Shown here in pieces: positions 1 through 64,000 of a DNA stretch of 64,000 nucleotides. A program made the translations under genes and the position numbers. How positions within the stretch are numbered: position 1 is the first letter of the stretch; each line of letters begins with the position of its first letter. This stretch comes from Bacillota bacterium (GTDB taxonomy: Bacteria; Bacillota; Clostridia; Peptostreptococcales; Anaerovoracaceae), in NCBI GenBank assembly GCA_016280485.1, contig JAEEGU010000051.1, positions 136,327-200,326 of the forward strand, read 5' to 3'. The notes beneath the pieces were generated by a model, which worked only from the letters and a program-made list of their open reading frames with translations, had not been told where the DNA came from and did not search any database.

Positions 1-659
1 CGGAAGAACGAGAATGTGGTCTTCTGCCCGTTTGGAGTCGTATAGAAAGAGCCTGCCTTTACTTCCTCCGCTGGGGCTGCATCGTCCACGTTCTCATACT
101 CCATATTGTTGCTGAAGCAAACGACCTGGAGCATATTGAAGAACTTCCGGTACTCCGGCTTTTCGAGGCGCTTATTCAACATACGCTCAAATTCGACCTG
201 GATGCCGCCTTCATTGTTTGGCTTCTTGACTTCAAGAAACGCAAGCGGGATTCCGTTGATCAAAACGGTAATGTCCGGGCGGAAGGAGCCACCCTTTTCC
301 CCCTCGGCGCCTTCTTTTCCGAAGGACAACTCAGCAACAATAGCAAAATCGTTGTTTGAAATATCTGTGAAGTCAATCAGTTTTATTCTATCTTGAGGGT
401 CAATCAGCCAGTTATAGAACGCCTGACCCATATCGTTGTTGCGGATTGTAACGTGGATATCATCCAGAATGGCTCCAATTTCAGCATCGGAAAAATCCCT
501 GCAGTTGATGCGTTCAATGGCAGGCTTGAAGCGGTTGATTGCAATTCTGGTTTCGGTATGTAAATCGATGTCCTTGAGCGACTGATACTCGTATTTATTC
601 CGCAAAAATTGAACTACTGCAGGAATTTTGACTCTTGTATCTTCGTTAAAAACCGGCAT
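1..659 (-). CDS. hsdR: Type I restriction enzyme R subunit (HsdR), N-terminal part; gene runs off the left edge
   Basis: Minus-strand translation from ATG at 659: MPVFNEDTRVKIPAVVQFLRNKYEYQSLKDID...NGIPLAFLEVKKPNNEGGIQVEFERM, typical of the HSDR_N domain. Confidence 0.8.
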   Translation of the reverse strand, partial: MPVFNEDTRVKIPAVVQFLRNKYEYQSLKDIDLHTETRIAINRFKPAIERINCRDFSDAEIGAILDDIHVTIRNNDMGQAFYNWLIDPQDRIKLIDFTDISNNDFAIVAELSFGKEGAEGEKGGSFRPDITVLINGIPLAFLEVKKPNNEGGIQVEFERMLNKRLEKPEYRKFFNMLQVVCFSNNMEYENVDDAAPAEEVKAGSFYTTPNGQKTTFSFF

Positions 660-734
660 AGCAATTACCATCCAATCAACTAAATTTGAGAGAGATTTAC
701 TGCATTTTTCAAAGCAATTCTATGTACTGGCAAT

Positions 735-1091
735 TTATAGCGTAGGATATTTTGACTGAAGCGCATCCATAATCAACTTGGATAGATTCCCTCCGGCATA
801 TTTCTGAGCAAGAAGTTCCAGCATAGCACGCTCATTTGGCGTACACCTGAATCGGATCGTCTCACTTCTTGTTTCGCTTTCCGCGGTCTTTTGCTCCGGG
901 ATAAGCTCCCGCAATTTGGCTCGGTCTTCTTCGGATAGATCACCGGCTTCATCAACGGCAATCCGAATCAGTTTTTCAGCCCGGGACGCCGCCAAAGGGC
1001 TGCCTGAATCGATTGATTTGAGGATCTTGGCTGCTTCGGTAACACGCGATGTCTTGTCAATAAGCAGCAGCATAGCTTCTCGGTAAGTCAT
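735..1091 (-). CDS. Hypothetical protein, C-terminal RHH/CopG-like region (IRFRCTPNERAMLELLAQKYAGGNLSKLIMDAL)
   Basis: ORF of 118 aa; ATGA overlap with the upstream ORF 1088-1648. Confidence 0.6.
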   Translation of the reverse strand: MTYREAMLLLIDKTSRVTEAAKILKSIDSGSPLAASRAEKLIRIAVDEAGDLSEEDRAKLRELIPEQKTAESETRSETIRFRCTPNERAMLELLAQKYAGGNLSKLIMDALQSKYPTL

Positions 1092-1648
1092 TCATTGTCG
1101 CCTCCCGTAAGTGAAATCAAATGGTTCCTCCTAAGATCATCTGTGGTGTACCGTGCGTAAATCATATTGACTCTACCGTAGTATTCCTGCAAGCTCATTT
1201 CAGGCTGCTGATTTGCAGCATGAAGGAGCGTTACAGAAAGGTCATGGTCCAAGCCAATCAGCCGTTGCTGAAGTAAAATGCCGGTAGCAGCATCGATAAA
1301 CATGAAGTGCATGGCAATCCCTTGGCCCGGACCGGGTACAACGAGAGTCTTCGGCTCCAATCTGGAGTAATATGGCGCATCACACCAAGGGCCTGTTCCA
1401 AATCTAAAAATAAAGAATATGATATCATCGACCATAGCTAATTTAGCCTGAAAGACACCATTCTTGACTTCGCGTTTCTCGGATGCTGTTGGGTTCTGCA
1501 GCTTATAGAGAAGAAGTGCTCCTTCATCCGTCAGCGTAAAGCGGGTTTCATCATTACTGGGAGCGCAAACCTTCTCCCCTACCACTAATAAAGCTGGCTG
1601 CTTGAAATCGTCCATAATAACCTCCGTGTTCTCTGCGGCATTTGACAT
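1088..1648 (-). CDS. Hypothetical protein in the AcrVA2-like operon
   Basis: ORF of 186 aa, tightly packed between 735-1091 and 1653-2702. Confidence 0.6.
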   Translation of the reverse strand: MSNAAENTEVIMDDFKQPALLVVGEKVCAPSNDETRFTLTDEGALLLYKLQNPTASEKREVKNGVFQAKLAMVDDIIFFIFRFGTGPWCDAPYYSRLEPKTLVVPGPGQGIAMHFMFIDAATGILLQQRLIGLDHDLSVTLLHAANQQPEMSLQEYYGRVNMIYARYTTDDLRRNHLISLTGGDNE

Positions 1649-1652
1649 GAAA

Positions 1653-2702
1653 TCATTTCACAGGGACTTGTAAAACAACGTCTTTTGGGGCGTCGTCCGC
1701 ATGGATAAATGTCGGCGAAGTCCATTTTAACAGCAAAGATCGCTCACCGTCTCTTGGCCCCGCCCAATAATGATGCCAGTGTCCGCGTCTGCTGTGCGGC
1801 CGCTTCGCGCTTCCTGTTCCTGGAGTCTCAGGTGACTTAACGTAAATTGCTTTGGGCTGTGTTGCATGGCGAATAGCTGCGCCCAGTCGGACGCCAACAT
1901 CAAAGGCTGCAACATCTGACGCCTTCGATTCCTTCTTCATTTTCCGTTGCTTTTCAGAACCCTGTATCTCGATTTTGGGTTTTTGACGGGTCTCTATCTC
2001 CGCGTTCGTCGCACAGAGATAAAGCGTAAGCTGGAGTGGCCGCAAAATGAGCTGCGTCATATCCTTCATGACAGCTTCTAAAACATCTGGAGGAACCTTT
2101 GATTGGTCTACGTATTCTCTGAAGTTGATTCTGGTTGTTTTCTTTGTGTCCTCCAGACAATCGCCCAAAGTAGCACCAGGGAGTAAATGTATGGAAAACG
2201 GCATGGTATTGTCCATGCCATTATCGAGAGTTTGGATTCGCAGCTCAAGCGTCTCCCTGTTCAGATCCTTTTCGATCCATGCAAAGAAACCATCAATCGT
2301 TTGCCTCATATCAGGGGCCTTGATATATACGCATGGGTAAGGCAAACGCAATAAAACCTCCCAGGGCAGAGTTTGCTCCTCGTCCATGTCGTCAGCTTGC
2401 TCATAAAGCATAGCGGCAAGATCTGCGTCAAAATCGTAAATAACCGGCGTTTGCCTCCATAAATAACAAGCGGTAATCGCCGGCGAAAGTTGGGCCGCGT
2501 CCATATCTGTTGCCTTGTGGACTTCAATCAGGTAGGTATATGCTGCAGAAATTGGCAGTTCGCATCTTGGATCATAATCCGGCATATTGCGCCAAGTCTG
2601 CTGAAGATTACTCAGTTGTTCATAAATGCCAGGAATGTCATGGCTAAGACTTCGAATTAAACGCAAAGGAGTCTCTTTATCAGTAAGTTTTCGCTCCGCC
2701 AT
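1653..2702 (-). CDS. acrVA2-like: AcrVA2-like protein (anti-CRISPR family homologue)
   Basis: C-terminal KRPHSRRGHWHHYWAGPRDGERSLLLKWTSPTFIHADD and internal LPYPCVYI / GVRLGAAIRHA blocks match AcrVA2 (KRPHIRRGHWHGYWQG..., LPDWCVYV, GERLGSEVRR) as I remember it; co-linear. Confidence 0.75.
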   Translation of the reverse strand: MAERKLTDKETPLRLIRSLSHDIPGIYEQLSNLQQTWRNMPDYDPRCELPISAAYTYLIEVHKATDMDAAQLSPAITACYLWRQTPVIYDFDADLAAMLYEQADDMDEEQTLPWEVLLRLPYPCVYIKAPDMRQTIDGFFAWIEKDLNRETLELRIQTLDNGMDNTMPFSIHLLPGATLGDCLEDTKKTTRINFREYVDQSKVPPDVLEAVMKDMTQLILRPLQLTLYLCATNAEIETRQKPKIEIQGSEKQRKMKKESKASDVAAFDVGVRLGAAIRHATQPKAIYVKSPETPGTGSAKRPHSRRGHWHHYWAGPRDGERSLLLKWTSPTFIHADDAPKDVVLQVPVK

Positions 2703-2752
2703 TACATGACCTCTTTCATTTTTTGAAAAAAACTATTTATCCAAACAACTAC

Positions 2753-2781
2753 AGTATACCAATGTGTAGCCATATTGTCAA
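2753..2781 (-). promoter_or_regulatory. Sigma-A promoter TTGACA-17-TATACT for the 2702->735 operon
   Basis: Minus: TTGACA ATATGGCTACACATTGG TATACT. Confidence 0.8.
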
Positions 2782-2850
2782 GCGATTGTGGCTACAAAAC
2801 GGCAAAATAAACAGCAATCTATCCTTGCCTAATCTCTATATTTTAGACAG

Positions 2851-2880
2851 AAAACTCCCAGACGTTTTCACGCCTGGGAG
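2851..2880 (-). terminator. Intrinsic terminator ending the tRNA-like transcript
   Basis: Minus: CTCCCAGGCG-TGAAAA-CGTCTGGGAG-TTTT. Confidence 0.75.
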
Positions 2881-3093
2881 GATGATTGTACTCTTTCGGG
2901 CTGAGATTTGCACTCAGCATGATCCGCCCAGGAAGACGGACCTGGCGCGGGAGCGGCCCGCTTACCTGCGTCTACTGTTGCATTCCGGCTTAAATGGCCG
3001 GCGCATTGCGCAATACTGCTTTACCACGGTTCTTCTCACAACAGCAAGGTTGATCTCGAAGCGACCGTGTCTATTCCGCCACCGAAAGATTGT

Positions 3094-3159
3094 TGCGCAG
3101 CGGTGGATTTGAACCACATTAGGCCCGGGAGTCCTGCGGAAACTCTGTCCTGCTGCACA
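3094..3159 (-). ncRNA. tRNA-like element (acceptor stem plus T-arm; degenerate anticodon arm)
   Basis: TGTGCAG...CTGCGCA acceptor pairing (7 bp) and GTGG-TTCAAAT-CCAC T-arm; central loop CTCCCGG with weak stem. Confidence 0.45.
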
Positions 3160-3183
3160 ATTTTTTTGAAATGCCCGGTTTTG

Positions 3184-3262
3184 CACCTTGCGCCGGCAGG
3201 ATTTGAACCTGCCGGCTCAGGGACTCGAACCCCTCTGCACCGGGCGCCGTGTCCCACACGGC
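3184..3262 (-). ncRNA. tRNA-like element with a Pro(GGG)-type anticodon arm and two successive T-arm motifs
   Basis: GCCGT-GTGGGAC-ACGGC anticodon-like arm, then GGGGTTCGAGTCCC and GGCAGG-TTCAAAT-CCTGCC. Confidence 0.45.
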
Positions 3263-3432
3263 AACGTACTCCCCGCTTTGAACGATTCATAGTCGTCCTC
3301 AGCTTCGCTGTCGTTGCATCGCCCCGTTCCGCGGTTGGGACCGCTCTTCGAACAGTTACCTGGCACTGGTTCATCCCCGATGGCCGGCGGGTGTGTCGCT
3401 TACGGGGAGTGCGTTGTTTTGCCCTTTCGGGC

Positions 3433-3517
3433 TGGCGCCGGTAGGTGGAATCGAACCACCGGCTTACCGCATTTGCGTATTGCAAATCAGATGCTCTACC
3501 TGCTGAGCTATACCAGC
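3433..3517 (-). ncRNA. tRNA-like element, near-canonical acceptor/D/T arms with encoded CCA but abnormal anticodon arm
   Basis: GCTGGTA TA GCTC AGCAGGTA GAGC ... GGTGG TTCGATT CCACC TACCGGC G CCA; the middle TCTGATTTGCAATACGCAAATGCGGTAAGCC cannot form a normal 5-bp/7-nt arm. Confidence 0.6.
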
Positions 3518-3573
3518 GTGATCATAGGCTTTCCGCTTTATCACATCGCATGGGTTTATCTTTTTGCGTCGAA

Positions 3574-3598
3574 AAGGGGCGTAGACTCTACGCCCCTT
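3574..3598 (-). terminator. Strong hairpin (12-bp perfect stem) followed by TTTTC on the minus strand; terminator or attenuator
   Basis: AAGGGGCGTAGA-G-TCTACGCCCCTT-TTC read on minus. Confidence 0.6.
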
Positions 3599-3757
3599 CC
3601 CGGCCGATGGAATGTGGTACACGGATGTTGGCCCCCGCTTTGGGAATTTCACCCATGCGGACGCGCCGCCCTTGGCCAATGCGGCGCCATTAAGAAGGAG
3701 GAGAAAAAATGAAGAAAGCACACGGTTCAGGAATGGCAGGATCTTTCCTGTGATTAT

Positions 3758-3786
3758 ATTATATAATACATATATTTTTCTGTCAA
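3758..3786 (-). promoter_or_regulatory. Consensus sigma-A promoter driving the tRNA-like transcript
   Basis: Minus: TTGACA GAAAAATATATGTATTA TATAAT (17-bp spacer). Confidence 0.85.
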
Positions 3787-3814
3787 CTCTGAGCGAGCTT
3801 TTTCTTTTTCAGAG

Positions 3815-3843
3815 TTGACTTTTTATTTCTAATGCTATATGCT
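3815..3843 (+). promoter_or_regulatory. Promoter for the small ORF at 3906
   Basis: TTGACT-17-TATGCT; divergent from the 3758-3786 promoter. Confidence 0.6.
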
Positions 3844-3905
3844 AAACATGAAAGTAGGTTGATGACGGATCTAAATGTTTTTCAGCTTCACGAGGAGGAA
3901 TGTAC

Positions 3906-4085
3906 ATGAAAATAATTATGCCGGATGGATCTCCAATGCTTCTTCCTGAAGAAGCGGAATGTCTTTGCTCGGGTGATTCACCGGAACGGATGCACGATTG
4001 TCCGATGTCCATGTTTGATGATTGGGGCAACACCTGCATCCCGCTCAAGTGTCCGCATTATCGAAACCCAGAGAATCTTCAATAA
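3906..4085 (+). CDS. Small cysteine-rich protein (59 aa)
   Basis: MKIIMPDGSPMLLPEEAECLCSGDSPERMHDCPMSMFDDWGNTCIPLKCPHYRNPENLQ; RBS GAGGAGG about 7 nt upstream, promoter upstream, hairpin AGCCGGAAAG...CTTTCCGGCT downstream. Confidence 0.65.
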   Translation: MKIIMPDGSPMLLPEEAECLCSGDSPERMHDCPMSMFDDWGNTCIPLKCPHYRNPENLQ

Positions 4086-4144
4086 AAATCAGCCGGAAAG
4101 AACTTCTCCTTTCCGGCTGATTTTTCTATTACACGGTCTTTTTC

Positions 4145-5848
4145 CTATTTCTCCGGTTCTATTTCAAGGGCATCGATCTCCCGGAGGATTTCGTATAACT
4201 GCCGCGAGCAGTTTTCAACGCCGGCTTTTTCAAAGTAATGAACCGTAATCCCGCTCTTTTCGGCGATTGACTTTACAGAACCGTAGCTGCTGTGGGAAAT
4301 GGCGTTTGGCTGGAAAATGATAATATCCGCCGTTGAAGCCGCACTGTAGTTGTAGGATTCTCTGTCATAGAGAAACGTGCAATCCGGGAACCGCTGCCGC
4401 ATCGGAGCTGCCCACGTCGCATGGCCGCCATATATGACGACCTTCCTATTCGATCTGACGGGAAAAACAATCTTATCTTCTCCCGGATCATCTGCTTCTT
4501 CCTCGCCTTCCTCCGCGGGAGGCAGCAGCTCTTCCAACGCTTTGCACTCACGACGCAGCGCCTTAATGTCTTCGGCCATTTGCTCCTTCTCAGCGGCCAG
4601 TCGTGAAATTTCCTCTTTTGCGATCGAAAGTTCCCTTTGCGCTGCCTGTGCTTCCTTGCTTGCGTCCGTTGCCTTCCGCTCCGCGGCCGCAATCCTCTGA
4701 TCTGCCTCTTTCTGTATTTGTCCGGAGGTTTTCACGGTCTGTTTCAGTTCGAGCAATTCCCCAAGGCAAGCGTCTTTAATCATCGTATTGATGCGAGCCA
4801 CGGACCATATGATTTTCTCGTTAAAATAGATACTGTCTTCATCGAAGAATTTTTCTTCACAGCGGGAGTATATGTAACAGGAGTGAAATTTCGCAAGGTA
4901 AATCCAGAACAGCGATCTCTGCGAGATACCAAGGGCAGGAACGGCTCCAAACAGATAATACAGGTTATCTAACGCTTCAAAATGTTCGATGCACTTTTTG
5001 AGTCTTTTATCGGTTTCTTCCTGGGACATTTTCAGCGTGTTCTGGATTACTGCAAAGCCTGGATTTTGGTGTTTAATCAGGTCTTCAGGGTAAATTGCTT
5101 TTGTAGTTTGACCGTATTGGCTATTAGGGTCCTTAAAGAAACGATCCTGAAATTCTCTTTTGAAATACTGCCGCTCTATTTTGATTCGCTTGCAGAAATC
5201 GTACACGAGATAAACGTACAGATGGGTCATTGCTTCCGCGAATTTTTCTCGCGTATTTTTGTTTTGCAAGGTCTCGAAGGAAAGCAGCGTAGCAAGGCTT
5301 GCGGACGTTCTCGGTAGCTTTGCTGCTTTTGGGCTTAGGTGCAGGTATTCTACAATCAGGGAAGGAATCGTGTAATGGAATTCTTTTTTCAGGTTTTGTG
5401 GGCTCTCTCCGCCCGACAACACTTCACTTATGATCGTAGTGAAATTAGACCTTTTATCCTTTTCTGAAGCCTTTATCAGCCGGTCTTTATAATCCTCAAA
5501 GGAATCCTCTAATTCCTGGCATAGTAGATCCAGGTATATTGCGATTGAAACTTCCTGGTTTGGTTTGGAGATAAGCTCCCAAGCTCCGATATTGCGCAGC
5601 GGTATTCCGAGCAGCAGTCTGGAGGCGTCAGTGAAGTCCTTTCCGTACTTCTCAAAACATTCCTTCTTCCAGAAGTTGTAGCTTTCTTTGATGTGTTCAG
5701 AGCAGTCCTTCAGCCACACGGGATCGATCGCATCTGACAGGCTTGGCTTTTTTGTTTCGACTGCGAGCTTCAAGGTAATCTGGGATATTTCTGTCCAAAA
5801 GCTCGAAATCTGTCGTGACCGGTAATCATGCTTTTTCTTTTTTGCCAC
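4145..5848 (-). CDS. DUF2325-like C-terminal domain protein with coiled coil
   Basis: 567 aa; coiled coil (EADQRIAAAERKATDASKEAQAAQRELSIAKEEISRL) followed by KVVIYGGHATWAAPMRQRFPDCTFLYD. Confidence 0.6.
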   Translation of the reverse strand: MAKKKKHDYRSRQISSFWTEISQITLKLAVETKKPSLSDAIDPVWLKDCSEHIKESYNFWKKECFEKYGKDFTDASRLLLGIPLRNIGAWELISKPNQEVSIAIYLDLLCQELEDSFEDYKDRLIKASEKDKRSNFTTIISEVLSGGESPQNLKKEFHYTIPSLIVEYLHLSPKAAKLPRTSASLATLLSFETLQNKNTREKFAEAMTHLYVYLVYDFCKRIKIERQYFKREFQDRFFKDPNSQYGQTTKAIYPEDLIKHQNPGFAVIQNTLKMSQEETDKRLKKCIEHFEALDNLYYLFGAVPALGISQRSLFWIYLAKFHSCYIYSRCEEKFFDEDSIYFNEKIIWSVARINTMIKDACLGELLELKQTVKTSGQIQKEADQRIAAAERKATDASKEAQAAQRELSIAKEEISRLAAEKEQMAEDIKALRRECKALEELLPPAEEGEEEADDPGEDKIVFPVRSNRKVVIYGGHATWAAPMRQRFPDCTFLYDRESYNYSAASTADIIIFQPNAISHSSYGSVKSIAEKSGITVHYFEKAGVENCSRQLYEILREIDALEIEPEK

Positions 5849-5919
5849 CGCTTTTATCTCCTTTCTCTCGTACTGCCGGCAGCGGAATGAGAATCTTTGC
5901 GCCTCCTATGAAAACCTCT

Positions 5920-6885
5920 TCACTTTTTCTTCCCGTAATTCTTGGGAAAGTACTCCTTGCCCAGAAGCCAGATGTACTTATCAATTTGCTTCAGATTGTA
6001 TTCCGACAACCCATAAAAAGTTCGGAAATCAATCAATATCTGTTTGAAACGAACATAATTTTTCAATGCATCATTTCTAAATGATGAAAATCTATCCTGA
6101 TTTCTAAATTGTCGAAGCACTAAATCCACATAGCTATCGTAAATTGGATAATCGAGAGGATTGTGGTGGCTGCAGTATTTTGAAGCAAACGAATAGAAGT
6201 TCTTTCCAGTTCCGCTTATCGTGATCTCCTTGATGTCATCCACCAGCGTAACATCTCCAGCTTTCAATCTGGAGTCAATTGCTAAAGATAGAATGTGCTT
6301 TGCCACAGGATATACAGAGTAAATATTGGTGCTGTAAAAATCGTTCAGTGTAGAAACCTTCAGCAGAACGTCTGTAATATCTGAATTCTGGGGGCACAGT
6401 TTGTTGAACAGCTTATCCAGTGCGTCTTCCTGAAGATGATAATTCTCCAGGGAGTCCCATTTGGCAAGATAGAGTTCTACCTGCTCCACGGAAGGAGTCG
6501 GAACATTCTTGCGGGTCTTTTTGCGTGACTGTACTGCTACCGGCTTCGGTTGTTCTGCTGACTTATCCTCTGTCATTGCATCTATTCCATTTGAAGCGAG
6601 AAAAGACCGAAACCTCCGGATGTGCGACAAATAGCCGTGAACCAGCCTCCCGGGATCGCCACTGGAATTCTTTCGAAGTACATCTAACAGCATGGCCTTT
6701 GCTTCTTCGTCACTGCCATCAACCGCTTTCCAGAAAAGATCATGGTCTCCATTGAGCCACAAATAAAATGAATCCGAATATGCTGTCTGTATCGTGTTTG
6801 CGCTAATACTCTGGCTTTGCAGAAATGGCTTGTAAAGAGACCGGACTTCTTCAAAGGACATCTGCTTTAGAGCGTTCTTATCCAA
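5920..6885 (-). CDS. Hypothetical protein, middle gene of Mrr-type cassette
   Basis: 321-aa ORF between the Mrr-like and DUF2325-like genes, same strand, short gaps. Confidence 0.6.
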   Translation of the reverse strand: MDKNALKQMSFEEVRSLYKPFLQSQSISANTIQTAYSDSFYLWLNGDHDLFWKAVDGSDEEAKAMLLDVLRKNSSGDPGRLVHGYLSHIRRFRSFLASNGIDAMTEDKSAEQPKPVAVQSRKKTRKNVPTPSVEQVELYLAKWDSLENYHLQEDALDKLFNKLCPQNSDITDVLLKVSTLNDFYSTNIYSVYPVAKHILSLAIDSRLKAGDVTLVDDIKEITISGTGKNFYSFASKYCSHHNPLDYPIYDSYVDLVLRQFRNQDRFSSFRNDALKNYVRFKQILIDFRTFYGLSEYNLKQIDKYIWLLGKEYFPKNYGKKK

Positions 6886-6891
6886 ATCCTA

Positions 6892-7887
6892 TCACTCCTC
6901 TTTCGGCACAGGAATGTAAACCATCTTCAGCGGAATCATCTTCCGGTACTTCTCATCCAGATCCTCATAGTATTTCAAAATCAGATCCACCAGCTCCGTA
7001 CCGTTAATGCCGCGGATAATCGGTGTGTTCTCCAGATATTTCTGCGCATTCTTCGTGTAATTGGAAAGTGTTACGAACAAACCGTAATCACCCTCACGCA
7101 TTGCCCCTCTCAGAGATTGGATAGTCGTCTCTTTTATATCGCTATCCTGGCTCTTTACCTGGACTAAAATGCGCGGAGGCAATTCATCTTTGTATGCCGT
7201 GATATCAATTCCACTGTCGCCGCCCTGGGAAGAAACGATTGTCCGATATCCCATCGCGTGAAGGAGGTCTGCGACGAACGGCTCCAGATCATAGCCTTTT
7301 AGCTGGCGGCTCAGTTCCTTCAAAATAAAGTCTTTTGTGCTCTCAACGATATCTTCGGCGGTTGCTCCTACCGTATCGTCCTCGTCATTCACAGCGGTTG
7401 CCTTTTGGAAGCCCTTGTCCAGAGCTGCCATATATTCATCTGCGTAATTTTTCACAGCAAAAAGCGACATTGCGGAGCCGATTTCATATAGGGCGCCCTG
7501 CGAGAAATACATACGAGGCATATGTTTCAGCCATTTCACTTTCCTGGTCTGGACATATTCTGTCTGAGAAGGATCATAGATATAGTCGCTGTCTACTACT
7601 CCGATGTTTACCTCACGATTGCTCTTGGATGGGAAAACCACGTAATCGCCGATTTGAATTTCATAGCAAAAACGATACAGCATACCTGCCCCAGTGGCAA
7701 CGCTGCCCTTTTTTGCGTCTGGATACACCTGAACGTATTTATCCTTAAAGGCATCCCTGCTTACGCCGATTAAGCGGAGGTCGCCCATTTTCGGCCAGCC
7801 GATAGCAATCACGTTCTCTTTGAGAAATAGATTATCGTTTTGTGTATGTATCCCCCAGATTTTCTTTTCTTCGTTTGCCATAATCAA
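6892..7887 (-). CDS. Mrr-type restriction endonuclease-like protein
   Basis: FVADLLHAMGYRTIVSSQGGDSGIDITAYKDELPPRILVQVKSQDSDI: Mrr_cat-type motif (GxD...QVK). Confidence 0.8.
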   Translation of the reverse strand: MIMANEEKKIWGIHTQNDNLFLKENVIAIGWPKMGDLRLIGVSRDAFKDKYVQVYPDAKKGSVATGAGMLYRFCYEIQIGDYVVFPSKSNREVNIGVVDSDYIYDPSQTEYVQTRKVKWLKHMPRMYFSQGALYEIGSAMSLFAVKNYADEYMAALDKGFQKATAVNDEDDTVGATAEDIVESTKDFILKELSRQLKGYDLEPFVADLLHAMGYRTIVSSQGGDSGIDITAYKDELPPRILVQVKSQDSDIKETTIQSLRGAMREGDYGLFVTLSNYTKNAQKYLENTPIIRGINGTELVDLILKYYEDLDEKYRKMIPLKMVYIPVPKEE

Positions 7888-8286
7888 ACTCCTCCCTATT
7901 TTTTATTGACTGCGAATATATTACCACAACTTCTTCGTAAAAGCACCTGCTATAAAAGCAGTAATTAGATGGCTGCTTCTGTTTTTTTCGAAATCCAGGT
8001 AGAAAAACACTCTTTGCAATCTGAATTATTGCATTACATAGAATCGACCGTGCAGAAGAGCTTAGCCACCGTCATATTCCTGCGCGAACAGATCGCAAAG
8101 AGTATTATCTGAGATAGATCGAATTCTTCTGCAATGAAGAGCTTGTCGAAAAATCATCTATCTGCAGTATATATGATATTTTCACTTTTGGCAAGTAGTT
8201 CCTCTTTCTTAACTTCACCAAGCTTGGCCGCTTTCTGCGTCGCCGAGTTTACAGTTTAGATCCTTGCCACATCCTATATAGAATGT

Positions 8287-9372
8287 TTACCTGTTGCTCT
8301 TTCGCTCCTCTTCTTCAGATTCGATGATTTTGATCATATATCGCATCGGATAAGGCAGGTTTTTCTTCAGGTTCGCCTTCAGCACGATTTCCCGTAGATA
8401 GTCATAGAGATCCGTCGTGGTAAATGACGTGGAGCTCTGCGCCTTTGCGATAACCAGGTCCCGCTCTTCCAGCGTCAAATGGAAATTGCACTTATCGAAA
8501 ATCGATCGATACAGTTCTTGCCAGGATTCTTCGCCGTTGGAACCGTTATCGATCATATTGCTCTCAGAGCTGCTCTCAAATGCGTCCGGTGCCGTCTCTC
8601 TGACCAGCTTTTCCCCGGCGTCGTTGAGATCGATGAAGGGGCCCCGGTCGTCTGCTTCATCCAGCGCGTTGCTCTTTTTAGACACCGTGATCTCCACGCC
8701 AATAACCGATCGAGCGTCGTTCGGATCCTTCGTCTTGGTGACGCTGCAATTGAGATCTGTCTTCTCGTTGATCTCTTCGATCGCAGCAGTAAAGATTTTA
8801 TCCAGGAATCTGCGCTGCTCAGGATATTTGTCTTCACAATCAAGAATCTTACGGAGATCGTCGATACTGATTTTAATGACGCGCTTGTAGTTATTCCGGA
8901 CCAGATAGGTGTACAAGTTGTAGGTGGATTCTCGCTTCATCCTGGAAATGTTCTGGAGCGTATATTTGATGTACCCGGAATTCGCCAGGTTGAAGAATAG
9001 CGCTGACCCGGTTTGGGAGCACTGGATGACGACCGTTTGCTTTTCATCTGCCTTCACAAGCGCAACATACTGAAAAGCAGGGGTGAAGAACACAGGCATC
9101 TTCTCTGTGCTGCACTTCATTGATATTCTCGACAGAGCGCCGAGCTGCTTTTCCAATGTTTTTAGATTGATCGACTTGTATGGCAGCCCGATCAGATTTG
9201 CAAACTCGCGTACAGTAAACTGCACCGGCTCCGTTGACGGTTTCAGTGGGTTGATTTTTGCCAGGTACGCATTCAGCAGCTTAATGGAATTCAATTCGAG
9301 TTTTGCTCGGTTTACCAGCTCCGTCAATTCGTGTCCCTGAGAAACCAGTTCCTTACCTGTAAATCCTGACAT
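8287..9372 (-). CDS. Replication initiator protein, Rep_3 (winged-helix) family
   Basis: FTVREFANLIGLPYKSINLKTLEKQLGALSRISMK...STYNLYTYLVRN...DDLRKILDCEDKYPEQRRFLDKIFTAAIEEINEKTDL; immediately preceded by iterons. Confidence 0.75.
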   Translation of the reverse strand: MSGFTGKELVSQGHELTELVNRAKLELNSIKLLNAYLAKINPLKPSTEPVQFTVREFANLIGLPYKSINLKTLEKQLGALSRISMKCSTEKMPVFFTPAFQYVALVKADEKQTVVIQCSQTGSALFFNLANSGYIKYTLQNISRMKRESTYNLYTYLVRNNYKRVIKISIDDLRKILDCEDKYPEQRRFLDKIFTAAIEEINEKTDLNCSVTKTKDPNDARSVIGVEITVSKKSNALDEADDRGPFIDLNDAGEKLVRETAPDAFESSSESNMIDNGSNGEESWQELYRSIFDKCNFHLTLEERDLVIAKAQSSTSFTTTDLYDYLREIVLKANLKKNLPYPMRYMIKIIESEEEERKSNR

Positions 9373-9409
9373 CTATCATCCATCCTTCTCTCTCATAGGC
9401 AGGCAGACA

Positions 9410-9495
9410 TATTGTTTACCTGCTTGTTATAGAAACCTGTTTATATCTTGTTTATTATCTATGTTTATAATGCTTGTTTATTATCTTGTTTAGGG
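9410..9495. other. AT-rich segment with repeated TTGTTTA(TTAT) units between rep and iterons; putative DNA-unwinding element
   Basis: cttgttatagaaacctgtttatatcttgtttattatctatgtttataatgcttgtttattatcttgttta. Confidence 0.45.
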
Positions 9496-9533
9496 AAACT
9501 CGGGAGATATTGCCACATCCCAAATTTCAACTA

Positions 9534-9957
9534 TATGTGACCCCTCTTTTCAGAAGGAATGTCCCCATTTTTCAGACGATTTGCCCCCGGTTTTCAGAAA
9601 GTGCGACCCTGCTTTTCAGAAGGTCTGACCCCAGTTTTCAGAGGATGTGTCCCCGCTTTTCAGAAGGTCTGACCCCAGTTTTCAGAGGATGTGACCCCGG
9701 TTTTCAGACAATGCGACCCCGCTTTTCAGAAGGTCTGACCCCGGTTTTCAGAAGATACGACCCCAACTTTCAGAAGGTGTGACCCCATTTTTCAGAAGAT
9801 GCGACCCCGCTTTTCAGAAGATGTGTCCCCGGATTTCAGAAGATATGACCCCATTTTTCAGAAGGAATATCCTTGATTTCCAGGAATATGACCCCATTTT
9901 TCAGAAACACAGGTCTGAATTGCCAAATTTGCGACCCCATTTTTCAGAAGTTATGTG
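9534..9957. repeat. Iteron array, ~18 copies of a 22-bp direct repeat (consensus TNTGACCCCNNTTTTCAGAAGG)
   Basis: Repeated tctgaccccagttttcagagga-type units at 22-bp spacing directly upstream of the Rep_3 gene. Confidence 0.9.
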
Positions 9958-9994
9958 TACCAAATTCATAATTTTTTCTGATTATAGAGGATAT

Positions 9995-10480
9995 TTAGCC
10001 AGGCAACGGCTCATAATAGTCTTTTGCGCCGTCAGATGGGAAGATTCCCCTGTGTCTGGCAGCGGAACGGTACAGTAAAAGCTGGTCATGCACGTCATAA
10101 AACGCATTGACGAACTCTTCCGGGACGAAAATCCCGCATTCATCTACTCTTACCGTTTTTCTGACATAGATTCTATCGTCCTGAAGAAATACCTGCAGGC
10201 CGGGGGTTTCGACATTGCTGGCGTTTGCCAAGATCAGTTTTTCATCTGTGGCGAGATCCTGAAATATGCCCTCCGGGATAAACCCAAGAATTTTTATTGT
10301 TTCAGCGTCATCCTCGCCGCAATCCACGACGATTCCCGCCCGTTCATTTCGCCAGGAAAACAGAGCAACGATTACGGCTTCTGTCGGAGAACTGTCAGAT
10401 GCCTCGGAGATATAACAATCGAAATTGCACGATTTGAGAATCTCGTAAACCAAATCAGCGTTTCTTCTGGTCGCTTCCAT
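9995..10480 (-). CDS. Hypothetical protein
   Basis: 161-aa ORF with consensus promoter 10532-10560 upstream. Confidence 0.6.
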   Translation of the reverse strand: MEATRRNADLVYEILKSCNFDCYISEASDSSPTEAVIVALFSWRNERAGIVVDCGEDDAETIKILGFIPEGIFQDLATDEKLILANASNVETPGLQVFLQDDRIYVRKTVRVDECGIFVPEEFVNAFYDVHDQLLLYRSAARHRGIFPSDGAKDYYEPLPG

Positions 10481-10531
10481 GGATGCTGCTTCACCTCCGG
10501 AAAATGATAAAGCAATCTTTCTATGGGTATC

Positions 10532-10560
10532 AGTATATACTATATTTAGTTTTGTGTCAA
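10532..10560 (-). promoter_or_regulatory. Promoter TTGACA-17-TATACT
   Basis: Minus: TTGACA CAAAACTAAATATAGTA TATACT. Confidence 0.8.
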
Positions 10561-10646
10561 CTTTCGGGCAGAATTTGTCGTTGAATGCCGCATCACCGCC
10601 TCTGTGAAAGAAGCGGTGATATTGTTCAGATATAGAATGATTTCAC

Positions 10647-11555
10647 TCAAACGCCATCATCTGACTCTTCCAACATCTGTCTGACTGCTTCCAACATTCC
10701 CGGGCTCGGAGGATCATCATGGCGTATATAGCCGGCTCTCCGGTTTACGTTTTTGGAAACAGTCGGTTTCCGATCTTTCACAAGAACCTGTTCTCTCGTG
10801 TAAAGGCCTTGCGTGTTCCAGCGCTCCAGAATGCTGTTCATGTACTTCCATGTCAGGCATCCGGTGTTCTCACAGGTTCTTTCATAAGCAAGTCGAATCA
10901 CGTCTTTTGAGAAACCCATTTTGATCCATGCGTCCAGGTATCTCTCCTCTGCCGGCGTGATCCGTCTACCTGTGAGACCCATCATCTCATAAAGCTCTTT
11001 CAGTGCAGCATTTTCGATTTTGCCGCCCTGGATATACCGGGCGGCTTTTTCCAATGTGTTGATTTGCTGCTCTGACCAGCGCCGGGCCTCCAGTTCAATC
11101 ATCTTGACGGAGGGCCTCTCCCCTATTCTTCTGTTCATAGAGTTGTGGATCAAAACACCCAGAACATCCGCTGGAAGGCCGAGCTGTTCCCGCATAGTGA
11201 GAAGTGACCTTAGTTCATCGTTCGTCAGCTTCCTGCCAATACACCTTTGAACTTCTTCGATGAAGATTTTGGTGCTTCGCTCGTTGTTTTCCTCCGGCCT
11301 TCGGAGGTCCTGCTTTCTCTCGCCCTGGTTCAGCCATCCGCTATTGAATGCGCTTTCTTTTCCAAGTCCGAGCTGCTGCAGGAGTGAAGCTGCGCATTTC
11401 AAACGCGGCTCTGCAAATCCGGTAAGCGCATCGTCGAGCCTTGCTTCGCGGCAAAGATAGAGCAAAGCGCTGTCACCGTTTCCTGCGGTTAGCAGCCTTC
11501 GGATCGTGGCAACCGTCAGCACCACTTCCGTCGTTTCTGTGTTTTTCATTTCCAT
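10647..11555 (-). CDS. DnaD-domain-like replication protein
   Basis: ...ITPAEERYLDAWIKMGFSKDVIRLAYERTCENTGCLTWKYMNSILERWNTQGLYT: DnaD C-terminal signature. Confidence 0.7.
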   Translation of the reverse strand: MEMKNTETTEVVLTVATIRRLLTAGNGDSALLYLCREARLDDALTGFAEPRLKCAASLLQQLGLGKESAFNSGWLNQGERKQDLRRPEENNERSTKIFIEEVQRCIGRKLTNDELRSLLTMREQLGLPADVLGVLIHNSMNRRIGERPSVKMIELEARRWSEQQINTLEKAARYIQGGKIENAALKELYEMMGLTGRRITPAEERYLDAWIKMGFSKDVIRLAYERTCENTGCLTWKYMNSILERWNTQGLYTREQVLVKDRKPTVSKNVNRRAGYIRHDDPPSPGMLEAVRQMLEESDDGV

Positions 11556-11567
11556 GGCTTCGCAATC

Positions 11568-13022
11568 TCATGCTCCGCGGTAAAGGCGTAGGAGCTGCGC
11601 TGTCAGCTTCCCCTTCTCAACGGCCAGTCGAAGCTGATTTTCATCAAAGGATATTGTCAGACTGTCTCCGATGATTTCACATAGCTTCGCAAATTCATCT
11701 GGGGTAAGCTGGATTCTTGCCTTGTGTAACGTCAGCTTCGCAATATTATCTATGGACTGCGGGATCTGCGGCAGCGAGTCTTTGCACGCATTGACTACGG
11801 AGTTTACCCACATAGCAACGGAACTTGTACTCATTACGTTATCCATCAGGCAGTAATCTGTAGATCGCTGCGCGTTGATTGAGGGAATCAGATTGTACGC
11901 GCATTTTGATTTTTCCAGCAGAAACAGAAATTTGGTGTTTGGCATGACACTGACAAACCCCCACATATCCGAGTCGCTGGAGGAGATCACGAATGCCGGC
12001 ACATTATTCCGGTAAAACTCTTCATTTACACGGGCCGAGATCCGCAGATCTACGAGGGACTTCCCTGTGAGCATACGATCTACTACTTCATGTTCTATGG
12101 TGATCCCCGTTCCAACGTAGTTTTTGAAGATGCCCCACGCGATTGATGATTTTGCGTCGTCGACAAGAATAATCTTTGCAATCTTTTTGCGCAACCCAGG
12201 TTCTATCTGGTTGATTGCTGCGCACAACTTGTAAGGATCGGCGTTTTCACAATCCACGATGATAACCGTGCGTGTGTTTTGGGAGATGAATGTGTTCAGT
12301 GAGCTTCGCACCGCCGCAGTCTGAATGCTGTCTTCAACCTGGTCATCATCTCCTGACAGTCTGATCATAAACGCCCGGTCATTTTTCATGGCGGCAACGA
12401 TCTTTTTTTGCGGGATGTTGGCATAGACGCCAACGGGACAGTTTCCGTTTATAAAGGGCTTTGCTTCGCGCTCTATGCTGTTTGCAACAGATCCGTTCGG
12501 CATGAGTACAGCGGATTTTATGATCTCCCAATACTCCGGCGAAACTGCCGTTTTGCAGTTGTTTATGCGATTTCCTATTTCCGTATTGATCGTAGACAGA
12601 TATCCCAATAACGCTCCTTGCTTTTTCAGAAGCGGACCGTTTACGCCTTGCAGTTGTTTTAATATTTCGCTTATCGTTGGCGTACTGGACCATAAGGTCT
12701 TTTTTTGGAGATTGATGTTTTCATAGGCCACAGTCCAGTTTTGAATTAAATGGTTTCTTAATGCCGTTAACGCCCGGACTATTCTGGCCGCTTTATTCTG
12801 GTGTAATAATTCCCAGGCTTCTTCGTCAAGAACTATATCGTTTGCCTGAATCGCTTCGCTTTCGGCTCCGCACAAAAATAGAAACTGCGTTACAAGCGTA
12901 TGCTTATCGGCAATGGAACTGAAATCTGTAATAGGAATCTCCCCCTTTTTTCGATTTTTAGTAAAAATTAAATCGAAAAAATAATATTCGAAAATAATTT
13001 TCTGTAGTATTTTTTTTGCCAA
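11568..13022 (-). CDS. NYN/PIN-like domain protein (putative nuclease)
   Basis: TVIIVDCENADPYKLCAAI ... VDLRISARVNEEFYRNNVPAFVISSSDSDMWGFV acidic motifs. Confidence 0.5.
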   Translation of the reverse strand: MAKKILQKIIFEYYFFDLIFTKNRKKGEIPITDFSSIADKHTLVTQFLFLCGAESEAIQANDIVLDEEAWELLHQNKAARIVRALTALRNHLIQNWTVAYENINLQKKTLWSSTPTISEILKQLQGVNGPLLKKQGALLGYLSTINTEIGNRINNCKTAVSPEYWEIIKSAVLMPNGSVANSIEREAKPFINGNCPVGVYANIPQKKIVAAMKNDRAFMIRLSGDDDQVEDSIQTAAVRSSLNTFISQNTRTVIIVDCENADPYKLCAAINQIEPGLRKKIAKIILVDDAKSSIAWGIFKNYVGTGITIEHEVVDRMLTGKSLVDLRISARVNEEFYRNNVPAFVISSSDSDMWGFVSVMPNTKFLFLLEKSKCAYNLIPSINAQRSTDYCLMDNVMSTSSVAMWVNSVVNACKDSLPQIPQSIDNIAKLTLHKARIQLTPDEFAKLCEIIGDSLTISFDENQLRLAVEKGKLTAQLLRLYRGA

Positions 13023-14350
13023 TCGTAACAGGCAATTAGGACGTTTCGCTTCGCTTCTCCAGTGATCGAGATTTCCCCAATATATTCCGTTTCATAAAGC
13101 CAGTAGTAGAGCTTACTGATTTTTACCAAATCCATTTCATATCCCAAAAAAACCGGGATTGCCTGATTGACCGCATCATTCACTGCAAAGACCTTGAATG
13201 TGTCCGTGAAAGCGTAACGCTCGACCGTATCAGTTGGAAAATCCGTCAGAGACATTTTTTCAACTTCTTCATGAACGACGATTCTAAATTTCGGAAACTG
13301 TGCTTCAATTTGGGTCTTCGCCAAGGTCGCATAGGTGTCTTCATCGGGTGACGCGAGGATTTCACAGATCTGGGCCGCTGCCTCCTGATTTTCAAATACT
13401 GCGTAAAGTCGCTTGTACGGCTTCGCAATATTCGCGTAGTTGCTTGACCCGGAATCGGAGAAGCTCCTTCTTGTCCGAACGTCGACTCCATGTGATGATC
13501 GGATGATGTTCAAGAACTCGGAATCTTTTGAAATCACCATCATGGCAGAAGAAATTTCCGCACTTCCGAATCCGGTGATTGCTGCTGCGTTACGGAGCAT
13601 TAAAAGGGTCTCATTCTTGATTTTGGATATCCAGCGAGTGCCATTTGCGGACACCGTATGATAAACAGCAATGACCTGGCTCTTCGTAAAAATCGCGCCG
13701 ACCAAGTTATCTTTGTCAGCGTTCTTACCGGAGCTTAATTCATTCTTCAAGAAGAATTGAGGCGTTTCAAAAATGGTCTCTATCGGTAGCGAGGAAAGCT
13801 TTTCTACCTGTGAAGAAAGCGCTTCGCAAATTTCCGTTATTTGGGCTTCGCCCCGACTGCGAGGGGTGGGTGTCTTGACCCTTTGATCTCCCGGGGCGGC
13901 GATTCCCGCCTGCCGGAAGAGAACGGTGACTCCCTGCTTGATTCTCTCGACATTGAAGATATCCGACCTTGACGACGCCCTTCCCCAAGGAGAATTGTAG
14001 GAAACGCTTAACGGAAAATCAGCAACAAGCGGAAGCGAAATACCCATGCTTCTCAGACAGAACAGAAAGTGGTTGAAGCCCAAAGGCGTCATTTCGTAGA
14101 CGATACAGCCAATTTCTTTATTCCATCTTGTCGCACATTCGTAATCAACGTATGTCCAAGTTCCCTTATTTCTTCCTTCACAAATCACCCGCTTTTTGAT
14201 GTATTCACTCTTCGTCATTCGAAGAAGCGTACGCTTAATCGTATCACGATCTGAAGTGTTTTTTGCGTGTGAAAGGATTGCCGATTCCGAACAGACGCGA
14301 TAAGGTAAAAGGGCGTAAAGCGATATGATTTCAGACTCTAATTTGTTCAA
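12968..14350 (-). CDS. Hypothetical protein with N-terminal winged-helix-like region
   Basis: 460-aa ORF; overlaps the start of 11568-13022 by 55 nt. Confidence 0.55.
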   Translation of the reverse strand: MNKLESEIISLYALLPYRVCSESAILSHAKNTSDRDTIKRTLLRMTKSEYIKKRVICEGRNKGTWTYVDYECATRWNKEIGCIVYEMTPLGFNHFLFCLRSMGISLPLVADFPLSVSYNSPWGRASSRSDIFNVERIKQGVTVLFRQAGIAAPGDQRVKTPTPRSRGEAQITEICEALSSQVEKLSSLPIETIFETPQFFLKNELSSGKNADKDNLVGAIFTKSQVIAVYHTVSANGTRWISKIKNETLLMLRNAAAITGFGSAEISSAMMVISKDSEFLNIIRSSHGVDVRTRRSFSDSGSSNYANIAKPYKRLYAVFENQEAAAQICEILASPDEDTYATLAKTQIEAQFPKFRIVVHEEVEKMSLTDFPTDTVERYAFTDTFKVFAVNDAVNQAIPVFLGYEMDLVKISKLYYWLYETEYIGEISITGEAKRNVLIACYDWQKKYYRKLFSNIIFSI

Positions 14351-14532
14351 ATTTTAACCCCCTTTTTCTGATGCAGAAATATTACGGACGAGGGCTGGAT
14401 TTTTCTTCTGATTTTTTCCCGTTAAAAATCCGGAAAAGCGAAGTAAAAATCAAGGAAAATCAAGTGCCGATTTTTGAACGGATTTTACTGTTTTGGAAAA
14501 CCGCGCATTTCGTATATAAAGTTTTTGTCAAC

Positions 14533-15204
14533 CTACGTTTGACTTTTTATCGCTTTTTCTGCGTCCAGAAAGAGCGTTTGGAGGCTCTGTTTGGACAACG
14601 CCGAAGACCCGTCCAGGACGGCCAAGTATAATCCAGAGCGCAGTTCTTGAAGGTCGGTTGAGAACATCACGTAGCCCAGAGAAAGGCCGTCGTCTTCGAT
14701 TCCAAGAACACTTCCGATCGTGTCGATAATGGGCTTGATGTAAAAGTTGTCGTGGTCGGTTACGGGCCTCTTTTTTTGTACAAACAGGAAACCTGCGGTG
14801 TGCTCTCCCGGGGCGGGTCTCAACTCGCATCTGTGGACAGACATCAGCTCGCGGAGCTCGCAGCGGTATGCGTAAGCTCTCAGCGACGAAGGTGCAGCGT
14901 TGTTGTACGGCAGCGGCATGTGAAGCAGCAGAGGATCAGAATTCAGCAGCCGAACATTACCGCCAGTCGTGTGTTCTGATTTCGGCGCCGGATCCTCGCA
15001 GGGCAAATTTGCGGTAACATCCAGAAGTCGTTGGTATGCTGCACTTATGCGAAAATTTATCTGTGCGGCAATTCGTGCGTAATCAGCCGGATCAGGATAA
15101 TCCTTGCAGAGCTTCTCGCCAAGCGGGGGCAGCAGAACTACGGTATCACGGAATTCTTTTGCCGCTAAAAGGAGCTCCGCCTTGTTTATGCTGCGCTCAG
15201 CCAT
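14533..15204 (-). CDS. Hypothetical protein (start MAERSINKAELLLAAKEF)
   Basis: ATGGCTGA overlap with the stop of 15197-15787 suggests translational coupling. Confidence 0.5.
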   Translation of the reverse strand: MAERSINKAELLLAAKEFRDTVVLLPPLGEKLCKDYPDPADYARIAAQINFRISAAYQRLLDVTANLPCEDPAPKSEHTTGGNVRLLNSDPLLLHMPLPYNNAAPSSLRAYAYRCELRELMSVHRCELRPAPGEHTAGFLFVQKKRPVTDHDNFYIKPIIDTIGSVLGIEDDGLSLGYVMFSTDLQELRSGLYLAVLDGSSALSKQSLQTLFLDAEKAIKSQT

Positions 15205-15787
15205 ACTGGAAAAAATTTGCAGAACCGACATCGTCCAGGACTGCGTAAAGTTCGAACATCCGACTCTCACAGATATCTTCGATAACCTTGAGATTCGGTA
15301 CAACAGCGATGTGTCCCACCGTGTCTTCCCGGGTAATGTTTCGGTTCGAACGCTGGACCATCAAAGAATCAATGACGCTGTTCTTGGTAAGCTGATCGAA
15401 CCAGGTAATATCGTAAGCACGGTTTGTTTCCAGAAACGGGTTCTTCGAAACGTCATCGCCGGTAATGAACATCAAGAGGGACGGGTATCTGCAAAAGCGG
15501 AATTCCAGGATAGAATCGGGATGCAGCGAGCAGAACGTATTGAGCACTTTTTTCATCGCTTCGGCGTATCCTTTGTCCAGGGGGCGATGATTGTAAGTTG
15601 TGATATAGTCGTTATTGTTCGGGTCGAATCTGCACTTGTGGTTGCGGATCAGATTGCCGATATGAAAGTCGATTGTATCCTTGGGGTTGCCCGTTTGCCC
15701 AAAGAAGCGCAGGACGTTGAAATATGATATTCTCCGCGCTGTGATAATCAGGTATTCAATGTTGTCGGCAAGCATCTTATACTTCAC
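15197..15787 (-). CDS. Hypothetical protein
   Basis: 196-aa ORF. Confidence 0.5.
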   Translation of the reverse strand: MKYKMLADNIEYLIITARRISYFNVLRFFGQTGNPKDTIDFHIGNLIRNHKCRFDPNNNDYITTYNHRPLDKGYAEAMKKVLNTFCSLHPDSILEFRFCRYPSLLMFITGDDVSKNPFLETNRAYDITWFDQLTKNSVIDSLMVQRSNRNITREDTVGHIAVVPNLKVIEDICESRMFELYAVLDDVGSANFFQYG

Positions 15788-15993
15788 AGATAAACACTCT
15801 CCTTCTGCAACTGAATCGTTGCGAAATTGTCAAAAACGTAAAAAGCAAGTCCAATAGATGCCGGCGAACGTCGGTTTTATAATTTTTTTAGGTGCGTTAG
15901 CCGCTTGCTTATGTACGTTATATAGGGACTTTATTACGGGATCGTTTGCTGATATGTGCGTTATTTCGAGAATACCGCACCGTCTGATTTATT

Positions 15994-16047
15994 CCATTTT
16001 TTGCCAATGTGCGCTTCCGATAAGGTTGCGCACATTGGCGAAAATGG
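15994..16047. repeat. Long near-perfect inverted repeat (~20-bp arms, 13-nt loop)
   Basis: CCATTTTTTGCCAATGTGCGC-TTCCGATAAGGTT-GCGCACATTGGCGAAAATGG. Confidence 0.8.
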
Positions 16048-16092
16048 TTTTTCATTACTCGGTACGCTTGTCTTGTGGCTGCGTTCTGTACT

Positions 16093-18618
16093 CTAATAGT
16101 TCGTTAGCTGGCGGAGCTCTTCCGCGGAAGTTGTAACGAGGTTGTGTTCTGTCCTTGATGCGTCAACGTGCATCAAAACCCGGGAAGAACCTGCGCAGAG
16201 CAGGGCGTCGCCGGTGTGGAATTTTACGATCTGGTCGGCCTCCGTGTTGGTAAGGCCGAAAACAGATTGCAGCGAACCGATATCTGCCGCTTTGTTTTTC
16301 AGCAGGAAGTTAATAGCACTGTTGCCGATAACGTCAGCAGCATCCGCTTCTGTCGAGAAGAATCCGGCAAGGTTCTGTGTCGCTCCAACGACGCCGCCGC
16401 CGTAGCCTCTGATTAAACGCCAAATTCTCTTAATGAAGTTTCGACACAGCACCGGCGCGTCAGAGCCGAGGAGTTTCCAAACCTCGTCGATGAAAATGAT
16501 TTTGTTTGCGGTGGGATCCTCCAGGACCTTCGACCAAATGTAGTCAAGGGCGATGAACATGCCAAGCGGTACAAGATCATCTGGAAGCTGCGATACGTCA
16601 ATCGCAACATATTTATTTTCCAGATCTACGTTGGTCTGCTGGTTGAAGGAGTGCAGAGATCCGGTCGGATCGACAAAGCGATTGAGCGCACCCGCCAGGC
16701 GTTCGGCCTGTCTCCCCTGCTGTCTTAACGCGGTCTGAACATCGCCGAGCACCGGCATACGCTTGTACTGCCCCGGACGGTTCGGATCCTCCAGTGAACG
16801 GTTGTTGGCTGTTATGCCGTATCGCTCATAGGCTGCCACAAGCGCCTTATCCAGACATTGTTGCTCTACGACGGAAATATCCGGAACCAGGAGTCGGAAA
16901 AAGATGTGGAGCTGCTGGATCTTTGCTACGAGAATAGAATCGTTTGATTCTGCATCTCCATAAAGCGTTTTCGCATTAGTCGTATCCTGTTTCCGGATTC
17001 CGAGGACATTGATGTTTTGAGGAGAACCGCCGCCCAAACGTATATACTGGCCTCCGATTGCTCTGCACGGGCGGATGAACTCATGTCCTTTTTCCGGCGC
17101 AATCACAAACGTCTGGATCTGCCTTGTGCGGAAACGCAGCGCCATGTTTTGCAGCAAATAGGATTTGCCGGCTCCAGACATACCAAGGATAGTCATATTC
17201 CCGTTCTGATACTTATGAGCATTGAACGGGTCCAGGAATATCAGGCTCTCATTTTTGGCGTTACGGCCCAGGAATATCCCTCGTTCGTCGTTGATATCAG
17301 GGGACGAAAACGGATACATGGTTGCAACGGAGCTGGTAAGAGCGTTCCTTCGCATTGCCTTGAAAAGCGTGGGTTCAATACTGCAAAGAGGCAAGCTGGC
17401 TCTGAAAGCATCCAACTGGCGGAATCGGAACGGAAGCAGGTCGATGTCCATTGACTTACAGTAGGAGCGCATCTGCCGCACCTTCCACTCCAATTCCTCC
17501 TTACTGTTCGCGGCGATCGTGACCATGATGCCAAAGTAGAAGAAATCCTCCCCGGCTGCCAGACCTGATTTAATCAGCTCACCGGCCCGGACCATGTTGG
17601 CCATCATGTAGTAGTTTGGATTGGATGCCTGGGCGTTGTCCAGATTCGATCTGTTATTGTTATGGATATACCGAAGCCTGCGCTGAACCTTGTCCGGGGT
17701 CTCCTTCTGGAGAAAAATATCTACGTCAATTTCCGAACCTGCGTCGATCAAGAACGTCAGCCAGCCGCCAATTACACGGGAAGGGAGCGAACGGCCGGGA
17801 ATGTAGCAGAAGGAGTAGAACTTCCCGTCCACCAGCATTTCGGTTGAGGAAAACTTCGTGTTAATCTTCTCCGGAGAAATGATATTAGTTACCGGAAGGA
17901 TTGCGTCCTCTTCCATCCCATAGGCCTGGAGAAACTCCATGAAAGCGGCCTGTCTGCGGTCTTCATATGTCATGATCTCGCTTTTCCCGCGTGAGTAGAT
18001 TTCGTACAGGTACGAGAGCTGCTGTTCGCCAGCGTCTACGTCGGGAGGGTTAATCAACGTATTTCCGCAGTTGCTTAAAGCGGAGGTAATTGCCCGTTCT
18101 TTTGCAAGCATGTGCTGGACAATATCACTGTACGTTGGCTTTTTATTCCCGAAGGCCGTACGATCCATCTCAAAAATAACAAAAAATTGTCTTGAAACAC
18201 CTCTTTCCCGTCCGACCTGCTCAACCAGGCTGATTTGCTCCTGCTGCAGGATTTTACAGTTTGCGTTTCTTTCCTGACGCATATCTGCCTGAAGCTGCTG
18301 TACATACCCTTCCGTATCCGCAGGTCGAGTGACTACCTTGATCTGCGCTTTAGGCGGAAGGATACGGATAAAGCCTGCAAAGTCAGCAATCACGCCGTTC
18401 TGGTCTGTCGCGGATCTTAATAGAAAATTGATCGGAGTAAATTGAAGGATTTTAACATACCGATGATCTTTTGTAATAATAATGCCGTCAGCAGTTACCT
18501 CTTCTACCTGACAGAAATCCTGGGTGGAAGTGATCTGGATTTTCTTTTCCGCGTTAGCCACCAAAGTCACCCCCGAAAATATCATTGTCGCCAACCAGGA
18601 GCACGTCGTTGACTTCAT
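16093..18618 (-). CDS. virB4: VirB4-family conjugative ATPase (true start may be internal, near 18.57 kb)
   Basis: Walker A GMSGAGKSYLLQNMALR; KIIFIDEVWKLL; GGVVGATQNLAGF. Confidence 0.85.
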   Translation of the reverse strand: MKSTTCSWLATMIFSGVTLVANAEKKIQITSTQDFCQVEEVTADGIIITKDHRYVKILQFTPINFLLRSATDQNGVIADFAGFIRILPPKAQIKVVTRPADTEGYVQQLQADMRQERNANCKILQQEQISLVEQVGRERGVSRQFFVIFEMDRTAFGNKKPTYSDIVQHMLAKERAITSALSNCGNTLINPPDVDAGEQQLSYLYEIYSRGKSEIMTYEDRRQAAFMEFLQAYGMEEDAILPVTNIISPEKINTKFSSTEMLVDGKFYSFCYIPGRSLPSRVIGGWLTFLIDAGSEIDVDIFLQKETPDKVQRRLRYIHNNNRSNLDNAQASNPNYYMMANMVRAGELIKSGLAAGEDFFYFGIMVTIAANSKEELEWKVRQMRSYCKSMDIDLLPFRFRQLDAFRASLPLCSIEPTLFKAMRRNALTSSVATMYPFSSPDINDERGIFLGRNAKNESLIFLDPFNAHKYQNGNMTILGMSGAGKSYLLQNMALRFRTRQIQTFVIAPEKGHEFIRPCRAIGGQYIRLGGGSPQNINVLGIRKQDTTNAKTLYGDAESNDSILVAKIQQLHIFFRLLVPDISVVEQQCLDKALVAAYERYGITANNRSLEDPNRPGQYKRMPVLGDVQTALRQQGRQAERLAGALNRFVDPTGSLHSFNQQTNVDLENKYVAIDVSQLPDDLVPLGMFIALDYIWSKVLEDPTANKIIFIDEVWKLLGSDAPVLCRNFIKRIWRLIRGYGGGVVGATQNLAGFFSTEADAADVIGNSAINFLLKNKAADIGSLQSVFGLTNTEADQIVKFHTGDALLCAGSSRVLMHVDASRTEHNLVTTSAEELRQLTNY

Positions 18619-19210
18619 CGTCGTCTACGTCGGTCAGCGTGATTTCATTACTGAACTTTTCCTGGCGAGGCTTCTCGGGCCTCAGACGGGCGGCCGCGGC
18701 GTTAATTGCTTCGATAGATCTGTCAGGCCGGAAAATGAATTCGTCTTCCGTCTTGTCAGACTCAGCCAGGGCCGCTTCCTGCCGTGCGCTAAGCCACTGG
18801 CTGTACGCAGCCTGGAGCTTTTCACCGGGCATTTCCCGATGCATCAGGGCGTCAAGAGCGCTCATTTTTTGCGCATCCGCATTGTGATTGTATAGCATCA
18901 CAGATTTCTTCTTGTGATACTTGTAGGCAGCGAGGAGATACTGCGATGCGGGTTCGTCATTGATCCCGGAAAGAAATACGATCGTTACGGGGCCAAGGAG
19001 TGTGATCATAACCGTTATACGTGTCATTAGAGAGGAAAAATGGAACATACTGAGGATCAGAAACAGGAAAAAGTCTACGATTGCAGCCTCGATTACATTT
19101 CGTGTCTTCAGCATTCCGTTGAGAATGTGACCACCTTCAATGAAATTGGCCGGAATTTCCTGTTCGTCCGGGCCTCTTCTATCTTCTGTTTCGTGCATAT
19201 CTCCTTGCAC
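18554..19210 (-). CDS. PrgI/VirB3-like membrane protein
   Basis: TM-rich N-terminus, located directly upstream of virB4. Confidence 0.5.
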   Translation of the reverse strand: MQGDMHETEDRRGPDEQEIPANFIEGGHILNGMLKTRNVIEAAIVDFFLFLILSMFHFSSLMTRITVMITLLGPVTIVFLSGINDEPASQYLLAAYKYHKKKSVMLYNHNADAQKMSALDALMHREMPGEKLQAAYSQWLSARQEAALAESDKTEDEFIFRPDRSIEAINAAAARLRPEKPRQEKFSNEITLTDVDDDEVNDVLLVGDNDIFGGDFGG

Positions 19211-19277
19211 CTCCTCTTTCTTGAAAGCACGGCCCTCCCCTTTTCGGAAAGGGCCGTGTTTTGTTGCTCAATGTTTT

Positions 19278-20603
19278 TTACATGCCAAGATCAGGCTCGT
19301 CTACGGTCTGAATCGCCGCCCAGATAATTCCTTTGTCGAGGTCGATCTTGCGAATCCTGGCAAGCCCGGTGGAACCGGGGACAATCTGCTGGGAGAGATT
19401 ATTGACCGAAGCAAAACGCTCGGAAACCCGGGCAGATACGCCGAAGGCTGTCAGAGAGATGTGATAGGTAAACGTGGCGCCTTTATTGATCGGCGCAACG
19501 CTGATTACCTTGTAGGGCGTTACGATGCCAAAGGGAATATTCGCAAGAATGGCGTTGCGCTTTTCTCTTTCGACGGGCTCCGCGCTGTATTCGACGTTGG
19601 TGATGCGGCCTGTGCTGTCCCGATCAACCTTCGTAATTTCAACTTCGATGTCGCTGCCGACCTTGTAGAAGTTGCGAACATTGTCAATCGCCACATCGGA
19701 GGAAAGATCGCTCCGGAACAGTCTCCTGTCAATTCCTCCAGCGCATACGAGGACGGCAGTACCGTTCGCGCTCACGGACACAATCTTGCCGGTCATACGA
19801 TCGCCAACGTCGAGTCTGCGCCTTGCATGAGATCCGAAGGATCTCTCCTGCTGAATGCGCATAGCCTCCACGCGAGACGCCCGTGCGACATATCGGAACT
19901 GGCCGTGATCGTCCTTGTTTGAAACACAGCCGACGGACTGGAAGACAACGTAGATATTGCCGCCTTTGGAATTCTGACAAATGCAGCGGTTCAGCATTTG
20001 CCGCTTAGCGACGAGGAGCTTGCTCGGATCGTCAACGACGGGCTTTCTGTTGGGGAAAAAGTCCTCGAAAGGAATCTGGACAACAATTTTTCCGTCGTAG
20101 AGACACAGGGCGTAGACTGTGTTCTCCTTGGGAGCTTCCTGGACGCCGATTACAGCAATGGGACCATGCACCATCTTGGTACGAATGAGGCCCTGGATAC
20201 CGAGCACAGAGGAAGCAATGTCGCTCACATTGGATCCACTGGTTTTCGGACGTTCCGCCGCAGCTTCTCTTCTGCTCACAGCAGTCAGGGCGGCGTCACG
20301 GCCGACGGGAGATCCCTTGCCCCGATTTGAGTCAGTGCCGCGCCTGGCGGTTACGAACTCCATAGCCTTTTCCATGGCAGTGCCCATATCAGCCTTGCCG
20401 ATAGTGTGCGGCTCGTCCAGAGGCTCTTCGTCTTCATCCTCGTCTTCCAAATCGAAGGCATCATCGCCTCCTATCAGAGGCAGCCCGTCAATGCCCTGGA
20501 CCGGGATATAATCGTCATCGCCTTCAGGTTCCGGGATGTCTGTATTCTTGACGGCTTCCGGGCCTTCATCAAGAATATCTGGATTTCTTTCTTCGATAGA
20601 CAT
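19278..20603 (-). CDS. S1-like RNA-binding domain protein within T4SS region
   Basis: DVGDRMTGKIVSVSANGTAVLVCAGGIDRRLFRSDLSSD... VGSDIEVEITKVDRD. Confidence 0.55.
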   Translation of the reverse strand: MSIEERNPDILDEGPEAVKNTDIPEPEGDDDYIPVQGIDGLPLIGGDDAFDLEDEDEDEEPLDEPHTIGKADMGTAMEKAMEFVTARRGTDSNRGKGSPVGRDAALTAVSRREAAAERPKTSGSNVSDIASSVLGIQGLIRTKMVHGPIAVIGVQEAPKENTVYALCLYDGKIVVQIPFEDFFPNRKPVVDDPSKLLVAKRQMLNRCICQNSKGGNIYVVFQSVGCVSNKDDHGQFRYVARASRVEAMRIQQERSFGSHARRRLDVGDRMTGKIVSVSANGTAVLVCAGGIDRRLFRSDLSSDVAIDNVRNFYKVGSDIEVEITKVDRDSTGRITNVEYSAEPVEREKRNAILANIPFGIVTPYKVISVAPINKGATFTYHISLTAFGVSARVSERFASVNNLSQQIVPGSTGLARIRKIDLDKGIIWAAIQTVDEPDLGM

Positions 20604-20682
20604 GTAATTGCTCCTTTCGATAATAGTTCAGCCTGGTAAAGCATCAGACTACACAGTATTAGCCTATTTATATGCCGAATTT

Positions 20683-20711
20683 ATTATATAATTAAATTAT
20701 CAATGTGTCAA
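20683..20711 (-). promoter_or_regulatory. Consensus promoter TTGACA-17-TATAAT upstream of 20603 operon
   Basis: Minus: TTGACA CATTGATAATTTAATTA TATAAT. Confidence 0.85.
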
Positions 20712-20744
20712 CCCTGAGCGATAAAAATATCAAGGCAAATAAAA

Positions 20745-20780
20745 AAAGTTTCCGCTTGAAACGGAAACTTTTTTCTGGCT
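20745..20780. terminator. Bidirectional-looking terminator after the VirD4 operon
   Basis: AAAAAAAGTTTCCGCTTGAAACGGAAACTTTTTT. Confidence 0.75.
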
Positions 20781-20784
20781 GCTG

Positions 20785-23085
20785 TTATTTTGCGTTTGGT
20801 TTTTTACCCTTTTCCTGTGCGCTCATTGCTGCCGCAAGTGCGGCGTTGATTTGGCCTTTTGCGCTCAGTATTTGAGATATATTTCCGATTTGTGCCGGCG
20901 GCTCTGAAAGTTCCTTTTTTGGGAGCGAATTGTTGCTTTCCGCTGGCTTCGGCCTCTTCTTTTGTGTTGTCGATGGTGCTACTGTTGCTGCCGCAGCGAT
21001 AACAGGCTTTTGGGGATTTTTCTCGGAGGTAAGATTCACGACAGAATCTTCAATAATATCATCTTCAACCGAGATTGCGGTTTCGGTCTCAGCCTGTTTA
21101 TTGTCAGAAAGAACGACGTCCGTTTCTTCTGTAGACAAGACTTCCGTTTCAACCCATGTAATATTTTCGACTACGAGACTGTCACCACCGCACATTTCTC
21201 GATATTGCTCCAGCGTGTATTTTCCTGCTTCTATTTCAGGCAACGGGAGTACCGGGGGCTTCTCCCCTTCGCAGTTATTGGCGTACCAAGCGTCGAACTG
21301 CCGCACCCGTTCCTCTTCCAGGTCAATCACCAGGCGGCGAAGCGCCACGTCAACAAAACGTGGGAAATCATCACCCGATGCTGGGCTGCAGAGCTTATAA
21401 TATGGATGCAGTGTTTTCGGAAATTTGTTTAACACGATGGGATTACAGTTTTGCACGACCAGCAGCGCTCGATCTTCTCCTAAACGCGCCAATTCATCCG
21501 GTGTTAAAACCTGACGTTTACCGGCGCCGGTGCTGTGGCGAAGGCCGACGGGGATCAGTGGCCGTTTTACTGGATGCTGTTCCGTTACGGTCTGTATTGT
21601 TGAAATGCCGCTTCTGTCTGAAAACCGCTGTTCTGTTTCAGGATCATTAAAGCCGACGCCAAGCTGGAACGAACAGTTGTTCAGAATCGTGTTCCAGGTT
21701 TCAGGATAAAGACGCTTTAGCTGGTCAAGATCCTGGCACGCGAACATGATCGTGATGTCTCTTGACCGAACTGTAGAAATCTTCTGGTCAAAGTCAGGGA
21801 GAACACCTAAATTCGCAAATTCGTCCAGGATAAAGTTGACCGGTACAGGACAGCGCTGATCCTTCTGCTTATCCGCAAAGCGCATCAAATCGATAAAGAG
21901 GAACGTGATAAAAAGGGCAGTGTAAAAATCATAAGTGCGGTCATAGTCTGGCACGATGATATAGTACAGGCATTTCTTTTTTGCGGGTCGCGTCATGTCG
22001 ATTTCATCGAAAGACGTAAGCATACGGATGTTTGGATCCGCAAGTGTGTGTAGACTCGTACCGAGATTTGACAAAATGTTGCCGCGTAGATTTGGAGATG
22101 TTTGCTTGTAGGTTTTATAAGCGTCACGGGCAGCATCACAGCATTCCGTCTCAGAAAATAGCTGATCGAGACTGCTTTCATCGTTGTCCAGAATCATTTG
22201 ATACGCTGATGCGAAAGAACGTGGTTTTTTCGGGGGATCGCCGAACATTGGGCTGCTGAGGACAAACAGGCAGACAGACTTCAGCAACGCAAGAGGGCCT
22301 GCAGAGAAGATAGACGACTCGTTACGCAGAGAAGTATTTCGTATGACGGCATCCGCAAACGTGGAGGCACGGTTGCTGTCGATGTTCCCGTCTTCATCCA
22401 GAATCTCCTTCAAGCAATCCCAGCCATGCGATCTGGTAGGCTCTTTAAGGTTAAAGATTTTAACCTCGTAGCCGAATTTTCTGCCAAGCTCGACGGTAGC
22501 GTTATGGACCGCTCCCTTTGTATCTGCAGATATGATTGATTCGCCGCGCTTGATAGCCTGGTAGATCGCAGGCTCAATTACGCTGTAGGATTTACCGGAA
22601 CCGGCAGCGCCAAAAGCGCCGACGTTTCGATTGATTCGAAACCTTTCCGGCTTCATTTCAAGGCATTTCCTGCCCTTTTCATCCTCCTGGCCGAAGATCA
22701 TTCCAAGGCACGCATCTACTGGGCGCACGTTCGTATATTTCTTGGCATCTTCTGTCGTGCCGGGTCTGGCCGTGCCATACGTGCCGTCTTTCGAGTAAAC
22801 TACGCCTCTGTCGTCCACAAGGGCGGCATTTACATTCTGGACCATTCGGAGCAGGACAAAGATTATGATGACGGCCGCACAGATCAGAGCCAGCGCAAAC
22901 GGAGATTTTCCTGTGCTGTTCGCCTGCTTTACGATGGAAATCGGGTTGAGTTCCCATTCAAAATAGCAGATGTAATAATGCACGATGAATACCAGATAGG
23001 CAGTCAAAATAGCCGATAGAGCAGCAATGATGAAAAAGCGGTTTCGCAGCGTCTTCGTGCCAAACAGTTTTTTTATGCCTTTCAT
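20785..23085 (-). CDS. virD4: VirD4/TraG type IV coupling protein
   Basis: GAFGAAGSGKSYSVIEPAIYQAIKRGESIISADTKG; NFILDEFANLGVLPDF; CQDLDQLKRLYPE. Confidence 0.9.
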   Translation of the reverse strand: MKGIKKLFGTKTLRNRFFIIAALSAILTAYLVFIVHYYICYFEWELNPISIVKQANSTGKSPFALALICAAVIIIFVLLRMVQNVNAALVDDRGVVYSKDGTYGTARPGTTEDAKKYTNVRPVDACLGMIFGQEDEKGRKCLEMKPERFRINRNVGAFGAAGSGKSYSVIEPAIYQAIKRGESIISADTKGAVHNATVELGRKFGYEVKIFNLKEPTRSHGWDCLKEILDEDGNIDSNRASTFADAVIRNTSLRNESSIFSAGPLALLKSVCLFVLSSPMFGDPPKKPRSFASAYQMILDNDESSLDQLFSETECCDAARDAYKTYKQTSPNLRGNILSNLGTSLHTLADPNIRMLTSFDEIDMTRPAKKKCLYYIIVPDYDRTYDFYTALFITFLFIDLMRFADKQKDQRCPVPVNFILDEFANLGVLPDFDQKISTVRSRDITIMFACQDLDQLKRLYPETWNTILNNCSFQLGVGFNDPETEQRFSDRSGISTIQTVTEQHPVKRPLIPVGLRHSTGAGKRQVLTPDELARLGEDRALLVVQNCNPIVLNKFPKTLHPYYKLCSPASGDDFPRFVDVALRRLVIDLEEERVRQFDAWYANNCEGEKPPVLPLPEIEAGKYTLEQYREMCGGDSLVVENITWVETEVLSTEETDVVLSDNKQAETETAISVEDDIIEDSVVNLTSEKNPQKPVIAAAATVAPSTTQKKRPKPAESNNSLPKKELSEPPAQIGNISQILSAKGQINAALAAAMSAQEKGKKPNAK

Positions 23086-23087
23086 TC

Positions 23088-25823
23088 TTATCCCTCCTCC
23101 CCTTCTGCCGGATTATTGATCCTGTCGATTATCTGATTGAGCAGTCTTTGTTCATTTCGCAGTACGGCCCTAAGAATGGCTCTCTTTTCAGCCGGAATGC
23201 TCGGATCGTTTTCCAGTGCAGCAAGTTTATTTGCGTAGTAGGCAGAGACGATTCCCTCCGGAGGCGTATCCGCAACAATATTTAGCTCAAGGATAGAGTT
23301 GGTTGCGTCAAGCGTATGCTCTCTGGACAACACAGCAAATGCAAACTCACGGAGGACGATGTTGGAATTGAAGTCCTTTTCGGTTTCGTGCTTCAGATAA
23401 TCAAAGTACGGTTTCGCAACAGCGTAGTAGAAGGCGTCGAACATTACGCCGTCGAAACGATCTCCCAACTCATTTCGAACTTCATTCCACTTGGCGGCGT
23501 ATGTATCGACCGATCTTGGCGTATCCGCAAATCGTGCTGCAATGTCCGGGACGGATCCGGCAAGGTAATTGTCGAGCATGAGATAAACATCATCTATGGT
23601 TGCGTTATAAGGGCCGAATACGGTTTTGCCATTGATGTCTTCATGTGCATCATAGCTGGGGTTATATCCCGCGGAATAATAGACCGAAACAGAGTTGCGG
23701 AAGTTCTCGGCATCCGGGTATTCCGGAGACGCGTAACCGTAGATCGTTCGATTTTCATATACCCAGGAGCCGACAGCAGCGTTATACTCATGCGTGGCCA
23801 GCGAGTTTCCTTCAATGGTATGTACGATACCGTTTTCGTAATATTCCACGATGCCTATATGATCCTGATCGTCTTCCCCGTCGTCGTTGTAGTAGATTAA
23901 ATCTCCAGGCTTGGGAATATAGGACGGATCCCGGTGCGTCAGGTTTTTCTTCTCAAAATAATTCCATGACGTAGGACACCACGCGGTAATAGGACCAAGC
24001 GCTTTCCCTTCTCCAAGAAAACCGCAGTGTTTCGCGCAAACCGAGACAAAGGCGCAGCACCAGGCCGCATTGGATGTCGACGGGGATCCGTAATACTCTG
24101 ACCATACATAGGTCCTTGCAAGCGCCTGGTTTTCGTGAAATGCTTCATAAATTCTTCTGGCTTCGGCTGCCATGGCCGCACCACCGCTGCTGTACACGCT
24201 GCCCCAGTCGCCGCTTAAACCGATGTTGTATTCCTTTGCGATGCACTGAATCGAGTCTCTCCAATACTCATATTGGTTTCCCTGTTGACGGGAGTATGTC
24301 GCTCCACGAGAATCCGTCCAGTTTGCGGCAAGCAAATTAGGATGTTCAGCGTTGGAAAAGTCCCTGTTATTCCCATTTTCATCTACGCTGTCGATATCTC
24401 CCCGCCAGAATCCAATAATGTTGGTAACGATATCATCCGGCGTCTTCTTATTGACGTCAATGTGAACTGCCGGGTGTATTATCAGGCAGGCATATGTGCG
24501 AGGCTCTTCCGGTTCAGTCGGCTCTTCCGGATTCTCTGGATCCTCCGGGTTTTCCGGATTCTCCGGCGTTTCCGGAGGTTCCGGCAAGTCTCTGTACTTT
24601 GTGTAGAGCCAAGATTCCGCCTCTGATATTTCAATGATGTCTACATCTACCGTAACATAAACACCTTCAAGAGAAACGATATCGTTTATGATACCGTGGG
24701 TGTCATAGGATTTAGACCCTGCTGTGGTTCGCCCTGTTGCCAGTATTTCCTCGTTATCGGGATCATTTTCGATAATTCTGTGCGCTGTTGCGTCCAGCAG
24801 GAGCTCCTCGTACAAATATTGCGGAAGAAAAGTTCCATGCCATTCTGCGACATGATCCCTGCCTGACTCCGGAAAAGCGAGGACTACATTACCAACTGCA
24901 ACCTGCATCGCGTCGTACTCCTCGGTAGGTACTGTTGGGCTGTTAAGTGTGGTGTCAAAAAACAAAGTGGACGCAATTCCGCTGTACAGACCAAGCCAAT
25001 GACGAAAATTATAGGATGTAATATCCTCTAATTGCTGATCTGTCTGCACGGAATATGCGCTCAGCAGCGCAAGAGCTTCATACTCAGAACAAGGTTGTCC
25101 GTCAGAAACAAGCTGCGGCGTATCCAGTAAATAGAAATATGCTTCGTCAGCTCCGGGAATATTCCAAATAAGTTCATCAATGTTATCCTCTAAACACATT
25201 GAAATCCAGAATGGCGAAGCCTCGTCCTCAAGCTGTTCAACTCTTCGATCAACACTTCTTTGGACCATGGCGATTCGCTTGCGCATCACCCGTTCCGCCT
25301 TTAGCTTGTCCTTGTAGTATTCCATCTCAGCTTCAATATCTTCGTCACTCATGCCGTCGCCGAGAGACGCAGACTCGCCGCCAATTTCAATAAAATTCCC
25401 TTCGTGCAGTCTTTCTCGAATCGCGTTGATTTCTTCGTCGTCGCTGCTTAACGCATCGTCAATCAAATGATATCCGACATGCAGCCAACCAATCGTCAGA
25501 TCATAGTCGATGTTGCCGTACGAGTCATTGTTTTCGACAATATAATCCAGGCATTCCTTCAGGAATCCTAAAATGGCCATGCCGATCGCCATGAGGCACA
25601 TAACGATAATCAGAAACGGAGAAAGAACCGCTACGGACGCCGTCAACAGCTTTTTCCCGCCGTCTTCCTTCGTCTCTTTTATCGCCTTGGCTGCCTGCTT
25701 TTTCTTGCCTGCCAATTTGGTGGGGATCAATCCCTTGCCAAAAAACTTGGAGGCAATTTTACCAACAGTTTTACCAACCTCAAGACCTTGATCTACGATA
25801 TTGTCATTATCGTTCATTACCAA
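23088..25823 (-). CDS. Conjugation-associated CHAP-domain cell-wall hydrolase with TM N-terminus and Pro/Glu linker
   Basis: NAAWCCAFVSVCAKHCG...KPGDLIYYNDDGEDDQDHIGIVEYYENGIVHTIEGNS; linker PEPPETPENPENPEDPENPEEPTEPEEP. Confidence 0.75.
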   Translation of the reverse strand: MVMNDNDNIVDQGLEVGKTVGKIASKFFGKGLIPTKLAGKKKQAAKAIKETKEDGGKKLLTASVAVLSPFLIIVMCLMAIGMAILGFLKECLDYIVENNDSYGNIDYDLTIGWLHVGYHLIDDALSSDDEEINAIRERLHEGNFIEIGGESASLGDGMSDEDIEAEMEYYKDKLKAERVMRKRIAMVQRSVDRRVEQLEDEASPFWISMCLEDNIDELIWNIPGADEAYFYLLDTPQLVSDGQPCSEYEALALLSAYSVQTDQQLEDITSYNFRHWLGLYSGIASTLFFDTTLNSPTVPTEEYDAMQVAVGNVVLAFPESGRDHVAEWHGTFLPQYLYEELLLDATAHRIIENDPDNEEILATGRTTAGSKSYDTHGIINDIVSLEGVYVTVDVDIIEISEAESWLYTKYRDLPEPPETPENPENPEDPENPEEPTEPEEPRTYACLIIHPAVHIDVNKKTPDDIVTNIIGFWRGDIDSVDENGNNRDFSNAEHPNLLAANWTDSRGATYSRQQGNQYEYWRDSIQCIAKEYNIGLSGDWGSVYSSGGAAMAAEARRIYEAFHENQALARTYVWSEYYGSPSTSNAAWCCAFVSVCAKHCGFLGEGKALGPITAWCPTSWNYFEKKNLTHRDPSYIPKPGDLIYYNDDGEDDQDHIGIVEYYENGIVHTIEGNSLATHEYNAAVGSWVYENRTIYGYASPEYPDAENFRNSVSVYYSAGYNPSYDAHEDINGKTVFGPYNATIDDVYLMLDNYLAGSVPDIAARFADTPRSVDTYAAKWNEVRNELGDRFDGVMFDAFYYAVAKPYFDYLKHETEKDFNSNIVLREFAFAVLSREHTLDATNSILELNIVADTPPEGIVSAYYANKLAALENDPSIPAEKRAILRAVLRNEQRLLNQIIDRINNPAEGEEG

Positions 25824-25935
25824 CTGAGCAGGGTTCTACCGCGCTGGAATACGCAGTTCCCTGTACCCTCCTTTCTTCCGACGTTGGGAGAAATGCAGGC
25901 CGTAAGCCCACCCCGAAGGAGTGGGCTTTATAATA

Positions 25936-27867
25936 TCAGAATTCTTTCTCCGTACCGTTTTTCTGGCGGGCCGAACTATCTTTTCTGGGGGCCGGACCTC
26001 CGCCGGATCTCTGAGCCGGCCCACTCTTTTGATAGGTTGGTGCAGAGGATGCCGGAGTAGAATATACTGGGGATGATTGTGTTCGCTGATGATTTGTGGG
26101 CGGCGAAGGATTGCGATCAACAGCGGGAGGCTGTTCCGGCAGCTTGCCGCGGCTATAATATGTCGTGTCCCCCCGTGAGGTCATAACTTCCTTTGCTCTC
26201 GGTATAGGCGTAGACTGAATCGTCCTTACGGGAGTATCACCGGAATGATCCGTAACCTCCGTAACCTCGGCCAGCTTGCCGTAAGCATTAGTCCATCCGC
26301 TCAAATGAACCGCGCCATCTGAATCAACAGTCCTTGCGGCAAAGCTGGCTGCGTATTCGTTTTTCCCTCCGTCCGAAGACAAGGGTTCTCCGATGCTGAG
26401 CGAGGCTCCTGTGATGTTTTCCCCGTCAAATTTATCGTCAAAAGCGTTCTGGCCCACGTATCCTGCCCACATGGAGGAGGCAACGTCGCCGGATAGCTCG
26501 GCGCCGCCGCTCGCGGCAAGCTCCGACATGGTATCTTTCGCAAGATTTGGATTTCTATCGAGCGCCGAGGCTACCGTCTTCTGGTACTTTTCATATACCC
26601 CGCTTGAAGCACTGTTTTTCAGAGCTTCTCCTGTACGAATCGCGTTCGCCAAGCTGTGCGACGTTACCGTACCGTCCTTCACGCTCTTATTTAGCATCCG
26701 TGCCTGATCGTTCATCCTTTGAGTCGCCTGGGCTTCATTGATCGTCCCTGGACGCTTTGAGGGGTTAATACTGACAGATGCTTCTCCGCCATTTTTGAGG
26801 CCGCTTACAACACCCTTCCAGGCAGAGGAGCCGCGGCCTGAACCGCTTTCTCTGGCGTTTTTATATCCTGCAACCCCGCCGATAAACGCCTGCGCCACAG
26901 GAGAAGAACGCTTGGGATCCAGGAATCTGCTGGCCACACCTGCGTTTCCGCCCTTGCCGCCGGACAGTTTGTTCTTTGCCATCATCAATCCGCCAGCCGT
27001 GGCAGCGAGAGAATCCAGAATAGACGCACCGCCCATGCCGGCAGCATTCAGGTTGAGCTGCTGCAGATAGTTGTCCATCCTCTTAATAATCTTGATAAGG
27101 CCATAGGCATAAATGAGTGACTTAAATGGACTTATAGCCGGATTTCCCAATACGTCAAAGAACATAACTGTACCCCAAATGCTCAAAATCATCAGGACGC
27201 ACTGGGCGATAAACATAGAAATCCACTTTTTCAGGATTTGCGAAGAGGCGTCAGAAGTCATTGTCGCCCAAGCAAGCGGTGAGGAGAAAATCAGCAGACA
27301 AAGCATGATATATCTCTCGATGATCTCCAGCATCATTTTGATGAACTGCACAATGATACAGGTCAGCGCAATAAGAGTGATGAACAAGGCTGCTCCGGCC
27401 GAGAAGGTGATGCCTCCGACAATTCCCTCGACCGCGATTGTGCCGAATCTGTCTACGAAATTGTTACCGACACCTTCCATTATTTCGCCGATAGATACTG
27501 TTGCTTCACTTGATATCGCGGCGAAATCTATAAAGATGCCTCTTGTAATATCGAAAACAAAATTCAGGATATAGTTGCCGAAGAAGATCAGAAAAATAGC
27601 AAAAAATGCCCTGATAGCGATCGTTGTCGGGTGCTCCGTCGTCCTGGCAAGCGGTCCTACATAGAATTTCATGATTTGAATGATAGCTATGGCAAGGACT
27701 AAGCCGACGCCAATCGCCTGAAACATTCCGTAGAAAGTTTTGGCGACAGGAAAATCTACGACGAATTGCCCTAAGTCAAAATCTATAACGCCGGCAAACA
27801 GCGCAAACGCATCGACCAAAAGATCTTTGGCCAATGACGTAAAGAATTCGAGAATCAGCGTTAACAA
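25936..27867 (-). CDS. VirB6/TrbL-like polytopic membrane protein
   Basis: Multiple TM segments; in T4SS gene order; hydrophilic C-terminus. Confidence 0.7.
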   Translation of the reverse strand: MLTLILEFFTSLAKDLLVDAFALFAGVIDFDLGQFVVDFPVAKTFYGMFQAIGVGLVLAIAIIQIMKFYVGPLARTTEHPTTIAIRAFFAIFLIFFGNYILNFVFDITRGIFIDFAAISSEATVSIGEIMEGVGNNFVDRFGTIAVEGIVGGITFSAGAALFITLIALTCIIVQFIKMMLEIIERYIMLCLLIFSSPLAWATMTSDASSQILKKWISMFIAQCVLMILSIWGTVMFFDVLGNPAISPFKSLIYAYGLIKIIKRMDNYLQQLNLNAAGMGGASILDSLAATAGGLMMAKNKLSGGKGGNAGVASRFLDPKRSSPVAQAFIGGVAGYKNARESGSGRGSSAWKGVVSGLKNGGEASVSINPSKRPGTINEAQATQRMNDQARMLNKSVKDGTVTSHSLANAIRTGEALKNSASSGVYEKYQKTVASALDRNPNLAKDTMSELAASGGAELSGDVASSMWAGYVGQNAFDDKFDGENITGASLSIGEPLSSDGGKNEYAASFAARTVDSDGAVHLSGWTNAYGKLAEVTEVTDHSGDTPVRTIQSTPIPRAKEVMTSRGDTTYYSRGKLPEQPPAVDRNPSPPTNHQRTQSSPVYSTPASSAPTYQKSGPAQRSGGGPAPRKDSSARQKNGTEKEF

Positions 27868-27895
27868 GTGTCAGTCCTCCTTCCCTATGGAGTTA

Positions 27896-28636
27896 TCAGT
27901 ATATGAACGGTTCGGTATTGGAAGGAATGTTTGCGGGATCCCATCCGTGTTCGTGGAACATTACATAGCCAATCTTGATAACAGTGGGAAGCAGGAAAAA
28001 AACAGCCAATGCAATTACCGTTATTTTGATCACGGTTTTACCCTTTTCAATTTGCTGCTCCAAATTTTTCTGGGATAGGATGTCCATTCCAAAGAAGCAG
28101 GCGCCGCCGTAAGCGATTGACACAACCGCAAGAGCAGGCACGATTTTATTCGCGTAGCTATAAAACTTGTCTATTTTTTCCGCAAGATGCGGTACGGCGG
28201 CAAATATACCACTCATTTGCCCATTGTTATACCCCAGTCTCGCAAAGGGAACCTTCGCTGCTATAATGATCAATCCAGCGAGCCAAATAATCAAAAGGCC
28301 GCCAAACGTATACATCAGAATTCGCTTAGCTCTCTCGGCACCCTTATCGCCTCCAAGAAGCATGGTTAAACCCGCAGAGGCGACACAAACGATTGCAACA
28401 GCGATGCTGACCTTCAAAAGCGTTGAGTATAAAGTTTTAAGCGCTTTTTCAAAGTATGTAATAAATTCGTTTTCATCAGCATTTACCTGCCCGTTGAGAA
28501 GGACAAAAAAGGCAATAACGCCAAAAGTAAGCAGGTAGAACAGACAATATTGCTTTGCCCTTCTTTGCCGTCCGGCTATGAGTACCGAGTTGATGTTGCT
28601 CATGGGTATCCTCCCTTCATTCGTAATACGCCCCAT
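27896..28636 (-). CDS. Membrane protein, VirB2/TrbC-like repeats (start probably internal MSNINSV)
   Basis: AVAIVCVASAGLTMLLGGDKGAERAKRILMYTFGGLLIIWLAGLIII resembles the pilin core next door. Confidence 0.55.
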   Translation of the reverse strand: MGRITNEGRIPMSNINSVLIAGRQRRAKQYCLFYLLTFGVIAFFVLLNGQVNADENEFITYFEKALKTLYSTLLKVSIAVAIVCVASAGLTMLLGGDKGAERAKRILMYTFGGLLIIWLAGLIIIAAKVPFARLGYNNGQMSGIFAAVPHLAEKIDKFYSYANKIVPALAVVSIAYGGACFFGMDILSQKNLEQQIEKGKTVIKITVIALAVFFLLPTVIKIGYVMFHEHGWDPANIPSNTEPFIY

Positions 28637-28670
28637 GCCCCCAGCCCGAAGGCTGGGGGCTAAAGGTGCA
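28637..28670. other. Stable intergenic hairpin (GCCCCCAGCC-CGAA-GGCTGGGGGC) downstream of the pilin gene
   Basis: Inverted repeat by eye, in the pilin/VirB6 operon. Confidence 0.7.
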
Positions 28671-28675
28671 GCTCC

Positions 28676-29077
28676 TTATTCAGGCCAGTTGTTTGTTCCA
28701 TAACCCTCAATGATGCCCTTGACGCCCTGAATGATCAGCGGAGCGAGGAAAATAATGGCCAAGCCAATGGCACCGCGGATCGCAATGCCTTTTGCCTTTT
28801 CTGGCGCACGGTCGCCGCCGCCGAGAAGGACGAAGCCGGCCCAAACGATTGTTACAATGGCGACAGGAATTGCAATCTTCGTTGCGATCCCGTACATATC
28901 CTTGAGCGAGGTGGACACGGCAGACCCGATCTCGTTCGCCGCGCCGGAATCGCCGCCGGGAGCGTCGGAAGCAAACACGACCGAGGAACACATCAGACTG
29001 CAAATCATGAAGGTCAGAAGGAAGACAGCGAGGACCAGTCGAGCCTGGTCGGATTTGGTTTTGTAGAGTGTTTTCAT
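28676..29077 (-). CDS. VirB2/TrbC-like pilin with signal peptide
   Basis: Signal peptide then DMYGIATKIAIPVAIVTIVWAGFVLLGGGDRAPEKAKGIAIRGAIGLAIIFLAPLII. Confidence 0.65.
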   Translation of the reverse strand: MKTLYKTKSDQARLVLAVFLLTFMICSLMCSSVVFASDAPGGDSGAANEIGSAVSTSLKDMYGIATKIAIPVAIVTIVWAGFVLLGGGDRAPEKAKGIAIRGAIGLAIIFLAPLIIQGVKGIIEGYGTNNWPE

Positions 29078-29097
29078 GAAAGTTTCTCCTCTCTTTT

Positions 29098-29520
29098 TTA
29101 GATTCCAAAAACTTGAAGGGAATCAAGCATATCTCCATCGACTTCAACGACTCTTTCCGGCTGGGGCGAGCTGGTGGAATTGGCCGTTTTTGTCGCAGGA
29201 TACTGGATTGTGGGTTGAATTACGGTAATCGTTGGCTTCTTTACGGATCCCTTGGGCCTTCCGCGCTTTTTCCCGGTTGGCGCCTTTTCCGTTCTGGTTC
29301 CGCCGCTGGAGTTGATAGGACCCGCAGCGGAAAGAATTCGCTGCGCAATCATATCTGCAAGTTTCTCGTGATTCGCCTTGAGTAAGATACATTCTGTGAA
29401 GAATGCCGTGATTTGCCGGGGTTTCGTTTTATCCAGGAAGTAATTGTATGCTGCCGCTTGATCCGGGTCGTCCAGATTAAAAGTCAGATGCACTCCGACT
29501 TTGCTGTTACTGCTGGCCAT
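29098..29520 (-). CDS. ParR-like partner of the ParM protein
   Basis: 140 aa; VGVHLTFNLDDPDQAAAYNYFLDKTKPRQITAFFTECI; start overlaps the parM stop. Confidence 0.55.
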   Translation of the reverse strand: MASSNSKVGVHLTFNLDDPDQAAAYNYFLDKTKPRQITAFFTECILLKANHEKLADMIAQRILSAAGPINSSGGTRTEKAPTGKKRGRPKGSVKKPTITVIQPTIQYPATKTANSTSSPQPERVVEVDGDMLDSLQVFGI

Positions 29521-30460
29521 TTTCGCGCCTCAATATGGCGGCGTAAAGCGCCTCATATCCCTTGGCGTTTGCTTTGGGATCCGGAATAAACTCAGGATCC
29601 ACGATCCGGCCGCAGGCTTGAATGTAAGGCGCCAGCCTTGCAGCACCGCCACCGACAAAAATGGCTTTGTTGGTGGACAGGTCGATGCCAAGCTCAAACA
29701 GTTTGGAGACAATGCTGTTGACCCGGTTTTGTGCTTCAGCGGTAACATAGGGCAGGAGGTTCGTGCTGCTGTTCAATTCGCGGTTGGTTTCCAGCATTTG
29801 ATCAATCTGGTCTTCCGAAACGATCTGTCCGGTTCCGGATTGAATTGCCTGGGCCGCGTCATTGAACAGGTGGATCATTCCGGCGTCCAGAGACCTGCAC
29901 ATCTTCGGATCCAAACGCCCGCTGTTCAGCTCGACTACGTCGGTCGTGTAACCGCCGATGTCAACGATAAAGCACTTGCGGTAGTTTTTGATCCGGGAAA
30001 ACTCCGGCACGATCGCCGAGAACCCCTGGGGAAATACCTTTACGTCCTGGATATAGATTTGGTAGTCGATGTTCCGGTTGGAAAAATCAACCTGGCCGCG
30101 TTTGAAATATGCGGCAAAACGGTCTTGCAGCCGTGCGACGTCTCTGGGAGGCAGGCCGACAGCAAGCACAATCGGAACCCGGACACTCGTTGCGTCAATC
30201 CCCCTCGTTTTCAGCTCACGCAGAATTGCGAACAGGGAAAGAACGAAGTACCCCTCCGAGTCAGTTTTATCAGTCGCATAATTGACTCTATGGGTTGTCA
30301 GAGCGTAGCGTCGGCCGTTGTATGTCAGACTCTCCGTGAACATGGAGTTGCCAGTCTGCACCTCTTCAACGCCGGCTACGAATACATGATTAGCGGTTTT
30401 GATGCAGCGATTGCCGGTATCAATGCCGATAATCAGTGGGGCAGGATTGATGTAGGTCAA
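29507..30460 (-). CDS. parM: ParM/StbA-like actin-family plasmid segregation protein
   Basis: IIGIDTGNRCIKTAN (phosphate 1), FIVDIGGYTTDVV (phosphate 2), IFVGGGAARLAPYI (adenosine motif). Confidence 0.8.
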   Translation of the reverse strand: MTYINPAPLIIGIDTGNRCIKTANHVFVAGVEEVQTGNSMFTESLTYNGRRYALTTHRVNYATDKTDSEGYFVLSLFAILRELKTRGIDATSVRVPIVLAVGLPPRDVARLQDRFAAYFKRGQVDFSNRNIDYQIYIQDVKVFPQGFSAIVPEFSRIKNYRKCFIVDIGGYTTDVVELNSGRLDPKMCRSLDAGMIHLFNDAAQAIQSGTGQIVSEDQIDQMLETNRELNSSTNLLPYVTAEAQNRVNSIVSKLFELGIDLSTNKAIFVGGGAARLAPYIQACGRIVDPEFIPDPKANAKGYEALYAAILRRENGQQ

Positions 30461-30536
30461 AGAACATACCTTCTTTCATGTGAATGTTGGCGCGCACACC
30501 ACAGGGGGCTTCTCCTCCAGGGAGAAGAAGTCCGCT

Positions 30537-31910
30537 CTAATGTGACCGAATATAGTAAAGCCAATCGTCGTAACCCTTCGAGCGTGAGGGCCAGTAATTA
30601 GACTTTTCTGTATGTTGGATACCTGCTTCCTCCAGCGCAACGCACAGGGCGCACAGGTAGGTAAACGGGTTGCCGGTTTTCTTCGGCAGCGGAACTTGAT
30701 TGACGATCGCAAGATCCTTGAGCTCCTGCAGCTTTTTGATAGCGGTTTCGTCGTCCCAGACCATTGCAGGAAATTCGAAGCCGTTTGCCGCCATGAGTTC
30801 TCTCAATGCGAGAGATCCAGCCCGAACATTCAAGTTTGTGATCCGATCCATATCCAGGCAGTTGTAAATCGTCCGGACACCGTTTGCCTTCAGCCAATCA
30901 AGAACTGGTTTAAGACAAGCGGTGACATTAACTCCCTGGATTGCGAGGACTAAAACAGGCTCCTTCGAGAGCGCGGCAATAACGTCCGCTTTCAATGGGC
31001 CCTCGGTCAGCATGATGCGGGTGGAGCAGGTCAGGTCCCCCCCTACCCTGCTGCTGCTGACCACATGACATTTCGATATGCCGTCCTGAACGCTTCCAGG
31101 CAGCATCTTGTTCGATAATGTCATGTACCGAAGGCCACTCCCCTGTCTTCTTACCTGAAAACAGACGATTTGGCCTCGTTCATTTCTGGTTGGGATCAGA
31201 ATGCCCTTGACCAGGTAGAAACACCAGTGTTTTCCGACTTTGAAGAATCCCGGAATCCCAGTGAAATCATTGAATCCTTTTTCCTTCAGTGCTGCTACAG
31301 TCATTAACCCCAAAGCTATCGCCGACTTGGAAACCTTTACCGGCAAGTTCTGAATTGCGGCCTCTGTTTCCTTGGAAAACCTTGGATGCTGATAGGGACT
31401 GTCCGGTATCGACCGGTATTGATTTCTGTCAATAACGGCATCACTGAGGCCCCTGCTGCGAAGATGGTCCCGATGCTCTGGAGTCAGTTTGAATGGCTCC
31501 AGATCGAGAAGCGCATTGTACACCGCATTCTTTTCTTCGTCTGACGCCTGCCGGATCACCGGCGCGGCCGGAGTCGTTGAGCGAACGTGTCTCTGAGGTC
31601 CCGTCGGGGTGCTGCCCCCATACAACTCTTGCCGGAGTTGAGCAATGGTTTCTTTTGCTCGCGCACTCCCCTTTTGGTAAGATTCGTTGAATCGTACCAG
31701 GGAATAAAGTGCGACAGCGCCGCCCTTAGAATTACATTTCGGACATTTGAACGTATCTTTTTGGTAGTTTACGTTCAACGTGTACCCCTTGTGATTGCAG
31801 ATCGGGCATTTGAAATTTACGGAAGACGAAGTCGGTGCAATTTGCGATCCGGGCCTCGGGTCAAGCCCTAAGATACCGACGACGTCGAAAATCCTTATGG
31901 GCTCACCCAT
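30537..31910 (-). CDS. Primase/toprim-like protein with N-terminal CxxC-type zinc finger
   Basis: NFKCPICNHKGYTLNVNYQKDTFKCPKCNSKGGAVALY; LTEGPLKADVIAAL; downstream DUF3854-like region. Confidence 0.65.
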   Translation of the reverse strand: MGEPIRIFDVVGILGLDPRPGSQIAPTSSSVNFKCPICNHKGYTLNVNYQKDTFKCPKCNSKGGAVALYSLVRFNESYQKGSARAKETIAQLRQELYGGSTPTGPQRHVRSTTPAAPVIRQASDEEKNAVYNALLDLEPFKLTPEHRDHLRSRGLSDAVIDRNQYRSIPDSPYQHPRFSKETEAAIQNLPVKVSKSAIALGLMTVAALKEKGFNDFTGIPGFFKVGKHWCFYLVKGILIPTRNERGQIVCFQVRRQGSGLRYMTLSNKMLPGSVQDGISKCHVVSSSRVGGDLTCSTRIMLTEGPLKADVIAALSKEPVLVLAIQGVNVTACLKPVLDWLKANGVRTIYNCLDMDRITNLNVRAGSLALRELMAANGFEFPAMVWDDETAIKKLQELKDLAIVNQVPLPKKTGNPFTYLCALCVALEEAGIQHTEKSNYWPSRSKGYDDWLYYIRSH

Positions 31911-31955
31911 ATTCTCTTCCTCCTTTTTGTCGGGGCGGCAGAGCCGCCCCCGGAT

Positions 31956-32864
31956 TCAGCTTTCAAGAACCATGTTTGCCGCGGCAATCAGTCTGGGGAA
32001 TCTGCTCGCGGACCGATACTGGTTATTTGTCCTGTTGGTGATGTACAGAAGATAATTCATGTCGCAGGCCTTGATGTCCCCCAGTGTGCGCCCGGCATAC
32101 TTTCCATTCGGGAAAACCATGCGGAACGCATCATTGAGATTGGCCGGAGGATCCTTCCTCTGCGCTTCTGCCAACGCCGCAGCGATAATCGTCGGCACTC
32201 CAGTCTGGCCAGCATCCATCCCCGGAGCAGGCGGAGCGTTCTGATACGGCTTCACATTCGTCCATTCCGCTGACGCAGCCTGTAAAGGCGGCGTGACCGG
32301 AGAGCGGTTGACCTCGGTATCAGGCGACGGACCGGTAAAAGGAATAACCGGCGCGTCGGCGAAGCTATTTGGCCCGGCGCCGTCCAGGTCATTATCGTTC
32401 TGCGCATCCAGAATGTTGAAGCCTGCGTTGGCCAGTGCCCGTCCTATGGCGCTGGTTTCTGCAGTCTCAAAAGCGGAATCGTTCACGATTCCCTCCTTAA
32501 CCAAGGGCGAAGAACCATAACCCGTGGCAACCTCCTCTCCGTTAATTAAGACCGTTGCCTTAAAACGCTCAGTATAGAGAGTTCCGAGCGAGTCCGGATC
32601 CTGTACCCGGCTAAGGTATTCGGTATGCAGTCTTCCGTCACACTCATAGTGAGCGCAAAAACGACGGAACCACCGGATCCGGTCAGCTACCAGAAGGTAC
32701 TTCCCGGTTTTTCCATTCCTGTCTGTGACGTCGATCGGCGCAGGAGCCGGAACTTCGGACTCAGGCGGGAATGGTAATTTCGTTATTTCCAATACGATTT
32801 CTCCTTTCTGTACCTCCGCTCTGTGGCGGCTCTGATGATTTTGTAATTGGTGGACTGATCCCAT
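31956..32864 (-). CDS. Phage/plasmid recombination-type protein (ERF/Rad52-like flavour)
   Basis: FKATVLINGEEVATGYGSSPLVKEGIVNDSAFETAETSAIGRALANAGF. Confidence 0.4.
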   Translation of the reverse strand: MGSVHQLQNHQSRHRAEVQKGEIVLEITKLPFPPESEVPAPAPIDVTDRNGKTGKYLLVADRIRWFRRFCAHYECDGRLHTEYLSRVQDPDSLGTLYTERFKATVLINGEEVATGYGSSPLVKEGIVNDSAFETAETSAIGRALANAGFNILDAQNDNDLDGAGPNSFADAPVIPFTGPSPDTEVNRSPVTPPLQAASAEWTNVKPYQNAPPAPGMDAGQTGVPTIIAAALAEAQRKDPPANLNDAFRMVFPNGKYAGRTLGDIKACDMNYLLYITNRTNNQYRSASRFPRLIAAANMVLES

Positions 32865-33838
32865 ACAGCCCTGTACCGAAGAGCTTTGTTTGCCATAGCA
32901 AACATATCTTCATCGGAGACGGTGAGAACAAATCGTCTTACTTTGAACTTCTCCCCGGTAAAGTGCGCCATCTTCCCTTTCAATGCTTTTTTTGCATCGA
33001 AATTTTCAACAACGATTGTCCAAGGATACTTCGCAAGCTCTTTGCCCTTCATTTCGTTTCTGGTGATGCTGATCGTCGTCACCCAGGTAATTGCTCCAAC
33101 TTCCGCAGAGGGATTGACTTTCACCTGATTGTATGAAAAAGTGTTTCCCTGTGAGCCATTCGCAACACCAGCCAGGACAGCCTGGAGGTACGTCGCAGCG
33201 TCAGCCGTTGCCTGCCATGGGCTTTGGCCCTGCTGCATGCATCCAAGCGCGTAGTCGATTGCCTGTTTTGCTGTTTCCAGCGTGCTTAACGCCTCTTGAC
33301 TCAATTTCAACCCAGAAGGCTGCCTTGGGGCAAAAGCGCGTTGAACAGTCTCGGCGTGTATTGCGTCGAGCACGTAGATTGGGAAATTGTGGTGTACGCT
33401 CTTTCCGTTGGAAGAAAGAGTACATCGAACAAAGGAATACTTCCCCTGCATCTCAGCACTGTTTTCTCCCGTGGGGGGTCGTAAAACCACCTTAAAATCT
33501 CCGCTGGTCGCAGAATTAAATAACCTGCTGACCTTACCGTCGTTCTGTTCTCTTAAATCCTGTTCTTGTGGCTGTTCACTCTCCTCTTGATACTGATTTT
33601 GATTTTGTGCCGGGGACGAATAGCCTTGCGCGGGTATTTGCGCAGCGGCTTGTCCGTGACTCTGCTGCGTTTGAATGCCCTGTGCCGGTTGCGTCGACTG
33701 GGGTTGCTGGGGCACCATTTGCACATACCCAGGTCGAGTACCGTAACCTTGCGGCGTTGCCGGTGGCGCTGGCTGCAGCGCTTGTGCCGGCGCGGTGTTC
33801 GCCATAGTTCTCTCCTCCTTAGTAAAAAAATAACACAA
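32783..33838 (-). CDS. Hypothetical protein with Pro/Gln-rich N-terminus (start probably MANTAPAQ)
   Basis: 351-aa ORF; promoter 33943-33971 upstream. Confidence 0.55.
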   Translation of the reverse strand: MCYFFTKEERTMANTAPAQALQPAPPATPQGYGTRPGYVQMVPQQPQSTQPAQGIQTQQSHGQAAAQIPAQGYSSPAQNQNQYQEESEQPQEQDLREQNDGKVSRLFNSATSGDFKVVLRPPTGENSAEMQGKYSFVRCTLSSNGKSVHHNFPIYVLDAIHAETVQRAFAPRQPSGLKLSQEALSTLETAKQAIDYALGCMQQGQSPWQATADAATYLQAVLAGVANGSQGNTFSYNQVKVNPSAEVGAITWVTTISITRNEMKGKELAKYPWTIVVENFDAKKALKGKMAHFTGEKFKVRRFVLTVSDEDMFAMANKALRYRAVWDQSTNYKIIRAATERRYRKEKSYWK

Positions 33839-33942
33839 TCTTCCTATGTCAGAAGACTGTGTGAACGTACACTACACGCTCCTGACGGCACATGAAACCG
33901 ATAGTTTCCGGCCCTATAGGTAACTTCGTAATGTACGCTTAT

Positions 33943-33971
33943 AGTATATACTATTCTTATTGTTGTGTCAA
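33943..33971 (-). promoter_or_regulatory. Promoter TTGACA-17-TATACT
   Basis: Minus: TTGACA CAACAATAAGAATAGTA TATACT. Confidence 0.8.
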
Positions 33972-34029
33972 CTTCAATTTGAGAAAATTGTAAAAAAAAA
34001 TATTTTTTATATTTTTTTCAGGCTCAGAG

Positions 34030-34058
34030 TTGACAGATAATTTCTCGTGTTGTAATAT
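34030..34058 (+). promoter_or_regulatory. Promoter for the 47-aa ORF
   Basis: TCAGAG-TTGACA-17-TAATAT. Confidence 0.6.
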
Positions 34059-34184
34059 TGTCGTAGATAGTGGTCTGGAAATTTTGAACCACAATATATA
34101 GATTTGATTTCGACAACCCAGAAATGATACTGTTGTTCTGAAAATTCTGGATATGATTTATGCTCAACAAGGGAGGTTAATGAT

Positions 34185-34328
34185 ATGTATTCCGAGTACA
34201 CCATTGAAGTTTTCGGCAAGGAAGTTGCTGTCCGAAATTGCGACGGTCGGCCTGCGACGCAGAACGAATGCGATGCAGAAAATGAAATCATCGCCCAGAT
34301 GATCGCCGATGGCGTTGAAATTCCGTAA
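34185..34328 (+). CDS. Small protein (47 aa), own promoter, RBS and terminator
   Basis: MYSEYTIEVFGKEVAVRNCDGRPATQNECDAENEIIAQMIADGVEIP*; RBS GGGAGG; terminator GGGAGGCAGTTATCGCTGCCTCCCCTTTTTTT at ~34342-34373. Below the ORF-track size cutoff. Confidence 0.65.
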   Translation: MYSEYTIEVFGKEVAVRNCDGRPATQNECDAENEIIAQMIADGVEIP

Positions 34329-34383
34329 TTATCTGAATTTCGGGAGGCAGTTATCGCTGCCTCCCCTTTTTTTGCTTTACGAT

Positions 34384-34944
34384 TAGTATTGATTTCTTGG
34401 TTTATTGAAATATTGATATATTTGTTTATTGCATTATTGCCGTGCTGTTTTATTTATCTATTGCTTTATTTCTTTATTGCTTACATTTCTACGGCCCCCG
34501 TTAGCGCTTATCACGTGGCAGCAGTTAATTGATTAACACGCATATTGGCCTTCAGAAATGATATTTGTCACATAGATATTGGGATAATGGTTTATTGCTT
34601 TATTGATTTACGGCAATATTACTTTATTGTTTTATTGCGTTATTGAAGTCTTGCTGCATTGGATTATTGTGTTATTGGGAAATACCGTTTACGACAGAGA
34701 ACGCCCCGACGATCCGATCTATTTGATTATTGCGTTATGGTTTTATTGCTTTAATGTTTTATTGTTGTATTGGTATGTTGGCATATTGTTTTATTGGTCT
34801 ATTGCGTTATTAAGATATTGCTTTTTAGGATCCGGCAAATTCAGAGTGACAATCGAGAATGTATTGAGATATTGTCTTGTTGTATTATTATTACAGATTT
34901 ATTGCAATATTGTTTTATTGGTATGTTGCTATACTGCGTTATTG
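34384..34944. repeat. Octad array: ~47 units of 8-bp period (NNNTATTG) in four blocks; putative centromere/partition site
   Basis: Blocks 34384-34479 (12 units), 34574-34677 (13), 34717-34820 (13), 34859-34882 plus 34897-34944 (9); 29 of 47 units end in exact TATTG. Confidence 0.85.
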
Positions 34945-35012
34945 CTTACAATAGAGCAATACAAAAGGAGGCCGCTGCCTCTCGACAGCGGCCGTTTTTT
35001 TTGACGACACAT

Positions 35013-35615
35013 CTAAGGTGGCGCCAAAAACCTGCTATTTGCCGATAGCTCGGCGGGAGACTTATAAGAAATACCCCGATTTTCTGGCGTATCAGCATAG
35101 AAATATATTCCGATACGCAGTTTGCTGACGACAGTGCTGCCGTCATAGTCCAGGACGAGGGACATCCTGGACGCCCCTCCGCAGGGAAGGGTTTTTTGTG
35201 ATTCCGATTTGATCATCATAGTCGGAATCACTACTTTGGAATCTCTCCACCTGTAGATCAGGGGGAGGGATATCCCATGCCGGAGATCACGAAGGTAGAT
35301 AGATCTCTCGGCATCTGGCTGGCCGGGGAAGCCCCGCCAACCAATCGTTTTTTCCGCTACGTACGGGGGCAGCTCCATGAACAGCTCTCGAACATAGCGG
35401 ATTGTGGCGGTCTCACCGCCGAAGTACCGTGCCACGCCTTGTGACACAGCATGATTCCCGAGGATTAAATCAATCGCCCGAGAACCTTTCCTCCACCGCA
35501 GAATCTCTGTCGTGGAGGAGCTTTTTTGCGTCTTTGACGTAATGGAGGTTGATTCCTCCAATTTTCCCGCCTCCTTTCTACTTCCTCTTGGATAGCAGGA
35601 AGTCAACCGGATCAT
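35013..35615 (-). CDS. Hypothetical protein
   Basis: 200-aa ORF downstream of a promoter and structured leader. Confidence 0.45.
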   Translation of the reverse strand: MIRLTSCYPRGSRKEAGKLEESTSITSKTQKSSSTTEILRWRKGSRAIDLILGNHAVSQGVARYFGGETATIRYVRELFMELPPYVAEKTIGWRGFPGQPDAERSIYLRDLRHGISLPLIYRWRDSKVVIPTMMIKSESQKTLPCGGASRMSLVLDYDGSTVVSKLRIGIYFYADTPENRGISYKSPAELSANSRFLAPP

Positions 35616-35639
35616 TGTGGAGCATTACCCTCTGAGCGA

Positions 35640-35834
35640 AGTTGATTCGGTGAGAGGGGAATGACGCATGTTGCCATGACCACAAAAAACGCCCACATCC
35701 GTTTTGGGTACAGTGGAAGCAGAGCCCACGAGCCTTACCCGTGCGCTTTGCGCTACACCCATAGGAGTGAACGTGACTTCGTCTAAAAGCAGCTCGTTAA
35801 GCTGCTTTTACAATTCTTCGTTAAGTACGATGTT
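35640..35834 (-). ncRNA. Candidate structured leader RNA / attenuator
   Basis: Nested GGGTA(...GTGG...CCAC...)TACCC, GCGC-AAA-GCGC, AAAACG-GATGTGGG-CGTTTT, AAAAGCAGCT-TAACG-AGCTGCTTTT hairpins between promoter 35835-35863 and ORF 35615. Confidence 0.45.
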
Positions 35835-35863
35835 ATTATATACTATTGGCATTGTTTTGTCAA
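35835..35863 (-). promoter_or_regulatory. Promoter TTGACA-17-TATAAT
   Basis: Minus: TTGACA AAACAATGCCAATAGTA TATAAT. Confidence 0.8.
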
Positions 35864-35991
35864 TAGGACGCGAAGGTGAATTCTGGGCTTGTGATTTAGC
35901 GAACAATTTGTACACAACCGAATATAAAACCCGACTCGTTCAATGATTCATCGAACAAGCCGGGGGCGTTGAGGCAAGAAGTATGTCAGGA

Positions 35992-36198
35992 TTACTCGAT
36001 AAAACCATTCTCTTTGGCGTACAGATGAATTGCCTGGTCGACAATGTCACTGCGGGGAATTTTGGTTTTATAGTTTATCAGATCGATCAGATCTTTTGTG
36101 GCCGTAGGCAGAGAGAAGGTGTAATTCTTTTTGAGCTCGGGGAGAGAAGCGTTCTCGCTCTCACTGTTTGCAAGCTGCATCTCAAGAAAGTTGGGCAT
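35992..36198 (-). CDS. RHH-type DNA-binding protein, putative ParB-equivalent partner of ParA
   Basis: 68 aa, YTFSLPTATKDLIDLINYKTKIPRSDIVDQAIHLYAKENG; directly downstream of parA. Confidence 0.6.
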   Translation of the reverse strand: MPNFLEMQLANSESENASLPELKKNYTFSLPTATKDLIDLINYKTKIPRSDIVDQAIHLYAKENGFIE

Positions 36199-36203
36199 CG
36201 ATA

Positions 36204-37016
36204 TTACCTCCTTAACATAAGCTGCGTGGCAAATTCTTTGATGAATTCTTCCGCAAGGGAAGTATAGTCCAGGGAGATGTTGCAGCTCGGATATTGATAG
36301 ATCACATTCTTGCGATCATCGTGGGCCTGGTCAATCGTTACGCACTGACGAATTTGGGTATTAAAAACCTTGTACCCGCATTCCTTGGCCATCGCATCGA
36401 TTTCACCGGAGATCTTTTGCCCGATCTTCGTTCTTGCGTTCGTTCTTGTCAGGACAATTCCCGCTACTTGCAGCTTTTTGTTCAGGCGATCCTGCACACT
36501 CTTGATAAGATCCAGAAGGCCTTCGATTCCTTCTTTACTGCCGAGATCTCTGTTCGCAGGGATCAGGCAGACGTCCGCAACACACAGCGCATTTACAACC
36601 AGGTAGCTCAGGTTGGGAGGACAGTCCATAAGTACGACATTGTACTTTGAAATCGCCGGGCTCTTTTCGAGCCTGTCCCGCAGCGTGAACATGGCGGCGA
36701 TCGGGTTTTTATTAAGCTCTGCCTCGATATTTCCCATTTCGTCCTTGCTGGACGGGCAAAGATCGAACCAAGGGAGCCGCTGGATCGTTTCGCCAATATC
36801 CATCATTCGGTTTTTGTCAGTAGTGAGAACATTGTAGACGGTTGGCCCGGAGACAGCGCCGGCATACGTGCTCAGGTTTGCCTGTACATCAAGGTCAATG
36901 ACCAGGACTTCAGCACCCTTCTTATGAAGAGCTGCGGCGAGACATTCGCAGGTCGTGGTTTTTGCTACTCCGCCTTTTTGATTTGCGATTGCGATAATAA
37001 GCGGCTTTGCTGCCAA
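36204..37016 (-). CDS. parA: ParA/Soj-family partition ATPase (ORF open to 37046; TTG at ~37016 has a good RBS)
   Basis: IAIANQKGGVAKTTTCECLAAAL; VLVIDLDVQANLSTY; VVLMDCPPNLSYLVVNAL. Confidence 0.9.
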   Translation of the reverse strand: MAAKPLIIAIANQKGGVAKTTTCECLAAALHKKGAEVLVIDLDVQANLSTYAGAVSGPTVYNVLTTDKNRMMDIGETIQRLPWFDLCPSSKDEMGNIEAELNKNPIAAMFTLRDRLEKSPAISKYNVVLMDCPPNLSYLVVNALCVADVCLIPANRDLGSKEGIEGLLDLIKSVQDRLNKKLQVAGIVLTRTNARTKIGQKISGEIDAMAKECGYKVFNTQIRQCVTIDQAHDDRKNVIYQYPSCNISLDYTSLAEEFIKEFATQLMLRR

Positions 37017-37060
37017 AGAAAACATCTCCTCTCTGATTGAACTCAAATATGTATTTGCGG

Positions 37061-37092
37061 GTTTATTGGGATATTGATTTACTCATTTATTG
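37061..37092. promoter_or_regulatory. Octads (gtttattg ggatattg atttactc atttattg) in the parA 5' leader; putative autoregulatory operator
   Basis: Same 8-bp period and TATTG core as the 34.4-34.9 kb array. Confidence 0.6.
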
Positions 37093-37141
37093 TTTTACAT
37101 ATTTGAAAAAATAATTAAAGCGACGCCTTAATTACAGGGCC

Positions 37142-37170
37142 ATTATATACTATTTGTTTTAATCTGTCAA
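37142..37170 (-). promoter_or_regulatory. parA promoter TTGACA-17-TATAAT
   Basis: Minus: TTGACA GATTAAAACAAATAGTA TATAAT. Confidence 0.85.
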
Positions 37171-37181
37171 CTCTGCTTCAA

Positions 37182-37217
37182 AAAAAACAGAATCCCCGGT
37201 GCAAGAATCAGGGATTC
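37182..37217 (-). terminator. Terminator of the lepB/TM operon
   Basis: Minus: GAATCCC...GGGGATTC-TGTTTTTTTT. Confidence 0.6.
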
Positions 37218-37481
37218 AGCCGCAACAGCCAGATAAATGAGAGGCCGGCGCCATAAAAAGGCCTACACTCTAAAGAGTCGCACCCACCTGCAGGCGGGAG
37301 AGCGAGCTTTTTTCAATTCTGATTGCTTCCTGAGAGGCGCGAGAATCGTCTGTGAGCGATTTACTGATAAAATGGTGTCCATTCCCGTTTCAGGCGTCGT
37401 TCATTCGTCTGCGCGGTCCTTGTGCTTTCACGCAACGCTTCCAATAACGCCTGAAATATTACAGATTACGCGCTGCTCTTG

Positions 37482-37679
37482 TTATCCTGCATTGATACCG
37501 GAGACACCGTTGTCCAGGATATCACTAACCCAGGCAAACAGACTCCTGATAGCGTCTGAAATCGTTTTAACGATTGCGTGAAGATCTATCACATCAAGGT
37601 AATGCAGCACAATAAGTCCGAGGACAAGCAGAATGGCGATTGAAATGATAAACCTCAACACTCGAATCGTAAGCAGCAT
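37482..37679 (-). CDS. Small membrane protein
   Basis: 65 aa, TM helix IISIAILLVLGLIVLHYLDVI. Confidence 0.45.
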   Translation of the reverse strand: MLLTIRVLRFIISIAILLVLGLIVLHYLDVIDLHAIVKTISDAIRSLFAWVSDILDNGVSGINAG

Positions 37680-37700
37680 ATAGTCAATCCCTCCCTGATA

Positions 37701-38186
37701 TCAAAGTCGAATGACAACGCCCACAATGTTTGCGATTGGGACGAGGCCGATTTCATTTCGGGAATCCATACTGTACTCCCGATTATCTCCCATTACGAAG
37801 ACGTAGCCGTCCGGGACAACCAGCGGGTAGGTATAGGCTGTGCCTGGCTGCGTCGTTCCTGTGACGTATGGCTCTGGAAGGGGAGTTCCGTTCAGTAAAA
37901 CGCCGGATCCATCTTCGAGAATTTCTATTTCGTCACCGGCAGTTGCAATTACTCGTTTGATTGCCTTACGGTCGAAGTTATCATTCTCGTAAAGTACAAT
38001 GATGTCACCGTGCGAAATCGAGTCTTTATTGAAACGTCGGATGAAAAGCATGTCTCCGGCTTCATAAGTCGATTCCATAGATTCTCCAGAGACGAAAACC
38101 AAGCCGAAAACGTGAAAGAGAAGGACATACAAGACAATAATCGGAATCAGTGTTTTTGCCCATTTAATTACTTCCGCCTTTCTCAT
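37701..38186 (-). CDS. lepB: Signal peptidase I
   Basis: SGESMESTYEAGDMLFIRR; DRKAIKRVIATAGD; YVFVMGDNREYSMDSRNEIGLVP. Confidence 0.85.
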   Translation of the reverse strand: MRKAEVIKWAKTLIPIIVLYVLLFHVFGLVFVSGESMESTYEAGDMLFIRRFNKDSISHGDIIVLYENDNFDRKAIKRVIATAGDEIEILEDGSGVLLNGTPLPEPYVTGTTQPGTAYTYPLVVPDGYVFVMGDNREYSMDSRNEIGLVPIANIVGVVIRL

Positions 38187-38223
38187 AAAAAAAACACCCC
38201 TCATTCCACGCAATATCACAGTT

Positions 38224-38252
38224 ATTATATAATACCTGCAATATCTTGTCAA
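38224..38252 (-). promoter_or_regulatory. lepB promoter TTGACA-17-TATAAT
   Basis: Minus: TTGACA AGATATTGCAGGTATTA TATAAT. Confidence 0.8.
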
Positions 38253-38365
38253 CTTCGTGGAATAACGGGATACAGCGCAATAAAAATGTGTGAAAAACTG
38301 CGCAAATACATATATGGAATTTAATCAGGAGATTTGTGATTTACGGATAAATGAGTGGGCTTCAC

Positions 38366-38773
38366 GAGCTGGGGCATTTGGAAATGATTGGGGCCATCGT
38401 TCACCAGCTCACCCGGGATCTCAGCGAAAACCAGATCAAGGCCGACGGCTTCGCCCAGTACTTCGTGGATCACACCGCGGGGGTCTATCCCACCGCCGCC
38501 TCCGGCTTCCCCTGGTCGGCGGCCTCCATGCAGGTAAAGGGAGACCCCATCGCCGATTTGACGGAGGATCTGGCCGCGGAGCAGAAGGCCCGGGTCACCT
38601 ACGACAACATCCTCCGACTCTCCGACGACCCGGACGTGAACGACGTGATCAAGTTTCTGCGGGAGCGGGAGATCGTCCACTTCCAGCGCTTCGGCGAGGC
38701 CCTCCAGCGGCTCCGGGAACGACTGGATCAGAAGAACGTGTATTATATGAACCCCTCCTTTGATCGAAGCTGA
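38366..38773 (+). pseudogene. cotJC: 5'-truncated spore coat / manganese catalase-like protein CotJC
   Basis: ELGHLEMIGAIVHQLTRD...YFVDHTAGVYPTAASGFPWSA...LREREIVHFQRFGEALQ; the N-terminal portion expected of CotJC is absent upstream. Confidence 0.75.
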
Positions 38774-38795
38774 CAGAGAAGCCGAAAACAGCAGA

Positions 38796-38827
38796 AGACC
38801 CGGGATACGATTTCGTATCCCGGGTCA
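38796..38827. terminator. Bidirectional hairpin between cotJC and tspO
   Basis: GACCCGGGATACGA-TT-TCGTATCCCGGGTC. Confidence 0.7.
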
Positions 38828-38833
38828 ACCGCT

Positions 38834-39310
38834 TTACCCGTTGAGAATCCACACCCCGGCGTTCAGGTAGGCGGCAAAGCACACCCACAGAACGTAGGGA
38901 ATCTGCAAATACGCCGCGGGCTTCTCCACCCGGCGAAAGCGCAGGATCATCCAAATAATCAGCGCCAGCAGAATCAGCAGCACGATCAACGCGCCGCCGT
39001 AGGTCTGCAGCCTGAAGAAAAAGATGCTCCAGGTAAAATTCACCGCCAATTGCAGCAGGTAGACCTGGATGGCGTCCGTTCGCTCCTCACTCCGGGCGGA
39101 CAGCACCACCCGGGCCATGCCGATGCCCATGAGAGCGTAGAGAATGACCCAAACAATAGGAAACACCATTGCCGGCGGCGACAGGGGCGGCTTGACGACC
39201 TGGGCCTTGTACAGCTCCATGCCGTCCCGGGTCAGCCAGGCGGACAGGGCGCCAACCGCTTCCGTAATCAGGATCCAAAACGCATAAGTCCATACCGGTT
39301 TCTTTTTCAT
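38834..39310 (-). CDS. TspO/MBR family protein
   Basis: KPPLSPPAMVFPIVWVILYALMGIGMARV; NFTWSIFFF. Confidence 0.85.
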   Translation of the reverse strand: MKKKPVWTYAFWILITEAVGALSAWLTRDGMELYKAQVVKPPLSPPAMVFPIVWVILYALMGIGMARVVLSARSEERTDAIQVYLLQLAVNFTWSIFFFRLQTYGGALIVLLILLALIIWMILRFRRVEKPAAYLQIPYVLWVCFAAYLNAGVWILNG

Positions 39311-39411
39311 TTCATATCACCCGGAGATAGTGTATGCAGTTCCAGGAAAAACATTCGCCCGGCTGCCGAGAATGGTGCACTCGGAGCCGGACGAAGGAAT
39401 AATCTACGGCA

Positions 39412-40296
39412 TTACGCCTTGGGATGGAACTTGTTGTAGACGGATTTCAGATTCTGCTTGACGATCTGGGCGTAGATCTGGGTGGAGGAAATATCGCTGT
39501 GGCCCAGCATCTCCTGAATGGACTTGAGATCCGCGCCGTTTTCCAGCAGATGGGCCGCGAAGCTGTGCCGCAGGGTGTGGGGCGTGATGTCCTTCTGGAT
39601 GTTGGCGGTCTGCTGGTAGTGCTTGATGATCTTCCAGAAACCCTGCCGCGACATGCGCTCGCCGCCCAGGTTGACAAAAAGGGCCGTTTCCGTGGGGTCC
39701 GCGATCATGCTGGGACGGATCTGAGTCAGGTAGGTCTGAATGGCCCGGACCGCAGCGGGATAGAGGGGGATCATCCGGGACTTGCCGCCGGAAGCGCAGC
39801 GGATAAAGCCCGCGGGAATGTTGACGCTGTCAACGTCAAGGGAAATCAGCTCGCTGACCCGAATGCCGGTGGCGTAGAGCAGCTCCAGCATGGCCTTGTC
39901 CCGGAAGCCCTTGGGATCCGTGCACTTGGGCTGGGAAAGCAGCAGCTCCACCTCATGCCCCGTCAGAATCTGCGGGAGCTTCTTTTCCACCTTGGCCAGA
40001 TGGATCGTGCGGACCGGATTCGCCTCCACGCTTCCGTTGGAAACCAGGTAGCTGTAAAACCCCTTGATGGAAGCAAGGCTCCGGGTCACAGTGGCGGAGG
40101 ATTTTCCGGAGTTGGTCAGCCAGGCAAAATAAACAGTCGCTTGCTCCGGCGTCACTTCATCCAGTGAGCAGTCGAGATTATCGCTGACGTACTTATCAAA
40201 TTGTCGAAGGTCCCGTATGTAGGAAGCGACCGTATTGGCGGAGGAGTGCTTGACCTCCAGCAAATAGGTCTCATACAGGTTGATGAAATCCGTCAT
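39412..40296 (-). CDS. xerD: XerC/XerD-type tyrosine recombinase
   Basis: MTDFINLYETYLLEVKHSSANTVASYIRDLRQF...LLYATGIRVSEL...HTLRHSFAAHLLENGADLKSIQEMLGHSDISSTQIYAQI. Confidence 0.85.
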   Translation of the reverse strand: MTDFINLYETYLLEVKHSSANTVASYIRDLRQFDKYVSDNLDCSLDEVTPEQATVYFAWLTNSGKSSATVTRSLASIKGFYSYLVSNGSVEANPVRTIHLAKVEKKLPQILTGHEVELLLSQPKCTDPKGFRDKAMLELLYATGIRVSELISLDVDSVNIPAGFIRCASGGKSRMIPLYPAAVRAIQTYLTQIRPSMIADPTETALFVNLGGERMSRQGFWKIIKHYQQTANIQKDITPHTLRHSFAAHLLENGADLKSIQEMLGHSDISSTQIYAQIVKQNLKSVYNKFHPKA

Positions 40297-40322
40297 AAGC
40301 AATCGTTCTTTCGTAATATTTC

Positions 40323-40883
40323 TCACAAAACCAAAGATGCCTGAAGCAGCGAGCCCACACAAGTCGAAAACAGCATGGACAGTAGCAGAACCAGCGGCCT
40401 GCCGGAGCCGTCCCATGATTCCAGCCAAACAGACCCGGCATAGAAATAGACGGGAAGCGGAAACAGAGAATGAAAAAAAACCGCAGGCAGGGCTTCCAAA
40501 AGCCGATCTGCTCCGCAAAGGGCAAACCCGCACAGGAGAAAGGCGGTAAAGGCGCCCTTCAGGAAAAACAGCAGATAAAAAAGGTATCTTCGGCAGAGAA
40601 GAAAAGACACGGCCATCAAGCTGGGAAACAACAAGGAACGAAGCAAGATCGGAACCCAGGACGTTTGTTTCACGGAAAAATCCACAGAAGTCAACGCAGA
40701 AGCCTGTAGTCTTGCGCACAGCGCGCCGCACAGTGACCCAACCAGCGTGCAGGTCAGAAGCCGAATTACTTCCTGTCGATTTGCGTGAAATGCCGATGAG
40801 ACATGCAGAAAATGTGCCATGAGAAACCTCTCAAACAAGATGTAGTGTTTGGAGCTTGCGCAGGGCACAATCTGTACAAACAA
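40323..40883 (-). CDS. Polytopic membrane protein (possibly SpoIIM-like, from position next to xerD; exact start uncertain)
   Basis: Hydrophobic ORF immediately upstream of xerD. Confidence 0.4.
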   Translation of the reverse strand: MFVQIVPCASSKHYILFERFLMAHFLHVSSAFHANRQEVIRLLTCTLVGSLCGALCARLQASALTSVDFSVKQTSWVPILLRSLLFPSLMAVSFLLCRRYLFYLLFFLKGAFTAFLLCGFALCGADRLLEALPAVFFHSLFPLPVYFYAGSVWLESWDGSGRPLVLLLSMLFSTCVGSLLQASLVL

Positions 40884-41131
40884 GCGTTATTTCCACCAGT
40901 TAGCAAGTGTCTTATGCCCTGTTAATATACCCGAAAATTGTAGTTTTTTCAAGCCTTTTTCTCTAAACACTCGTTTTTTGTGAATTATTAACAGATATTA
41001 TGTTAATTGCGTTATGTTAACTTAATAACTAAAACAAGCGATAGTGGTTCTTCATCTTGTCAATCTACCAGATATTGAAATACATTTGATTTGTTTCGCG
41101 TATTTGCTATTGGCAATAAGCACAAAGACAA

Positions 41132-41569
41132 TTATTCGTAACCGTTTTTCTTTTTCCTGGCGCCGAATAATCCTCCAATCAGCGAGGCTGCTGCGGTGAT
41201 CCCCAGCATTCGGCCAAGAGAGTCTGTCCCTGCATCCGGCAGCGCAAAAATGACGCTCAGCGTAGTCACGCAAAGCACAGCAGCCGCAAGCCCCGACCAG
41301 AGCAGCTTCCCCCGGCTGAATCTTCGGGCGGTCAGGAAGCAGCTTATTAAGACCGCCAGACCGTAGATCGAACTTGCGAACACGCCGCTTTGTCCTATTT
41401 CAATTATGTTCCCGTTGATTAACAGTGCGGTTACAGTGATTCCGACTGCAAGGATTACGATTCCGGTCAGCAGACTAAACAGCAAATTATGATCGCGCCG
41501 CTCCCCTCTCCCCATGCTTGCGGTCAGGGTACGGATTTGTTTCATGCTGAATCTCCCCTTTCGATTCAC
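41132..41569 (-). CDS. Membrane protein of unknown function
   Basis: 145 aa with several TM segments. Confidence 0.45.
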   Translation of the reverse strand: MNRKGRFSMKQIRTLTASMGRGERRDHNLLFSLLTGIVILAVGITVTALLINGNIIEIGQSGVFASSIYGLAVLISCFLTARRFSRGKLLWSGLAAAVLCVTTLSVIFALPDAGTDSLGRMLGITAAASLIGGLFGARKKKNGYE

Positions 41570-41647
41570 TATATGGTCTGGCTTCCGCTTTCATACCTGG
41601 CCCGCCCTTGCTTTTTCAGTCTGGGCTTGTTATAATAGTGCAAGGAT

Positions 41648-42091
41648 TTGGGAGAGGTGATTTCTGTGTTCTATACGCCGCCGAAAAGGCCGAAGCTTGC
41701 CGTGATTTACGCGCGGGAGGGCCCCGGCATCCCCGGAGCCATGGACGCCGAAAACCAGGAGCGAAGCTGCCGGGCTTTTTGCTTGGAACGGAATATTCCC
41801 GTTTCCCATTCGGTTCGGGTTAAATGCGACGAACGAGAGTCCTTGAACGTGTTGAAAGCCCTGCTTCGGACCCTGCCGGAGGAGGTGGATACGCTGATTG
41901 CTATGCGCTTTTTCTGCTATTCTACCATCTTGCCGGAACTGGGCAGGCTCTGCCTGGCTTTCCAGTGCCGACCCACCTGGCTGTTCAGCTTCGACGTTGT
42001 GGGCCCAATCCAAACCGCCTTCCACACCTTGACCGCCGAGGATTATGAGGAAGCGGATCGGCTGTATCAGGCGCTGCTGGCGGACGGTTGA
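41648..42091 (+). CDS. Hypothetical protein, resolvase-N-terminal-like
   Basis: KLAVIYAREGPGIPGAMDAENQERSCRAFCLERNIPV resembles serine-recombinase N-terminal regions, but no catalytic context verified. Confidence 0.4.
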   Translation: MGEVISVFYTPPKRPKLAVIYAREGPGIPGAMDAENQERSCRAFCLERNIPVSHSVRVKCDERESLNVLKALLRTLPEEVDTLIAMRFFCYSTILPELGRLCLAFQCRPTWLFSFDVVGPIQTAFHTLTAEDYEEADRLYQALLADG

Positions 42092-42189
42092 GCTGTATTT
42101 GCGCTCCCTGGTAGTTCTGAATCCGTGAATACAGGAAATTCGATATTGACAAACCGGGTAAAATATGATATTTTATTGGGGCGAAATTC

Positions 42190-42278
42190 GGAGAGATGTC
42201 CGAGCGGTTTAAGGAGCCGGTCTTGAAAACCGGTGACCCGGCAACGGGCCGTGGGTTCGAATCCCACTCTCTCCGCCA
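42190..42278 (+). tRNA. tRNA-Ser(TGA)
   Basis: GGAGAGATGTCCGAGCGG...CCGGT-CTTGAAA-ACCGG...GGGTTCGAATCCC...CTCTCCGCCA. Confidence 0.95.
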
Positions 42279-42321
42279 TTTTCTTTCCGAAAACAGAATA
42301 CGATCCTCATACGTCGGATTT

Positions 42322-42413
42322 GGAGTGGTACCCAAGAGGCCGAAGGGGCTCCCCTGCTAAGGGAGTAGGCGTCTAAAAAGCGCGCGAGAGTTCGAATCTC
42401 TCCCACTCCGCCA
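42322..42413 (+). tRNA. tRNA-Ser(GCT)
   Basis: GGAGTGGTACCCAAGAGGCC...CTCCC-CTGCTAA-GGGAG...CCACTCCGCCA. Confidence 0.95.
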
Positions 42414-42414
42414 G

Positions 42415-42446
42415 AAAATAGCACGCTGCGGCGTGCTATTTTCAAT
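42415..42446 (+). terminator. tRNA operon terminator
   Basis: GAAAATAGCACGC-TGC-GGCGTGCTATTTTC. Confidence 0.8.
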
Positions 42447-42721
42447 GATGTTTGCCCTGACGGGCAAATGATGCGTGCTGCGTACATGAGGCCGATTTGC
42501 TATGATGTGTGCCTTCTGCACGTGAGGGGCAACATCTCTTTTCAGTCATTTTTCAAAATAGAATCATTACATCCATATCACATTCGGCGTCAGACGAATA
42601 AGTCACATTTTTCGCAACAAAATTAATCATCTTTTTCCACAATAAAAACTGAGAAGCCGTTCTTGACTTCTCAGCTTTTATTATTATTTTTACTTAGCAG
42701 GCCCTTTTTCTATTCAGAATA

Positions 42722-43558
42722 TCAATATCCGATAATCAGTCCGCCGCGTTCGGCGTAGAAGCTGTCCAGACCCCGGGTGGGCAGAATGTCAACGCTGACC
42801 CCGGAGAACATCTCCTGCAGGCCGGATTTCAGCTCCTTGGCAGCTTCTTCATTGAAGCAGTGGCTGATAATGACATCCTTGCCCGCCAGGCCGGTTTCCT
42901 TGATCTCATTCAGCAGGAAGCGGATCATGTGCTTGACGCCCCGGGCTTTGCCTCGCATGGCGATCTCCCCTGCTTCGTCGCCCACGCCGATGCCCCAGAA
43001 TCCAAGGTGCCCGGCTACCAGGGCTTTAAGCTTGCTGACCCGGCCGTTCTTGATGAGGTTGTGGTAGGACTTCAGTGCGAAAATAATATGAGTGCGGTCC
43101 GCGGCCTCACGGACCCGGTCTACGATGTTTTCAAAAGCCAACTTCTTTTCCACCAAAGAACGGGTGAGACGGATCAGCAGGGCCGTCTCCGGGCCGGTGG
43201 CCCGACTGTCGATGATCTCGATCTCCTTATCAGGCTCGCTTTCCAGCAGAAGATTCTTGGCAGCTACGGCGCTGTTGTAGCTGCCGGACAGGGCGCTGGA
43301 AATGGTAAAGGCCAGCACCGGGCCAGGCTTGGAAAAATGATCCAGCCAGGTCTGCACAGAGGGACAGGCGGTACGGGCAAGTTCCGCGGTGTTCTCATTT
43401 TCCTGCAGCATGCCGTCGATGTCCATATCGCCCTCGTCCAGGAATTCGTGGCTGCCGATCCGGATTGTGAAGGGGACAGTGGAAAAGTCGAAGCTCTCCC
43501 CTGCTCCCTCCAGGTCAAACAGATCGCAGCTGGAATCAGATACCAAATGCCAAGTCAT
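42722..43558 (-). CDS. DegV family (fatty-acid-binding-type) protein
   Basis: MTWHLVSDSSCDLF...SCPSVQTWLDHF...SSALSGSYNSAVAAKNLL...HNLIKNGRVSKLKA; RBS GGGAGG. Confidence 0.85.
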   Translation of the reverse strand: MTWHLVSDSSCDLFDLEGAGESFDFSTVPFTIRIGSHEFLDEGDMDIDGMLQENENTAELARTACPSVQTWLDHFSKPGPVLAFTISSALSGSYNSAVAAKNLLLESEPDKEIEIIDSRATGPETALLIRLTRSLVEKKLAFENIVDRVREAADRTHIIFALKSYHNLIKNGRVSKLKALVAGHLGFWGIGVGDEAGEIAMRGKARGVKHMIRFLLNEIKETGLAGKDVIISHCFNEEAAKELKSGLQEMFSGVSVDILPTRGLDSFYAERGGLIIGY

Positions 43559-43725
43559 AGGCGTTCCTCCCTTTACACAGGGTTGATTCTGTCTGAATTT
43601 TACACATTCTTCCCGCAATTGTCAATAAAAATCGGAAGCTGTTTTCAAACCGTTCATGAATTTGGAAAAATCAGAAAAGTTTTTCTTGATTTTTTGAAAA
43701 TATGTGGTATAATACTTCTCGCTAC

Positions 43726-43802
43726 GGAGGCTTAGCTCAGCTGGTTAGAGCGCCTGCTTCACACGCAGGAGGTCACTGGTTCGAGTCCAGCAGTCTCCAC
43801 CA
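43726..43802 (+). tRNA. tRNA-Val(CAC)
   Basis: GGAGGCTTAGCTCAGCTGG...CCTGC-TTCACAC-GCAGG...AGTCTCCACCA. Confidence 0.95.
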
Positions 43803-43803
43803 G

Positions 43804-43831
43804 GAAGAAGCACGCGGAAGCGTGCTTTTTT
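43804..43831 (+). terminator. Terminator after tRNA-Val
   Basis: GAAGCACGCGGAAGCGTGCTTTTTTC. Confidence 0.8.
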
Positions 43832-43928
43832 CGTCGAAAAAAATAGGTACATCGGGCAAAGCGAGATATATCACGGAATTGCACCCATCCACCGCCAGGC
43901 ATCCCATGGCTGAAAAGGAGTTGTCGCT

Positions 43929-44804
43929 ATGATTATGGACGGTTATATTTCCTATCTTGATTACAAAACCTACTACCGGATCGCAGGACCTGCTTCTTCC
44001 CGCAAGACGCCTCTGCTGCTGCTTCACGGCGGGCCGGGCTCTACCCATAACTATTTTGAGGTTCTGGACCGACTGGCGGAGGAGGACGGGCGGCAGCTCA
44101 TTTCCTATGATCAGATCGGCTGCGGCAACTCCTACCTGGACGGACACCCGGAGCTCTGGAACATGGAGACCTGGATCGGCGAGCTGAAAACGGTTCGCAA
44201 GGCGCTGAATCTCAAGGAGCTCTATCTGCTGGGGCAGTCCTGGGGCGGCATGCTGCTGTTGGAGTACATGTGCCGGCATAAACACGATGGCGTGAAGGGC
44301 ATTGTTCTGTCCAGTACCCTTCCCTCCAGCAGGCTCTGGGGCGAAGAGCAGGCCAGGATGATCCGGCAACTTCCTTCTGAAACCCAGGAAATCATCCGGG
44401 ACGCGACAGCCAGAAATGACTATTCCACCCCTGCCTATCAGGCGGCGGAAGCGTGGTACATGGAGCTTCACGCCTCCGGCAAGCCCAGCCCGGACGCGCC
44501 GGAATGCCTGACAAGGCCCAAACGCCTGGGCAAAGAAAGCTATGAGGCGGGCTGGGGCCCAAATGAATTCACGCCTATGGGAACTTTAAAAGACTATGAT
44601 GTGACGGAACTCCTGCCAGGCATCGCCGTGCCCGCCCTGGTGATCAGCGGCGGAAATGATCTCTGCACGCCCTATATCGCCAAGACGATGTACGACGGAA
44701 TACCCAACGCCAGGTGGGAGCTGTTCCGGGATTGCCGTCACTGCTGCTTTGTGGAAGATACGGAGCGCTATATCCGGGTGCTGAAGGAATGGATGAATCA
44801 CTGA
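43929..44804 (+). CDS. pip: Proline iminopeptidase-family alpha/beta hydrolase
   Basis: LLLLHGGPGSTHNYFEVL...LISYDQIGCGNS...LLGQSWGGMLLLEYM. Confidence 0.8.
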   Translation: MIMDGYISYLDYKTYYRIAGPASSRKTPLLLLHGGPGSTHNYFEVLDRLAEEDGRQLISYDQIGCGNSYLDGHPELWNMETWIGELKTVRKALNLKELYLLGQSWGGMLLLEYMCRHKHDGVKGIVLSSTLPSSRLWGEEQARMIRQLPSETQEIIRDATARNDYSTPAYQAAEAWYMELHASGKPSPDAPECLTRPKRLGKESYEAGWGPNEFTPMGTLKDYDVTELLPGIAVPALVISGGNDLCTPYIAKTMYDGIPNARWELFRDCRHCCFVEDTERYIRVLKEWMNH

Positions 44805-44923
44805 TATTCTGATCCTCCGCCCTGAAATTAATCAATTCTCCGGCGGGCAAAAAAATTTTTGTTTTTTTGAAAATAATGCTTGCATTTCTGAATGAGATGT
44901 GCTATTATAATGCCCGCAAGAGA

Positions 44924-45001
44924 TCCGGGTGTGGCGAAGTTTGGTATCGCGCTTGAATGGGGTTCAAGAGGCCGCTGGTTCGAATCCAGTCACTCGGACC
45001 A
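44924..45001 (+). tRNA. tRNA-Pro(GGG)
   Basis: TCCGGGT...CTTGA-ATGGGGT-TCAAG...CTGGTTCGAATCCAG...ACTCGGACCA. Confidence 0.9.
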
Positions 45002-45295
45002 AATTACGGGATAGTCCTTTGGGATTATCCCGTAGTTTATTTCAAATACACGGAGAACCAGCGGCCTCTTGTATTTCAATCTCGCCGCTCGGGCGGCACG
45101 GCGAAGCCGTAGGCCGACCGCTGGTTCGAATCCAGTCACTCGGACCAAATTACGGGATAATCCTTTTGGGATTATTCCGTAATTTATTTTCAAATGCACG
45201 GAGAACCATCGGCCTCTTGTATTTCAATCTCGCCGCTCGGGCGGCACAGCGAAGCCTTAGGCCGGCCACTGGTTCGAATTCAGTCGATCGGATCA
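44972..45295 (+). repeat. Two decayed tandem copies of the tRNA-Pro 3' half plus flank (unit ~146-148 bp)
   Basis: CCGCTGGTTCGAATCCAGTCACTCGGACCA at 44972, 45118 and (degraded) 45266; each followed or preceded by the same flank. Confidence 0.85.
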
Positions 45296-45296
45296 A

Positions 45297-45328
45297 AAAA
45301 GAGGCTGCCGCAAGGCAGCCTCTTTATG
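45297..45328. terminator. Hairpin terminator
   Basis: AAAGAGGCTGCC-GCAA-GGCAGCCTCTTT. Confidence 0.8.
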
Positions 45329-45331
45329 TTG

Positions 45332-46117
45332 CTACGTAATATCCTTCTTGTCATAATGGAACCAGGCGGCAAGGATACCCGCCAGACAGGCCCCGGCGCC
45401 GATGGCGATTTTCGGCCCATCCAAGGATCCGGTGGTGATGATGTCCGCGCCGTCGCAGTAGGCAAAGGGCGTAAAGAATTTCAGGACAGACGCGGACTCG
45501 CTGAGATTGGAGATCAAATTTACAAAATACAGAAGCACGGCGATCCCCAGGCCGATTCCCACGCTGCCTCGACGGACAAAAGCGGAGATTCCGTAGCAAA
45601 TCCCTGAAATTTCAAGCTGAAGCAGATAGTATGCGAAATGCAGCAGCAAAAGGGACTTCCAAGGCACCGGCTCGCCGATGACAATAATCGAGAGCAGCGA
45701 CATTCCAAGGATAATCAGGTTCATCAGCGTGAGCTGGACGAAGATGGCCAAAAGCTTTTCGGAAAGAATGCGCCTGCGGGAAACGGGGTGGGTCAGAAGG
45801 AAATCTGCGGTTTTATTGGATTCCTCTTTGCTCAGCATATTGACCGCAGTGATGGCCGCGTAGAAGGCTCCTCCAATTCCCAGCATACTGCCGCACTCAA
45901 TGGCGTAAAAGCCCTCCAACGTACCGAAGTTCAACCGGTCCATGCCGAAGGCGGCAGTGAAAGAGCCAAAGGAGGAAAATAGATTTGTAACGGCGTCCAT
46001 TTCCCCTCTTACCTCCGTGTAGAGGAACACGCAGACGGACAGCATGACGCTGATAACGCCGGTCCAGATCCAGAAGGCAGTGCGGCCCTGCCGAAATTCA
46101 TGCTTCAGAATCGTCAT
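45332..46117 (-). CDS. ABC-2 type transporter permease
   Basis: Multi-TM; KTADFLLTHPVSRRRILSEKLLA; overlaps the ATPase gene by 4 nt. Confidence 0.8.
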   Translation of the reverse strand: MTILKHEFRQGRTAFWIWTGVISVMLSVCVFLYTEVRGEMDAVTNLFSSFGSFTAAFGMDRLNFGTLEGFYAIECGSMLGIGGAFYAAITAVNMLSKEESNKTADFLLTHPVSRRRILSEKLLAIFVQLTLMNLIILGMSLLSIIVIGEPVPWKSLLLLHFAYYLLQLEISGICYGISAFVRRGSVGIGLGIAVLLYFVNLISNLSESASVLKFFTPFAYCDGADIITTGSLDGPKIAIGAGACLAGILAAWFHYDKKDIT

Positions 46118-46992
46118 TTCGCATCCTCCTCTTCGTAGAAATGCAGGAAAACCTCCTCCAAATCAGGCTCTGCAACGGTAAGGTCCGTGATCTGCCCGGA
46201 AGAAAGGCAGCGGAGCAGGTCGGGCATGCTCCCGTTGTAGAGGAAGCTGACGGAGCCTGACCCGGTCTGCTTGTCCTTGATGTCCGGAAGGCGGGAAAGA
46301 TCCACGGAACCGTGAATCGTGACCCGTTTTGCGTGCGCTTTTGCGAGGCCGCTGACGCTGTCACAGGCAATGATCTTTCCCTGACGGATCACGGCGGCTC
46401 TGGTACAGTTCCGCTGGACCTCAGAGAGCACGTGGCTGGAGAAGAAGATCGTGGAGCCTTCCCGGTTCCGTTCCTGAAGAATGTCGAAAAACTCCCGCTG
46501 CATCAGCGGATCGAGGCCGCCGGTGGGTTCGTCCAGAATCAGCAGGTCGGGCTTGCTTTGCAGGGCGCAGACAATGGCCGCCTTTTTCCGGTTGCCAAAT
46601 GACAGCTCGTCGATTTTCCGCTCCGTGTCCAACTGCAGGCGCTCGCAGAGCCGGGCGGCTTCCGCGGAACAGTCGGTTTTCCGCAGGTCGGCGGAGAACT
46701 TCAACAAGTCTCGTACCCGCATTTTGGGATAGAAGAAGGCCTCCGAGGGCAGATAGCCTACCCTGCGCAGGATCCCTTCTTTTTCCCGGACGATATCCAT
46801 TCCAAACACAGACGCGGCGCCGGATGTAGGAGAAAGCAGACCCAGCAGCGTGCGAATGGTGGTGGACTTCCCTGCCCCATTGGGACCGATAAAGCCGAAA
46901 AATTCGCCTTCCTCCACGGTCAGCTCCAGGTCGATGATGCCCCGGGCTTTCCCGTAGGATTTCGTCAGTTTATCCGTGCGGATTGCTTCCAT
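46114..46992 (-). CDS. ABC transporter ATP-binding protein
   Basis: GFIGPNGAGKSTTIRTLLGLL; LSFGNRKKAAIVCALQSKPDLLILDEPTGGLDPLM. Confidence 0.95.
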   Translation of the reverse strand: MEAIRTDKLTKSYGKARGIIDLELTVEEGEFFGFIGPNGAGKSTTIRTLLGLLSPTSGAASVFGMDIVREKEGILRRVGYLPSEAFFYPKMRVRDLLKFSADLRKTDCSAEAARLCERLQLDTERKIDELSFGNRKKAAIVCALQSKPDLLILDEPTGGLDPLMQREFFDILQERNREGSTIFFSSHVLSEVQRNCTRAAVIRQGKIIACDSVSGLAKAHAKRVTIHGSVDLSRLPDIKDKQTGSGSVSFLYNGSMPDLLRCLSSGQITDLTVAEPDLEEVFLHFYEEEDAK

Positions 46993-46997
46993 TTATC

Positions 46998-47702
46998 TTA
47001 TGCCTCCTCTGTTTCCTGCCGATAAACCTTAGCGGCGTAGACCAGCGAGACAACCAGGCTGATTCCAAGCAGAACAAGAAGACTCGGCATCGCCCAAGAA
47101 ACGGGCAGCAGAATCGCACAGACGACGGATGCAAGACCGGCAAGAATCAGCATCAAGCCGGCAAAGCGATTACTCTTCTGCCAGGTTACTTCATTGTACA
47201 TGGTCCAGCCGCAGCGCAAGCCGATTGTGCTGTTCTTCCTGGTCTTCGGCATATAATTGCCAAGGATAATGAGCATAATGCCCATGCATATCGCGACAAT
47301 CTGATTCTGGTTCATGCCCGATTCAGCACTGCCGGTATCGACCGCACGCCCGGCTCCGTAGAGAAGCACAGCCTGGAGAACGGTGAAAAACAGACCGATA
47401 GTGACCATGACAACCTGCATGGTTTTGACATGTGAAAGGGCCTGAACACGGAGCTTTTCGTCCACGTCCTTGTAGTTATCTTCTCGCTGCGCATTCTCTT
47501 GGGCGTGCTTTTGGACGATATGAAACGTTATTCCGAGCACAAGAACAATTCCCGGAATCAGCAGGCTTTCCCACTTGGAGCCCCAGCGGTCAATGTCCCC
47601 GGACAGGTTAAAGTGAAGAGGAATACGGTCCGGCAGGAAATGGAGCCAAACCAAAGTCAACGCAAGGGGTAAAAAAGCGGAAATTCTCGATAAAAGCTTC
47701 AT
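46998..47702 (-). CDS. SdpI-like DUF1648 membrane protein
   Basis: LHFNLSGDIDRWGSKWE; NSTIGLRCGWTMYNEVTWQKSNRFAG. Confidence 0.8.
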   Translation of the reverse strand: MKLLSRISAFLPLALTLVWLHFLPDRIPLHFNLSGDIDRWGSKWESLLIPGIVLVLGITFHIVQKHAQENAQREDNYKDVDEKLRVQALSHVKTMQVVMVTIGLFFTVLQAVLLYGAGRAVDTGSAESGMNQNQIVAICMGIMLIILGNYMPKTRKNSTIGLRCGWTMYNEVTWQKSNRFAGLMLILAGLASVVCAILLPVSWAMPSLLVLLGISLVVSLVYAAKVYRQETEEA

Positions 47703-47968
47703 GATTTGTCGCCTCCAAATTGGCTGACCCAGAGGATCAGTTCTTGAAAGATTGTGGTGTTGACTTCATAATAGATGAAATTCTTTTCTTTATACTCCAT
47801 TACAAGGTCAGCACTTTTTAATATCCTGAGATGATAGGACAGGGTGGTGGAACCGATACCGAGGCGCTGGGCAATCTCTCCCGCATTCAGCCTTCCGTTC
47901 CGGAGCAGGACCAGTATAGCCCGCCGCTGCGGGTCTGCCAGCACCTTAAAAATATTCGTATCGCTCAA
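47699..47968 (-). CDS. ArsR/SdpR-family transcriptional regulator
   Basis: FKVLADPQRRAILVLLRNGRLNAGEIAQRLGIGSTTLSYHLRILKSADLV. Confidence 0.9.
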   Translation of the reverse strand: MSDTNIFKVLADPQRRAILVLLRNGRLNAGEIAQRLGIGSTTLSYHLRILKSADLVMEYKEKNFIYYEVNTTIFQELILWVSQFGGDKS

Positions 47969-48023
47969 GACCTGTCACCCCTTCCCTCTTGGATAGGCTA
48001 AGTATATCACGGGTAATTGAAAA

Positions 48024-48063
48024 GTCAAGAACTATTTCAAAAATAATTGAAATAGTTCTTGAC
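48024..48063. promoter_or_regulatory. 17-bp perfect inverted repeat in the SdpR promoter region; putative operator
   Basis: GTCAAGAACTATTTCAA-AAATAA-TTGAAATAGTTCTTGAC. Confidence 0.75.
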
Positions 48064-48090
48064 TCATGAAAAATGTCTGAACGGAGAGGT

Positions 48091-48864
48091 TCAACGGATT
48101 GGACGCAACGTGACCCGTTCCATGGGGTGAATCCCAAAGCCTGCCAGCAGCGTTTCGGCCTTGGCGATCAAATCCGGAGACCAGGTCTCCTTGGGGCTGT
48201 GGGCGTCGCTGCCCAGAACCACAGAACAGCCCTCCTCCCCTGCAATCCGCCAGAAGGCGGGATCCGGGTAGTGCTTCCCTTCGCTGTAGCCCAGAAGATT
48301 GAATTCCAGCGGGATGGAAAGATCCATGGCCTTGCGGCAGATGGCCCGGACGTGGCGGTCATAAGCCTTCGGGTCACCTGTAAATTGGAACAGATCCGGG
48401 TGGGCAAAATAAGTAAACAGGCCGGTCTCCAGGGCCTCCATGGTCTGCCCCTGGTACTGATCCAGCAGCCTTTCATCCTCGGTAGGACGAGGGCTGAAAA
48501 TCCCCTCTGTCTCATTGTAAAGCGCGTGCTGCCCCAGGATCAGATAATCCATGGGGAACTGCCGTATATAGTCCAGCAGCCGCGGAAACAGTTTTGGGTA
48601 ATACTCCGCCTCCAGGCCAATAAACAGGGTGATGCGGTCCTTGTATTCCTCCCGAAGACGCAGAAGTGTAGACACATAGTCCTCCAACTGCTCCGGGCGC
48701 ATGCGGAAGGTGGAATAGTAGTCGGGCTTGTCGAAAAAATAGGGGGTGTGGTCGGAAAAGCCCAACTCCACAAAGCCTGCCTCCAAAGCCCGTTCGATAT
48801 AATCCCGTTCCGCACCCTCAGCATGGTTGCAGCGGGGCGTATGGGTGTGGTAATTGGCAATCAT
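48091..48864 (-). CDS. hisJ: Histidinol-phosphatase (PHP family)
   Basis: NYHTHTPRCNHAEG; ELGFSDHTPYF; VVLGSDAHSP. Confidence 0.75.
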   Translation of the reverse strand: MIANYHTHTPRCNHAEGAERDYIERALEAGFVELGFSDHTPYFFDKPDYYSTFRMRPEQLEDYVSTLLRLREEYKDRITLFIGLEAEYYPKLFPRLLDYIRQFPMDYLILGQHALYNETEGIFSPRPTEDERLLDQYQGQTMEALETGLFTYFAHPDLFQFTGDPKAYDRHVRAICRKAMDLSIPLEFNLLGYSEGKHYPDPAFWRIAGEEGCSVVLGSDAHSPKETWSPDLIAKAETLLAGFGIHPMERVTLRPIR

Positions 48865-48892
48865 AGTTTTCCTCTGTCTGGCTCAAAAATTT

Positions 48893-49942
48893 TTATCCGC
48901 GTCCGGCCTTGATTGCAAGCAGAATCAACAACACAACGACTGCGATGATGAGCAGCGTGACGATTACTTTACGCAGCCGGCATCTGAAGCTTGTTGGTTC
49001 GATTATTGCATCATCCATATCGTTCATTTGGTTTATGTTGTAATAGTGATAGCGGATATGAGGTGAATAATACCACTGGCGGCTGGGATCGTAAACGGTC
49101 GCGGACCGGGCATTTCCAGTGTCGAAGCCGTTGTCACCGACCCCGCCGAGTCTGCTTCTGCCAGAAAACCCCCGGGTAAATCCGCGGGTCGTTCCACCGG
49201 GCTTGTCCCTGCTGTCTCGATCGGATTTTCGGTCGGAATGGTCGGACCGGGCAACCATGACAATAAACGCGATAATCACGGCAACCAGAAGGATCAAATA
49301 GACGCCGAAGCTGCCTGCTGCCAGGCCTTTGCAAATGGAATTCTGCCACACATCCCGTCTTGACCAAATCAGAACGCCGAGATTGACACTGCTCAGCAGT
49401 GTGCATACGGCCATGCTGAGCCAAAATTCCGTCTGTTCTAACTTTATGAATCTGTACAGCGCGATTCCACACATCACCAAAAGGGCAAAAATACCCGCAC
49501 TCAGCCAGCCATCAGCATTTGCTCCATTTTGGCTGACAAGGATCATTACAACGCCGAAAAGGATTGCCGCGGCAGGCAAGCCGCTGACGGCAAGGTTCAG
49601 GAAACGAACGTCAATTCCGAGAACGTCCGTCAGCGTCAGGGCAGCAAGGCCAATGCCTCCGTGATTCAGCAGCGAGCAAACCAGATACCAGCGTTCATCT
49701 TTTTTGGACACGACGAAGTATAGAATCACGGAGACGACCACAAGCAACAGCATAAAGACAATGGAAATCTCTGTTCGTCTTCCTCGCTCAGAAAAGGAGC
49801 CAATGAAAAATGTCAGCAGCAGGGACAGAATTGCACCGATCCCGGTATACATGGTCAGTAACGCGGCTTTATTCTCTTCGAGCGCGTACAAATCCTCTTT
49901 GCGAAAATTCTCGGTAAACTGTTGTGTATCTTTTTCATTCAT
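48893..49942 (-). CDS. Polytopic membrane protein of unknown function
   Basis: Start refined to MNEKDTQQF; many TM segments. Confidence 0.5.
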   Translation of the reverse strand: MNEKDTQQFTENFRKEDLYALEENKAALLTMYTGIGAILSLLLTFFIGSFSERGRRTEISIVFMLLLVVVSVILYFVVSKKDERWYLVCSLLNHGGIGLAALTLTDVLGIDVRFLNLAVSGLPAAAILFGVVMILVSQNGANADGWLSAGIFALLVMCGIALYRFIKLEQTEFWLSMAVCTLLSSVNLGVLIWSRRDVWQNSICKGLAAGSFGVYLILLVAVIIAFIVMVARSDHSDRKSDRDSRDKPGGTTRGFTRGFSGRSRLGGVGDNGFDTGNARSATVYDPSRQWYYSPHIRYHYYNINQMNDMDDAIIEPTSFRCRLRKVIVTLLIIAVVVLLILLAIKAGRG

Positions 49943-49974
49943 TAATTTCGATTTATCTGTTGTATCAATCTCTC

Positions 49975-50724
49975 TTATTCGTCTGCCTTGGTCTCGATCC
50001 CGGCGTCGAAGCTGGGCATCAGGCACAGCTTGAACAGATTGCGGCGATGAAGCCGGTCAATCCGCTCCTTGGTCTCCAGGTCGTCGATTTCTCCGGTCCG
50101 GATATAGCGATCCAGCACCGCATAGCTGAATCCCAGGTTGTCCTCATCCGTCTTGCCGCAAAGGCCGTCAATGGGGACCTTCTCCACCAGAACCTCGGGC
50201 AGACCCAGGTAACGGCCAACGGCCTTGACCTCCTGAACCGTCAGGTGGGACATGGGGCTGAAATCGCCTGCCGCGTCGCCGTAGCGGGTGGAATAGCCCA
50301 CCCAGTCCTCGGACAGATTGCAGGTGTTCACCACACGACCGTTCCGGCTCTGGCTGACGGCGTAGAGCGTGGCCATGCGAATTCTGGGCGGCAGATTGAC
50401 GACGCTCTGGTTGGAGAGCTCAAAGCCCTCTGGCATGGCGTTTTTGACTCCCTCCACGGCGTCGTGAATGTTCACCACGTAGTTTTCAATGCCCAGATGC
50501 TCGCAGAGCAGATGGGCCATATCGATGTCGTGCTGCGCACCGTTGGGCATCAGAACACCGATGACACGGTCCTTGCCCAGGGCCTTCACGCACAAGGCGG
50601 CAGCCACGGAGCTGTCCTTGCCGCCGGAGATTCCAAGCACGGCGTTGCAGCCGGGGCCGTTTTCCTCAAAGAAGTCCCGGATCCATTGGACACAGGCTTC
50701 TGTGGTTTTTTTGACGTCAAACAT
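49975..50724 (-). CDS. nadE: NH3-dependent NAD+ synthetase
   Basis: AVLGISGGKDSSVAAALCVKALG; TCNLSEDWVGYSTRYGDAAGDFSPM. Confidence 0.9.
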   Translation of the reverse strand: MFDVKKTTEACVQWIRDFFEENGPGCNAVLGISGGKDSSVAAALCVKALGKDRVIGVLMPNGAQHDIDMAHLLCEHLGIENYVVNIHDAVEGVKNAMPEGFELSNQSVVNLPPRIRMATLYAVSQSRNGRVVNTCNLSEDWVGYSTRYGDAAGDFSPMSHLTVQEVKAVGRYLGLPEVLVEKVPIDGLCGKTDEDNLGFSYAVLDRYIRTGEIDDLETKERIDRLHRRNLFKLCLMPSFDAGIETKADE

Positions 50725-50835
50725 TTCTATTCTCCTTTTCCTGCGGGCAGAGACTGCCCGCAGGATATTGATTTGGAAATTACATGATTTCTCAGAGGCC
50801 GGAAAGCGGCTTATTGCTCCTCTTCGCAACAGTCG

Positions 50836-51108
50836 TCAGACATGCTCCTCCAGCCAGCGGAGCATTTCTTCCCTGCCATCCAGGGACATTGGGAAGGTTT
50901 TTTCTCCTTCAATTTCGCTGAATTCATAGCTCAAAGGCCCATGCCAGTATTCCGCCTTGATGGAGCTGGCCGCGTAGTCAACCTCTTTCTTCTTGGGCGG
51001 GATCATGACCGCGTCCGGCGTGATCTTGTAGCGAAAGAGTCCGCAGGAGCCGGTAAAGACGTTGCCGTTTTCAAAGTGGTGAAAGACCGGCAGAAATACT
51101 GCGCTCAT
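50836..51108 (-). CDS. Hypothetical protein
   Basis: 90-aa ORF overlapping the pepF stop by 4 nt. Confidence 0.45.
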   Translation of the reverse strand: MSAVFLPVFHHFENGNVFTGSCGLFRYKITPDAVMIPPKKKEVDYAASSIKAEYWHGPLSYEFSEIEGEKTFPMSLDGREEMLRWLEEHV

Positions 51109-52910
51109 TCGGCCATCAGCTCTTCCATCTCTCCCAGCAGCTCGCCGAAGAGGGCCAGGGCCTGATTCACAGGCTCAGGGGAAGACATATCCACCCCGGC
51201 GCCCTTCAGCAGGTCGATAGGATCCTTGGAGCAGCCGCCGGAAAGGAAGCCGATGTAGTCCTTCACGGCGCTCTCGCCTTCCTTCAGAATCCGGCGGGAC
51301 AGGGCGATGGCGGCGGAATATCCAGTGGCGTACTGGAAGACGTAGTAGTTGTAGTAGAAATGCGGGATCCGCTCCCACTCGTAGGCGATCTCCTCGTCCA
51401 GGACAATATCGTCGCCAAAATAGAGGTGATTCAGCTTCTTGTACTCCTCGCACATCCGCTCGGCAGTCAGGGCCACGCCCTGCTGGTTCAGCTGGCCCAG
51501 CAGCAGCTCGTACTCGGCGAACATGGTCTGACGGTACAGAGTGGTGCGGAACTGCTCCAGGAAGTGATTGATCAGATAGGCGCGCGCCTTCTTGTCGGTG
51601 GTTTTGCTGAGCAGATGCTCCATCAGCAGAGCTTCGTTGCAGGTGGAGGCAACCTCCGCCACAAAGATCACGTAATCGGCATCCACGGGGTTCTGGTACT
51701 TGTTGGAGTGCCAGGAGTGCAGGGCGTGGCCCATCTCATGGGCCAGGGTAAACTGGCTGTCCAGGGTGCCGGTGTAATTCAGCAGAACATAGGGATGGAC
51801 AAAAGCGCCTGCAGAATAGGCGCCGCTGCGCTTGCCAGCGTTTTGATACACGTCGATCCAGCGCTTGTCGAAGCCTTCCTTCAAAACTTTGCGGTAATCC
51901 TCGCCCATGGGAGCCAGGGACTCGAACACCGTCTGCTTGGCCTGGTCAAAGGGGATCTTCACGTCCGCGCCGGGAACCAGGGGCGTATAGAGATCGTAGA
52001 AATGGAGTTCATCCACACCCAGCAGCTTTTTGCGAAGGCGAACGTAACGGTGCATTTTGTCGAAGTTCTGGTGGACGGCGTCGATCAGGTTGTGATAGAC
52101 GCTCACAGGGACGTTGGTGTGGTCCAGCGCGGCTTCCAGGGGGGAAGCGTACTTTCTGGCGTCCGCCATAAACTGCAGGCTCTTGACCTGGGAGTTGAGA
52201 ATGGCGGCAACAGTGTTCTTGTTGGCGGCCCAGGTGTTGTAGGTGTTCTCAAAGGCGGACTTTCGAAGAATGCGGTCGTCGGATTCCATATAGGAGATAT
52301 AGGTACCTTGGGAAAGGGGGAGCTTGTTGCCGTCCTTGTCTACCGCGTCCGGGAAAGTCAGATCAGCGTCGGCAAACTTGGAGTAGATGTCGTCGGGGGC
52401 CTGCATCATCTCCCCTGTCATTGCCAGCAGCTTTTCTTCGCTGGGAGACAGAACGTGGGCGGCATGCCGACGGATATTAAAGATGTAACGGCGGTAACGC
52501 TCCAGACCGGGCTCCTCGGCATAGAAGCGGTCCATGTCCCCGTCGGAGATGGCCATGATCTCAGGGGTCTCAAAGGAAGTGGCGGAGGTAAAGCCAACGT
52601 ATGCGGACATGGCCATACCGTTCATTTCCTGATACTTGGCAACCCGGGTGTCCTCGTCGTTCCGGCGGGAAGAGTAATTAAACAAATTGCTCAGCCGGAC
52701 ACCGGTGGCTTCCATCTTCTGCATATAGGAAAGCAGGGTCTTTGCGTCCTGGCCCAGCTTCCCGGCGAAGGAGGCCAGCTCGGCAGTATCAGCCTTCAGC
52801 TTTTCCAGGTCTTCCATCCAGGCTTCATCGGAAGGATACATGTCCTCGATGGCCCACCGGTCTTTTTCGGGAATCTCAGAACGCTCGGGAATCTTCTTCA
52901 TTTCTGCCAT
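51105..52910 (-). CDS. pepF: Oligoendopeptidase F (M3B)
   Basis: FTLAHEMGHALHSWHSNKYQ HExxH motif; start MAEMKKIPERSEIPEKDRW. Confidence 0.9.
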   Translation of the reverse strand: MAEMKKIPERSEIPEKDRWAIEDMYPSDEAWMEDLEKLKADTAELASFAGKLGQDAKTLLSYMQKMEATGVRLSNLFNYSSRRNDEDTRVAKYQEMNGMAMSAYVGFTSATSFETPEIMAISDGDMDRFYAEEPGLERYRRYIFNIRRHAAHVLSPSEEKLLAMTGEMMQAPDDIYSKFADADLTFPDAVDKDGNKLPLSQGTYISYMESDDRILRKSAFENTYNTWAANKNTVAAILNSQVKSLQFMADARKYASPLEAALDHTNVPVSVYHNLIDAVHQNFDKMHRYVRLRKKLLGVDELHFYDLYTPLVPGADVKIPFDQAKQTVFESLAPMGEDYRKVLKEGFDKRWIDVYQNAGKRSGAYSAGAFVHPYVLLNYTGTLDSQFTLAHEMGHALHSWHSNKYQNPVDADYVIFVAEVASTCNEALLMEHLLSKTTDKKARAYLINHFLEQFRTTLYRQTMFAEYELLLGQLNQQGVALTAERMCEEYKKLNHLYFGDDIVLDEEIAYEWERIPHFYYNYYVFQYATGYSAAIALSRRILKEGESAVKDYIGFLSGGCSKDPIDLLKGAGVDMSSPEPVNQALALFGELLGEMEELMAE

Positions 52911-53151
52911 GATAGTTATTCCTTTCTTTCCACCAAAGCGGTGTTTATTCCATCCCCAATTGTACTCCAATTCGGTCCTTTCGTCAATCTAATTCTGATG
53001 TTCCTTTTCTCTGGGAAATAAAAAATTTACGAATCTGTCTTTGCAAAACTTGAAATGAAGAAGAAAATAAGATATAATATCGAACAGTGAATCGGTTCCG
53101 ACCGGATCCGTCCATTCCAAAGGCAATTTGATTTTGAAAGGAGTACATACT

Positions 53152-54483
53152 ATGGGACTTATCGCAGCAGGTCTTGGCGCGATCGGCGGTGTTCTTGCCG
53201 ATCAATGGAAGGAATTTTTCTACTGCGACGCGATTGACAAGAATGTTCTGGCTGTCAAGGGCCAGAAGAAGCTTTCCAGCCGCTCCAGCAACACCAAAGG
53301 CAACGACAACATCATTTCCAACGGCTCTGTCATTGCCGTGGCCGACGGCCAGTGTATGATCATCGTGGAGCAGGGCAAAATTGTGGAGGTCTGTGCAGAG
53401 CCCGGCGAATTCGTTTGGGATTCTTCCACCGAGCCCTCTATCTTCACCGGCAAGCTGGGAACCAGCATCAAAGAGACCTTCAAGCAGATCGGTAAGCGCT
53501 TCACCTTCGGTGGTGACCCCGGCAAGGATCAGCGGGTGTACTACTTCAACACCAAGGAGATTATCGACAACAAGTTCGGCACTCCCACCCCCATCCCCTT
53601 CCGGGTCGTGGACCGCAACATCAACCTGGATATTGACGTATCCGTCCGCTGCAGCGGCCTGTATTCCTACCGGGTCGTCGATCCCCTGCTGTTCTACGCC
53701 AACGTCTGCGGCAACGTGGAGCGGGCCTATACCAGAGATGAGATTGACAGCCAGCTGAAGACGGAGTTTGTCTCTGCCCTGCAGCCTGCCTTTGCGAAGA
53801 TTTCTGAGCTTCAGGTCCGTCCCTCTGCCCTTCCCGGTCACGCGGAAGAGCTCAGCGAGGCGATGAACGCTGCCCTTTCCAAGAAATGGGGCGAGCTCCG
53901 GGGTATTCAGGTGGTCTCCATCGCCATGAACCCCATCACCCTCTCCGAGGAGGACCAGGAGCTCATTAAGAAGGCCCAGCACGCTGCCATCATGCGGGAT
54001 CCTACCATGGCTGCCGCCACTCTGGTGGAGGCTCAGAGCCAGGCCATGAAGGACGCTGCCAACAACTCCGCCGGCGCTATGACCGGCTTCATGGGCTACG
54101 GTATGGCCCAGCAGGCAGGCGGCTTCAACGCCCAGAACCTCTTTGCCATGGGACAACAGCAGCAGGCATCCGCTCCCGCGGCTCCCGCGAAGGAAGAACC
54201 CAAGGGCGCGACATGGACCTGCACCTGCGGCGCGGTAAACACCGGCAAGTTCTGCATGGAGTGCGGCTATCCCAAGCCCGAAGTCAAGGACGGCTGGATC
54301 TGCTTCAAGTGCGGCTCCGTCAACAAAGGCAAGTTCTGCATGGAATGCGGCGCGAAAAAGCCTGCCGGAGAGCCTCTCTACAAGTGTGACAAGTGCGGCT
54401 GGGAGCCTGAGGATCCCAAGAATCCCCCGAAGTTCTGCCCGGAATGCGGCGATGTCTTCGACGACAGAGATATTCAGCAGTAA
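53152..54483 (+). CDS. SPFH-domain protein (YdjI/virion-core-like) with C-terminal zinc ribbons
   Basis: EFFYCDAIDKNVLAVKG...NIDLDIDVSVRCSGLYSYRV-type SPFH; ACTWTCTCGAVNTGKFCMECGYPKP-like ribbons. Confidence 0.8.
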   Translation: MGLIAAGLGAIGGVLADQWKEFFYCDAIDKNVLAVKGQKKLSSRSSNTKGNDNIISNGSVIAVADGQCMIIVEQGKIVEVCAEPGEFVWDSSTEPSIFTGKLGTSIKETFKQIGKRFTFGGDPGKDQRVYYFNTKEIIDNKFGTPTPIPFRVVDRNINLDIDVSVRCSGLYSYRVVDPLLFYANVCGNVERAYTRDEIDSQLKTEFVSALQPAFAKISELQVRPSALPGHAEELSEAMNAALSKKWGELRGIQVVSIAMNPITLSEEDQELIKKAQHAAIMRDPTMAAATLVEAQSQAMKDAANNSAGAMTGFMGYGMAQQAGGFNAQNLFAMGQQQQASAPAAPAKEEPKGATWTCTCGAVNTGKFCMECGYPKPEVKDGWICFKCGSVNKGKFCMECGAKKPAGEPLYKCDKCGWEPEDPKNPPKFCPECGDVFDDRDIQQ

Positions 54484-54784
54484 AATATCGGCAACGCCCG
54501 GCGCAATTTCGCGCCGGGCGTATTTTTATGTTGACATACCTGTTTTTTACGGTATAATACATTATATTGCCTCTTATACTGGTATTTGTAATTTAATAGT
54601 TTGAAGCTATTATAATCCAGTATCCGCTTTCCGTGGATGCCGCCCTGGGCAAAGCCCTGGAAAATATGCCGTACAATATCTATTTTGCAAATCCGCATGG
54701 ATTTGCAAACCGCTGCTTTGCTGCGGCTGATTTAACAGATTGTAACCATTTCATCAGAAAATAATACTATGGGGGATTTGTGTA

Positions 54785-55354
54785 ATGTTTAAGCTCTTCC
54801 GTGACGGAAAAATCTGGACAATACCCAACGCCATGTCGTTTTTCCGGCTGTTGTTGGTTCCGGTGATCGTCTGGTCCTATCTGTCATTGGAGAACACGAC
54901 TCTGACCATTATCCTGCTTGCTGTGTCTGCCTTGACGGACGTTCTGGACGGAAGGATCGCCAGGCGGTTCAATATGGTCTCAGATCTGGGAAAAGCCCTC
55001 GACCCCCTGGCGGATAAACTCACCCAGGCGTGCATCGTGTTCTGCCTTGCATTTTCGCGGCCGGTCCTTTGGATCCTGTTGGGCATGTGCGTCGTACGGG
55101 AGCCCTGCATGGCAATCCTCGGCTATATTACGATCCGAAAAACCAACAAGGTGCCCTGCGCAAAATGGTACGGTAAGGTTTCGACGGTTGTGCTCTACAC
55201 CACGGCGCTTTCCCTGCTTGTCTTCCCGAATATGCCGGATTGGCTTTCCACCACACTGATCATCTTAAGCATTCTCTGCGTTTCCTCCGCGCTGCTGCTC
55301 TATACTCGCTATTACGTAGGCGTTTGGAAGCAGATGGAAGCGGAAGCCTCTTAA
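54785..55354 (+). CDS. CDP-alcohol phosphatidyltransferase
   Basis: TDVLDGRIARRFNMVSDLGKALDPLADKLTQ (DGxxAR...GxxxDxxxD). Confidence 0.9.
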   Translation: MFKLFRDGKIWTIPNAMSFFRLLLVPVIVWSYLSLENTTLTIILLAVSALTDVLDGRIARRFNMVSDLGKALDPLADKLTQACIVFCLAFSRPVLWILLGMCVVREPCMAILGYITIRKTNKVPCAKWYGKVSTVVLYTTALSLLVFPNMPDWLSTTLIILSILCVSSALLLYTRYYVGVWKQMEAEAS

Positions 55355-55400
55355 AAGATCGAAGTATGTACTGCCGTGGCCGTCGTTGGCCACGGCAGTT

Positions 55401-55826
55401 TCATTCGCTTTGATCCGGCTCGAAAACCTCCCGGATTGCCTTTGCCGCTTCGTTTCCAGGATTTCCAAGGACCAGGTCTTTTTGGCTCAGCATACCCACA
55501 AGCCTGCCGTCCTGGGTAACTGGAAGACGGCGCACCTGGTGCTTTCCCATGGTTTTCGCAGCCTGCATCCCTGTCTCCTCAGCTTTTACTGTCACAGCTC
55601 CCGTGCTCATAACGGTGCGGACCCGGGTGATATTCGGATCATAGTTTGCTGCCACACAGCGAACCGTAATATCCCGATCCGTCAGCATCCCTACCAATTT
55701 TCCGCCCTGTGTCGTCACGGGCAGCGCGCCGACGTTGTGCCGACTAAGGAGTCTGGCCGCGGCGGCAACCGTTTCTTCCCGGTCTACTGTGATCAGGCTG
55801 TTGGACATAAGATCCTTCACTTGCAT
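55401..55826 (-). CDS. CBS-domain protein
   Basis: ARLLSRHNVGALPVTTQGGKLVGMLTDRDI ... HQVRRLPVTQDGRLVGMLSQKDL. Confidence 0.9.
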   Translation of the reverse strand: MQVKDLMSNSLITVDREETVAAAARLLSRHNVGALPVTTQGGKLVGMLTDRDITVRCVAANYDPNITRVRTVMSTGAVTVKAEETGMQAAKTMGKHQVRRLPVTQDGRLVGMLSQKDLVLGNPGNEAAKAIREVFEPDQSE

Positions 55827-55902
55827 AATAAATCCTCCTCTTGGGTTATGTTCAAGAGGAGGATTTCCATTATTTCAGCGGATTATACGCGAGAATTCGG
55901 TT

Positions 55903-57825
55903 CTACTTGATCCCCAATTTTAGCGTAAAGAATTCAGCCGTTTCCTCCAGAACCCCATCCCGGAACGGGGATTCCATCTTTGCGTCCTCCATCACCTGTT
56001 GAACGCCTGCGTCATAGCTCCGGTCCAGCAGGCGGAAGTACGCGGCAACACCCGCGCCCTTCTCTTCCGCCTCCAAGCGATAGACCTGGAGCGCCGTCTC
56101 AGCGGAGACGCAGTAGCTGATGATATAATAGGGCACTTCAAAGAAATGCAACACGTCAATCCAGGACTGGGAATAGTAGAAGTCAAATCCCTGTTCGTAT
56201 AATCCATAGTCTTTGCAGCACTGCCGATATAGGTCGTTGATCTTCTCCAGGGTGATTTCATCCGGGTCCAACGCGTATACTCTGGACTCAAAATCAGCGT
56301 AGGCACCCTGATAGACGAAGGTTTGCAGGGTATCCAGAAGATTCTTCTTCAAGAGCGTGTTCTTTTCCTTTTCCGAGAGCGTATCCGTATAGGTCAAGGC
56401 AAGAAACTCCATGGCCTGGGAGAAGGTCTCCGCGGTTTCAAGATCTTCATTGGCGCCGTAGTTGTAGTAGGAGTCTGTAAAGTGGCCGAACTCATGAGAG
56501 AAAGTGGTGTAATCCTTGCTGTCTCCCCTGGAATTCAGGAACACAAACGGCGCCTCGTAATCATACAGGTAGGTTTGGAAGGAAGCCTCCAGCTTCCGGG
56601 GGGATTTACCGATATCGCAAAGGTCGTAGGCGGTCATAAAGCGGTACGCGTCAAAAACAGTGCCGCCGATGTTTTGCGCGGCAGATTCCAGCATATTCCG
56701 CAGGGACTCCTCCGACGCGTCGTCATAGTCCAGCCAGGCAAGAGACAGATCCGCGTTCGCACGATTCAAAACCGGGAGAAGATGCGTCCGAATTCCCTCC
56801 AGGAAGGCAGACCCCTGCTCCGGCGTGTAATCTCGGCCATAGGTCATATCATAGCTGTAATCCGCGTAGCTGTCGTAATCCAGGGCAGCCGCAAGCTGCT
56901 GGCGGACCTTGACCAGACGGACATACACGTCGCCCACGGCAGCGTTATACTGCTCGTAATATGCCGTCAACGCGCCAATATACTCGCTGTAGTTGTTGGT
57001 TTCCATCCACTCGTCCAGAGATTTAGTTTTCCCCTGATATGTGACCTGAATGTCGGCGGTGAGATCCCGATACTCGGTCAGCAGCGCAGCCTCCTCCTGA
57101 GAAAGGCGGAGATACTCCGGATTCGTATAGACCTCGTAATCATCGTATTTGTCAAAGAAGCCTTCGGTAAAGTAGAGCTTTTCCAGTTCCTTCCTGCTGG
57201 GAGAAGCCGCAAAAGCCTTGTAAAGGGCTTCGAGCTTTTCCTCCAGGTTTGGCGCCTCGCTTTCACAGTAGTCGTACTCGTCCTGATAGTAGTTTCTGGT
57301 AGTATCCAAACTGTACAGGACGTTCGCCAAAGAATCCATGGAATAGAAGCTGATATAGCCATCATAGAGCTTGTAAAACTCTGAGAGCAGGCTCTCCGCG
57401 TCCGTACTATTCGCCGCACGCTGTGTCAAGCTGTCAAACTCCGCGTAGAGCTTCTCCACGTCAGGTCGGACGTAGTTCATTTCAGAGAACGGCACCATGG
57501 CCACCGGCTCATCCGGCAGATAATCCCTCTGACCGGCATTCTGCCAGCGAATCAATGCCGTGTCGTTGGGATCAACGGTGAATTCCGTCGTCCCCGTCGG
57601 CTCCGTTGAAGGAGTTTCGGCAGTGGAAGAGGGCTCCGGGGAAGGCAGTTCTGTCGGCTTTGTTGTGGTCTCCACCGGAGGCTTCGTTTCCAAATGCGAC
57701 GAAGTCGGCGCAGTTGTGTCTATTGGAACAGCCGGAAAGACTCCCGGGCCGACACAGCTGGAAAGAAGCAGGGAAAACATCAGCAACAATGACAGAAGAC
57801 AGGCCAATCGATTTCTTTTTTTCAT
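55903..57825 (-). CDS. Secreted M3-family oligoendopeptidase-like lipoprotein
   Basis: Lipobox-like LLLSSC; TFSHEFGHFTDSYYNYG. Confidence 0.8.
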   Translation of the reverse strand: MKKRNRLACLLSLLLMFSLLLSSCVGPGVFPAVPIDTTAPTSSHLETKPPVETTTKPTELPSPEPSSTAETPSTEPTGTTEFTVDPNDTALIRWQNAGQRDYLPDEPVAMVPFSEMNYVRPDVEKLYAEFDSLTQRAANSTDAESLLSEFYKLYDGYISFYSMDSLANVLYSLDTTRNYYQDEYDYCESEAPNLEEKLEALYKAFAASPSRKELEKLYFTEGFFDKYDDYEVYTNPEYLRLSQEEAALLTEYRDLTADIQVTYQGKTKSLDEWMETNNYSEYIGALTAYYEQYNAAVGDVYVRLVKVRQQLAAALDYDSYADYSYDMTYGRDYTPEQGSAFLEGIRTHLLPVLNRANADLSLAWLDYDDASEESLRNMLESAAQNIGGTVFDAYRFMTAYDLCDIGKSPRKLEASFQTYLYDYEAPFVFLNSRGDSKDYTTFSHEFGHFTDSYYNYGANEDLETAETFSQAMEFLALTYTDTLSEKEKNTLLKKNLLDTLQTFVYQGAYADFESRVYALDPDEITLEKINDLYRQCCKDYGLYEQGFDFYYSQSWIDVLHFFEVPYYIISYCVSAETALQVYRLEAEEKGAGVAAYFRLLDRSYDAGVQQVMEDAKMESPFRDGVLEETAEFFTLKLGIK

Positions 57826-57840
57826 GTGAGCTCTCCTTTG

Positions 57841-58608
57841 TCAGTTAAATAGTCTCAAAAGGGCATTGTATGCAACGGGGCTGCCTGCAAGTACGCCGCA
57901 CTTGTGGAGCAGGTCCAATTCTCTGCCGTCCATCTGCGACACCGTACAGCCCGCCTCCCGGGCAATCAAGGAGCCTGCCGCGTAATCCCAGGGGCTGAGC
58001 CTGCATTCAAAAAACACGCCTGCCCGGCCAGCGGCCAAATAGCAGAGATCCAGGGCGGCAGACCCAAAGCGGCGAATGTCCTGCACCACCGGAAAAGCCA
58101 AATTGAACAGGCGAAGGGTTTCCGGCACAAGCTCCCGATAGTACAGTGCGGAACCGAAAATCAACAGGCTGTGCTCCAGCGGGTGATCCTGACAGTGAAT
58201 CGGAAGTCCGTTCAGAAACGCCCCATTCCCCCGCTGCGAGGCATACAGTTCGCCGTCATAGGGGTTGTAAACTACGCCGAATTCCATTTGACCGTTGTGG
58301 GCCAGGCCAATGCTGACGCAGCTGTTGCGGAAACCCTGCACAAAATTTGTGGTTCCATCGATGGGATCAACAATAAAAAGCCATTCCTTTTGGGAAAGGT
58401 CTTCCCTGCTTTCTTCCTCCTCCCCAAGAAAGCCCGCGCCCGGAAGCAGCGTAAGCAGTTCCTTGCGCAAGTAGTCCTGGACCAGAAGGTCATATTTGGT
58501 AACCAAATCCCGTGGACCGGATTTTTCCCGGACTGATTCCTCCACATCACGGGCGGAAAGCAGAATCTTACCGGCCTTCTGAATGACATCGCTCAACTCT
58601 TTCAGCAT
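57841..58608 (-). CDS. suhB: Inositol monophosphatase family protein
   Basis: GEEEES; FIVDPIDGTTNFVQGF; SPWDYAAGSLIAREAG. Confidence 0.85.
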   Translation of the reverse strand: MLKELSDVIQKAGKILLSARDVEESVREKSGPRDLVTKYDLLVQDYLRKELLTLLPGAGFLGEEEESREDLSQKEWLFIVDPIDGTTNFVQGFRNSCVSIGLAHNGQMEFGVVYNPYDGELYASQRGNGAFLNGLPIHCQDHPLEHSLLIFGSALYYRELVPETLRLFNLAFPVVQDIRRFGSAALDLCYLAAGRAGVFFECRLSPWDYAAGSLIAREAGCTVSQMDGRELDLLHKCGVLAGSPVAYNALLRLFN

Positions 58609-58738
58609 CGCATTTCCTTCTTGTCTCAATTATGATGCCCTATTATATCTTATTTTCTCCAGAAAATCAAGAAAAGCGACAATTGAATCCGCAATTCTGT
58701 GCATTGAAACAAATATGCTTTGGATTAGAATAAATCAA

Positions 58739-58772
58739 ACCGTGACCCGGAAATCATCCAAGTCACGGTTTT
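58739..58772 (+). terminator. Hairpin ACCGTGAC...GTCACGGT followed by TTT
   Basis: Inverted repeat by eye. Confidence 0.6.
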
Positions 58773-58817
58773 GACCTCATTTAGCGAAAAGGTCGAAATG
58801 CGCACTTTCTCTTTTTC

Positions 58818-59046
58818 TCATCTTACAAACGGCGCCATATATTCCTCGTTGATTTCTCGCATCTCCTTCAATCCGTCGATATATGGCTGATAAATGCTTT
58901 CGATTCGACCACCGCCTCGGTTTTCATAGCCGGAGCAGAACTCACAGTCGATGCCGCAGCTGCCCCAGAGCGCCTGATAAACAATTTGTTTCCGTTCCTC
59001 CCGCGTAGTATCCTTGTCTGGTTGAAAAAATGCTTGACACGATGTC
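58818..59046 (-). pseudogene. Gene remnant, Cys-containing small protein (no in-frame start)
   Basis: DTTREERKQIVYQALWGSCGIDCEFCSGYENRGGGRIESIYQPYIDGLKEMREINEEYMAPFVR*; upstream frame lacks ATG and hits TGA. Confidence 0.45.
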
Positions 59047-59394
59047 TGCGCAGGAAGTCATGGATCACGGATCATAATGGATACAGAGTTCCAAACTCAG
59101 AGTGTCACTGTGAGCACCGCGAAGAATCCGCAGTCCCTGTCTCCTATTTCTCATTGCTCGGTGCCTTTTGCCGGATCCCGAATCCCTGCGTAAGCTCAAT
59201 AAGTTCACTGGATCCCCAGTTTGATCCATAAGTCTAAAAAGTATTCCCGTTTCTTTCAACAATCATTCAATGCCTCGAAGCAATATCGCTCAGTTTGAAA
59301 ACTGGAAGAATGCTTCTAAAATCCATTGACATAGTAGGTCAGTGGCAATAAAATATCAACAAAAATTTCTATTGAGGAATTGTGAGGCATTTGT

Positions 59395-60153
59395 ATGTTA
59401 AATCAATTTTTCAAGAACACAGTTGCTGATTGGTCAAGAGGGGCTTGCATCACTTCAGCACGCCCGAGTTGCGATATTTGAATCGGCGGCGTTGGCGGTT
59501 ATGCCGTGGAAGGACTGGTCAGAAGCGGGATCGGCACGATTGACCTGATCGACGATGACCGGGTCTGCCTGACCAACCTGAATCGGCAGCTCCATGCCAC
59601 CAGAAAAACCGTCGGGAAATATAAGGTGAATGTTACTGCGGAACGTATTTATGAAATCAACCCGGACTGTGTTGTGCGAACCCACAAAACTTTTTTTACA
59701 CCCGAAACAGCCATGCGGTTTGATTTCCCAGAGTACGACTACATCATTGACGCAATTGATACCGTCACGGGAAAGCTGGAGCTTGTCACGCAGGCAGCTG
59801 CGGCTGGAACACCGATTATCAGCAGCATGGGAGCCGGAAACAAGCTGGACCCCGCTGCCTTTGTGGTGGCAGATACATATGAGACCTCTGTTTGCCCGCT
59901 GGCCCGCGTCATGCGACGGGAGCTGAAAAAGCGTGGAATTGATGAGCTAAGGGTCGTTTACTCAAAGGAAAAACCTATGAAGCCGCTGGACGACCCCTCC
60001 ATCAGCTGCCGTCAGCACTGTATCTGCCCGCCGGGGACAGAAAGAAAAAGTACCGAACGCCGGGATATTCCGGGCGCTGTCGCCTTTGTACCTTCTGTGG
60101 TGGGTCTGATTATCGCCGGAAAGGTCATAAAAGATTTGATAAATCCGAAATAA
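59395..60153 (+). pseudogene. tcdA: tRNA threonylcarbamoyladenosine dehydratase-like (ThiF/TcdA), two compensating frameshifts in the 5' part
   Basis: Corrected N-term MLNQFSRTQLLIGQEGLASLQHARVAIFGIGGVGGYAVEGLVRSG... then intact ORF to LINPK; CPPGTERKSTERRDIPGAVAFVPSVVGLIIAGKVIKDLI. Confidence 0.75.
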
Positions 60154-60317
60154 TTAGAATTGGCAAAAAGTTATAAAAAAATATTGCTATTTTGTTAGAA
60201 ATCTGTTATATTTATTAGACGAAATCGAACTGTGTGAACTATACTGAATACTCGTGAAATAGATGCAATCAATGCGTCTGAAAGCGGCACATAGTTTGAG
60301 AAAGGAGAATGAACGCA

Positions 60318-63300
60318 ATGAAACAGTTTCCCAAGCGTTTGGCTTCTCTCCTGATGGTACTTGCTCTTGTACTTGGACTCTTCCCCGTTATGAGCTTTGC
60401 CGCCGAAGAGAAAGCCGCACCCGAAACGGAAGAGCCGTTCTACGGCTACATTCCCACGCCCCACATCGGTACCCGCGCTACTACGGACGCCTACCTCCGC
60501 GGCGAAAGAGAAGGCGTCGACTATTTCCGCACTGGCGAACCCGCGAAAGACCTTCCCTCCAAATACGACAGCCGTGACTACAATCTCGTTACATCTGTCA
60601 AGAATCAGAACCCCTACGGCTCCTGCTGGGCCCACGCCGCGGTGGGCAGCATTGAGAGCTACATGATCAAGTACGGCATCCCTGTCGGAACCGGCACCCC
60701 CGCTACCACCAGTCTGAACCTCTCCGAGACCCAGCACTGCTGGTTCAACTACACCTACGCCTACGATGCGGAGGGCATGCTGACCGGCGACAAGTCCACT
60801 CCTTCCGACACCTGCCTGGATCAGGGCGGCAACGGCGAAATGTCCGCCTACACACTGATGCGCTGGGCCGGCGCCGCGGACGAGTCCACCCCCGCCCTGG
60901 CTTACAGCAACGCCAGCACTGTAAACTACAACGGTCTGAACAGCCAGTACGCCTATGATTACAATGTCTGCCACGTTCAGAACACCTATTGGCTCCCCGC
61001 CCCCAACATTGACGCTGTCAAGCAGGCCATCATGGAATTCGGCGCGGGCAATATCAGCTATTATGAGACAGGCGCTGCCCGTCCCTATATCTGCACCATC
61101 GACAACACCAGCCAGGAAAGCCCCAACCACAAGTGGTCCAACCACGCCATCACACTGATTGGCTGGGACGACAGCATTCCCGCCAACAAGTTCTATCCCA
61201 ATACTCCCTCTCATCCCGGCGCCTGGATCTGCAAGAACAGCTGGGGTACCGGCGAGTTTGACAACGGCTACTGCTACATTTCCTACGAAGACACCACCGT
61301 GCTCGAGGGCTATATCTACTTCTACGATGCGGAGGCAATCGACAACTACGAGCACAACTACCAGTACGACGGCACCTGCAACGTAGTCTGCTACGGCAAG
61401 GGCTGGAACAACAACATAGGCTACTACGAAGGCTTTGCCAACAATACCAAGGTTGCTAACGTGTTTGAGTCCCATGGTGCCGAAACCCTGGAAGCGATTT
61501 CCTTCTGCAACTGGGACGAGGATCTGGACTACACCGTCGAAATCTACAAGAATCCTACCGAAGGCAATCCTTCCTCCGGCACCCTTGTGGCTACCAAGTC
61601 CGGCAACTTCCCCTTCTCTGGCTATTATACCGTGAAGCTGGACAGCCCCGTCACCCTGGGCTACGGCGACAACTTCTCCGTGGTCATTACTCAGAGCGTC
61701 CCTGTAGCCGATGACAACGGCGCATACGTCCACACGCCCTATGACGCCACCTTTAATAATGCGGACGTCATCAGCTGGTGCAGCTTTGTCCATGCCAATC
61801 ACGGCAACACCTCCTACTACAAGGAGCCCAACGGCAACTGGACTGACTGCCCGGAGAACGGCGACTACCGCATCAAGGCCTACACCAACGACGTTCATTT
61901 CAACGTCGAGGCCGTGGCCAACAATTCCGCTTGGGGCACCCTGACCGTCAACGGCACCAAGATCACCGCTGAGCCTTCCGAAGGCTACTACGTGGCCGGT
62001 TACGAAGTCGTCAGCGGCACTGCTACCGCCACCATCAACATCAACACGATCAACGTCTCCCCCACCTCTGACTGCGTGATCCGCATCATCTTCGCCCCCA
62101 AGCCCACCTACAACGTCACCTACATGGCCTCCGGCACCCTGGAGAGCCAGCAGTCCGCTCAAATCTACGACGTCATCACCCTTCCCACCACCATCGGTCT
62201 TACTGTGGAAGGCTGGACCTTCTCCGGCTGGACGGATACTCCTGTTCCCGAAGAGACCACCGACAAGCCCGTCCTTTACCTCCCCGGCGCGGACTACATG
62301 GTCTTTGACAACACCGTTCTCTACGCCGTCTTCACCCGTGTGGAAGGCAGCACCGAGCTGGTCTATGAATGCCTGATCAACGCTCCTGAGGATTGGGAAG
62401 GCAACTATGTGATTACCTACGGCACCTCCACAAATCTGGAAGCCTTCAAGGGCATCAGCGGCGGCAACCTCTACGAGCAGGCCAATAATGGCAGTACGAT
62501 CGGCTACGCCTCCACCGGCATGTCTCTGATTGACGGCTACCTTCACAACGCTGCCGACGGTTTCATCTGGCAAATCGCCGCCCAGGGAAACGGTTACACC
62601 ATCCGCAACAAAGGCAACAACACTTATTTGGGATGCAGCGACACTTATCTGACCAGCATTGCGTCCTACAACGCGAACAAGTGCACCTGGAGCCTTGATT
62701 ATGATCTTTACAAGGGCGCTACTCGTGCCACAAACACCGAAGGCGGTACCAACACCCAGTACCCCTACTTCTCTCACAGCACCCAGGGCAGCTACTTCGT
62801 TATGAACAGCGAGAATGGCTTTGCCCAGTCGCCTCCTCAATTCTGGAAGGAAACCACCCTTTCCACCACCTACTACTGGACCGATCCCATCATCGGCGAA
62901 CATGACCACGTGCTGAACCACATCGAGGCTGCTGCCGCCACCTGCACGGAGAACGGCAACATCGAGCACTGGAAGTGCAGCATCTGCGGTCTCTGCTTCT
63001 CCGACGCCAACGGCGAGAACCAGATTCCCGCCAGCTCTGTGGTAATTGAAGCCCTTGGCCACGATTACAATGCTGTTGTGACCGAGCCCACCTGCACCGA
63101 GGGCGGCTATACCACCCATACCTGCTCCCGCTGCGGTGACAGCTACACAGACTCCTATCAGGAAGCGAATGGTCATGACTATTATTGTGACGATACTGAT
63201 GTTGACCCGGATTTCGAGCATACCGGGCTTCTGACCTGGACCTGCACGAAATGCGATGCGACTGGTACAGTCGTTATTCCGAAGCTGAACGAAGAGGACT

Positions 63301-64000
63301 ATACCTATGTAGTAATCAGCGAACAGACCTGCACCACCCCCGGCGACTATGTGTACACCTGGAAGAACACTACCTACATTACGTTAATTTTCGAATTCAC
63401 CTATGATCCCTTGGGCCACGACTTCGGCGATTGGACTGTGACCACCGCCCCCACCTGCACCGAGGCCGGTGAAGAGACCCGGAACTGCTCCCGCTGCGAC
63501 GTCGTTGAGACCCGCACCGCGGAGGCCTTGGGCCACGACTACCAGGCTGTTGTCACCGAGCCCAACTGCACCGAGGCCGGCTTCACCACCTACACCTGCT
63601 CCCGCTGCAATGACACTTACACCGGCGACGAGACCGAGGCCCTGGGCCACGATTACACCGCTGTTGTGACCGAGCCCACTTGCACCGAGGTCGGCGGCAC
63701 CGTCTACACCTGCTCTCGCTGCGGCGACAGCTACACCGAGGGTGAGACCGAGGCTCTGGGACACGACTGGGGTGAGGGCACCGTGATTGCGGAGCCCAGC
63801 TATCAGGCCCCCGGCCAGCAGACCTTCACCTGCGCCCGCTGCGGCGAGACCAAGACCGAGGAGATTCCCCGGCTGCCGAACCCCTTCGAGGACGTCCACG
63901 ACGAGGACTTCTTCTTCAACCCCGTGATGTGGGCTCTGGATGAGACCGTCACCGGCGGCGTGGACGATACCCACTTCGCGCCGGAGCGGACCGTCATGCG
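60318..64000 (+). CDS. Secreted papain-like (C1A) cysteine peptidase with repeated Cys-pair domains and a C-terminal SLH domain; runs off right edge
   Basis: Signal peptide MKQFPKRLASLLMVLALVLGLFPVMSFA; SVKNQNPYGSCWAHAAVGSIESYM; WSNHAITLIGWDD; CKNSWGTGEFDNGYCYISY; repeats ALGHDYxAVVTEPTCTExGxTxYTCSRCGDSYT; PFEDVHDEDFFFNPVMWALDETVTGGVDDTHFAPERTVM. Confidence 0.85.
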   Translation, partial: MKQFPKRLASLLMVLALVLGLFPVMSFAAEEKAAPETEEPFYGYIPTPHIGTRATTDAYLRGEREGVDYFRTGEPAKDLPSKYDSRDYNLVTSVKNQNPYGSCWAHAAVGSIESYMIKYGIPVGTGTPATTSLNLSETQHCWFNYTYAYDAEGMLTGDKSTPSDTCLDQGGNGEMSAYTLMRWAGAADESTPALAYSNASTVNYNGLNSQYAYDYNVCHVQNTYWLPAPNIDAVKQAIMEFGAGNISYYETGAARPYICTIDNTSQESPNHKWSNHAITLIGWDDSIPANKFYPNTPSHPGAWICKNSWGTGEFDNGYCYISYEDTTVLEGYIYFYDAEAIDNYEHNYQYDGTCNVVCYGKGWNNNIGYYEGFANNTKVANVFESHGAETLEAISFCNWDEDLDYTVEIYKNPTEGNPSSGTLVATKSGNFPFSGYYTVKLDSPVTLGYGDNFSVVITQSVPVADDNGAYVHTPYDATFNNADVISWCSFVHANHGNTSYYKEPNGNWTDCPENGDYRIKAYTNDVHFNVEAVANNSAWGTLTVNGTKITAEPSEGYYVAGYEVVSGTATATININTINVSPTSDCVIRIIFAPKPTYNVTYMASGTLESQQSAQIYDVITLPTTIGLTVEGWTFSGWTDTPVPEETTDKPVLYLPGADYMVFDNTVLYAVFTRVEGSTELVYECLINAPEDWEGNYVITYGTSTNLEAFKGISGGNLYEQANNGSTIGYASTGMSLIDGYLHNAADGFIWQIAAQGNGYTIRNKGNNTYLGCSDTYLTSIASYNANKCTWSLDYDLYKGATRATNTEGGTNTQYPYFSHSTQGSYFVMNSENGFAQSPPQFWKETTLSTTYYWTDPIIGEHDHVLNHIEAAAATCTENGNIEHWKCSICGLCFSDANGENQIPASSVVIEALGHDYNAVVTEPTCTEGGYTTHTCSRCGDSYTDSYQEANGHDYYCDDTDVDPDFEHTGLLTWTCTKCDATGTVVIPKLNEEDYTYVVISEQTCTTPGDYVYTWKNTTYITLIFEFTYDPLGHDFGDWTVTTAPTCTEAGEETRNCSRCDVVETRTAEALGHDYQAVVTEPNCTEAGFTTYTCSRCNDTYTGDETEALGHDYTAVVTEPTCTEVGGTVYTCSRCGDSYTEGETEALGHDWGEGTVIAEPSYQAPGQQTFTCARCGETKTEEIPRLPNPFEDVHDEDFFFNPVMWALDETVTGGVDDTHFAPERTVM

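Follow-up and report, generated by a model that had tools for sequence, protein, structure and literature searches.

Plasmid pAD1 of Enterococcus faecalis carries octads of the form TAGTARRR, and the parH site of TP228 has a pitch of 4 + 4 bp. The parS sites of the delta/omega system of pSM19035 consist of runs of 7-bp WATCACW heptads, which are non-palindromic and arranged as both direct and inverted repeats, and the RHH ParB of that plasmid requires at least four contiguous repeats (PMC9499535). In TP228, tetramer boxes and AT-rich spacers make up the parH array, and an operator lies before parF (PMC7308502). The RepB protein of pAD1 has been grouped with proteins having ParA ATPase motifs, and both repB and repC are reported to contribute to stable maintenance (PMC1626470). 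A second paper names the pAD1 iterons, in the printed form TAGTRRR, and links RepC with stable inheritance (PMC9743546).

The array described here lies in a 64,000-nucleotide stretch of a Bacillota contig (the window), and comprises about 560 bases with four blocks of variable 8-base repeats. Read in register on the plus strand, block A (34384-34479) has 12 units, blocks B (34574-34677) and C (34717-34820) have 13 each, and block D (34859-34944) has 3 + 6 units (34859-34882 and 34897-34944), with a 14-bp interruption at 34883-34896. At least four contiguous octads are present in every block apart from the 3-unit half of D. All five registers of the original prediction were recovered on re-reading, giving 12 + 13 + 13 + 3 + 6 = 47 octads, with a terminal TATTG in 29 of the 47, but the array is not 'exact', as had been claimed, since 18 of the 47 units depart from TATTG. 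Neither does it end at 34944, because two inverted octads on the minus strand right after block D, CAATAGAG and CAATACAA (34949-34964, inverted repeat I1), carry it on to 34964; this inverted pair, CAATANNN, includes the site of CAATANNNCAATA, which is unique in the window. Terminator-like hairpins border the array on the left (34342-34365, plus strand) and on the right (34970-34993, scored on both strands, with a long T run on the plus strand). A small plus-strand ORF (34184-34328; about 48 aa), which has a good ribosome site, stops just short of the left hairpin, and a 200-aa ORF (35013-35615) that has its own promoter and matches no family lies between the array and the gene for an RHH protein.

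The periodicity proposed earlier stands clearly above the shuffled baseline. Across 34384-34944, self-match at lag 8 was 0.494, compared with 0.308 in 1000 dinucleotide shuffles (z = 10.2), and autocorrelation peaks were found at 8, 16, 24, 32 and 40 only, with z values of 10.2, 8.4, 7.2, 5.8 and 4.6, respectively. The octad consensus is NNNTATTG, with TATTG as the core word, and TATTGNNNTATTG occurs 12 times against an expected 0.03. Information content is 0.02, 0.40 and 0.39 bits at bases 1-3 of the octad, and 1.85, 1.33, 1.41, 1.75 and 1.33 bits at bases 4-8. This profile of near-random and then near-fixed positions looks like the mark of a set of spaced protein sites, unlike a microsatellite. 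When the genome itself was searched for three exact units in a row, or four relaxed ones, matches fell inside the array only. A sub-threshold Rfam match to ar35 at the array end was taken as chance.

The same word recurs at one other place in the window. A matrix built from the 47 octads was slid over both strands of the 64 kb as four consecutive units, and the sole strong match outside the array was at 37061-37092 on the plus strand (score 32.4, next best 8.9), a level reached by 0 of 20,000 simulated parA-leader sequences. These four octads, GTTTATTG, GGATATTG, ATTTACTC and ATTTATTG, had been missed by the original prediction, and are placed between a consensus promoter and parA, where they are predicted to form an operator or second centromere site. 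The promoter (37142-37170, minus strand) is TTGACA-17-TATAAT, a 12/12 match to consensus. The parA gene (36204-37046, minus strand) specifies a Walker-type ATPase (AAA_31, 2.1e-39; ParA-like phrog_164, 8e-49), in which AAA_31 begins at residue 17 of 280 and there is no N-terminal HTH domain; the likelier start is the TTG at 37016, which is preceded by AGGAG. A gap of 5 bp separates parA from the downstream gene for a 68-aa RHH protein (35992-36198, minus strand; RHH_3, 1.1e-6, exceeding the gathering score), and a terminator-like hairpin with a 16-pair stem follows (35930-35964, minus strand). The short gap and the strong hairpin after the RHH gene indicate a two-gene operon. An AlphaFold model of the RHH protein, made from the single sequence with no alignment, was weak (pLDDT 68), with helices at the RHH positions.

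The best explanation of the array is that it serves as the parS/parC centromere of a type Ib ParABS system, bound cooperatively by the RHH protein, on a conjugative element that replicates by Rep3, a reading to which we give a probability of roughly 0.78. As in other type Ib systems, the ParA is a Walker ATPase with no HTH domain at its N-terminus, a small RHH gene lies directly downstream of parA, the two being framed by one promoter and one terminator-like hairpin, and an array of short direct and inverted repeats is found at or near the operon. That the array is the parS-like site of the ParA and 68-aa RHH pair, as originally proposed, remains the best-supported reading, given the octads in the parA leader and the 8-bp arrays upstream of other parA genes, while the binding itself is predicted. 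One dimer of the RHH protein would occupy each octad, with TATTG as the recognition word, and binding would be cooperative, with the dimers arranged head to tail over the blocks of 12-13 units. The coated array would then be the cargo caught by nucleoid-bound ParA-ATP, and the N-terminal tail of the RHH protein may stimulate the ParA ATPase, leading to movement of the plasmid. The same protein would also occupy the four leader octads and so repress its own operon; the position of these octads is suggestive of such autoregulation. A point against a role as centromere is position: the array is downstream of the parA-RHH operon by about 1 kb and closer to the operon of an actin-like protein (ALP) gene.

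That proximity underlies the strongest of the alternatives, in which the array would serve the ParM-like ALP (29507-30460) as its parC, with a 140-aa protein (29098-29520) acting as ParR. The ALP is present (ALP_N, 9.6e-9; MreB-like_C, 3.4e-12), its gene cluster starts beside the array (promoter 33943-33971), no other repeat arrays were found near the ALP gene, about 3.9 kb downstream of the array, and ParR proteins are typically RHH proteins (PMC9426499). However, the 140-aa protein matches neither RHH nor ParR families, the ParR repeats cited in PMC9426499 are mostly 10-20 bp, and outside the array octads cluster only in the leader of parA, not in that of the ALP cluster. The recurrence of the octads at parA links the array with the parA-RHH operon, not with the neighbouring ParM-like gene, and together with their absence from the start of the ALP cluster and the lack of an RHH match in the 140-aa partner makes the actin-type pair improbable. 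The region 29098-30460, beside T4SS genes, combines a ParM relative with this unmatched downstream protein and is a candidate for another partition system of the element.

It is very unlikely that the array is a set of replication-origin iterons or an AT-rich unwinding element: it is AT-rich, non-coding and repeated, and the element does have an initiator of its own, but that initiator, of Rep3 type (8287-9372), is already adjoined by a set of 22-bp iterons, 25 kb from the array, and units of 8 bp are short for Rep3 iterons. Least probable of all is a neutral AT-rich microsatellite of no function, since simple-repeat runs of TATTG do occur in other genomes but the longer microsatellites there have near-identical units, in contrast to the near-random bases 1-3 and fixed bases 4-8 of the octads, and the same octad word recurs in the parA leader.

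The 22-bp tandem iterons, TGTGACCCCGGTTTTCAGAAGG, are present in about 15 copies at 9536-9906 beside the Rep3 initiator, a plasmid replication origin in the same contig as genes that look chromosomal. The element further codes for a TraG-like ATPase, a coupling protein, T4SS pilins and the actin-like protein, which together with the initiator and its iterons point to a conjugative, plasmid-like element. The genes in the right part of the window, from about 38 kb on, resemble chromosomal ones, and the element may therefore be integrated in a chromosome.

Type Ib centromere function for the octads is consistent with a survey of other ParA loci, in which, for each of the fetched loci, 320 bp of sequence upstream of parA was compared with 30 simulations. 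Period 8 was the best period and above 30/30 simulations at the window locus, at four Clostridium loci (L163, L164, C. tagluense pCM008-A, L177, and C. estertheticum pCF009-c, L178) and at Butyricicoccus pGAM44_1 (L181), as well as at the Enterococcus positive control (L187). The ORF after parA at the period-8 loci specifies 68-101 aa, or 68-131 aa with the control included, and loci with a long ORF after parA, of HTH-ParB size, gave no period-8 signal at that level. The Clostridium and Butyricicoccus loci resemble the window in having an 8-bp periodic array directly upstream of parA, and the core words are TATTG in the window, about TTAAGA in Clostridium and GTTAYA in L181. The small proteins of the four Clostridium loci form one family (67-80% identity to that of L163), and these loci therefore count as one case. 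They differ from the window RHH protein, which they match weakly, and have no Pfam match; a profile comparison (E 0.0016, 15 columns, probability 16) gives a hint only. Counting against centromere function, four ParA loci with small ORFs (L180, L182, L185 and L165) had no significant octads. In the Megamonas plasmid locus L180, the place of the octads before parA is taken by an AT repeat with a period of 14 bp, at about 3830-3990.

Among named systems, pSM19035 shares with the window a ParA with an RHH protein and runs of short sites that are both direct and inverted and occur also at the par promoter (PMC9499535), but the period in the window is 8 with no peak at 7, the word is not WATCACW, and about 47 units lie in one region compared with 7-10 per pSM19035 site. 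TP228 ParF/ParG is likewise a type Ib ParA with an RHH protein, differing in the box word and in the placement of parH upstream of the operon, and no match by sequence was found between the RHH proteins and a solved structure. Systems of the pAD1 type are alike in their tandem units of 8 bp, each with five conserved core bases, in the division into blocks, and in having a small-protein gene after that for ParA. The TAGTARRR probe matches 210 Enterococcus plasmids, among them pKUB3007-4 (the positive control above), in which two TAGTARRR octad runs lie directly upstream of the ParA gene, which is followed by that for a DUF5388 protein. The window differs in its core, TATTG rather than TAGTA, in its RHH_3 protein, which has no DUF5388 match, and in the position of its main array, which is downstream of the operon whereas that of pKUB3007-4 is upstream of parA. 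In pCF10 (L186), 9-bp periodic arrays are found on both sides of the ParA/PrgO operon (1545-1600 and 2801-2880), a two-site layout comparable to that of the window. The repeat pitch thus differs between such systems, being 7, 8 or 9 bp.

The suggestion that the array is a candidate new class of centromere cannot be maintained, since octad arrays with other core words are already found beside ParA pairs on Clostridium and Enterococcus plasmids. The octad partition array is of a known kind; what is new is the TATTG word, the block layout and the RHH protein. Searches of 397 genomes of the order gave no convincing homologue of the RHH protein, those of 392 genomes of the class gave only weak, short matches, those of IMG/VR and of 72,556 PLSDB plasmids gave none, and no relative was detected by sequence in the PDB. 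Relatives of the ParA reach an identity of about 40% at most. A scan of genome contigs with the pattern TATTGNNNTATTGNNNTATTG was too loose, the matches listed being mostly microsatellites; among the 397 order genomes it matched 16 others, in short or simple repeats, and no ParA was found in the fetched flanks of those matches. A related Vescimonas plasmid region (L156) had no short-unit array like that of the window. Judged by sequence, the RHH protein and the TATTG array are without relatives in anything searched.

Tentatively, the RHH partition proteins of Firmicutes could comprise several unrelated lineages, each having fixed a core word and a pitch (7, 8 or 9 bp), which jointly set plasmid compatibility; the present locus would then belong to an unrecognised lineage of octad type, whose centromere is unusually long, has four blocks and stands at a distance from the operon. 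If the centromere assignment is right, the locus offers a clean pair of RHH ParB and centromere from a Clostridia-type mobile element that is open to testing, and a handle on how RHH assemblies choose 7, 8 or 9 bp. It would also mean that the 8-bp pitch recurs across separate systems of ParA and small protein, and that repeat pitch could be used for the computational finding of centromeres beside parA.

Three minus-strand promoters around the array (37142-37170, 35835-35863 and 33943-33971) are alike, each being TTGACA-17-TATAAT or TATACT with AGTATATA around the -10 region. They head three leftward gene groups, and possibly share a regulator site.
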